Source: a virus. From it: a DNA stretch of 32,739 nt. Position 1 is the first letter of the stretch. Each line of letters starts with the position of its first letter. The notes beneath the pieces are model-generated. The model was not told the origin of the DNA. It saw only the letters and a program-made list of their open reading frames with translations, and did no database searches. Shown here piece by piece: positions 1-32,739 of the stretch. Location of the stretch: positions 1 through 32,739 of the IMG/VR virus record IMGVR_UViG_3300010885_054874; one strand, written 5' to 3'. The translations under genes were made by a program, and so were the position numbers.

Positions 1-123
1 TAACAGCGTTTAACATCAGGATATTCACTAATTATTCTTGAAATACCCACACAAATAGGGCTATCTGGTGATAAATTTGGTAAATAATTCCAGCCAGAGG
101 CTGTTATTTCCATTGGTAAATAA
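1..123. repeat. Terminal direct repeat, left copy (same as 32617-32739)
   Basis: Bases 1-123 are identical to 32617-32739. The gp10-like reading frame continues through the junction without a break, so joining the copies gives a circle of about 32,616 bp. The repeat may be an assembler overlap of a circular or permuted genome, or a true short terminal redundancy. The sequence alone cannot decide between them. Confidence 0.95.
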
Positions 124-863
124 AGAGATGAAAGAAAATAAATTTTATTAACTGAATTTATGATTGAATCCGTAGAAATAGCACCAAAATCAACCATAAA
201 ATTTGTATCTTTTTGAAATGGAGAGATATATATATTACTGCTTAAAGTAGGCTGCCATCTTTCAATGCCCGTTGAACCAAAAATATAAAAATTACTTTCT
301 AATTTTTCAAGTCCCATGCCAATGGAAAGATTGTTGTCAATTTGATTTTGATTTAATGGGTTATAAGAAATAGCATTATTAGGATTTGACCATATCCAAA
401 CCCCTGTTTTGCCATCTAGCCATATTGCAAAGCTATTAACAACAATCACAGAAACGGGATTTGTTATTTCAAAATTATTGGCAGCAGATAATTGTGTAAA
501 AACAGAAGTTTGCTGGTCATAAACATAACCATTTGTGCAATCTGAAATAACAATTTGATTTCTTAAATTTTCATCAATTTGAACAGGCAAATTACTGTCT
601 AAAATGTTTTTAATTAAAAATATTGCACCGCCGTAAGTAATATTTAAAATTTGATTTTTAGTAACTGCAAAATAAGAGCCGCCATTGTATTTTGTTTCAT
701 AAAAACCTCTAACACCTGACAAATTGGCAATTGAATCTAGCCCCGCTGTGCTGTATAGATTGCCGCTAGAGCCTACAAACATGTTTCTAATTGATGGAAA
801 CCCAAACCTGGTATTCCAATCGGGAACAGTGCCTGTGTTAATAGGTATAGGGGCAAAAGGCAT
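1..863 (-). CDS. P22 gp10-like tail hub / packaged-DNA stabilisation protein (N-terminal part)
   Basis: This is the 5' part of a gene that crosses the ends of the window and finishes at 32106. Joined through the repeat it encodes about 457 residues, close to P22 gp10 (472). The start is the ATG at 863-861, 8 bases below the portal stop, without a strong ribosome site. The N-terminus holds a GNLYSTAGL segment and the middle a GSTGIERWQ segment, which line up by eye with the LNSSGYLRSFPGI and GSSTIEYFS regions of P22 gp10. That family forms part of the tail tube below the portal and plugs the exit after packaging. The family call comes from remembered sequence, not a search. In P22 this gene lies after coat and gp4, whereas here it sits between portal and scaffold. 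Confidence 0.72.
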   Translation of the reverse strand, partial: MPFAPIPINTGTVPDWNTRFGFPSIRNMFVGSSGNLYSTAGLDSIANLSGVRGFYETKYNGGSYFAVTKNQILNITYGGAIFLIKNILDSNLPVQIDENLRNQIVISDCTNGYVYDQQTSVFTQLSAANNFEITNPVSVIVVNSFAIWLDGKTGVWIWSNPNNAISYNPLNQNQIDNNLSIGMGLEKLESNFYIFGSTGIERWQPTLSSNIYISPFQKDTNFMVDFGAISTDSIINSVNKIYFLSSLYLPMEITASGWNYLPNLSPDSPICVGISRIISEYPDVKRC

Positions 864-870
864 TTTTAAA

Positions 871-3090
871 TTATTGGCTTAATGGTTGTTGTTGTGCTTG
901 CTCAGGTTGAGGCGGTTCTGGAGGTTGACTTTGTTGATTATTTTGAGCCATTTGATTTATTTGTTGTCTTTGAGCTGCCGCAGCAACTGGGTTTTGAATA
1001 GAATCAGCAGCCGCTTTAATTGTTGAATCAATAATTGAATTTGTTACATTTAATTCATGTTGAGCTTGTCCTAGCATTTGTTGATTAGTGGCTTTTGTTA
1101 AATCAACTGAAGCTTTTAATGTTGCTTCTTGTGCTTTTGCAATAGCTTCGTATCGATCTGTTTCTGCTCGATAACCATCAACGGCAGCTTTGGCTGTTTC
1201 AGCATCTGCCAATACTTGATTAGCTTTTGCTTCGGGGTCAGTTTGAGCTTGCATTTGCGCTTGAGCTTGAGCCATTTGCATTTGACTTTGCATTGCTGCT
1301 TGTTGCTGTTGAGATTTTTTATTTAAATAAGTTTCTAGGCTTATTTTTCCGTTTGAATAATCTATTAAATCTTGGTCCATATCAGCAGATAAACGCATTT
1401 CAAATTCTTTGGCGTTTGAAATATTAAGATTTTTAGAGAAGATGTCTTTTGTTTTTTCAAAGTCTGGCGTTCTGGGTGCGGAGTAATACGCCATTAAGTT
1501 TTGTAGCGTAATACGTTTTTGTTGTTCGCCAGAAGGCCCTACTGAAACTTCGTAAAGGAAGCAATTAGAAATAAAACGCATATCATTTAAAATTTTTCCG
1601 CTTTCAAGCTCTTTATTTACACCAATATGAATGGTTGAACCGTCTTGTTGTTTAATTGGTATTAAACGTGTTTCTGTAATAATTTTAGGAATTACAGTTT
1701 GATTAAATTTACAAATTGTTTCTAAAAATGTTAATTGAGCAGACAGCATATAAACTGAATTTTCACTTAACGAAGTATTTTCTGAAAAAGTTTCCATTGC
1801 TTTTCCAGATACAATCACCCTACCCCCTTGTTGCGTATCTATAAAAGAACCGCCTAAATCTTCAATTTGAACTTTACCAAGCTTTACAGATTCCAGCATA
1901 GAAATAGGTATTTCTGGGGCTGGTATAATAATGGGGTCGCGTCCAGAGCCTGTACCATCTCTGTTTTCTCCGAGCAAAATAGCTCCATCACGTGTGCTAA
2001 TTTCATTAGCCGTTTCAATTTGTTCGTCTGTTGATAAGTGTGAAGGAGTTAATAAAAATTTAGTGGCAGAAGACTTTTTAAGCATTGTGCCAAGTTGAGC
2101 CACACCTAAATTTAAAAACTTTTGAGCGTCTTCAAAACGATAAGTAAATGGATAAGTTATTTCCCCGGTTTTGCTCCATCTTGTTTGCATGTTATGGTAG
2201 AGCAAGGGCAAATCTTCAAAAGGTGTTTTTACACAATCAATATATTTGTGTTTGTTAATAATTAAAGAGTAATAAATACAATCTTTTGTACTACTTTTTG
2301 TTTTTGCGTCTGCATAATTTTCATAATAAATTTTGTCATCATCAGATAAGCAATCTAAACGCTTATAAGAACCACCTTCTATCATAACGTAATCAATTAA
2401 TTCTTTTTTTCTAAACCAGCATCGAATTATTTCGTTATTTTCTTTTAAGTCAAATTTAATAGGATTAATATCTGGGTATGCATTCACAAGTTCATCATAA
2501 GATGATTTTATTTTTATACCGCAATAAAGACCATCTTCTTTGTTTGGGTTTTTAGCTGATTTATCCCAAAATGCAATAGTTGGATCTTCGTAAAATGTAA
2601 GTGTAGGTATTTTATTAAGGGTTTTATTATCTTCGTAATTTATTCCATATTCTACAAAAGCATAACCAAATTGAGCGCATTTAATCCAAGCCATTAAAGC
2701 GGCTTTAGATTGTTCATTAAAAAAATGACGCATTAACATACGAGCAGAATTTAATTCTGATTCGTCTGTAAATTGTTCGTTAATTGGAGATAAATCTAAA
2801 TTAAAGTCATATTTAAGATAAGCACTAATAAGTTTATCAAGTAAAGCTATAAGATAATTAATTGTCAGGCATTCTTTGTCATTAACTTTTCTATTAGAAG
2901 ATACTTGGCTGTCCCATTGTTTAAAATGAATTGCAAAATCAATGGCATCATGACCGCGAAGATTGTTTGATGCAAAATCGGACGCCCAAGAATCTGCCAT
3001 TTCTTCAATTTCTTTAACTTCTGGATTAAAAGAAATTGAATTTTTATTGTAAGCTTTTTTAGAGCGTCCTTGCCCTTTAGCTTTATTCAT
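871..3090 (-). CDS. Portal protein, P22 gp1-like
   Basis: 739 residues, close to P22 portal (725). The portal is the dodecameric ring at one capsid vertex through which the terminase pumps DNA. The body (residues about 30-560) has the acidic, aromatic-rich character of P22-type portals. Residues about 590-690 are a long Gln/Ala-rich helical stretch with runs such as QQQQAAMQSQMQMAQAQAQ, as expected for the C-terminal barrel that reaches into the capsid, and the last 40 residues are Gln/Pro-rich. The ATG (3090) shares its first base with the stop codon of the upstream gene, so translation is probably coupled. The large terminase lies upstream and the gp10-like gene downstream, which supports the assignment. 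Confidence 0.85.
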   Translation of the reverse strand: MNKAKGQGRSKKAYNKNSISFNPEVKEIEEMADSWASDFASNNLRGHDAIDFAIHFKQWDSQVSSNRKVNDKECLTINYLIALLDKLISAYLKYDFNLDLSPINEQFTDESELNSARMLMRHFFNEQSKAALMAWIKCAQFGYAFVEYGINYEDNKTLNKIPTLTFYEDPTIAFWDKSAKNPNKEDGLYCGIKIKSSYDELVNAYPDINPIKFDLKENNEIIRCWFRKKELIDYVMIEGGSYKRLDCLSDDDKIYYENYADAKTKSSTKDCIYYSLIINKHKYIDCVKTPFEDLPLLYHNMQTRWSKTGEITYPFTYRFEDAQKFLNLGVAQLGTMLKKSSATKFLLTPSHLSTDEQIETANEISTRDGAILLGENRDGTGSGRDPIIIPAPEIPISMLESVKLGKVQIEDLGGSFIDTQQGGRVIVSGKAMETFSENTSLSENSVYMLSAQLTFLETICKFNQTVIPKIITETRLIPIKQQDGSTIHIGVNKELESGKILNDMRFISNCFLYEVSVGPSGEQQKRITLQNLMAYYSAPRTPDFEKTKDIFSKNLNISNAKEFEMRLSADMDQDLIDYSNGKISLETYLNKKSQQQQAAMQSQMQMAQAQAQMQAQTDPEAKANQVLADAETAKAAVDGYRAETDRYEAIAKAQEATLKASVDLTKATNQQMLGQAQHELNVTNSIIDSTIKAAADSIQNPVAAAAQRQQINQMAQNNQQSQPPEPPQPEQAQQQPLSQ

Positions 3091-3665
3091 TACTTAATAA
3101 GATGTCTGTCCATGTTACAAGAGTGATTTATTTTAGTTGGCGGTTGATTGCCAACTTCTCGGCAAACTTTTTTAAAATCATAATTAATTACGCCCTGCCC
3201 TTGCGTCCTAATAATTGCATGTATTTGTCTGTCGGTAAAATTGCGATGTTCATCAGTTAAAATGACGCGAGCAGGTGCGTAAGGGTCGCGTGAATTTATA
3301 ATTTTACGAACAAATCTTACATCAATACCCATTTTGCGCAAACGTCTTAAAAAATCTAAGTCGGTAATTTCAGTATTACCGCCCCATTTTTTTATTTCAA
3401 AATCGGAATCAGCTTTATTGGCTGAACCATCTTGTATCATAGACACTGTTCCGTTTTTAAGAGCTAAACTTAACTTTTCTAAGGAGTCATCTTTGTCATA
3501 CGGTATTTGAAGCAAGTCTAAAGATTCTATAATTGAAATTTTTGCAACATCATGACTTTCATTTTTTAATTCTGATTTTTTATCAAAATTTAATTGACTT
3601 GTTTTTTCTTCTTTAATATCGTCAATATAATCTTCCGCCACATTGCTTTTTTTTGGTCGTCCCAT
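3090..3665 (-). CDS. Conserved-looking late protein of unknown function (191 aa)
   Basis: I do not recognise the family. The N-terminal 70 residues are charged and probably flexible, opening with MGRPKKS, a short basic motif typical of phage structural or DNA-contact proteins. The C-terminal half (about 90-175) looks folded and contains DLDFLRRLRKMGIDVRFVRKI and a DEHRNFTDRQIHAII segment rich in Arg and His. Start and stop codons overlap the neighbouring genes by one base on each side, so it is translationally coupled between an 87-residue gene and the portal. Its position in the packaging block suggests a role in head assembly or packaging, but this is position-based inference only. Confidence 0.7.
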   Translation of the reverse strand: MGRPKKSNVAEDYIDDIKEEKTSQLNFDKKSELKNESHDVAKISIIESLDLLQIPYDKDDSLEKLSLALKNGTVSMIQDGSANKADSDFEIKKWGGNTEITDLDFLRRLRKMGIDVRFVRKIINSRDPYAPARVILTDEHRNFTDRQIHAIIRTQGQGVINYDFKKVCREVGNQPPTKINHSCNMDRHLIK

Positions 3666-3928
3666 TAGTTAGCCTCTCTTAATGTTTGTTTTTCTTTTAC
3701 TTCGCATTCTTTCGCATCGCATTCTTTAGAAGCGAATAAATTAGTAATAGGAGGCACTTCAACGCCAGCTTTTTTTAAAAAATAAGAATGAATAGTCATG
3801 CCAATAACATTTCGAATGGCCGGATAAAGAATAGTATCTACTGCAAAAACAACATCATCCATTAATTCTTTTTGTTTAACTTTAAATGATTTTACTTCTC
3901 CACTTTCTTTAACTTCGTTTTCTTCCAT
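3665..3928 (-). CDS. Small late protein of unknown function (87 aa)
   Basis: The start chosen is the ATG at 3928, because AAAAAGGAGAAGACATC lies just upstream. A longer in-frame reading from 4051 exists, but its extra 41 residues overlap a better supported 51-residue gene in another frame. The protein is charged at both ends, with a central hydrophobic helix (about residues 23-55, including FAVDTILYPAIRNVIGMTI) that might be amphipathic or membrane-associated. Two cysteines lie near the C-terminus in KECDAKECEVKEK. Function unknown. Confidence 0.65.
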   Translation of the reverse strand: MEENEVKESGEVKSFKVKQKELMDDVVFAVDTILYPAIRNVIGMTIHSYFLKKAGVEVPPITNLFASKECDAKECEVKEKQTLREAN

Positions 3929-3944
3929 GATGTCTTCTCCTTTT

Positions 3945-4100
3945 TTATTTAACTTTTTTAAGCCTTGGATTTGATTTTTTAGCTTTTGCCGAAGCTTTAC
4001 GCGCCGCATTTGCCGCAATTGCGCCAGCCTCTTCTTTTGAGTAGCCTTCATTTTTGATTTTGTTTTGGACGGCTTTAAAACCTGGATGCGCTTTTGGCAT
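3945..4100 (-). CDS. Small basic phage protein (51 aa)
   Basis: Reads MPKAHPGFKAVQNKIKNEGY and ends in a Lys/Ala/Arg-rich tail with NPRLKKVK. The HPGFKAVQ opening and NP-x-L-K-x-V ending recur in small proteins next to terminase and portal genes in many phages, which I recognise as a pattern without knowing the function. The ATG at 4100 shares a base with the stop of the upstream 36-residue gene, so translation is coupled. The high basic charge suggests contact with nucleic acid or an acidic virion partner. Confidence 0.62.
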   Translation of the reverse strand: MPKAHPGFKAVQNKIKNEGYSKEEAGAIAANAARKASAKAKKSNPRLKKVK

Positions 4101-4210
4101 TATTTGCGTTTTTTAATTTTTGCAATTTGTTTTTTTGCATCTTTCATTTCTTTCATTTCTTCCTTGATATCTTCTGATTTATAACTTTTTTTCATGGTTT
4201 TTTTTTGCAT
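4100..4210 (-). CDS. Very small Lys-rich protein (36 aa)
   Basis: A 36-codon frame with a strong upstream CAGGAGG and 8-nt spacing to the ATG at 4210. It reads MQKKTMKKSYKSEDIKEE and continues as a charged Lys/Glu helix to a KIKKRK end, with no hydrophobic segment. It lies between the large terminase stop (4239) and the 51-residue gene, whose ATG overlaps its TAA. The strong ribosome site and the overlap argue for a real gene. Function unknown. Confidence 0.55.
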   Translation of the reverse strand: MQKKTMKKSYKSEDIKEEMKEMKDAKKQIAKIKKRK

Positions 4211-4238
4211 TTTATTCTAACCTCCTGTTAGATATATT

Positions 4239-5666
4239 TTAGATATATTTAGGTTTTAAAGTTTTTGTAACCCCTGTTTGTGAACGCTCTCGCGACGCAA
4301 ACTCTTCTCTTGGGTTGCTAAAGAATATATCAATCATATCAAATACGCAATCAGCTTGGTCATCATGGTCGTGTTTCATGCTTGCGTCAAAAGCTACCAT
4401 TTCATTTGTAAACTCTACAAAATAATCTGCCAACGGATTTAAATAAATGTATCCACCAGAAATAAAAGGCTTTGAAGCCCAAGCCCTGGTGTATTTATCA
4501 ATACCCCTTTGTACCGCGTGAATGGGGGTTTTTACGTCTTTGCGGCACACTTGTATTAACGGCGTACCTGCCGATTTGTCCTCAACATAGATTTTGCTTA
4601 AGTCTGGATGTTTTGTTGCAATTGCTACAAACATAGTTACCAACATATCAAATTCAACTTTGTCTCTAAACTGCTCAATAAGATACGCTTTATTTTGATA
4701 AAGACCCCACACCTGCATAACGCTGTAATCGTGTACTTGTTTTATTTTGTGAGCGGTATCAACCGTCATTATTTTAGCTTCGTAGTATGGCGGCGGTGTT
4801 GTAAACAGCTCAAAATCTGTACGCTTAAACATTTTACCGGCTCGTTTGACGTTCCAGTTTCCGTAGAGCAGAGCTTGAGTTTCTGCGTCTCCCGCCATTT
4901 TTAGGCTGGCTATATAATCTGCCGTGTTGCGATACTTGTTATCTGCTAATGAGCCATAAATAAACGTGTAGCTATGGCAGTCTGTGTCTGCATCAAACCC
5001 AAAAGCTTTAGCTAATATCTGCGGATTACCGCCAAAATAAAACTCATCTCCTTTGCTTGCAAAGTATCTAATAACGCCACGTTTAAAGTGGTCGGGTGTG
5101 CCATCTTCTTTCAAGTACCATTCAACAAATTTTTTGACCCACGAATCCGGGTCTGGGTTACAACTAGCTAAGATTTGGCAGGGGTAATTGGCGGGAAGTC
5201 CTGGGCCTGGGCGGTTACGAGTAAATAAGTAGCGGAATTGTTTTTCTGTGAAATGAGTTAGCTCGTCAAATTTTAAAAGCGGTATCTGGTCGCCCTGATG
5301 ACTGTATACGTCATTTTCTGATTCTAGGCCTTCGTATGTTTCAATCGCGCCGCTCTTAAAAACCCATTTTGATTCTGCTATTTTAAATTCCGCGCCCAAT
5401 GGTTGAAATATGTCACGTGCTGTATCAATCGTGCCGCCCGCTTGCTTGTGCTCTTTTAAATGGCGTCTAAACGTTGCCGCCGCAAATCCTGGCGTATTAT
5501 AACCGCGCAAAGTAGCCAAAGCCATGCCGTAGGTTTTGCCTGCTCCCGCCGCGCCGCCGTAGATTGTAAACTTGGCAGGCGATGCTAAAAACATTGTTTG
5601 ACCGCCTGGCTGAGGCATTAGTAATTTTTGAGCTGATGCTATTATTTTTTTTTGGTTGTCATCCAT
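4239..5666 (-). CDS. terL: Terminase large subunit (ATPase-nuclease packaging motor)
   Basis: 475 residues with every expected motif. The Walker A motif is GGAAGAGKT (about residues 37-45), Walker B is LLKFDE (130-135), and a coupling-like SCNP follows at 168-171. The C-terminal RNase H-like nuclease carries acidic residues in TVDTAHK (D303), YVEDKSAGT (E362/D363) and HDHDDQADCVFD (D435-D439). The enzyme cuts concatemeric phage DNA and drives it into the procapsid through the portal. It follows the GroES-like gene by 12 bases in the same operon, with the small subunit just beyond. The full length and intact residues indicate an active enzyme. Confidence 0.96.
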   Translation of the reverse strand: MDDNQKKIIASAQKLLMPQPGGQTMFLASPAKFTIYGGAAGAGKTYGMALATLRGYNTPGFAAATFRRHLKEHKQAGGTIDTARDIFQPLGAEFKIAESKWVFKSGAIETYEGLESENDVYSHQGDQIPLLKFDELTHFTEKQFRYLFTRNRPGPGLPANYPCQILASCNPDPDSWVKKFVEWYLKEDGTPDHFKRGVIRYFASKGDEFYFGGNPQILAKAFGFDADTDCHSYTFIYGSLADNKYRNTADYIASLKMAGDAETQALLYGNWNVKRAGKMFKRTDFELFTTPPPYYEAKIMTVDTAHKIKQVHDYSVMQVWGLYQNKAYLIEQFRDKVEFDMLVTMFVAIATKHPDLSKIYVEDKSAGTPLIQVCRKDVKTPIHAVQRGIDKYTRAWASKPFISGGYIYLNPLADYFVEFTNEMVAFDASMKHDHDDQADCVFDMIDIFFSNPREEFASRERSQTGVTKTLKPKYI

Positions 5667-5678
5667 GACGTTAGATTG

Positions 5679-5978
5679 CTAGTCAGTCACAGTCATTAGT
5701 AAGTCTGTCTCAGCTATGACCCTGACATAATCCCCAATCTTTGCTTTGTCTACTGTTGCTATATCAATTCCCGCATTTTTGGATATGTACACGTAATCGC
5801 CCACTGTAACGTTTAACGTTACATCACTACCGATTGCTAAAACTATGCACTTTAAGACTTTACCGGGATTGATTAAATCACTTTTAACGCTGTCTGGGAT
5901 TGCGATTGTTGTTTTTGATGCGTCACTATAATCTGCTTTAACGATTATCTTTTTGCCGTATGTTTTGTAATTTTTCAT
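5679..5978 (-). CDS. GroES-like co-chaperonin
   Basis: About 99 residues, against 97 for E. coli GroES. Like GroES it opens with a short strand ending in K-I-I-V-K. It then has a polar, mobile-loop-like stretch, the segment GKVLKCIVLAIGSDV (compare GEVLAVGNG), VTVGDYVYI (compare VKVGDIVIF) and a C-terminal YVRVIAETDLLMTV (compare VLIMSESDILAIV). The start at 5978 best matches the GroES N-terminus, while an in-frame ATG at 5990 abuts the GGGGG with no spacing. Phage co-chaperonins such as T4 gp31 adapt host GroEL to fold the coat protein. Placement between the two terminase subunits points to capsid or terminase folding. The similarity is judged by eye. Confidence 0.8.
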   Translation of the reverse strand: MKNYKTYGKKIIVKADYSDASKTTIAIPDSVKSDLINPGKVLKCIVLAIGSDVTLNVTVGDYVYISKNAGIDIATVDKAKIGDYVRVIAETDLLMTVTD

Positions 5979-5994
5979 ATTTTTAGTCATCCCC

Positions 5995-6420
5995 CTATTG
6001 TGTTTGTTGTGTTATAAGTTCGCCATTTAAAATCCTGTAATCCTCTAGCTTGTTACTTGGCAATACTACAACTGTATTGTTATTTGTTGTTTGATTAATC
6101 TCAGGTTGAGCCAAAAATCCCAACATCCGATTTACTTCTTTAATTGCGCTTATCCTGTCTTTTGCTTCATAATCCATTTTATTGACAACAATATCCCACA
6201 GATGCACAAGTACATCATTTTGTGTTATGACAAGATTACTCATAACCCTTTCTTTGGCTTTTTGTATTTTTGTTCTGACCTCTTTTTTTTTAAGCCATCT
6301 GCTAGCGTAGACGCTGGCTTGCTTTTCTTCGATTCCCGCGTCTATTGCCGCTAACCGCGGCTTGCCGCCGTTGCTTATGTAAGCTGCTATAAACTTATTT
6401 ACTTGTAAATCCGCCTGCAT
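5995..6420 (-). CDS. terS: Terminase small subunit
   Basis: 141 residues. The N-terminal half has the Terminase_2-type pattern: FIAAYISNGGKPRLAAIDAG, then ASVYASRWLKKKEVRTKI, the helix-turn-helix that selects phage DNA. The middle is helical and fits the oligomerisation region. The C-terminal 40 residues are Asn/Thr/Gln-rich and probably flexible, as in tails that contact the large subunit. The ATG shares a base with the stop of the upstream 90-residue gene. It lies just upstream of the co-chaperonin and the large subunit in one operon. Confidence 0.88.
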   Translation of the reverse strand: MQADLQVNKFIAAYISNGGKPRLAAIDAGIEEKQASVYASRWLKKKEVRTKIQKAKERVMSNLVITQNDVLVHLWDIVVNKMDYEAKDRISAIKEVNRMLGFLAQPEINQTTNNNTVVVLPSNKLEDYRILNGELITQQTQ

Positions 6421-6692
6421 TAATCTATCAATCCCGCGCGTTTAATAACGTCGCGTATCCAATCCGGGTCAACGCCTGCCAGTTGCATCAAATGCATTGG
6501 CCCATTCAAAAATTTTAGGGCGCTGTTACGGTGTAATCTGCTACTTAAATCAATTAACGCAACACGCAGCGCGGCTGTCCACATTGCACCCTCAGGGGAT
6601 TTGACAAAATGGGGCCCAATTTTTTTAATCACCGCGCTAATTAATAAAGTTTTAGGTTGTTTTTGGGGTTTTTTACGTTTTTTTGGCCACAT
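6420..6692 (-). CDS. Conserved phage protein beside terminase (90 aa)
   Basis: First gene of the leftward late operon. After a basic N-terminus (PKKRKKPQKQPK) it has a helical body ending in AGVDPDWIRDVIKRAGL. Small proteins with an A-L-x-D region, a single-residue-rich middle and a final 'GVDP-x-W-x-R' helix are common next to terminase genes in phages, but I know no proven role. The start at 6692 has no good ribosome site, so initiation may be weak or start elsewhere. It overlaps the small terminase gene by one base. Confidence 0.65.
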   Translation of the reverse strand: MWPKKRKKPQKQPKTLLISAVIKKIGPHFVKSPEGAMWTAALRVALIDLSSRLHRNSALKFLNGPMHLMQLAGVDPDWIRDVIKRAGLID

Positions 6693-6803
6693 TTAATGTC
6701 GTATAGATTAAATATAGATTAAATTTTGTCATATTGTATAGCGTCCTTGCTGCACAACATCCGAGCGGCAAGGATATATTATCAATTTTGTTAAGTCAAA
6801 AAA
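6693..6803 (-). promoter_or_regulatory. Probable late-operon leader with short direct and inverted repeats
   Basis: The 111 bases between the helix-turn-helix gene and the first late gene hold a tandem pair of TATAGATTAAA (about 6710-6731) next to the start codon. They also hold 6-bp arms CCTTGC / GCAAGG separated by 17 bases (about 6753-6781 on the plus strand). On the leftward strand TACAAT and TATACA resemble -10 boxes, but no convincing -35 is paired with them. The late promoter is therefore likely here but may need a phage activator. Confidence 0.4.
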
Positions 6804-6995
6804 TCAATCTTTTGATTTAACAAATAAATCTCGCTCCAGATTTTTAAAAATCCATGCGGAATTAAGTGGTACGCGTATTTTACCGCGTTCAATTTCTGAA
6901 ATTGAATTGACGCTTAAAAAGCCAAAATATTGTGTAAGTTCTCGCTGGGTCAACCCCAAAATTTTTCTTTTTTGCTGAAATTCTTTTTTTGTCAT
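6804..6995 (-). CDS. Small XRE/Cro-type helix-turn-helix regulator (63 aa)
   Basis: Residues about 5-58 form a compact helix-turn-helix of the Cro/C1 family: KILGLTQRELTQYFG, then SVNSISEIERGKIRVPLNSA. The T-Q-R-E-L helix and N-S-I-S-E-I-E-R-G recognition helix are typical. There is no protease or oligomerisation domain, so it resembles Cro or a minimal repressor. It points leftward, upstream of the late operon and divergent from the early operon at 7309, with a 10-bp dyad and 20-bp repeats between as candidate operators. The start is preceded only by AAAGAAA, so translation may be weak. It may set early against late expression, which is inference. Confidence 0.82.
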   Translation of the reverse strand: MTKKEFQQKRKILGLTQRELTQYFGFLSVNSISEIERGKIRVPLNSAWIFKNLERDLFVKSKD

Positions 6996-7026
6996 TTTCT
7001 TTAATTTTTCTTTAATTTTTCTTTAA
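6994..7026. repeat. Three 11-bp tandem repeats upstream of the regulator start
   Basis: The unit TTTTTCTTTAA occurs three times in tandem (6994-7004 with one mismatch, 7005-7015, 7016-7026), directly before the start codon of the leftward helix-turn-helix gene. It forms the 5' leader of that mRNA. Copy number could vary by slippage and change spacing to the promoter at 7032-7061. Confidence 0.8.
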
Positions 7027-7031
7027 TTTTT

Positions 7032-7061
7032 AGTATAGCACTAATATACAAGTAAAAGCAA
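7032..7061 (-). promoter_or_regulatory. Candidate leftward promoter for the regulator at 6804-6995
   Basis: On the minus strand TTGCTT (7061-7056), 18 bases, then TATACT (7037-7032). The -10 matches five of six consensus bases and the -35 three of six. The start would fall near 7025, just before the 11-bp repeats. The dyad at 7068-7092 lies right behind the -35 box. Confidence 0.45.
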
Positions 7062-7067
7062 CATGTC

Positions 7068-7092
7068 ACGATTAATGTTAAGCATTAATCGT
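7068..7092. promoter_or_regulatory. Perfect 10-bp inverted repeat, candidate operator
   Basis: ACGATTAATG, a 5-base spacer, then CATTAATCGT form a perfect dyad with no T-run on either side, so it is not a terminator. Its place between divergent promoters fits a dimeric repressor site, most simply for the helix-turn-helix protein at 6804-6995. The binding partner is inferred. Confidence 0.6.
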
Positions 7093-7170
7093 CGCAAATT
7101 GTCAAGCAAAAAATCACAAAAAATAACAGCTTAGTCTATATATATGTTGCACCCCACAACCCGCAAGCTA

Positions 7171-7229
7171 AAATAATTATAAAAAAGTAAAAATAATTAT
7201 AAAAAAGTAAAAATAATTATAAAAAGTAA
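7171..7229. repeat. Three 20-bp AT-rich tandem repeats
   Basis: AAATAATTATAAAAAAGTAA occurs at 7171-7190 and 7191-7210, and again with one A missing at 7211-7229. They end at the -35 of the putative early promoter (7230-7258). They may be an activator or repressor array, an AT-rich upstream element that binds polymerase, or iterons. The rest of the gap 6996-7308 is AT-rich with no other gene. Confidence 0.85.
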
Positions 7230-7258
7230 TTGCAATAACTAATTGTTACGTGTAATAT
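7230..7258 (+). promoter_or_regulatory. Candidate rightward early promoter
   Basis: TTGCAA (7230-7235), a 17-base spacer and TAATAT (7253-7258) lie about 50 bases before the first early gene and just after the three 20-bp A/T repeats. Each box matches four of six consensus bases. A-rich DNA upstream would help as an UP element. Confidence 0.45.
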
Positions 7259-7308
7259 ACACACATCGACAGCAATTAAGCTGCCGGTAATAAAAGGAGA
7301 TCAAAAAA

Positions 7309-7578
7309 ATGAGCAATTATTGTGTATTTAAAAATCGCGAAGTTAAAGAAATATCCTACGAAAAACTTAATAAACTAATTGAAGAAAAAAAAGTTGTTTT
7401 GGTTTACGGTCACGGAGAGGGTTACACATCGACCGCTGTGCATATATTTAATACGACGGGGGGAGCCGCAAAATTTGCAGAAAAAGATACCCGCGGCGAG
7501 TGCTATAGCATGTGGGATGAGCAATGGGCAGAAATAGCTACAAATAAATTTGACGTGTTTAAGGCTTGCAGATGTTAA
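7309..7578 (+). CDS. Early protein of unknown function (89 aa)
   Basis: First gene of the rightward early operon, with AAAAGGAGATC before the ATG. Residues 1-35 suggest two strands and a helix (YCVFKNREVKEISYEKLNKL, then VVLVYGHGEG). The GHGEG loop followed by TTGGAAKF looks like a small-molecule or surface loop, but I do not recognise a family. The end is CRC. First genes of early phage operons often disarm host defence or transcription. The position suggests this, but the sequence does not show it. Confidence 0.72.
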   Translation: MSNYCVFKNREVKEISYEKLNKLIEEKKVVLVYGHGEGYTSTAVHIFNTTGGAAKFAEKDTRGECYSMWDEQWAEIATNKFDVFKACRC

Positions 7579-7604
7579 GCAGCCATAAAAAAGGAGACTA
7601 AAAA

Positions 7605-7973
7605 ATGACAACTATATCAAAAAAAGAGTTAACTAATAAAAAGCCTAACGCTGTTTTAAAAAGATTACCAAATCAATTGTCTTTTGGATTATTTGTAGAT
7701 GGCGTAAATGTGCACCCCGATTTTCAATATAACTATTACGCTTTTTGTGAAACAGGATATCGCGCTTCAGGCGCTAAAAATTTTGACGAAGCGAAAGCTA
7801 TGGGAGAACGAATTGATGTCGCGGCAGAATTGGGGATTATAAAAATAGATAGTGATAATTACATCGTAACAGATTTAGAAAAATTTGAAGCATGGGCAAA
7901 AAAACCAGAGGAAAAATCGGACGGTGTTTTGATCGGTTCTGGAGAATGGGTAGATGGTAAATTTTATTCTTAA
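7605..7973 (+). CDS. Early protein of unknown function (122 aa)
   Basis: Starts after AAAAAGGAGACTAAAAA. The acidic protein has aromatic-rich strands in the first half (NQLSFGLFVDGVNVHPDFQY, then YYAFCETGYRASG) and a helix around NFDEAKAMGERIDVAAELG. No membrane segment, zinc motif or catalytic pattern stands out. Small size, acidity and early position are compatible with a host-takeover or anti-defence role, but that is inference. The next gene follows after 9 bases. Confidence 0.7.
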   Translation: MTTISKKELTNKKPNAVLKRLPNQLSFGLFVDGVNVHPDFQYNYYAFCETGYRASGAKNFDEAKAMGERIDVAAELGIIKIDSDNYIVTDLEKFEAWAKKPEEKSDGVLIGSGEWVDGKFYS

Positions 7974-7982
7974 AGGTGAAAA

Positions 7983-8246
7983 ATGGAAAATTACAAAATA
8001 GATATAGATAGTAAAGTATCTTTTATGTACGCAAAACGCATACCGTCTGGTTTTAGTTGTCACGGAACTATAACCAGAGATTATTTTAATACCGGCATTT
8101 TGATTAAAAATATAAAAACAGGAATTTATGTTCAGCTAAATTCAGGGTCAATTTCCACTTTAGATCAAAGCAAAGTTAATAAAATTTTAAAACTAAAGGA
8201 GACTAAAAAATGTACGCAACACACACAAAAAAAGAAGAACACTTAA
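7983..8246 (+). CDS. Early protein of unknown function (87 aa)
   Basis: Starts after AAAGGTGAAAA, 9 bases beyond the previous stop. The sequence predicts mostly beta strands (YKIDIDSKVSFMYAKRI, GTITRDYFNTGILIKNI, GIYVQLNSGS) in a small barrel-like pattern. The last 20 residues are basic (KLKETKKCTQHTQKKKNT), and their coding region overlaps the ribosome site and start of the next gene in another frame. Family not recognised. Confidence 0.65.
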   Translation: MENYKIDIDSKVSFMYAKRIPSGFSCHGTITRDYFNTGILIKNIKTGIYVQLNSGSISTLDQSKVNKILKLKETKKCTQHTQKKKNT

Positions 8247-8389
8247 GCAGCCTAAAAAAAACATTAAAAAATAATTATATTATGGAGATAAAGCCTGATT
8301 CAGATTTTGAAAAAATGCAAATACTTGAACAATTAGAAGGACTTATGCCAAAAGATAAATTTGAAACACTTCTTGAAAACTTAAAATAA
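8210..8389 (+). CDS. Small early protein (59 aa) overlapping its neighbour
   Basis: ATG at 8210 after AAAGGAGACTAAAAA, the same ribosome-site cassette used by two other genes in this operon. It overlaps the 3' end of the 87-residue gene by 37 bases in a different frame. The product is charged and helical (KKEEHLSSLKKTLKNNY, then MQILEQLEGLMPKDKFETLL). Function unknown. The strong ribosome site is the main support. Confidence 0.62.
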   Translation: MYATHTKKEEHLSSLKKTLKNNYIMEIKPDSDFEKMQILEQLEGLMPKDKFETLLENLK

Positions 8390-8403
8390 AGGAGACTAAA
8401 AAA

Positions 8404-9081
8404 ATGGAACCAGAAATACTAAAAAAAATATTATCAGAACATAAGAAATTTATTAATTCTTTTGGTAAAAAAGGGATCAAAGCTGATTTGAGCAATGCAA
8501 ACTTAAGCGATGCAAAATTGATCGATGCGAATTTGCGCAATGCGGACTTGAGCGGTGCAAACTTGCGCAATGCGGACTTAAGGGGTGCAGACTTGCGCAA
8601 TGCGGACTTGCGCAGTGCGGATTTAAACGGTGCGAACTTGAGCGGTGAGGACTTAAACAATTTTGCGGACTTGTGCAATGCCAATTTAAGCAGTGCGGAT
8701 TTAAACGGTGCGAACTTAAGCGGTGCAGATTTAAACGGTGCGAACTTAAGCAATGCAAATTTAAACGGTGCGGACTTGTATTTCACGAAATTAATTGGTG
8801 CTAATTTAATCAGGGCGCACTTGCGCGATGCGGACTTGGGCAGTGCGAACTTGCGCAATGCGGACTTAAGGGGTGCGGACTTGCGCCATTCGAACTTGTC
8901 CGATGCGAACTTGCGCAATGCAAACTTAAGCGATGCAAAATTGATCGATGCCAACTTGTGCTATGCGGACTTAAAAGATGCTGAATTGGGCGGTGCGGAC
9001 TTATACCGTGCGAACTTGCGCAATGCGAATTTAAAAGAAGCTAAATTGCGCAATGCAAACTTAAGCGGTGCGGACTTGTGA
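8404..9081 (+). CDS. Pentapeptide-repeat protein
   Basis: 225 residues. The N-terminal 30 are helical (EILKKILSEHKKFIN, then KKGIKADLS), a header often seen in phage pentapeptide proteins. From about residue 27 to the end nearly every fifth residue is Leu in A-(D/N)-L-x-x units, about 39 repeats, predicting a right-handed quadrilateral beta-helix. The register is disturbed near EDLNNFADL and at ADLYFTKLIGANL, giving likely kinks or loops. Family members such as MfpA and Qnr mimic B-form DNA and bind gyrase, others have unknown roles. The chain has many Asp and Arg, so the net charge is not clearly DNA-like. It lies in the early operon after AAAGGAGACTAAAAAA. Confidence 0.92.
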   Translation: MEPEILKKILSEHKKFINSFGKKGIKADLSNANLSDAKLIDANLRNADLSGANLRNADLRGADLRNADLRSADLNGANLSGEDLNNFADLCNANLSSADLNGANLSGADLNGANLSNANLNGADLYFTKLIGANLIRAHLRDADLGSANLRNADLRGADLRHSNLSDANLRNANLSDAKLIDANLCYADLKDAELGGADLYRANLRNANLKEAKLRNANLSGADL

Positions 9082-9401
9082 TGTGTGATTATAAAATGAA
9101 CAAAAATTGTAAAACTAAAACATTTTATTATGCAATTTACCCCAATATTATTGTGACAACTTTTAAAGATGTTAGTAAGTATAATGGGTCTTTTGTTGTA
9201 GAAGCAAAAACAATAAAAGCAAAAAACCTTGAAGAAGCAAAAAAAATTATTAATACTTTTTATTCTTGTCAAAAAATTTCAATACTGGAATATAACCCGG
9301 AAAAAGAAATTTTACAAATTGGAGATTCAATTGATGAAAAAAGACAATTAAAAAACGTATTGGCGGAAAAAAGATCAGAAATGTGGATACATAAAAAATA
9401 A
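9081..9401 (+). CDS. Small early protein of unknown function (106 aa)
   Basis: The ATG at 9081 overlaps the TGA of the pentapeptide gene (TGATG), so it is probably translated by re-initiation. An in-frame GTG three bases earlier and an ATG at 9096 are alternatives. The basic protein starts with three Cys/Lys-rich residues groups, then strands (KTKTFYYAIYPNIIVTTF, FVVEAKTIKAKNLEEAKKII). 'A-K-T-I-K-A-K-N-L-E-E-A-K-K-I' is like small phage proteins in which a strand leads into a helix. Function unknown. Confidence 0.65.
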   Translation: MCDYKMNKNCKTKTFYYAIYPNIIVTTFKDVSKYNGSFVVEAKTIKAKNLEEAKKIINTFYSCQKISILEYNPEKEILQIGDSIDEKRQLKNVLAEKRSEMWIHKK

Positions 9402-9422
9402 TTTATTATATGAGGTGATGAA

Positions 9423-9620
9423 ATGATACACGATGATTGGATTAAACAATTAGACAAGCAAAACTTTGTTGAGCAAGTAAAAATTTTGTCTCGCGGAGTT
9501 TTATTTACGGCAATTACGGAAAATGTAGAACCGGAAAATGTAGAGATATTAACCATAAAAAGAAATATTACTTATTTTGGTTTTTATGGTGATCGATCAA
9601 AAAAAGATTTTTTATTTTAA
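9423..9620 (+). CDS. Small early protein of unknown function (65 aa)
   Basis: Last gene before the strong terminator at 9629-9658. Its ribosome site ATGAGGTGATGA is an extended match to the 16S rRNA 3' end. It is also complementary over 13 bases to the loop of the hairpin at 13002-13037. The protein is acidic in its first half (MIHDDWIKQLDKQNFVEQ) and ends in aromatic strands (ITYFGFYGDRSKKDFLF). No family recognised. Confidence 0.62.
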   Translation: MIHDDWIKQLDKQNFVEQVKILSRGVLFTAITENVEPENVEILTIKRNITYFGFYGDRSKKDFLF

Positions 9621-9628
9621 AACATAGC

Positions 9629-9658
9629 AAAAGCGAGACAAAAAATCTCGCTTTTTTT
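9629..9658 (+). terminator. Intrinsic terminator of the early operon
   Basis: AAAAGCGAGA, a 7-base loop, TCTCGCTTTT and further T residues form a 10-bp perfect stem and U-tract. It ends rightward transcription 8 bases after the 65-residue gene and isolates the CRISPR-like element that follows. Confidence 0.9.
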
Positions 9659-9659
9659 G

Positions 9660-9688
9660 TTGTGTAATATTGCAATAAAAAGTATTAT
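9660..9688 (+). promoter_or_regulatory. Promoter-like site driving the CRISPR-like repeats
   Basis: TTGTGT (9660-9665), exactly 17 bases, then TATTAT (9683-9688, five of six consensus bases). The expected start is 9694-9695, the first base of the first CRISPR-like repeat. It lies directly behind the early terminator, so this RNA would be an independent transcript. The -35 is weak. Confidence 0.55.
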
Positions 9689-9693
9689 GAATT

Positions 9694-9780
9694 GTCGCGT
9701 TAAATTTTTAGCGCGTGGATTGAAACAGATAGAATGCAGAAAGAATCGCGACCCACATTCGTGGGCGCGTGGATTAAAAC
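9694..9780 (+). CRISPR. Pair of type I-C CRISPR-like repeats, candidate RNA anti-CRISPR
   Basis: Repeat A (9694-9726, 33 nt) begins GTCGCG and ends GCGCGTGGATTGAAAC. Repeat B (9745-9780, 36 nt) begins ATCGCG and ends GCGCGTGGATTAAAAC. These ends match the type I-C consensus, including the 11-nt handle TGGATTGAAAC left by Cas5d cleavage. Each copy folds: A pairs CGCG-TTAA with TTAG-CGCG (one G-T wobble), B pairs CGCG-A-CCCAC with GTGGG-CGCG around an ATTC loop with one bulged A. The inner stems differ but pairing is kept. Only 18 nt separate them, about half a normal spacer, and no cas genes are present. Known phage solitary repeat units act as RNA anti-CRISPRs by sequestering Cas proteins, and this fits that pattern. 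The 5' end coincides with a predicted transcription start. Confidence 0.82.
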
Positions 9781-9815
9781 TAAATTACATCAAAAAAATA
9801 AAGGAAAAAATAATC

Positions 9816-10187
9816 ATGTTAAATGAATCAATTTTTAATGCGGAAAATTTAGAAGAAATACCTGAAGAAGTATCAAAAGAAATAAAAGATGAAAAAAATT
9901 ACAAAGAAATTTTTAAGGAAATGTTTTTAATTAAAAAAGAGTTGTCTCTGAATGAATTAATCCTTGGAACATACAAAGGATACAAAAAACAAATAACCAG
10001 AAAAACGGCAACAACAACTTGTTACTATTTAACTAGCAGAGGGATATTATCAAGATCAAAGGAAAATCCAAGAATTTTTTTGTTGAATGAATCCCCAATA
10101 AAAAAACCTAAAAAAGAAAAAAAAATAAATAAAGAAGTTGAAAATATAAAAGAAGTTGAAGATATAAAAGAAAATGAAATCAATTAA
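9816..10187 (+). CDS. Probable winged-helix DNA-binding protein downstream of the CRISPR-like repeats (123 aa)
   Basis: The start at 9816 follows AAAGGAAAAAATAATC. An open frame extends back to 9657 but would translate through the CRISPR-like repeats with no ribosome site. The N-terminal 40 residues are very acidic (about residues 5-35), the centre (about 45-92) reads LSLNELILGTYKGYKKQITR, TATTTCYYLTSRGILSR, PRIFLL, a helix, recognition helix and wing pattern, and the C-terminus is a Lys/Glu repeat (KEVENIKEVEDIKENE). It shares the transcript that begins with the repeats. Anti-CRISPR loci often carry an Aca helix-turn-helix regulator, so this is a candidate partner. Not matched to a named Aca family. 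Confidence 0.66.
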   Translation: MLNESIFNAENLEEIPEEVSKEIKDEKNYKEIFKEMFLIKKELSLNELILGTYKGYKKQITRKTATTTCYYLTSRGILSRSKENPRIFLLNESPIKKPKKEKKINKEVENIKEVEDIKENEIN

Positions 10188-10431
10188 TAAACTTCAGGAG
10201 ATATGCTTGTTAAGCGCAATTAAAAATTTGATGGAGAATAATAATACTTTAACTTCTAATATTAAATTACTGTCGGAATTATTATGTTTTGATATTTTAA
10301 CACTCATAACAATATTCGGAAGTTTATACGTGCAAGGGGCGTTAGAGATTGACATTTTCCCATCTTCTGTTAATGACTATTTAACTTTAAAAATAAATCA
10401 TGAAAAAATAAAAAATATTTTTAATGATTAA
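10174..10431 (+). CDS. Small protein downstream of the CRISPR-like element (85 aa)
   Basis: The ATG at 10174 overlaps the end of the previous gene by 14 bases, suggesting coupling. Residues 5-60 predict three helices (LQEICLLSAIKNLMEN, SNIKLLSELLCFDILTLITIFGSLYVQG), similar to a small winged-helix or MarR-like core, then strands ending in YLTLKINHEKIKNIF. Its stop is followed by the terminator at 10442. It lies in the same transcript as the repeats, so it could be a regulator or an anti-CRISPR protein, but nothing in it proves either. Confidence 0.6.
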   Translation: MKSINKLQEICLLSAIKNLMENNNTLTSNIKLLSELLCFDILTLITIFGSLYVQGALEIDIFPSSVNDYLTLKINHEKIKNIFND

Positions 10432-10441
10432 AATAAAAATT

Positions 10442-10465
10442 AAAGGGCCGATTAGGCTCTTTTTT
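10442..10465 (+). terminator. Intrinsic terminator after the CRISPR-like/regulator operon
   Basis: AAAGGGCC, loop GATTA, GGCTCTTT and a run of T. The 8-bp stem contains one G-T pair. It ends the rightward transcript that begins at the CRISPR-like repeats, about 35 bases before the convergent nuclease gene. Confidence 0.82.
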
Positions 10466-10500
10466 ATTAAACTAAGGTTTATATCTTAATACAACAGATT

Positions 10501-10884
10501 TTAAACTTCTTTGATTTTTATTGGATACGTCGATTCTACTATGCGTTTTTTTGCTAGATACATTGCTGTTATGCTGCCTTTAACGTCTATATACTCAACA
10601 CTACCGTTCACATTAAACACAATAAAATCTAATATAAGCTTTCCGCCGCCTTTATAACGCAACGGCACTTGCTCTAAATAATAACTAACAATGCCCGCTT
10701 TAATTTTTAAATCAAGCTTGGCCGCATATTTTGCCTCTTTTGCTGAATGATACTCTCTGTTATTGTAAGTCGTGCGTTTTGCGCCGTACTTGTTTTCTTT
10801 TTCTGTTTTTTGTTTGTGACAAAATTCACAAATTGTCATATGCAAAATTGCAGCGTAGGCCCACTTGTGTTTGCATTCATTCAT
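10501..10884 (-). CDS. DUF1064-type PD-(D/E)XK nuclease with an N-terminal zinc-finger-like motif
   Basis: Residues 31-127 match the phage DUF1064 pattern: KYGAKRTTYNNREYHSAKEAKYAAKLDLKIKAGIV, then LDFIVF (D86) and EYIDVKG (E97, D100, K102), the nuclease acid-acid-lysine core. Residues 1-23 add C4-x-H6 and C19-x2-C22 (CEFC), which could bind zinc. DUF1064 proteins are found in phage replication blocks and are thought to resolve or trim branched DNA. It is transcribed leftward downstream of a 73-residue gene, overlapping it by 8 bases, and after the replication initiator. This supports a role at replication forks or junctions. Confidence 0.82.
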   Translation of the reverse strand: MNECKHKWAYAAILHMTICEFCHKQKTEKENKYGAKRTTYNNREYHSAKEAKYAAKLDLKIKAGIVSYYLEQVPLRYKGGGKLILDFIVFNVNGSVEYIDVKGSITAMYLAKKRIVESTYPIKIKEV

Positions 10885-11098
10885 TTTTTAAAAAATTAAT
10901 CTTGTCTAAAAAAGTTTGCCATCTTGTTTTTAAGTTGCTTGCAACGCTACTATGATAATAATTATTGTGCTTATAACCAAGCATGTCTTTTTCAACTTGT
11001 TTTAAAAGTTTTTTAATAATTTTTATTTCTTTGTAAAGATTCCAGATTATTTTTTCCTGTACTGTTAATTTTTTTAATCTGTCCGTTCGAATGCTCAC
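10877..11098 (-). CDS. Small helical protein of unknown function (73 aa)
   Basis: Starts at a GTG (11098) after GAGGGCAGGGCG. The sequence is almost all helix, with an early basic region (MSIRTDRLKKLTVQEKIIWNL) and a second helix IKIIKKLLKQVEKDM, then NLKTRWQTFLDKINFL. It overlaps the DUF1064 gene. It may be an accessory to that nuclease or to the replication initiator upstream, but there is no direct evidence. Between it and the initiator gene, 11099-11318 is an AT-rich gap with no gene I can support. Confidence 0.58.
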   Translation of the reverse strand: MSIRTDRLKKLTVQEKIIWNLYKEIKIIKKLLKQVEKDMLGYKHNNYYHSSVASNLKTRWQTFLDKINFLKNE

Positions 11099-11318
11099 CG
11101 CCCTGCCCTCAAATTTTTATTTATGTTTAAATTTTAAAAATTAGCATTTATGGTAACAAACAAAATTCCTATTTTAAACACTATAAATTCAATAATTATT
11201 GTTGCGCCCTACCCTTTCTACTAAAATCACAAAATAATCAAACCAAGGCTCTCAGATTCAATATTTTGGGTACTTTTAATTCAATAAAATAATCAACTTT
11301 ACAAAAATAACAAAATTT

Positions 11319-12623
11319 TTAAATTTTTTGACTGTCATTAAACATTTTTCTTGCTTTTTTTAGTGCCCAGTAGTAAGTAAGCTTGCTTTTTTCATAATTA
11401 AAAATATCTGGGTATTTTTTTTCAAGCGCTTCATTATCGATTTCAATAATGTTTTTCTTGCTTGCTTGCTTGTCGTATTCAGCACAATTTTCGTGAGCCT
11501 TGATGCGTCGTTCGATTTTTTGAATAACGCTTAACTGCTCACTTTCAAATAAAAATTCGTTCGGATAATTTTCTTTCCATCTTTTTTCAGTTGCAGCTCT
11601 GGCAGCTTCTTTTTCAGCTTCTTTTTTTCTTTCCTGCTGTTCTTTCTCCCATTTTATTTTTTCTTTTGCAGCAATATCTTCGGCTATTTTCTGGGGCTGT
11701 ACTTTGATTTTATCCCTGTTTTTAAATATCGATGCGTATCGCTCAACACTTTCAGCATTTTTCAAAATCATTCCCAAGCCGTCGTGGATTACGCCGTTTG
11801 ATTTTGGGTCTGTACCGTTGCACCACGGGTCAAGCTTGCAACCTTGGATTGCCTCTTTGCACTTTGCGCTACCGTGCAGCCCTATTGCTTCGCGAATTGT
11901 TCTGGCCAAGTGTTTATCCATCACGGCGTCTGGGTGACCAAGTTCAATTTTCCAAAATTCAAAAATGGGTTGTTCGATTAAATTTAAACCTCGGGGTGCA
12001 TCGGCCTCAATTTCAAAATTTTTCAAAGGGGGGTTAAAGGGGTTTATTAATTCCTGATCCTGTTCCTGTTCCTGATTAGGCATAGGCTTTCCGATAGGCT
12101 TTGTCAAAGGCTTATCGATAGACTTTGTCAAAGGCTTATCGAAAGCCTTATCGAAAGGCTTAGTTATCGAATTTGGTAATCTATCAAGAAACGGTTTAAA
12201 CACTTTAAAATAAGCATCCCCCATCACTTTTAACTCCCCAGAAAGCTTGTATAAAGCCTCGCTTTTTAAGTCGCAATCTGGGAGTAAATCTATGTCCATA
12301 CTCCACGACTTGACGACGTTGGGAGAGGCTGGCTTGTTGTACTTAAAAGCGTTCGGAAGCCATACTAATTTGGCCTCCCAATTTGCTTTCGCCATGCCTT
12401 CCCGAAAGACTTCCCGAAAGGCTTCCCGAAAGCCTTCCAGGCTCCATTTTAGTTCTGAAGCCAAGGTTTCTTCGCTCACTCTGGACAAGCCAGGTATTTG
12501 CGTAGTGTGCAATCCCGTCATTAAATAGATAAATAAATATCTACCGCAAGGCTGCGGCGGTGTCATGTTATTAAATTTTAAATCTGACCAAAGTTTTACT
12601 TCTACTTTTCTGTAACGACTCAT
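11319..12623 (-). CDS. Phage replication initiator, O-like
   Basis: 434 residues, start ATG at 12623 after AAAAGGGGTCTTGT. Residues 1-95 match the N-terminal domain of phage replication organisers (KLWSDLKFNNMTPPQPCGRY, LMTGLHTTQIPGLSRVSEE, LASELKWSLEGF), a winged-helix origin-binding domain. Residues about 205-300 hold a second recognisable unit: FWKIELGHPDAVMDKHLART, then GVIHDGLGMILKNAESVERY, seen in phage O-like/helicase-loading proteins. The link between (about 150-190) is a KP-rich repeat encoded by iteron-like DNA, and the C-terminus is a long Lys/Glu coiled coil. The gene probably melts the origin and recruits host helicase. Not a lambda O homologue in sequence, but the layout is analogous. 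Confidence 0.82.
   Translation of the reverse strand: MSRYRKVEVKLWSDLKFNNMTPPQPCGRYLFIYLMTGLHTTQIPGLSRVSEETLASELKWSLEGFREAFREVFREGMAKANWEAKLVWLPNAFKYNKPASPNVVKSWSMDIDLLPDCDLKSEALYKLSGELKVMGDAYFKVFKPFLDRLPNSITKPFDKAFDKPLTKSIDKPLTKPIGKPMPNQEQEQDQELINPFNPPLKNFEIEADAPRGLNLIEQPIFEFWKIELGHPDAVMDKHLARTIREAIGLHGSAKCKEAIQGCKLDPWCNGTDPKSNGVIHDGLGMILKNAESVERYASIFKNRDKIKVQPQKIAEDIAAKEKIKWEKEQQERKKEAEKEAARAATEKRWKENYPNEFLFESEQLSVIQKIERRIKAHENCAEYDKQASKKNIIEIDNEALEKKYPDIFNYEKSKLTYYWALKKARKMFNDSQKI
12094..12169. repeat. Iteron-like repeats inside the initiator gene, candidate replication origin
   Basis: Two 24-bp units differing at one base lie at 12094-12117 and 12118-12141. Inside each is AAAGGCTTATCG, which recurs with one change at 12142-12153 and in part at 12154-12169. 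On the coding strand they encode the 'KP-(L/I/F)-(T/D)-K' linker. Lambda carries its origin iterons inside the O gene in the same way, so these are candidate initiator sites. Confidence 0.6.
12398..12433. repeat. Three 12-bp in-frame tandem repeats in the initiator gene
   Basis: CTTCCCGAAAG plus one variable base occurs three times in tandem (12398-12409, 12410-12421, 12422-12433). The unit is a multiple of three and encodes repeated F-R-E-(A/V/G) steps in the N-terminal domain. It could be a second set of binding sites or a simple tandem expansion. Confidence 0.75.
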
Positions 12624-12663
12624 ACAAGACCCCTTTTATGTTATTTTTTAAAAATTTTCGCGC

Positions 12664-12687
12664 AAAAAAAAGCAATAAAAAATTGCT
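12664..12687 (-). terminator. Weak leftward terminator or attenuator before the initiator gene
   Basis: On the minus strand AGCAAT, loop TTTTT, ATTGCT, then seven or more T residues. The stem is only 6 bp with two GC pairs, so termination is probably partial. The stop codon of the 27-codon frame upstream (12688-12686) touches the base of this hairpin, so translation could affect it. Confidence 0.42.
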
Positions 12688-12769
12688 AAATACAATTTAA
12701 AGTAAAAGTAGGGGAGGGCGGCAACAAAAGAAGCAAGCAAAGTTTTGCTTTATTTTGAAAAGCATCCAT
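12686..12769 (-). CDS. Candidate leader peptide upstream of the initiator gene (27 aa)
   Basis: AAGGAGAATTTTAAC precedes the ATG at 12769. The peptide begins MDAFQNKAKLCLLLLLPPSP and ends in TFTLNCI, with five successive Leu codons and two Pro. Its TAG abuts the hairpin at 12664-12687. The strong ribosome site and this position suggest a leader peptide controlling read-through into the initiator gene. A tiny membrane peptide is an alternative. No homologue is known to me. Confidence 0.4.
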   Translation of the reverse strand: MDAFQNKAKLCLLLLLPPSPTFTLNCI

Positions 12770-12812
12770 GTTAAAATTCTCCTTGAAGTCAGCCTGCCAG
12801 CTACTTTATCTA

Positions 12813-12839
12813 GGCTACAGAATTAAAATTTCTGTAGCC
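12813..12839. repeat. Perfect 10-bp hairpin (GGCTACAGAA arms)
   Basis: GGCTACAGAA, a 7-base spacer, then TTCTGTAGCC. No T-run follows on either strand, so it is not a standard terminator. It lies 44 bases upstream of the 27-codon leader frame on the leftward transcript and could be an RNA structure or a protein site. Confidence 0.6.
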
Positions 12840-13001
12840 GAATCCTAAAACTTCACACAACAAAATCATTTTGCCGCGCAATCAATCGAGCGCAAGTTTA
12901 CAGTAGTTAAAAAACAAAAACCAAATTATATTTATTGCTTTCAATTGATATTTTTTCATGTTATTCTTTTTTTGTTAATCACTGAACAAGTGAGTTTCAC
13001 C

Positions 13002-13037
13002 GGTTGCGGGTCATCACCTCATAAATTTCCCGCAACC
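13002..13037. repeat. GC-rich 9-bp hairpin whose loop copies the 16S anti-Shine-Dalgarno
   Basis: GGTTGCGGG and CCCGCAACC enclose an 18-base loop. On the plus strand the loop contains TCATCACCTCATA, which is complementary over 13 bases to the ribosome site of the gene at 9423 and over 10 to that at 13629. On the minus strand the hairpin lies just after the Cro-like stop. It may be a small RNA, an mRNA 3' structure, or coincidence. Confidence 0.5.
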
Positions 13038-13039
13038 CC

Positions 13040-13252
13040 CTAATTTTTAAATTCCTTTAAATAATCTGCTATTTCAATCGCCTTAATTTTTCCTCCAGAG
13101 ATTTTTTGAATTTGTATGGCTTTTTTAGTAGGGCATTGTGACCAACCATTAAGCCAGTTTCCGACGCAAGACAAAGAGACACCTAGCTTTTCGGCTAAAT
13201 TTTTTCTGCTTCCAAAAACTTTAATAATTTTTTTTGCTATGGCTGCTTTCAT
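13040..13252 (-). CDS. Cro/YdaS-like helix-turn-helix regulator (70 aa)
   Basis: Starts at ATG 13252. The protein has AKKIIKVFGSRKNLAEKLGV, then SLSCVGNWLNGWSQCPTKKA, IQIQKISGGKIKAIEIADYL. This is the Cro/YdaS pattern, in which W-L-x-G, C-P-x-x-K-A-I and G-G-x-(I/V) recur. It is divergent from the rightward operon at 13342, with a dyad operator at 13297-13311 over the rightward start site. It most likely represses that operon and itself. The short leader, with a possible promoter start at or near the ATG, recalls leaderless lambda cI from PRM. Confidence 0.8.
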   Translation of the reverse strand: MKAAIAKKIIKVFGSRKNLAEKLGVSLSCVGNWLNGWSQCPTKKAIQIQKISGGKIKAIEIADYLKEFKN

Positions 13253-13259
13253 TTTCTTA

Positions 13260-13288
13260 AATCTATTACACAAAACTTTAAATGTCAA
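13260..13288 (-). promoter_or_regulatory. Candidate leftward promoter for the Cro-like gene
   Basis: On the minus strand a perfect TTGACA (13288-13283), 17 bases and TAGATT (13265-13260). It would start within a few bases of the ATG at 13252, giving a leaderless mRNA. An alternative is TATAAT on the minus strand at 13293-13288, giving a leader of about 30 bases. Confidence 0.45.
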
Positions 13289-13289
13289 T

Positions 13290-13311
13290 TATAATCAACA
13301 AGTTTTTTGTT
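13290..13311 (+). promoter_or_regulatory. Rightward promoter -10 with overlapping operator
   Basis: A perfect TATAAT (13290-13295) lies about 47 bases before the first gene, with no good -35. Directly downstream, AACAAGTTTTTTGTT (13297-13311) is a 6-bp dyad with one mismatch and covers the expected start, as for a repressor site. It is nearly identical to 13578-13592. Confidence 0.55.
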
Positions 13312-13341
13312 AATTGTAAATTGTAAAAAGGAGATTACTAT

Positions 13342-13521
13342 ATGATCAAAATTAAACACAACGGAAAATTGTTGACTGAAAGCGGCGTCGAAAAATATTG
13401 GTTATCAGATAAAAATACCGTAAAAATAAAGGTAAAACTAAAAAACGGATATGAGATATCTAAAAGTTTTGATGACAAAAAAAAAGGATTAGAGTTTTTT
13501 GACTATCTAATAAAACAATAA
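13342..13521 (+). CDS. Small protein of unknown function (59 aa)
   Basis: AAAAAGGAGATTACTAT precedes the ATG at 13342. The basic protein shows strands at MIKIKHNGKLLTESG, TVKIKVKLKNGYEISKSF, and a C-terminal helix KKGLEFFDYLIKQ. The last 40 bases of the gene are repeated in tandem immediately afterwards (13521-13560). First gene of the rightward operon controlled by the Cro-like protein. Function unknown. Confidence 0.68.
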   Translation: MIKIKHNGKLLTESGVEKYWLSDKNTVKIKVKLKNGYEISKSFDDKKKGLEFFDYLIKQ

Positions 13522-13560
13522 AAAAGGATTAGAGTTTTTTGATTATTTAATAAAACAATA
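13481..13560. repeat. 40-bp tandem duplication at the end of the 59-aa gene
   Basis: 13481-13520 and 13521-13560 are 40-base copies differing at two positions. The first is the coding end of the 59-residue gene and the second lies after its stop. The copies read as recent slippage or unequal exchange. The second copy carries no start and is now only spacer. Confidence 0.85.
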
Positions 13561-13577
13561 AAAAAGATGTTTACATT

Positions 13578-13592
13578 AACAAATTTTTTGTT
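13578..13592. promoter_or_regulatory. Second copy of the AACAAA-type operator
   Basis: AACAAATTTTTTGTT, a perfect dyad extending to TAACAAA / TTTGTTA, in the 108-base gap before the gene at 13629. It differs at one base from 13297-13311. The downstream TTTACA / TATACT pair suggests an internal promoter repressed by the same Cro-like protein. Confidence 0.5.
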
Positions 13593-13628
13593 ATACTTTT
13601 GTTTCGTAATTAATTAATGAGGTGATTA

Positions 13629-14018
13629 ATGAGTGTATACACAACAAGAGCTTTTCCAGCAACGCGGGAAATCATAAGAGAATATAGCATCGAAGTTAAC
13701 GATTTTTGTGATTTAGATTATTCAGACAAAAAATTTGTTTACAAAGAAATGCTAAACGAAATGGATCCTCAGTTACTGATGAAATTTGTAGACCCCTTTG
13801 TTTTAAAATCTGTTTTGCAGGGCGTGCTTGATGTCATGCCTAACTCTGCTTGCAGACAATTAGCTGATTCTATTGCTAATGTTTTTTTTGACGAGGCTCA
13901 AAAATTTGCTGAACAAATGTTTCAAGATGAGCAGTATGATGATGAAACAAAGCTAGAAATAATCCAAAAAAAACATAAGAACGGCGATTATTTAGAATAT
14001 GAGCCAGGAGACGAGTAA
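13629..14018 (+). CDS. Acidic early protein of unknown function (129 aa)
   Basis: Ribosome site ATGAGGTGATTA before the ATG at 13629, a full match to the 16S tail. The product is acidic and helical, with a middle stretch LLMKFVDPFVLKSVLQGVLDVM and an acidic end (YLEYEPGDE). Its position in front of the RecE/Bet set suggests a recombination-associated regulator or a Gam-like nuclease inhibitor, but it does not match Gam by eye. The function is open. Confidence 0.7.
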   Translation: MSVYTTRAFPATREIIREYSIEVNDFCDLDYSDKKFVYKEMLNEMDPQLLMKFVDPFVLKSVLQGVLDVMPNSACRQLADSIANVFFDEAQKFAEQMFQDEQYDDETKLEIIQKKHKNGDYLEYEPGDE

Positions 14019-14086
14019 TGAAAATAACATCAAGTGATAAAAAATTAATTGTTTCTTGCGCAATTGAGGAAAAAGAAAAAAAATGA
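14018..14086 (+). CDS. Tiny coupled frame before the RecE-like gene (22 aa)
   Basis: ATG at 14018 overlaps the previous stop (TAATG), and its TGA overlaps the ATG of the exonuclease gene (ATGA). It encodes MKITSSDKKLIVSCAIEEKE plus two lysines. Both overlaps suggest a coupling peptide that carries ribosomes into the exonuclease gene. Confidence 0.45.
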   Translation: MKITSSDKKLIVSCAIEEKEKK

Positions 14087-14949
14087 AAGCTGAAATAAAA
14101 AACTTAACAAACGAAGAATATCACGCTAGTGAAGGAATATCAGCGAGCGGAATTAAATTGCTTTTAAAATGTCCTAAAAAATATCATTGGCAGTATATTC
14201 TTGGAAATCGAGAAGGTGGTAGTACAGACGCTTTAAAATTTGGCAGCGGATTACACACTTTATTGTTAGAGCCTGAAAAATTTGAAGAAGAGTACATAGT
14301 ATTAGAGGAAATTCCCAGAAAAAATTCTAATGCTTATAAAGAGTTAATAGAAAAAAATAGCGGGAAGACAATTCTTAAACAAGATGAATATAATCAAATG
14401 CTAGGCATGTCTGAAGCGTTTAAAGCTTATGATAACTCAGAATTAATCTTGTCTGGTGATTGTATGATAGAGCAGTCAATATTCTGGAAGGATGAAGAGA
14501 CTGGAATTTTATTAAAATCTCGTCCAGATTTTTATAACAAAAAAGCAGGTATTATTTTTGATTTAAAAACTGCATTAGATGCTTCTCGTTCTGGGTTTTC
14601 TCGCGCTAAATTTTCTTACGAATATCACATACAGGCTTATATGCAATGGGAGGCTATTCGTCTTTTAACTGATAAAGAACCTGGGGCTATATGTCATTTA
14701 GTGATTGAAAAAAATGAGCCTTATCTTGTAGCTTGTTATCAAATAACAAACGTAGAACTAGAGATGGGTAAATTTCAATTACAAAAGGCTTTAAAATATT
14801 ATTCTGATTGTAATCGAGTGGGGAAATGGAGAGGGTATACAACACACGATACATGGATAACCGCAAAAGGCTCTGAGGTTATAGAAGAGCTGCCATTGCC
14901 TGGCTGGGCTGAAAATAAATTTAACAATGAGGGGATAATAAATGAGTAA
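14083..14949 (+). CDS. RecE-type exonuclease (PD-(D/E)XK, DUF3799)
   Basis: 288 residues with the motifs of the RecE/lambda exonuclease superfamily: GSGLHTLLLEP (H58), MIEQSIFW (E130), KSRPDF (D149), FDLKT (D160, K162) and HIQAYMQ (Q184, Y187 region). These are the metal-binding and catalytic residues of a 5'-3' double-strand exonuclease that makes 3' tails. The next gene is the Bet annealase, its partner. The length matches the nuclease domain of RecE, not the large host RecE. The ATG overlaps the stop of a tiny coupled frame. It should supply recombination and concatemer formation. Confidence 0.9.
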   Translation: MKAEIKNLTNEEYHASEGISASGIKLLLKCPKKYHWQYILGNREGGSTDALKFGSGLHTLLLEPEKFEEEYIVLEEIPRKNSNAYKELIEKNSGKTILKQDEYNQMLGMSEAFKAYDNSELILSGDCMIEQSIFWKDEETGILLKSRPDFYNKKAGIIFDLKTALDASRSGFSRAKFSYEYHIQAYMQWEAIRLLTDKEPGAICHLVIEKNEPYLVACYQITNVELEMGKFQLQKALKYYSDCNRVGKWRGYTTHDTWITAKGSEVIEELPLPGWAENKFNNEGIINE

Positions 14950-15712
14950 TGAAAATAGTTTAAGTGAAAATAGTTTACTTGAAGATGCTGAATTTAAAAA
15001 AGAAGAGGTTAGGGTAGAGCAACATAAACAAATTGTTCCTGTTGTAGAAAAAAAACGAATAAGTTTGATTGAAAAATTTGCGGAAAAATACACATTAGAT
15101 TCAAGTAATCTAATGAACATACTTAAAAATACTGCTTTTTCTCAACGCGACGGACAGCAAGTTACCAACGAACAAATGGCCGCATTACTTGTTGTTGCGG
15201 ACCAATATGGCTTAAATCCTTTTACTAAAGAAATTTATGCTTTTCCTGACAAAAAAAATGGAATAATTCCTGTAGTTGGCGTAGATGGTTGGAGCAGAAT
15301 TATTAATTCACAACCCCAATTAGATGGAATAGAGTTTAAATATTCAGACGAAAAAATCACATTAAGTGGGGGTCAGCCATGCTATGAATGGATTGAATGC
15401 CTTATTTACAGAAAAGATAGAAAATTTCCAACGGTTGTAAGAGAATTTTTAATAGAAACTTACAGGGCACCTTTTGAAGGTAAAGGAAGCAATGGGCCTT
15501 ACAAGATTAGCGGGCCTTGGCAAACTTGCACTGCTAGAATGCTCAGGCATAAAGCTTTGATACAATGCGCCAGGTATGCGTTTGGTTTTGGAGGAATTTA
15601 TGACGAAGACGATGCTAAAAATATAACGGAATCTGATTCTGGTTTGCCAATTGTTGAAAATAAAACAATGAGCAAAGCAGCTATGCTTATAGCGTCAGCA
15701 AAAGAAAATTAA
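14942..15712 (+). CDS. bet: Single-strand annealing protein, Bet/RecT family
   Basis: 256 residues. The core (about 75-225) reads AALLVVADQYGLNPFTKEIYAFPDK, IIPVVGVDGWSRIIN, then WQTCTARMLRHKALIQCARYAFG. 'NPFTKEIYAFP' and 'VGVDGW-x-RI' are signatures of the phage Bet (Red-beta) branch. The N-terminal 60 residues are acidic and probably flexible. It anneals the single strands made by the exonuclease, driving recombination and repair of phage DNA. The ATG at 14942 follows GAGGGGATAATAA and lies 8 bases inside the end of the exonuclease gene. Confidence 0.93.
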   Translation: MSNENSLSENSLLEDAEFKKEEVRVEQHKQIVPVVEKKRISLIEKFAEKYTLDSSNLMNILKNTAFSQRDGQQVTNEQMAALLVVADQYGLNPFTKEIYAFPDKKNGIIPVVGVDGWSRIINSQPQLDGIEFKYSDEKITLSGGQPCYEWIECLIYRKDRKFPTVVREFLIETYRAPFEGKGSNGPYKISGPWQTCTARMLRHKALIQCARYAFGFGGIYDEDDAKNITESDSGLPIVENKTMSKAAMLIASAKEN

Positions 15713-15745
15713 TTATTAAAAAAAACACTAACGGAGGAGTAAAAA

Positions 15746-16189
15746 ATGAAATACAACCCGCTAACGGAGCAACAAATGCAAGAAGCTAAACAACCTTTAA
15801 AAAAAGGAGAGGCTTTTTTTAGAATAAATTACGCAACTGAAAAAATCTCAAAAGCTGGTAACGAGATGCTTGAGATTAGTTTATCTTTAAGAGATTTGGC
15901 GGGGAATACGGGCGATTTAAAAGATTACTTGCCAAACTCAAATAAATCGCTTTGGAAGATTAAATCATTACTGGCTGCTATTGATAAATCAAATTTGTAT
16001 GAGTTGGGTGAAATAACAGAGCAAACCTTAAAAGGGTGTTACGGTAAGTGCATAATAGAAGAAAAGGAAGATTCAAAATATTTTCAAATAAAAGAATATC
16101 TTCCTTTTTCTAAAGAAAATGAATCACAATTTTATACAAAGGATAGACAAGATGCAGAAATTGCTGATATGGATGACATACCATTTTAA
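15746..16189 (+). CDS. Single-stranded DNA-binding protein (DUF669-like)
   Basis: 147 residues. Matches the phage DUF669 pattern: MKYNPLTE, FFRINYATEKISKAGNEMLEI, DYLPNSNKSLWKIKSLLAAI, then GKCIIEEKEDSKYFQIKEYLP, consistent with an OB fold. It ends in ADMDDIPF, the acidic-Pro-Phe tail used by bacterial SSB to recruit replication and repair proteins. Good ribosome site (ACGGAGGAG) 7 bases before the ATG. Its place directly after the annealase supports a role in protecting and presenting single strands. Confidence 0.87.
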   Translation: MKYNPLTEQQMQEAKQPLKKGEAFFRINYATEKISKAGNEMLEISLSLRDLAGNTGDLKDYLPNSNKSLWKIKSLLAAIDKSNLYELGEITEQTLKGCYGKCIIEEKEDSKYFQIKEYLPFSKENESQFYTKDRQDAEIADMDDIPF

Positions 16190-16197
16190 AGGATAAC

Positions 16198-16485
16198 ATG
16201 AATAAATTTGATAGAAAAAAAGAAATCATTGAACAAATTATTCCATTGATTGAAGAATTTAATGCGTTACAACCAACGGAAAGAATAATTCTTATAGATA
16301 GAAGGAGCTGGTTTAAGCTTAGATTGATGTTGCAAGAATTAACCAGTTGCGTTGATGAAAAAATTGAAAATTATCAAGGGTTTTTACGCGAGAAATTTGA
16401 AAATCCTATAAGTAGCCGTGTTTTTTATCAGCCTGAATTATATGTAGAAAAGAGTGCTGATTTAGATGATTATAGGAAGGGTTAG
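16198..16485 (+). CDS. Small protein of unknown function (95 aa)
   Basis: Starts at ATG 16198 after AAAGGATAAC, 8 bases beyond the SSB-like gene. Mostly helical and acidic (KEIIEQIIPLIEEFNALQ, WFKLRLMLQELTSCVDEKIEN). Last gene of the recombination operon: its TAG is inside the terminator stem at 16477. It could be a recombination accessory. No family recognised. Confidence 0.65.
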   Translation: MNKFDRKKEIIEQIIPLIEEFNALQPTERIILIDRRSWFKLRLMLQELTSCVDEKIENYQGFLREKFENPISSRVFYQPELYVEKSADLDDYRKG

Positions 16486-16508
16486 TACGTTCGCAGCGTC
16501 TAACCCTT
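16477..16508. terminator. Bidirectional terminator between convergent genes
   Basis: AAGGGTTAG (16477-16485), a 14-base loop and CTAACCCTT (16500-16508) followed by TTCTTTT. The stem contains the stop codon of the 95-residue gene. On the opposite strand A/T-rich DNA follows, so it may also end the AlpA transcript. Confidence 0.85.
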
Positions 16509-16513
16509 TTCTT

Positions 16514-16720
16514 TTAATTTGCTCCATTTTGATTACCTCCATCCACATGCTTACCTTTTAGCCAATTCTCAATTTCCGAGCTAAGCCAACCTACTGCCCG
16601 TTGACCTATTTTTATTCTCTTAGGAAATTGTCCGCTTTGTTCCATTCTCCATAGAGTGCTGGGGCTAACACCTGCAATCTCAATTACATTCTGTAGTCTG
16701 TGAAACTTATTACTGGTCAT
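16514..16720 (-). CDS. AlpA-family regulator (68 aa)
   Basis: Start at ATG 16720 after GGAGATTAATA. Reads KFHRLQNVIEIAGVSPSTLW, RMEQSGQFPKRIKIGQRAVG, WLSSEIENWL. This is the AlpA/MerR-like excisionase fold: S-x-S-T-L-W-R-x-x-x-x-x-x-F-P is its recognition element and G-W-x-x-x-E-I-x-x-W the C-terminal helix. Members activate transcription or act as excisionases. No integrase exists in this genome, so a transcription role or remnant status is more likely. It runs opposite to the neighbouring genes. Confidence 0.87.
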   Translation of the reverse strand: MTSNKFHRLQNVIEIAGVSPSTLWRMEQSGQFPKRIKIGQRAVGWLSSEIENWLKGKHVDGGNQNGAN

Positions 16721-17026
16721 TATTAATCTCCATATTAGTTTTTGGGTATGCAGAAGGCTATCAGGAAAGACAGGAAAAATTAAGCAATACTGGGGCAGAA
16801 ATCCCCATGGAATTTCATATGAGTTTTTATAGGGGATTTCTGTCTGGAGAACAGGGAGAATGCTTACCCGTGATAAGGAGTGACCTAGATTTTGAAAAAC
16901 AAACAGGAAAAAAATAATAATCAATAAAAAATATGTTTGACTCGTTATTATTTTTGATAATAAACTACGGCATCAAATCACTAATTGTGCAAGATATTAA
17001 TATTAAAACAACCCAAGGAGGGAAAC
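16721..17026. other. Regulatory gap with two inverted repeats
   Basis: 306 bases with no supported gene. CAGAAATCCCC (16796-16806) and GGGGATTTCTG (16832-16842) form a perfect 11-bp inverted repeat with a 25-base interior. TTATTAT / ATAATAA (16945-16963) is a 7-bp dyad near TTGACT, in the likely promoter of the gene at 17027. An open plus-strand frame across about 16670-16917 has no start codon with a ribosome site, so I regard it as a gene remnant or chance. Confidence 0.45.
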
Positions 17027-17218
17027 ATGAATAAGGAAATAGAAAATCCAGTTTGTCCAGTTTGTAATTTTAAAATGTCGGTATTGTTTAGGTTAAAAAA
17101 AGAAGAAAATTCTTGTTATTGGACATGTAAATGCGCTCCAGCAGATCTTTTGGATGCGCTTGTTAATAACTCGCCGAACCCATCAACTTCAGAAGTTTTT
17201 TTAGAAACAGCAGCATAA
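17027..17218 (+). CDS. Small zinc-ribbon-like protein (63 aa)
   Basis: The ATG at 17027 follows CAAGGAGGGAAAC, one of the strongest ribosome sites in the window. Reads IENPVCPVCNFKMSVLFRL, NSCYWTCKCAPADLL. The CPVC knuckle plus a C-x(4)-C-x-C group suggest a single zinc ribbon. Small zinc proteins of this kind in phages bind nucleic acid or a host protein. No further function visible. Confidence 0.7.
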   Translation: MNKEIENPVCPVCNFKMSVLFRLKKEENSCYWTCKCAPADLLDALVNNSPNPSTSEVFLETAA

Positions 17219-17250
17219 AATAATAAACAGCATATAAAAGGAGCGCATAA

Positions 17251-17487
17251 ATGGAAAATTATGAAATTATTAACGTAATATTTTTAATATTGTTTGGTTT
17301 TTTTATTGGTTTGGTATTTGCTTGTCTTATTGAAGCTAAGCGATTTTTTCAAAAAAGCGCAAGAATGCATGATTTGTTTAGAGAAAATTATCAACAATTA
17401 ATTGCAGCAAAGCTTTTTCAAGAGAAAAACAACAATAATTATGAATGCAAGTCATGCGAGAATAATAGAATTCAAAATAAAATTTAA
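17251..17487 (+). CDS. Small membrane protein with a C-terminal CxxC (78 aa)
   Basis: Residues 7-28 are one transmembrane segment (NVIFLILFGFFIGLVFACLI), followed by a charged helix (EAKRFFQKSARMHDLFRENY) and KSCENN with a C-x2-C pair. AAAAGGAGCGCATAA precedes the ATG. Single-span proteins at the end of an early unit can act in superinfection exclusion. Nothing here proves it. Confidence 0.68.
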   Translation: MENYEIINVIFLILFGFFIGLVFACLIEAKRFFQKSARMHDLFRENYQQLIAAKLFQEKNNNNYECKSCENNRIQNKI

Positions 17488-17846
17488 GAATAACTATCTT
17501 GCGTGTTTACAACAAGAAATATGTCATGTGCTGCCTATAAGAATAGTGGTTTGAATTTGGGATGTTCAAGATCGGGATGATCGAGATTTAAAATTGAGAT
17601 GATCGAGATTTTATGGCGGATGATCGGGGAAGGGAAGGGTAAATATAAAAGAGGGATTAAAGGTATATAAAGAATTACATCCGATAAATTCTATTATCGG
17701 ATAAATAAAAAACTTTAAAAAAATGTAAACTGCTACAATGTTTCTTAATATAGCGGCTACTATAATAGGAAACAAAAAGCTAGGCTGGCTGGTGAAATTT
17801 CAGTCCCTGTATAAGTAAGCAGGAAATATTTAAAGTTTTATTTTAT
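17488..17846. other. Gap between convergent transcripts with iteron-like repeats
   Basis: 359 bases, no gene supported. GATGATCGAGATTT occurs at 17576-17589 and 17598-17611 and GATGATCGGGG at 17619-17629, starting 22 and 21 bases apart, about two helix turns. ATCCGATAA / TTATCGGAT (17679-17702) is a perfect 9-bp dyad. TATAAT lies at about 17761-17766. A 10-bp palindrome TGAAATTTCA (17793-17802) is also present. No T-run terminator is evident for either direction. Confidence 0.5.
17576..17629. repeat. Three GATGATCG repeats spaced 21-22 bp
   Basis: Starts at 17576, 17598 and 17619, so they face the same side of the helix. Two copies share 14 bases and the third 8 plus GGG. Such spacing suits cooperative binding by a dimer. 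Possible partners are the AlpA-like protein or the initiator, both inferred. Confidence 0.6.
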
Positions 17847-17978
17847 TTACCGTCTTGCTTCTTTTAAACATTCAGCAGCTAAATTGCCAATTGCACAAGT
17901 TACAGGCGGTGATAATAATATTCCACAACTTGTTTGAAGACACAAAATTGTAGCTATAATAAAAATTAAAAATTTCAT
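17847..17978 (-). CDS. Small lipoprotein, possible outer-membrane spanin (Rz1-like)
   Basis: 43 residues: MKFLIFIIATILCLQTSCGI, then LLSPPVTCAIGNLAAECLKE. The hydrophobic N-terminus ends in an L-Q-T-S-C lipobox (cysteine at 18), so it should be lipid-anchored. Small lipoproteins in phage lysis cassettes are usually outer-membrane spanins. Its ATG overlaps the stop of a 40-residue gene (ATGA). The mature part has two Pro but is not as Pro-rich as lambda Rz1. Last gene of the late operon. Confidence 0.6.
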   Translation of the reverse strand: MKFLIFIIATILCLQTSCGILLSPPVTCAIGNLAAECLKEARR

Positions 17979-18097
17979 TTTGTGCTTTCTATGTTTGAAT
18001 CTTTTAATGTAGAGTGATTTGTTGCTATTGCTATATCAATACCGGTTGAAAAAAATAACGTTAAAATAATAACGTGCAAACTAATTTTTTTTATCAT
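17975..18097 (-). CDS. Small secreted or membrane peptide of the lysis cassette (40 aa)
   Basis: MIKKISLHVIILTLFFSTGI, then DIAIATNHSTLKDSNIE. A basic start, a hydrophobic stretch (7-25) and an alanine-x-alanine-like site at IAIA-T suggest a signal peptide or single span. It overlaps the holin-like gene by 17 bases and the lipoprotein by 4, with AAGGAG upstream. If the lipoprotein is an o-spanin, this could be the inner-membrane partner, but it is much shorter than lambda Rz. Confidence 0.5.
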   Translation of the reverse strand: MIKKISLHVIILTLFFSTGIDIAIATNHSTLKDSNIESTK

Positions 18098-18329
18098 TAC
18101 TTAAACTCTCCTTGTTGTTTTCTAAATTTTCTTTATAGACTCCTAATTTTGTACATTCTTTTGCTAAATATCCAAGCCCAAGAATTATTCCCGCTAAAAT
18201 TTCATGTTTTGTGCAATATGAAAATCCGCTCATTATTTGTGAAACAATTAAAAAAACATATCCGATTACTTTCCATTCCGTAGGCGTACTTAATTGATAA
18301 CGTACAATTGCTTTTTTTAAAAGATTCAT
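18081..18329 (-). CDS. Holin-like membrane protein (82 aa)
   Basis: Two predicted spans: WKVIGYVFLIVSQIMSGF (about 19-36) and EILAGIILGLGYLAKECTKL (about 44-63), then a charged Asn/Lys/Glu tail. Size, two spans and a hydrophilic C-terminus fit small class II holins. It follows the last tail gene by 3 bases and leads the two small export genes, as in a lysis cassette. No ribosome site is strong. Holin is the best reading, though a general small membrane protein is possible. No endolysin was found nearby. Confidence 0.6.
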   Translation of the reverse strand: MNLLKKAIVRYQLSTPTEWKVIGYVFLIVSQIMSGFSYCTKHEILAGIILGLGYLAKECTKLGVYKENLENNKESLSNDKKN

Positions 18330-18332
18330 CTT

Positions 18333-20321
18333 TTAACTATCTGTTGCCATTTTTGACACTAATAAAAATCCGCCAACACCCGAAACAGGTTTTGAATAAA
18401 CATTTGCTCCACCTGAAGATAAAAATACATTTCCATAATACTGAAAAATACTATTATTTGTTGCTTGGCTTTTGAACGGCACAAAAACAACACTATTAGT
18501 TGCGGTTGTGCTGACAGCAGAATAAGTTAATAATAAAACAGACGACGATCCTAAATATACAATTGCATTACCAACTTGCGAATTACCACCAGCATTTACA
18601 AGACTACAATTATTAAAACTAATAGTAAATGATGTGCCTAATTGTATAATTGCGTCTGTATTTAAATTGCCTGTTGGAACACCTTGAATAAAACACTGAC
18701 TAAAAGTTGCAATAACGCCTTTATTGTTTGATCCCGTAAAATTAAAAACGTGAAAATTAGCAGAAAAAGAACTATTAATGGCGGAATAAATTGCAACATT
18801 ATTACTATTAGTAACAAGACAATCAGAGTTTCCACTTGTGCAAGCGCTGTTTCTAAAATCCCAAAGTTCTCCTCTTGAAAATTTCATTGCAACCGCCGTG
18901 CCTGAAACGTTAATTGATGAATTATTTATATAAAGTCTACTACTATCAGTAACGTTCATTAAAATTCCGTCAATATTTGCGTCATTTCCAATTAAAACAT
19001 CATTTAAACTTACAAAAAGATTAGAGCCAGAATACGAAATGCCATAAGCATCTATTCCCGTTCTTGCCGCAAAAGTTAAATTAGAAATTGATACGCCATT
19101 GTCAACATAATTTCCAACATTGCTGCCAACCGTTGTAATTGAAATGCTTGGAAATTTAATCGCTTTTGGTTGAGAGGATGCGGCTTCCATTCCAACAATA
19201 TCTACTCGTTGTTTATTTACAACAATATTTTCAGTGTACGACCCCGGGGCAACGTAAATTGTTACATGTGTTGTATTGTTAACTGAAATTAAAGACAAAG
19301 CTTTGTTAACAGTAGAAAAAGGAGCAGATTGAGATCCTGTTCCAACGGTATCATTACCGGTTATTGAAACGTAATATACTTGCGCTAAAGCAGTAGTTGC
19401 TTGCCCTACTGTTGCTGCGTCTGTGCTTAACGTGCCTGGTTTTAAATTATTAATCTTATAATTATTTAACGATACATCTGCGTTTGGTGCTTCAATAGAA
19501 TTTAAAGGGGTTTCTACTGGCAGGTATCCCGCTAATTGCTCTACTGTAGCTGCGTCTCCGCTACTAATTCCTTTAGCTAGATTTGTTATTTTTTTAGAAT
19601 TTAAAGAAACATCCGAATTTGGTGCTGCAATAGAATTTAAAGGAGTTGAAGCAAGCAACACGCTTTGTGGGGTTGGAGCATTTGAAGTATTACCCACCAA
19701 AGCTTGACCTGACAACAAAACAGGTGTGACCATTCTATAATTATCATCAAGATAAACAACGCCGTTTTGATTTGTGTTGTGATTAAAAGCAATAGGTTGT
19801 GTAGTATTACCATTGCCAATTGTTAACCACGTTTGACCATTAACAGTTGTTATGGACAAATATGCAGAAGCTAATCCAGTTTCAGAATCTATTATTCCTA
19901 AAGCTCCGTTATTTTTGTTCCAAGATCCAACTACAACGCCCGTATCTTTGTTTTTTAAAATTAAACTAGCATCAATTTCAACATTTTCATTTGCAATTAA
20001 TTTTATTCCATTTTGTGAATTTGAAATAGATCCAGAATATGTGTTTGTAGGATCCAAAAAAAATAAACTTTTTCCTGTTTTAAAAGTCATATTACTTTCA
20101 GCGTCAATTACAATATATGGCCCATTTGTAATAGTGTTTACCGCAGGAACTTCAAAAGCTTGTAAATAAGGCGATAAAATTTCAGCTTTTAATTCTGAAT
20201 AAAAAATAGCAGTACTATTACCATTTTCGTAAGGCGAAAGAAAAGAATATATTAATGCTGTATCTGGTAAAGTTGTTGAAGGATTTCTGTCGTATATTTG
20301 TTTTAAATTTGGATTGCTCAT
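18333..20321 (-). CDS. Tail appendage (tailspike-like) protein with a beta-helix domain
   Basis: 662 residues. The first about 35 (MSNPNLKQIYDRNPSTTLPD and following TALIYSFLSPYEN) repeat almost exactly in the upstream gene at 20922. Residues about 226-305 hold two copies of a fibre repeat (TPLNSIAAPNSDVSLNSKKI / TPLNSIEAPNADVSLNNYKI and DAATVEQ / DAATVGQ). From about 316 YYVSITGNDTVGTGSQSAPF starts a DUF1565/pectin-lyase-like right-handed beta-helix rich in N/S/T ladders. This is typical of receptor-binding or capsule-degrading spikes. Catalytic residues cannot be assigned. It is the last large virion gene. Confidence 0.82.
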   Translation of the reverse strand: MSNPNLKQIYDRNPSTTLPDTALIYSFLSPYENGNSTAIFYSELKAEILSPYLQAFEVPAVNTITNGPYIVIDAESNMTFKTGKSLFFLDPTNTYSGSISNSQNGIKLIANENVEIDASLILKNKDTGVVVGSWNKNNGALGIIDSETGLASAYLSITTVNGQTWLTIGNGNTTQPIAFNHNTNQNGVVYLDDNYRMVTPVLLSGQALVGNTSNAPTPQSVLLASTPLNSIAAPNSDVSLNSKKITNLAKGISSGDAATVEQLAGYLPVETPLNSIEAPNADVSLNNYKINNLKPGTLSTDAATVGQATTALAQVYYVSITGNDTVGTGSQSAPFSTVNKALSLISVNNTTHVTIYVAPGSYTENIVVNKQRVDIVGMEAASSQPKAIKFPSISITTVGSNVGNYVDNGVSISNLTFAARTGIDAYGISYSGSNLFVSLNDVLIGNDANIDGILMNVTDSSRLYINNSSINVSGTAVAMKFSRGELWDFRNSACTSGNSDCLVTNSNNVAIYSAINSSFSANFHVFNFTGSNNKGVIATFSQCFIQGVPTGNLNTDAIIQLGTSFTISFNNCSLVNAGGNSQVGNAIVYLGSSSVLLLTYSAVSTTATNSVVFVPFKSQATNNSIFQYYGNVFLSSGGANVYSKPVSGVGGFLLVSKMATDS

Positions 20322-20326
20322 TTGTT
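20228..20326 (-). repeat. Duplicated N-terminal module, copy 1 (second at 20829-20928)
   Basis: About 100 bases at 20228-20326 and 20829-20928 match with scattered differences. They include the first about 33 codons of both appendage genes and the bases just before their starts. The downstream parts of the genes are unrelated. The copies are direct repeats about 600 bases apart and could recombine. Confidence 0.9.
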
Positions 20327-20358
20327 TGCTCTCTTTATGTTTTTAATAATTTTATTTA

Positions 20359-20922
20359 TTAATTAAGCGAATATGTCATTAATTGAATACGGTTATCTCC
20401 AATTTGAGAAAAACCAGTTCCACCCCAAAATCCGACTGGAAAACCTCCGTTAGTGTTTTGAAAATAAATATTTATATTTCTGTCAAAGGTTACTTCAAAC
20501 GAACCTGGAGAACCTTCAGGCACTAATCCGTTGCTGTTTGTTGTAATAAAACCATACGAAGTTTTTGATGGTGTAAGTGCCGCTGGAAGAAAATTAGGAT
20601 TTGCAGAGCGAACCGTTCTAAAAGCAGCAAAATTTACAATATTAAAACCAACTGCGGGAATTAAAACAGTAACTAAATTTCCTACTTTTCTAAATGTAAA
20701 AACAGCTGTAAAATCAGTTGTTCCAACTGGCGAGCCAACATTAAATGGACATGATACCGTTATATCTGTTTCATTTGAAAATTGCTTTTTTAAATCACTA
20801 ATTGAAATTCCTGTTGAATCTGTGTTTCCGTAAGGCGGAAGAAAAGAATACATTAACGCTGTATCTGGTAACGTTGTTGAAGGATTCCCGTCATAAATTT
20901 GTTTTAAATCTGGATTGCTCAT
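20359..20922 (-). CDS. Second tail appendage protein sharing the N-terminal module (187 aa)
   Basis: Begins MSNPDLKQIYDGNPSTTLPD, TALMYSFLPPYGN, nearly identical to the 662-residue protein, then diverges at about residue 36. The remainder is beta-rich (VSCPFNVGSPVGTTDFTAVF, NIVNFAAFRTVRSAN, GSPGSFEVTFDRNINIYF) and resembles a compact C-terminal tip domain of phage fibres. The shared module probably attaches both proteins to the same site, so they may compete or form mixed appendages. GAGGAAAAACAA precedes the ATG. Confidence 0.75.
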   Translation of the reverse strand: MSNPDLKQIYDGNPSTTLPDTALMYSFLPPYGNTDSTGISISDLKKQFSNETDITVSCPFNVGSPVGTTDFTAVFTFRKVGNLVTVLIPAVGFNIVNFAAFRTVRSANPNFLPAALTPSKTSYGFITTNSNGLVPEGSPGSFEVTFDRNINIYFQNTNGGFPVGFWGGTGFSQIGDNRIQLMTYSLN

Positions 20923-20928
20923 TTGTTT
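20829..20928 (-). repeat. Duplicated N-terminal module, copy 2
   Basis: Partner of 20228-20326. It covers the start of the 187-residue appendage gene and shares the run GGATTGCTCAT with the other copy. The two coding copies differ at a few residues (for example N/D, R/G and I/M). Confidence 0.9.
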
Positions 20929-20941
20929 TTCCTCTTTTTTA

Positions 20942-21163
20942 TTAAACGGTCATGTATTCTTCTGTTCCAACGCTAAGTAATTCATTGTCTCCTACAGAAA
21001 AAAGGTTATTATTGTTTGTTACGCAAGTAACTTTTAAAAATGTATTATTGCCAAGGTTTAATAAATTTCCATTTCCAAGAGATAATAAACAATCTTCTGT
21101 AGGCGGCGGCGTTGGCAAATTAAATGCCGATGGATTAACAGAAAATATAAATTTTCTTTTCAT
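20942..21163 (-). CDS. Small virion-block protein (73 aa)
   Basis: Starts with MKRKFIFSVNPSAFNLPTPP and then repeats short LLSLGNGNLLNLGNNTFL, LFSVGDNELLSVG units, suggesting a small beta-repeat. TAATG overlap with the gene upstream. It lies between appendage genes, so it may be an assembly factor or fibre-tip part. No family recognised. Confidence 0.62.
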   Translation of the reverse strand: MKRKFIFSVNPSAFNLPTPPPTEDCLLSLGNGNLLNLGNNTFLKVTCVTNNNNLFSVGDNELLSVGTEEYMTV

Positions 21164-21612
21164 TATCTAACTCCGCCACCAACAAAAACGTATGCTATTT
21201 GAGTAGCGGGGTCAAAAGTACTTTCTCCATCCCATATTGGTGTGCTGTTAATTGTTCTTCCAAGCCTATCAACTCCTGTGCTTAAAATTCTTACACCTTT
21301 ATGAAAATCTTTATCACCATTCCATCCGAACGCAATTAAACTATCAACATTATTATTATTAGGGTATTCAACTACAAGTTTAGGAGTTCCAACAAACAAA
21401 GTTGAATTGTAGTAAACCTTAATCCATGAAAATGGAAAAAGTTTATTTTGATCTTTTGAATCAATTAAATCAGCGGTGTATTGCCATTGCATGCTTGTTT
21501 GTAAGGGGTTGTCTTCATTAAGCGATAATGGATCAATATCTCCTGCCGTAGTACTTGGCGCGCCACCTGTTAAAAGTTTTTCTCTTGATTTAATGTCTTC
21601 TAATAAGCTCAT
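21163..21612 (-). CDS. Virion-block protein of unknown function (149 aa)
   Basis: Start ATG 21612 after GGAGAACCCT. N-terminus (MSLLEDIKSREKLLTGGAPS) is charged and flexible, then beta strands with DSLIAFGWNGDKDFHKGVRI and IAYVFVGGGVR. The end overlaps the next start by one base. Position between the 783-residue fibre-like protein and the appendages suggests a connector or accessory, without sequence proof. Confidence 0.65.
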   Translation of the reverse strand: MSLLEDIKSREKLLTGGAPSTTAGDIDPLSLNEDNPLQTSMQWQYTADLIDSKDQNKLFPFSWIKVYYNSTLFVGTPKLVVEYPNNNNVDSLIAFGWNGDKDFHKGVRILSTGVDRLGRTINSTPIWDGESTFDPATQIAYVFVGGGVR

Positions 21613-21624
21613 AGGGTTCTCCGT

Positions 21625-23949
21625 TTATTGTAAAATGTAATCTGCAAATGGCGCACTATAGGGGCATGCTGTTACTGGCAATGTGACTACTAATGAGTCC
21701 ATTGCTGTAGCTGTTTTTGTGGCAATTGCGGGTATTGTGTCGGTTGATAAAATGGCACAAACCACACCTGTGCGCCCTGCCACTGCGGGGTCTGTTCCAA
21801 CGCCATCGACGGTGTACCAAAGGTAATAATCTATTGTTTTGTCTGAAAACAATAAATACTGTGATGCTGTCGGAGCTGCCGTAAATGTAATAGTCCAGAC
21901 AAATGGTGTAGCAATTGTTTTGGCAAATATTTGAATGTTTTGAGATAAAGTATTCGAGCTAAAAAATGGAACTATTACCGTAGTATTGATTCCTCCTGCT
22001 AAGGTATTAATTGCTCCATTCACAGAAAAGTTTATTGCAAAAGAAGACGCGACAGGACCTGCTAACGGTGAAATCTGTGTGTAATTTCCTCTAACATTAT
22101 TAGATATAGTTCCGAACTCTATAGAGTTATACTGTGCAAAAGCAGTAACGGTCTGAGGTAAATTTATTGTGGAATCAAAATTTCTTTGCTGTACATTGGT
22201 TTGATAATCGGGAATGCTACTGCTATTAAAAGAAATATTATAAACTGCTGATGTTGTAGGGTTTCCGGGTGTTATTTCAACCGCAGATATTGATTTATTC
22301 CCTTCGGGCAAGTTAGAGGTTATGAAACCTGGGAAAATTGTACCATTTATGTTTGGAGATGAAGTCCTATAAGATAAAACTCCAATTCCTAACGTTGGAA
22401 CAACGCCTCCGCCGTTCCAATTTATGTTAGCGTCCCCACCTGAATAATTAGCGGCAGGGTTAGGATTAAGAGTATATTTATCAAGGAAGGTCATGCTAAC
22501 TGTGTTAGCGCTGACAGGATCAACCTGTATATTATATTTTAAACCTACAACAGGATTTGCAACGACGACAGGGGCTGTCCCAGCGGTGTAAGCGCTATGC
22601 TCTCTAAATCCGTAAATGCTTGTTACGCTTACAACATTGCCAGCTGCTGTAGCTATAATTTCGTTTGAGCCAGCATTTCCGATAGCGTTATAAAGCCTGA
22701 CATTGGCTATTCCATTTATATTGCCAGTTACAGGAAAGTTTTGAGGTGATGCCGTAAGTTTTATTCCGTTTGGCGGTGAATTTAAAGTAGAGGCGGTTAT
22801 AATTTGCCCTGTGTTTGTAAGAGGGTAAATATATCCTCCCTGAATAATCATGTTAAACCAATCGGTTTGCCAGCCGGCTTGAGATAAATCTGTTATCTCT
22901 CCTACGATTTGAGCTTTTTCATCTGAGTTTGATTGACCCACATAAATAGGATTTTGAATGGAGCCGATTTGCATCAAAGCGTTTGTAAAACCAAAATTTG
23001 AAAATTGACCAAGCGCACCCCGAAGATGAATGGCGGCATAATTTCCTGTGCCTACCGTTTTTCCTGTAATTAAGGGAATAATAAAATTTAAAATAAATTT
23101 ATCTCGAGTATTTGTTACCTGAAATGTTCCTAACGTTGTAAAAACTGTAGCCGATCCCCCTCCTCCAAAATTTTGTTCAAGGATTATTGTGATTGGCGTT
23201 GTGCCTATTTGTTTGTTTTCAATTTGAAGTGAGAACGTTGAATTTTCTCCTTGAAAAGCAGAAACGCCGCCATAAACCCAAACAAAGTCTTTTAGTGTTT
23301 CTGGCAAACTTGCTGTTGAAGACAAAACAATTTCTTGCTGTGGGTTCCCTTCAATTGTTTGATTAGCAATGTTATTAAACGTTACGACGTTTGTTTTAGT
23401 GCCAGTGTCTTGAAGAAAATAGCAACCAAGCGATACCGACGTGAAAGCGTTCGTAATTAATCCCACTGGCGTTGTGCCTGGCAAGCTAAAATTAATTGGC
23501 CAGTTAAATTGGCCATCGGCCAAAAGATTTAAAACGCCGCCAGCGGGGCTTGGGTTTCCGCCCGTGCCAAAAGTTGCTCCTGTGTAATTAGGAATAGTCC
23601 ATTGCACCTGCCCTTCTGCGCTTTTTACAACAATAAAATAAGATGCGCTTTGAAGGTAAATTACGGGGGATGGGTAAGGGCTTGAAGCCGTTGAACCGTC
23701 GGAGCCTAAAATAATAGGATTGGTGTTAACTACGGGAGCTGCTGGATTTGAAACATCCGAGTAAGTATCAAGACGTTCTTCTTGAGCAAAATTGTCAAAA
23801 AATTCAACAGTTCCGCCTACTAATGGCTGCCCAATTTTAGGTCCAATTTTATAGAAAAAATAGTTATTAAGGGGAGTGTTAATTGTATAAGGAAGCAATG
23901 GTGTTGTATCGCCTTGCTGAGTAACTCTTACGTTTTTTTTATCTATCAT
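21625..23949 (-). CDS. Large tail fibre/spike-type virion protein
   Basis: Start ATG 23949, after AAGAAGGAGTGCACA and overlapping the upstream stop (ATGA), giving 774 residues. Residues about 15-125 carry the common N-terminal attachment pattern of phage tail proteins: FYKIGPKIGQPLVGGTVEFF, DTYSDVSNP, NTNPIILGSDGSTASSPYPS, VIYLQSASYFIVVKSAEGQV. The rest is beta-rich, Thr/Asn/Gly-rich with few charged residues, as in elongated fibres. The first domain resembles the head-binding region of spikes such as that of P22. The receptor specificity is unknown. Confidence 0.78.
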   Translation of the reverse strand: MIDKKNVRVTQQGDTTPLLPYTINTPLNNYFFYKIGPKIGQPLVGGTVEFFDNFAQEERLDTYSDVSNPAAPVVNTNPIILGSDGSTASSPYPSPVIYLQSASYFIVVKSAEGQVQWTIPNYTGATFGTGGNPSPAGGVLNLLADGQFNWPINFSLPGTTPVGLITNAFTSVSLGCYFLQDTGTKTNVVTFNNIANQTIEGNPQQEIVLSSTASLPETLKDFVWVYGGVSAFQGENSTFSLQIENKQIGTTPITIILEQNFGGGGSATVFTTLGTFQVTNTRDKFILNFIIPLITGKTVGTGNYAAIHLRGALGQFSNFGFTNALMQIGSIQNPIYVGQSNSDEKAQIVGEITDLSQAGWQTDWFNMIIQGGYIYPLTNTGQIITASTLNSPPNGIKLTASPQNFPVTGNINGIANVRLYNAIGNAGSNEIIATAAGNVVSVTSIYGFREHSAYTAGTAPVVVANPVVGLKYNIQVDPVSANTVSMTFLDKYTLNPNPAANYSGGDANINWNGGGVVPTLGIGVLSYRTSSPNINGTIFPGFITSNLPEGNKSISAVEITPGNPTTSAVYNISFNSSSIPDYQTNVQQRNFDSTINLPQTVTAFAQYNSIEFGTISNNVRGNYTQISPLAGPVASSFAINFSVNGAINTLAGGINTTVIVPFFSSNTLSQNIQIFAKTIATPFVWTITFTAAPTASQYLLFSDKTIDYYLWYTVDGVGTDPAVAGRTGVVCAILSTDTIPAIATKTATAMDSLVVTLPVTACPYSAPFADYILQ

Positions 23950-25763
23950 TGTGCACTCCTTCTTTTTCTGTCCCATGCAAGCAAATCCGCATCAACACCT
24001 GAGATGCCTGTACTATTATTAGGTTGTGTATTATTTTGAGCAGATTGAATATTCATTGCGGGGTTGCTGCCCACTAAGCTTGCAGCCGTTACCGCACGAC
24101 CTAAAGGTCTTGCAAATTGGAAACCGTTTTGTTGTAAGCTTTTAAGGGTATTAAGTCCTTCTGGGGTTGCCATTTTTTTTGCAATTAAATTTGCGCCATG
24201 CTTTGCCCCGTATAACGCGCCAACGCCTACTAAACCAGGCATTCCAAAAATTGAATGTGCAAGAAGTGCACCTATGCCGTGAGACATTAAATCTGGGTTT
24301 GTTTGGCCAATGTTTTTGTTTTTTAATTTTGTGCTTATTTCAGAAGCATTTTTAAGATAAAATTGTTGGTCTGGGTTAAAAATCCAGTCTCTTTGTTCTG
24401 TTGAAAATTTATTGTATTGATTTAATACTTTTCTTAAATCTGGTACTCCGTTGCTCAAAGAGTTTTGAAAAATATGCCCCTGTAGAGCACCTGCGGCGGC
24501 GTCTTTATCGCCCCCTAAAGAGGTTTTTAACTTTTCAAAACTTGCTGTGCTTGTATCGCCTTCCGTTGGCATGTAATTCTTTAATACTGCTTGGTTTGAT
24601 GAGTTTTCATTGTTAAAAAATTCTGACAAAGGAATGTTAAGCTCTTCTTTTCCTGTGGGCTGTGGCGTTGAAGTAAAAGATTTTTTGACCGCATTAGCAG
24701 CATTAGCTTTTTGAAGGGCTTCGTAAGGATTTGGTGTAAGGCCTTCACTTGCTTTCATAAGGTCTTGCTTTAAAGCATCTTTTAACTCGCCAGAAACCTG
24801 ATTTAATAATAGGTCTTTTGTCCCTGTTGCTTGCTTTTGTAGCGTCATTCCAGCCGTAAGGTCTTCAAGTTTATTTGCGGCACTCATAAAATCTGAAGGG
24901 GGCTTATTAATTGCATTTTTTAAAGCATCTATAGTGGGCTTGTAAGTCGTTGCTAAATTTTGATTGTCTTCTATTTTTGGGGCCAGTTTATCTAGCCAAG
25001 GTTTTGCCGCACTTACAAAGTTATCGGGCGAAAATGTTCCAGCTTGATTTACGGCTTGATTTGCAGATTCTGAGTCTTTATATGCTTGCGTTGTTGCGTC
25101 CGCTGCTGTCTTGTAGTTTTCTCTAAGCGTCGATTGCGTCTGACTCCAAGGAAATTTTTCCGATATTTCTTGGATAGTTGGAGCGGCCTTTTGAAGTAAA
25201 GGATTAACTAGTTTTTTTTGTAAATAAGTTCCTATTGGCTTGCCTGCTGCGCCTAAAGCTCCAAATAAAGCACCAATACCTGCGCCTTGAAGGCCTTCTA
25301 TTGCGCCCTGCGCCAGCTTGTCATCGCCCTGCTCGTTTCCAAACAATCCGCCATGAATTGCGCCAGCGGCGGCATTTTCTGCAACACCACCCAAGAAAGG
25401 CGATGCGGCTAATTTAGCAGCTCCTAATGCTCTTGCTGCTTTAAATGCGGGAATCATTTCAAGCGCGGACTCTCCAATATTGTCTAACGCGCCTGGTTGA
25501 ACGTTACCCCAACGCTGGTAATAATCAGTGCTGTCTTTTGGAAGACCTGAAAGCGAAGCGATGCTGTTATAAGCTCGTTCGCCCGTTGTGCCCAATATTC
25601 CCATTAAATGACCCAAAAAAGGACTATTTGTAAGAGATGGGGGCACCTTTTGCTGCCTATCTTGAAGCTGATTTTGAACAGAATTAAGAACAGATTGAGG
25701 CATCTGGGCAGGATGGTTTTGTAAGTACCATTGCATTAAATCATTATCAACAGAATTAGCCAT
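23946..25763 (-). CDS. Ejection protein, P22 gp16/gp20-like by position
   Basis: 605 residues. Two Gly/Ala-rich hydrophobic regions (about 100-185, with AARALGAAKLAASPFLGGVA, and about 505-540, with GIGALLAHSIFGMPGLVGVG) flank long polar Gln/Asn/Lys helices. P22 gp16 and gp20 have this kind of composition, are stored in the capsid and enter the cell envelope with the DNA. The gene overlaps its neighbours at both ends. Assignment rests on composition and position, not residue-level similarity. Confidence 0.65.
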   Translation of the reverse strand: MANSVDNDLMQWYLQNHPAQMPQSVLNSVQNQLQDRQQKVPPSLTNSPFLGHLMGILGTTGERAYNSIASLSGLPKDSTDYYQRWGNVQPGALDNIGESALEMIPAFKAARALGAAKLAASPFLGGVAENAAAGAIHGGLFGNEQGDDKLAQGAIEGLQGAGIGALFGALGAAGKPIGTYLQKKLVNPLLQKAAPTIQEISEKFPWSQTQSTLRENYKTAADATTQAYKDSESANQAVNQAGTFSPDNFVSAAKPWLDKLAPKIEDNQNLATTYKPTIDALKNAINKPPSDFMSAANKLEDLTAGMTLQKQATGTKDLLLNQVSGELKDALKQDLMKASEGLTPNPYEALQKANAANAVKKSFTSTPQPTGKEELNIPLSEFFNNENSSNQAVLKNYMPTEGDTSTASFEKLKTSLGGDKDAAAGALQGHIFQNSLSNGVPDLRKVLNQYNKFSTEQRDWIFNPDQQFYLKNASEISTKLKNKNIGQTNPDLMSHGIGALLAHSIFGMPGLVGVGALYGAKHGANLIAKKMATPEGLNTLKSLQQNGFQFARPLGRAVTAASLVGSNPAMNIQSAQNNTQPNNSTGISGVDADLLAWDRKRRSAQ

Positions 25764-27190
25764 TATTTATTATTTCCAAAAAGAGCTTTAGCCCTTTTTA
25801 ATACATCTTCAATTGCTATATTATTGTTTGCAGCAATAGATTTAATAGTGTCGTCATCAGGAATATTTGAATTTTGTGTTGGTGGTTGTTTAGGATTATT
25901 TTGAGCTTGTTGCGCTTCATATTGAGCAATTTGCTCTGGTGTCATTGCATTTCTTACAAAAGAACTTAATTTTTTTGGTTGCGTTTGTGCATAATCTGGT
26001 AATCCTGAGGAATTTATTTTGTAATTATTTCTTTCTGCATTAACAGCTGCTTCAACAGCTTTGTTTTGTAAATCTAAATATTTGTCTGAGGCGTATTTTA
26101 AAGAAGATTGTGGTATGCCATGTTTAAGAAAAAATTCTGAAGGTGTGCCTTGCTTTAAAGAATCTTGAAGTTGATTTAAAACACCTTCGCCAACCTCCCC
26201 TCCTTTTGTCATTCTCCCAATCATGCCCGCAGCTTCGGGTGCTGATTTTAAAGCAAAAGCTAAATTGTCTAGTCTTGTTTTAGCATTTTGATTTCCAAAA
26301 TATGATAAAACATCATCTTTTATTATTTGTGAATTTGGGCCAAAATAAGCTCCTTGATAAGGCTGAACGCCTGATAAAACAGGCTCTGCAAAAACTCGTG
26401 CTTCTTGTTCAGATGCTATTCTATTATTGTTTGCTGTTGTGTTTGCCATTGTTGGCGATGAATACGTAGCAGGATTTCCATTAGAATCTATGCCGGCATA
26501 TTGCATCCCTCTGTTTGATTTAGAGCTAACGGTTCCCGGATTGATTATCATTCCATCTGGCCCAATTCGAGGCACATTCAATGCTCCGCCCGCGCCAGTT
26601 GAGCCGCCTGCGCCACCCATAGCCATATTGACACCCGCCGCGCCTTTTGTACCGCCTGGCATTGCCATAGACATAACGCCGCCATCATCTCCGCTCATAT
26701 TCCCAAGCAGGTGGCCAAAGAATATCTTCTGAGAAGAGCCTTGAGGTGCAGAATTGTATTTATCTAAAAGGTTTTGAAAATAAGCCGCTGGGTCTTTCGC
26801 TGCATCAACACCAGATTGAGCTTTGTAATATCCGGCCTGAGAGTTTTCAAGATTACTTTTATCGCGCGCGGCCTGCTCTGCTATTGCTCTTTGCTGTGGC
26901 GTATAGTTAAAATTTGATTGCGCGGAATCAAGTCCAATTTGCGACATTTTATTCGCAATATCCTGTTGAAAAGGAAGGTTGTTTACTTCCATTTGTTTTT
27001 GTTGATACCCTAAATTGCCAAGATTTAAATTTTGCTGCATTTGCTGGTTAAGCATTTGCCCCATAGCCAAATTGTTTTTTTGAGTAAACAGGTCATTAAT
27101 AGCTTTATTTGTATTAAAAGCGGTGTCAACAACAGAAGTTCCGTTTGGGTTTTCACCCCATATTCCGTACCTTGCGTATGAATTCATCAT
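25763..27190 (-). CDS. Ejection protein rich in Gln/Asn/Gly, virion internal
   Basis: 475 residues from ATG 27190, which overlaps the TGA of the upstream gene (ATGATG). A longer start at 27235 would run 49 bases back into it. Residues about 45-140 are Gln/Asn-rich helices (QMLNQQMQQNLNLGNLGYQQ), residues about 170-220 a Gly-rich glide (GGTKGAAGVNMAMGGAGGST), and the end is Gln/Asn/Pro-rich with IPDDDTIKSIAANNN. This matches internal ejection proteins in P22-like phages. Stop and start overlap both neighbours, so stoichiometry is probably coupled. Confidence 0.65.
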   Translation of the reverse strand: MMNSYARYGIWGENPNGTSVVDTAFNTNKAINDLFTQKNNLAMGQMLNQQMQQNLNLGNLGYQQKQMEVNNLPFQQDIANKMSQIGLDSAQSNFNYTPQQRAIAEQAARDKSNLENSQAGYYKAQSGVDAAKDPAAYFQNLLDKYNSAPQGSSQKIFFGHLLGNMSGDDGGVMSMAMPGGTKGAAGVNMAMGGAGGSTGAGGALNVPRIGPDGMIINPGTVSSKSNRGMQYAGIDSNGNPATYSSPTMANTTANNNRIASEQEARVFAEPVLSGVQPYQGAYFGPNSQIIKDDVLSYFGNQNAKTRLDNLAFALKSAPEAAGMIGRMTKGGEVGEGVLNQLQDSLKQGTPSEFFLKHGIPQSSLKYASDKYLDLQNKAVEAAVNAERNNYKINSSGLPDYAQTQPKKLSSFVRNAMTPEQIAQYEAQQAQNNPKQPPTQNSNIPDDDTIKSIAANNNIAIEDVLKRAKALFGNNK

Positions 27191-27882
27191 CCAAACATCC
27201 TCATAATGCTTGATGAGCTTGGCGTTCCCGTCCATCCACCCACATTAGGGTTTAAACTGCCTGCTCCTTGAAATCCACCCGAACTGCCTGCAACACCCAT
27301 TGCTGCGCCAGCACCTGGCATTAACATATTTAAGCCTATGCCTGCGCCTAATCCAAGCATACTACTAATTGCGTTTTGTCTTGATTGATCGGCTTTTAAG
27401 TTTGCAGCTGCTGCTTGCTGTAATAAATCTGATTGTCCTGTTAAGCCTTGCATGCCAAGGGTGTTCATCATTCCGTAATTTTGCATGCCAAGGCCAAAAT
27501 TGTTTTCGCCTCTGTTTACGTAGTCATTCATAAATTGACCCGTCATGGTGTTCGCTTGATCGTTTAAGGCTTTTTGAGCCAAAGGACTGCGAAGCATTCC
27601 AGTATTGGCCGCATTCATATTCATGCGGTTTGTAACGGTGTCTAGCAGATTATTTTGATACGGTGACATTTGATAACCGCTGGCTATTTGGTCTTGTAAA
27701 GCATTTGGGTTTTTTGTAAGCCAGTCAGAAAGAAAAGCTTGCCTATCTCCTGCCGCATTGCCTCTGTTGATATAAGGGTTATAAGCTTGAGACTGCTGCC
27801 GCATTTGATCAGCGTAATTATTAAATCCACCACTTTGATCGCCAAAAAGCCCCATTACCGCATTACCAATTCCACTAAACAT
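27187..27882 (-). CDS. Ejection protein, P22 gp7-like by position (231 aa)
   Basis: 231 residues, against 229 for P22 gp7. The N-terminus is MFSGIGNAVMGLFGDQSGGF. Residues 20-150 are polar Asn/Gln-rich, and 165-205 hydrophobic glycine-rich (SSMLGLGAGIGLNMLMPGAG). First of three consecutive ejection-type genes. The stop overlaps the next ATG. Ribosome site AGAGGTAAAA. Function from context and composition. Confidence 0.68.
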   Translation of the reverse strand: MFSGIGNAVMGLFGDQSGGFNNYADQMRQQSQAYNPYINRGNAAGDRQAFLSDWLTKNPNALQDQIASGYQMSPYQNNLLDTVTNRMNMNAANTGMLRSPLAQKALNDQANTMTGQFMNDYVNRGENNFGLGMQNYGMMNTLGMQGLTGQSDLLQQAAAANLKADQSRQNAISSMLGLGAGIGLNMLMPGAGAAMGVAGSSGGFQGAGSLNPNVGGWTGTPSSSSIMRMFG

Positions 27883-28195
27883 TTTTTACCTCTTGTGGCA
27901 TAATTCTTTCTTCAAAAGATGTTGCAATAGGTGCAATTACAAGGTTTCCACTTGAAATATAAGAAACCATTGGTTTATTTGTTTCTTGATTAAAAAAATG
28001 TTTTCCTGCCTGTGAATGGTCATTATTAGAAACCATTTCCGCAAGCTTTGCAGTGGTCATAAAGGTAGCTTGTGTGCCAGAAGCCATTTGATTATTAATA
28101 AAAGTGCACAACGTAGACATCCACGCTTTTATTTCTTGTGGGTCTGACCCATTGGGTGCAACTAATGCGGTAGGCTGATTTGTGTTGTAACTCAT
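27875..28195 (-). CDS. Small tail-block protein (106 aa)
   Basis: Starts at 28195 after GGAGGTCTTA, overlapping the previous stop (TAATG). Mixed helix and strand: LVAPNGSDPQEIKAWMSTLC, FINNQMASGTQATFMTTAKL. Between the gp4-like and gp7-like genes, where P22 keeps gp14 and gp26. It is not long enough for a needle (gp26, 233). Gp14 is an assembly factor for ejection proteins, so this could be its equivalent by position only. Confidence 0.65.
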   Translation of the reverse strand: MSYNTNQPTALVAPNGSDPQEIKAWMSTLCTFINNQMASGTQATFMTTAKLAEMVSNNDHSQAGKHFFNQETNKPMVSYISSGNLVIAPIATSFEERIMPQEVKNV

Positions 28196-28881
28196 TAAGA
28201 CCTCCCTCCAGAGGCAAAATAAAGAAATGGAAAAGAGCCGCTAGAATTTCTTGATTTAAAAATTGTATTTATACGCGGCGAAAGCGCAATAACGCGTTGT
28301 GATTTAAGCGTGTTATAACTTTCATCTCTGAGCTTTTCTAGCTCTGGGCTCCATTCAACGCGATATTTAGATGCCATCCTAAAGCCGCCTTCGTATTGCA
28401 AAGCGTCAATCATAAAGTTAGGCACTTGAGGTGGTAATTCTTGGCCAAGTTTTAGCGGACCAATAGCAGGCCTTCCCCATACAATAAATTCATAATTTGG
28501 AACGGAAGGAACGGGATAAACCAAAATGGTTTGATATTGAGGGTCAAAATAATAAATTTGCGGTATGCCCGATAAATTTATTATTGAGGTTAATTCAACC
28601 CATTTTGTTAAATCCACAGGACGCAATGGTTGTTGAACAGTTTTGCCAGAAAAAACAAACGACACCATGTCAACGCTAACAAATTGCGTGTTTTTTAATT
28701 GTTCGTAATTTGTAAAGTTAAATACTGAGGCATACGGTATATAAGAACGCCAAGAGTCAAACAATAAATTTAACTCGTCTAGCGTTTCTTGTTGTACACC
28801 GCCGTCAATTGCAGGCTCAAGTTGTTTATCTTGCAAGCCCGCATTTGAAATACATGACGAAACCAAAGAATCAACTAACAT
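28195..28881 (-). CDS. Head-to-tail adaptor, P22 gp4-like
   Basis: 228 residues. The pattern ELNLLFDSWRSYIPYASVFN, a beta core with Y-x-F-I-V-W-G-R, and a C-terminal PNFMIDALQYEGGFRMASKY belongs to the gp4-type adaptor that binds the portal and receives gp10. GAGGGTTT precedes the ATG at 28881. It follows coat and the 302-residue gene, whereas the gp10-like gene is placed elsewhere. Longer than P22 gp4 (166) by an N-terminal and a C-terminal extension. Confidence 0.68.
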   Translation of the reverse strand: MLVDSLVSSCISNAGLQDKQLEPAIDGGVQQETLDELNLLFDSWRSYIPYASVFNFTNYEQLKNTQFVSVDMVSFVFSGKTVQQPLRPVDLTKWVELTSIINLSGIPQIYYFDPQYQTILVYPVPSVPNYEFIVWGRPAIGPLKLGQELPPQVPNFMIDALQYEGGFRMASKYRVEWSPELEKLRDESYNTLKSQRVIALSPRINTIFKSRNSSGSFPFLYFASGGRS

Positions 28882-28890
28882 AAACCCTCA

Positions 28891-29790
28891 TTAATATGGT
28901 TTTAATAAAATAGGGGGTGTATCTATGTAAATAATGTCTCCAACATTCTTGCTTGCGTTACATAAAACAATAGAATTTATTGAAGGATTAGAAAAAACAG
29001 GATTAAGTTGAACACCACCATTAGCCACAATAGTTGTTCTTGCAGGGTCATATCCCATGTTAGGAGAAACCCTAACGGCAGCCAATTCCCACGTCATATT
29101 GAACGTTGCTCCAGTACCCGATCCAGTTGTAGAAGTCTGGGGGACTGGGTTTGATGGCAAATTCATATAAACGCCAGGTGCTAAAATACTATAAGTAGCA
29201 ATAGAACCTCCCGCGCCAATACTATTAACTCTTATTTGACCGCCGTCTAAATCTCGCCAAACATCATTTACAGCGTATCCCGTGCCAGGATTTTGTAAAG
29301 TTGCGGTTTTAAGTTGCATTGCATCAATTGAAACGACTGCACCAGTACCATTTCCTTGTACAGTAATAGTAGGAATAGTTACAAACGATCCCGCGTTTAC
29401 TATTGTTGCGCTTAAAATTGTTGCGCCAGTCACTGAAACATCTACACCCGAAATTAATAAAGTATTTTGGTAAAAATCTTTGTTAATAACGTCATAACAA
29501 GAAACAGGAAAGAAAAAATTTTGAATAGCAAATAATCCTTTTGGCAACTTACCTAATACAGAATTTTTAGCAGTTGTTGTTCCAGTTATTGTCATTGCGC
29601 CTCTTAAGCTACAAGTACCAAAACCAGTTAAAGTAATTTTTGGTTCAGATCCAACTTTTGGAATAGCAACAGAAGATGAACCAGGAATAAATTCAAAAAC
29701 ATTATTTTGTGTCATTTGGTTATAAATGTCTTGATAACTTGCGTAAATACCAGACCTTGGAGAAGCAATATTTATATTTTGATAGCTCAT
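28891..29790 (-). CDS. Virion surface/decoration-type protein with GTGA repeats (299 aa)
   Basis: Start at ATG 29790, with TAGGTG upstream. A GTG three codons earlier overlaps that site and is less likely. After residue about 120 there are repeated 'NAG-x-x-x-x-P-T-I-T-V-x-G-N-G-T-G-A' type units (IVNAGSFVTIPTITVQGNGT, LQNPGTGYAVNDV, TTGSGTGATFNMTWELAAVR). Such repeats are common in phage structural proteins and build beta-sandwich or solenoid surfaces. It lies right after coat and before gp4-like, so decoration or a capsid-vertex protein is plausible. Not a named family to me. Confidence 0.6.
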   Translation of the reverse strand: MSYQNINIASPRSGIYASYQDIYNQMTQNNVFEFIPGSSSVAIPKVGSEPKITLTGFGTCSLRGAMTITGTTTAKNSVLGKLPKGLFAIQNFFFPVSCYDVINKDFYQNTLLISGVDVSVTGATILSATIVNAGSFVTIPTITVQGNGTGAVVSIDAMQLKTATLQNPGTGYAVNDVWRDLDGGQIRVNSIGAGGSIATYSILAPGVYMNLPSNPVPQTSTTGSGTGATFNMTWELAAVRVSPNMGYDPARTTIVANGGVQLNPVFSNPSINSIVLCNASKNVGDIIYIDTPPILLKPY

Positions 29791-29818
29791 TATTAGCACC
29801 TATTATTAAAAATTTTTT

Positions 29819-29846
29819 ATCCCTAAAAAGATTTCTTTCTAGGGAT
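29819..29846 (-). terminator. Long hairpin after the coat gene, possible partial terminator or 3' stabiliser
   Basis: On the leftward strand ATCCCTAGAAAGA and TCTTTTTAGGGAT fold into an almost perfect 13-bp hairpin with a very small loop, followed by AAAAAATTTTT. It sits between the coat stop and the next gene. The 6-A gap before the T-run makes a full terminator doubtful. It could protect the 3' end of a coat-only mRNA, as hairpins often do in phages. Confidence 0.55.
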
Positions 29847-29852
29847 TTTTGA

Positions 29853-31160
29853 TTACACTATTAAGGTTGGAACGCGCATTACGTAAGGCGCAAACGCACA
29901 GATTCCGAGCATTTGTGAAATACGGAAAATGTTAGAAAGCTCAAGAATAAAACCTTGTGCGTAAACACTAACGGGAATGTTGGGGTTACCGCGACCAATT
30001 GTTTTAGAATTATCAGCACCGTACACTTCGCCCATTGGAACAGGCACCATGCTAAGACCAGAAGGAACATAGCAATAGTTGTTATTAAAGGTAGCTGGAA
30101 AAGCTTCAACGGCTGCGCCAGGAGCTGGCAATGATTCAACGTTTGCATTCATCCCCATAATCATTAGCGGATAAGGCAATTTAATTGTTACGTTTCCTGC
30201 GCCGTCACCAAAAGCATCTTGTTGTGCTGTCACTACAAGCGTGTCATTTGTTGGAGCAAATTCAATTGGTTTTAACAAGTAAACACTAGGAATTGCAAAC
30301 AAATCACCAGCATTAACAAGTTTAGCAGATGAAGTGCCACCTACTGATAATGTAATTTCCATTCCATCAGAAGAAACACTACCGACTGTAATAGTTGGGT
30401 ATTGAGTTGCGTTTGATAATGCGCCAGAAGTATGAACATTGATTTGGTTAGATTGAAATAAATTTAATCCTGCCAATAATGTACCGTTCTTTTCTCCGCC
30501 AACATACGCAGTTTTAGTGATTTTTTCATTGATTTGTTGGTTAAACATGTTTTGAAGTGAGCTAGCAACGCTGGCCGCATCATCAAGATTCATTAGCATA
30601 AATCTGTCTTGAAATTGAAACTCGTAACGAGTCATTTTCTTGTTAATTTGCTGAATGGTTGACCAGCTAGTTAAACTAGACATTTCTGAAGGTTTATTAA
30701 TATGACAATAAAAAGCAGACGTTTCTAATCGATACGCAGCAACTTGTTCTTGCGCTGTTGCCATAGCTTGATGAGCTGGAAATGCATAGTTATCAACTAA
30801 AGCACGTTCCATGTCGCCTGTTAAAGCATCTTTACCGCCAACCAAGTTTAGTTTGTATTGATATAAATTCCATTGATAAGTTACGTTGTAAATATCTTGC
30901 TCAGTAATAACAAACGGAATAACAACATCGTTAATTGCTGTTGGGGTTGTTACAGTAAGACCTGTTGACACTCCGGGATAACCTGGAATTTTAATGTTAA
31001 CGGTACTACCTGGAGCAAATCCTTTTGATTGTGAATCGTTAAAAATTTCTTCGTATTTGCGATTTGCTGTGCGAAGAATTGAAAAAGCATTTTCGTGAAA
31101 CTCACCCATTTGGCGAGCTACAAAATTGGTTACTACAGATTGATTTAATGTGACTGTCAT
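29853..31160 (-). CDS. Major coat protein, P22 gp5-like
   Basis: 435 residues, against 430 for P22 gp5. Start at ATG 31160 with TTCGAGGAAATT upstream. A longer frame from 31214 would add 18 hydrophobic residues. N-terminal VVTNFVARQMGEFHENAFSI, RTANRKYEEIFND, then KGFAPGSTVNIKIPGYP, matches the N-arm and E-loop of P22-type HK97-fold coats. The insertion-like central part (QYPTITVGSVSSDGMEITLS) fits the I-domain. It ends MLGICAFAPYVMRVPTLIV. The gene has its own promoter-like site (31322-31350) and a hairpin behind it, in line with high expression. Confidence 0.9.
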   Translation of the reverse strand: MTVTLNQSVVTNFVARQMGEFHENAFSILRTANRKYEEIFNDSQSKGFAPGSTVNIKIPGYPGVSTGLTVTTPTAINDVVIPFVITEQDIYNVTYQWNLYQYKLNLVGGKDALTGDMERALVDNYAFPAHQAMATAQEQVAAYRLETSAFYCHINKPSEMSSLTSWSTIQQINKKMTRYEFQFQDRFMLMNLDDAASVASSLQNMFNQQINEKITKTAYVGGEKNGTLLAGLNLFQSNQINVHTSGALSNATQYPTITVGSVSSDGMEITLSVGGTSSAKLVNAGDLFAIPSVYLLKPIEFAPTNDTLVVTAQQDAFGDGAGNVTIKLPYPLMIMGMNANVESLPAPGAAVEAFPATFNNNYCYVPSGLSMVPVPMGEVYGADNSKTIGRGNPNIPVSVYAQGFILELSNIFRISQMLGICAFAPYVMRVPTLIV

Positions 31161-31321
31161 AATTTCCTCGAAGTTAAAAAAGTAAATAATTGCTATTAAT
31201 GCAAACTTCATCATTTACCTTTTAACGTCGAGGAGACGAGCCGATGAAAGCTGTTAGGATTTATTGTTTCCTTAAAACTTTAAAATTAATACTCAAGTTT
31301 ATGGACTTTGGGGTCATAATC

Positions 31322-31350
31322 ATTATTTCAATTATTAGCAAAAATGTCAA
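31322..31350 (-). promoter_or_regulatory. Consensus-like promoter for the coat gene
   Basis: On the minus strand a perfect TTGACA (31350-31345), exactly 17 bases and AATAAT (31327-31322, five of six). Lies 3 bases below the scaffold stop and about 160 bases before the coat ATG, giving a long leader. This is the best sigma-70-like match seen in the late region. Confidence 0.7.
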
Positions 31351-31353
31351 TAT

Positions 31354-32091
31354 TTAAATAAGTCCTTTTTCTTTTAAATAGGATTTATTGTCAAAACCAT
31401 ACGTTTGATTGGAACCTTTAATAACAGGTTCAACATTATATTGATTAGGACCTGGCTTTTTAACTGCTAATTTATCGCTTACTTCTTTAATATATTTTTT
31501 AAGTTCAAAAGGTGATGCCGCCCTGGCAATATCTAAATCTGATTGATCTGATAAGAGTTGCTTAGCTACTGCCGCAATATTAGGAATGTAATTCATTTGC
31601 GCTAAAGCATTAAATACACGATGGTCATCGGGAGTTTTTTCAGCTTCTTGAATTAATTGCGCAAATTCAGGGTCTTCTTTGCATGCGTTTTCAAGTTTTA
31701 CGCCCAATGCTTCATTATTTTGTTTTTGTGTCATCATGTTGTATTGTTCTGCTGCTTTTTGATCGGCAGCTTTGTTAACATAATGCATTGCTTGCTGAAA
31801 ATCTTCAGGACTAATTTGATTTGCCTGAGCTTTTTTTAATAAATCGTCTTTTTGCAAAGAAAGTTCTTTAAGTGCGGCATTTTCAGCAGCTAAAGCTTCT
31901 TTGTCTTTTCTTTCTTTGTTAACTCGTTTTTGTACTATTGCAGACACTTCTTCTGGTGTGTGCAGTTTTTTCCCTTTATTTGCTTCATTGTTTTCGTTTC
32001 CTGTATTTTCTTGTTCTGGAATTTGTTCTTGCTCTTGCATTTGATTGTTATTTTGTTCTTCTGGCATTTGCTGTTCGTCTTGTTGATACAT
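31354..32091 (-). CDS. Scaffolding protein, P22 gp8-like
   Basis: 245 residues, shorter than P22 gp8 (303). The first 40 are Gln/Glu/Asn-rich and disordered, followed by helices (EEVSAIVQKRVNKERKDKEA, LAAENAALKELSLQKDDLL) and a C-terminal ELKKYIKEVSDKLAVKK with an ending YGFDNKSYLKEKGLI. Scaffolds in P22-type phages guide coat assembly and leave before packaging, with a C-terminal basic helix that binds coat. It sits directly upstream of coat with GAGGAAATATT before the ATG. Position and composition support the call. Confidence 0.8.
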   Translation of the reverse strand: MYQQDEQQMPEEQNNNQMQEQEQIPEQENTGNENNEANKGKKLHTPEEVSAIVQKRVNKERKDKEALAAENAALKELSLQKDDLLKKAQANQISPEDFQQAMHYVNKAADQKAAEQYNMMTQKQNNEALGVKLENACKEDPEFAQLIQEAEKTPDDHRVFNALAQMNYIPNIAAVAKQLLSDQSDLDIARAASPFELKKYIKEVSDKLAVKKPGPNQYNVEPVIKGSNQTYGFDNKSYLKEKGLI

Positions 32092-32105
32092 AATATTTCC
32101 TCTTG

Positions 32106-32739
32106 TTAATTTATATTAGCGCTACAACCTTCTATGGCAAAATCTAATTCTCCATAAAAAGTAAATTTAAGTGTTATTTCATGCCTAAACGAAACAACGC
32201 ACATCCATTGCAACGGACATTGTGTTTGACCTGTTTTTCCTATGGGTCTACTTACTGTGTTTTGCCATTGCCGTGAATCTTTTGAAATTGCTAATTGCAC
32301 ATGATTTAAATTAAATTGAGAACTTCCTTGAACAATATCAAGGCTAACTCCTTTTAATAAATTTCTAAACGTTCCTATTTTTTTATTTTCACACAGTCTT
32401 TTTAAAACTAATTCTCTTTTTATGTTTGCTGGAGCCAAAGTTAAAGTATAAATTCCATCTTGCAAGGCAATTGATTCGCTTGTGCGAGATGCGCCCACTA
32501 TTAAATCATCGCTTAATGCCCATTTTTGTGATGATTCACACCACACCCACGCAATACCACTTTGCAAAAACGAAAGATGATAAAAAAAGTTGCCTCTAAA
32601 CGAGTAAAAAGAACCATAACAGCGTTTAACATCAGGATATTCACTAATTATTCTTGAAATACCCACACAAATAGGGCTATCTGGTGATAAATTTGGTAAA
32701 TAATTCCAGCCAGAGGCTGTTATTTCCATTGGTAAATAA
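32106..32739 (-). CDS. P22 gp10-like tail hub protein (C-terminal part)
   Basis: The 3' part of the gene that starts at 863 and crosses the repeat. Reads DFGAISTDSIINSVNKIYFL upstream of the repeat, then after it YHLSFLQSGIAWVWCESSQK and the C-terminus SFRHEITLKFTFYGELDFAI. The ending resembles the P22 gp10 end (IGFKLRVITKSPVTLSGCQI). An ATG at 32729 is internal to this gene and is not its start. The scaffold gene begins 14 bases further on. Confidence 0.7.
   Translation of the reverse strand, partial: YLPMEITASGWNYLPNLSPDSPICVGISRIISEYPDVKRCYGSFYSFRGNFFYHLSFLQSGIAWVWCESSQKWALSDDLIVGASRTSESIALQDGIYTLTLAPANIKRELVLKRLCENKKIGTFRNLLKGVSLDIVQGSSQFNLNHVQLAISKDSRQWQNTVSRPIGKTGQTQCPLQWMCVVSFRHEITLKFTFYGELDFAIEGCSANIN
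32617..32739. repeat. Terminal direct repeat, right copy
   Basis: Identical to 1-123. See the left copy. It lies inside the gp10-like gene, which makes a regulated cohesive end less likely and an assembly overlap or permuted genome more likely. Confidence 0.95.

Follow-up and report, generated by a model that had tools for sequence, protein, structure and literature searches.

Type I-C CRISPR-Cas systems build a minimal Cascade that lacks Cas6. Cas5d generates crRNAs in which a spacer of 33 nt is preceded by a 5' handle of 11 nt and followed by a 3' hairpin handle of 21 nt; one Cas5d remains bound to the hairpin, and a second presumably holds the handle (PMC5965380). A stem of 3 bp with a tetraloop is all that Cas5d requires (PMC7064716), and it is a Cas5c-Cas7 clamp on the 5' handle that nucleates the type I-C Cascade (PMC7684278). 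Repeat mimics carried by phages inhibit CRISPR-Cas, including type I-C, for which RacrIC1 is an experimentally proven inhibitor (PMC10651486). Two other described systems come close to the locus considered here: CreA/CreR, in which two divergent repeats flank a short spacer analogue (PMC8501985, PMC12737573), and the mini-CRISPR arrays of viruses, which have a repeat-spacer-repeat arrangement without cas genes (PMC6858448). Like RacrIC1 and other Racrs, our locus places a mimic of a type I-C repeat in a small operon of a phage, with no cas genes and with a similar fold and handle, but it differs in having two diverged units 18 nt apart, and whereas RacrIC1 is located downstream of acrIC5, the units here lead the operon. 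It differs from CreA/CreR in being phage-borne, in having no toxin gene, in having no seed target found in the phage and in having an orthologue with a single unit. The differences from the viral mini-arrays are the half-length spacer, the mismatched repeats and the failure to find a target. We consider the locus to be a tandem-pair phage RNA anti-CRISPR (Racr) aimed at a host type I-C CRISPR-Cas system, with a probability of roughly 0.7; this is the best available reading, in which processing and inhibition are inferred.

The window, by which we mean the whole stretch of 32,739 nt that was analyzed, is a 32.7-kb IMG/VR phage record with packaging and structural genes. An exact direct terminal repeat of 123 bases (1-123 and 32617-32739) gives the record the appearance of either a complete circular assembly or a terminally repetitive genome. 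Two adjacent genes (18333-20321 and 20359-20922) share the near-identical N-terminus MSNP(N/D)LKQIYD(R/G)NPSTTLPDTAL, which suggests a duplicated virion-attachment module. The stretch from 7309 to 10431 is a cluster of small plus-strand genes, several of them without family matches, and is likely to be an accessory island, possibly with anti-defence functions; it includes a gene for a pentapeptide-repeat protein (8404-9081) with A(D/N)LxxA repeats. The repeat pair is intergenic, lying between the genes at 9423-9620 and 9816-10187 (Table 1).

Table 1. Features of the repeat-pair locus and its operon, in window coordinates
Feature	Position	Strand	Description
Intrinsic terminator	9629-9655	+	Ends upstream gene 9423-9620; strong; conserved in the relative L087
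Putative promoter TTGTGT-17-TATTAT	9660-9688	+	Read from sequence; equal spacing in the relative (TTGTGT-17-TACTAT)
I-C-like repeat unit 1	9694-9726	+	33 nt, GTCGCGTTAAATTTTTAGCGCGTGGATTGAAAC; 8-bp hairpin, then handle TGGATTGAAAC (9716-9726); orthologue in L087
Gap ("half spacer")	9727-9744	+	18 nt, AGATAGAATGCAGAAAGA
I-C-like repeat unit 2	9745-9780	+	36 nt, ATCGCGACCCACATTCGTGGGCGCGTGGATTAAAAC; 9-bp hairpin, bulged A, then handle TGGATTAAAAC (9770-9780); absent from L087
Small winged-helix-like protein	9816-10187	+	First gene downstream; possible regulator; 61% identical in L087
Second small winged-helix-like protein	10174-10431	+	pLDDT 87 model; 45% identical in L087
Intrinsic terminator	10442-10462	+	Ends putative two-gene operon; from terminator scan

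The two units have the 3' end GCGCGTGGATTRAAAC in common, a sequence with exactly two occurrences in the window, both on the same strand, and an exact search with it found no further repeats in the record beyond the pair. Allowing up to 3 mismatches there are 3 matches in the window against 0.38 expected, a number reached in none of 100 shuffles. Unit 1 folds with 8 pairs at -9.1 kcal/mol (z -2.1) and unit 2 with 9 pairs and one bulged A at -15.3 kcal/mol (z -3.0); in each unit folded alone the 3' tail, UGGAUU(G/A)AAAC, is single-stranded and exactly 11 nt long, and it corresponds to the handle left by Cas5d. An earlier, sequence-only reading of this DNA had described two units of 33 and 36 nt with like ends, 18 nt apart, each folding on a different inner stem and one with a bulged A, and the coordinates, the count of the shared 3' end and the computed folds agree with that description. 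The units are only 67% alike. The subtype-specific features, a hairpin based on CGC/GCG and the 11-nt UGGAUURAAAC tail, are seen in both. Handle and stem resemble native type I-C repeats in form, including gammaproteobacterial ones such as AGTCGCGCCTTCACGGGCGCGTGGATTGAAAC; identity to the 19 native repeats sampled is 74% and 81% for the two units. A search of Rfam gave no match. The same reading had stated that cas genes are absent; no Cas5d gene was found in the phage record, and the statement stands for Cas5d, the one cas family that the search covered. The observed base of the Racr reading consists of the sequences and folds, the persistence of the structure in a relative, its recurrence in unrelated viruses, and the absence of a Cas5d gene from the record.

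A terminase scan of the 2.9 million viral contigs of IMG/VR recovered one close relative, L087, which is 36.3 kb long and has a TerL 96% identical to that of the phage; a search with the downstream protein yielded no relatives at first and then only the already known L087. At the equivalent locus, after the conserved terminator and promoter-like sequence, the relative has a single unit, TTTCGCGCTTAATTTTAGCGCGTGGATTGAAAC, followed by a sequence that differs from the window directly after the unit and then by the orthologue of the downstream gene. The 16-nt 3' end of the unit is unchanged, and its stem is different yet still paired. Genes near the repeat whose orthologues were found in the relative (the pentapeptide-repeat gene, g9078, g9423, g9816 and g10174) are 47-73% identical, more diverged than the packaging and capsid genes, which are mostly 87-96% identical. 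Since the unit has been kept between conserved flanks, with a paired stem and amid diverged neighbors, the repeat is a maintained element of the phage lineage; either one lineage has gained the second unit or the other has lost it. Elsewhere in the two genomes, the pentapeptide-repeat proteins are 63% identical over 86 residues, and the gene at 28891-29799, which lies among conserved head genes, is 36% identical in the relative, compared with about 96% for its neighbors.

Parallels in other viruses were sought by restricted pattern searches; those for pairs were confined to short gaps and therefore say nothing on the frequency of long gaps. Divergent I-C-like pairs are present in three virus contigs that have no gene in common with this phage, with gaps of 23 nt (L005), 26 nt (L010) and 30 nt (L126), and solitary units stand a few bases after TATAAT in the virus contigs L112/L116, L113, L114, L117, L119, L120 and L121. 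Across 18 units, which differ in both arms and are not all independent, 36 of 36 pair positions of the inner stem are complementary, counted at the two inner pair positions left free by the search pattern, compared with 24.8 when the arms are shuffled between units; none of 20,000 shuffles was as good. No Cas5d was detectable in the 12 virus records searched, a set to which L126 does not belong. We left out L012 as a parallel because its copies are identical, L123 and L124 because they are parts of longer arrays, and also L125, L127 and L128; L111 and L099 were kept only as possible cases. On L111 (790-880), a contig from a Desulfobacterales genome in which Cas5d was not found, two I-C-like units have similar downstream sequences, as if the unit and its flank had been duplicated in tandem.

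The search for a host took several routes. When 1,161 spacers from type I-C arrays were compared with the phage, the longest exact stretch was 15 nt, too short for a match, and similarity of the terminase, RecT, coat and portal proteins led to distant matches or none. The nearest cellular genome, G347, has a contig (37% GC) with distant homologues of the portal, coat and DUF1064 proteins; Cas5d was found neither in this genome nor in 9 other genomes searched of its family. Within one class, 33 of 369 genomes had a type I-C Cas5d that scored above the cut-off. These terminase, RecT, portal, coat and spacer searches identified neither a host nor a host type I-C system. The anti-CRISPR role first proposed from the letters of the sequence finds partial support in the type I-C anatomy, in the solitary unit of the relative, in units beside promoter-like sites in unrelated viruses and in the precedent of RacrIC1.

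Placement of the start of transcription at unit 1, another element of the sequence-only reading, is partly borne out: a putative promoter lies just upstream and is kept in the relative, but its -35 is poor and it is missing from the list given by the promoter scan, which found no excess of promoters. The putative -10 is only 5 nt from unit 1. The relative has about 11 extra bases between the -10 and its repeat unit, and a free 5' end formed by unit 1, as had been suggested, would be a feature without conservation there. Three terminators were detected in the region against 0.3 expected, and the one upstream of the putative promoter would isolate the repeat transcript. The first protein encoded downstream has no Pfam or PHROG match; its predicted H-E-H-H-E-E core, of moderate confidence, gives weak Foldseek matches to winged helices, and the weak matches of the second are mostly to MarR-like winged helices. 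No known acr was recognized among the genes downstream of the pair. Between the end of unit 2, which is also that of handle 2, and the start codon of the first winged-helix gene there are 35 nt (9781-9815).

We infer that the locus would be transcribed, cut, bound by Cas proteins and inhibitory. Transcription would begin at unit 1 or close to it and continue into the two-gene operon, and the host Cas5d would recognize each hairpin and cut at its 3' base. The products would be hairpin 1, a miniature crRNA composed of handle 1, the 18 nt and hairpin 2, and a third piece in which handle 2 is joined to the 5' UTR and the mRNA. As Cascade is nucleated by the handle clamp, each transcript would offer two nucleation sites, and Cas5c and Cas7 would be drawn into short or open-ended non-targeting complexes that compete with real crRNAs. 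About 6 nt are covered by each Cas7 subunit, a value stated for Cas7f, so that the 18 nt would hold roughly half of the normal seven. From what has been published on Cas5d cutting and on the handle clamp, both the miniature crRNA and the mRNA-joined handle would be expected to absorb Cas5c and Cas7 without targeting; the earlier suggestion that a half-length spacer precludes a working effector is compatible with the Cas5d literature. Several points weigh against the Racr reading: the searches led to no host, the identity to the native repeats sampled is low, a single close relative was found, and in type I-F the activity resides in the stem-loop together with upstream RNA. Because unit 1 has almost no upstream RNA, the sink would have to form downstream. 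Given the short distance from handle 2 to the start codon, a filament of Cas5c and Cas7 would extend over the ribosome binding site, and the winged-helix gene could in this way sense Cas proteins.

The published survey of Racrs relied on SRUFinder, for which a candidate has to be at least 90% identical to a known repeat across 90% or more of its length. The program groups full matches that lie within 100 bp of one another as arrays, and it removes candidates when their flanks resemble the repeat by more than 70%. The identities of both units to the native repeats sampled lie below 90%, and the second unit falls well inside the 100 bp; for these two reasons we call the pair a probable Racr variant and not a formal member. 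The word solitary, applied to the pair by the sequence-only reading, is loose, since the published definition leaves out pairs. The relative has no second repeat within 100 bp, and its locus, a solitary unit of the Racr sort, has the form expected of the published class. It is rather unlikely that tandem units with a short gap constitute a separate class of RNA anti-CRISPR, in which a miniature crRNA cut by Cas5d, with both handles and half a spacer, would give a stable stunted Cascade; in the strongest form of this idea the short spacer would also carry a seed that turns the complex on the host cas promoter, a CreR made by a phage.

The main rival to the Racr reading is a guide of the CreA/CreR kind, in which the diverged repeats flank a spacer whose seed sends the host Cascade to a phage promoter or to the host cas promoter for repression, not cutting. 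In CreA genes a spacer analogue is typically flanked by two repeats that are divergent and degenerate, and all that is required is a seed match, covering positions 1-5 and 7-11, beside a TTC PAM (PMC8501985); in type I systems CreR RNAs keep their own cas operon repressed (PMC12737573). Our locus closely resembles these in anatomy, and this shared arrangement makes a guide function conceivable. However, the seed of the gap with a TTC PAM finds nothing above 7/10 in the window and other TC-type PAMs only 8/10, the best matches of the L005, L010 and L126 seeds in the stretches examined are 7/10, 8/10 and 9/10 (the last at a non-TTC PAM), and neither the window nor the relative yielded a regulated promoter matched by the seed beside a PAM, nor was any convincing self-target of the gap found in the phage. 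At this locus the relative has a single unit, and the sequence that follows it is different. Between the putative -10 and unit 1 there are only 5 nt, and no creT toxin gene lies between the promoter and the first repeat. We regard such a guide as distinctly unlikely.

A very improbable alternative is that the GCGCGTGGATTRAAAC boxes or the hairpins serve as a protein operator or as an mRNA 5'-UTR regulator of the downstream winged-helix gene. The position of the pair, directly upstream of two small winged-helix-like proteins, fits such a role, and unit 2 ends close enough to the start codon for Cas binding to cover the ribosome site as well, but the exact type I-C handle and stem geometry would be left unexplained, and like units occur in virus contigs without any gene in common with the phage. 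Still less is to be said for a viral mini-CRISPR array that makes a real but shortened crRNA against a competing phage. Support for this explanation can be cited (PMC11656645), but the gap is 18 nt and not about 33, the repeats of known mini-arrays resemble those of the host whereas the repeats here are only 67% alike, TTC plus the 18-nt gap has no exact match in the 2.9 million viral contigs, and the relative retains one repeat and no gap. That the phage carries a leftover of spacer acquisition, or a chromosomal array in decay, is disfavored and has very little likelihood, for although irregularly spaced pairs also occur inside real decaying arrays (several genome matches), stem pairing has been kept by compensatory changes, the relative retains the unit with conserved sequence on both sides, and neither further repeats nor Cas5d were found in the record.

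The rules of the published Racr survey remove paired units and units of low identity. The locus, its solitary orthologue and the divergent pairs in three unrelated virus contigs suggest that the survey missed part of the class. The locus also provides a direct test of how a crRNA-like RNA that combines two handles with half a spacer affects the type I-C Cascade.
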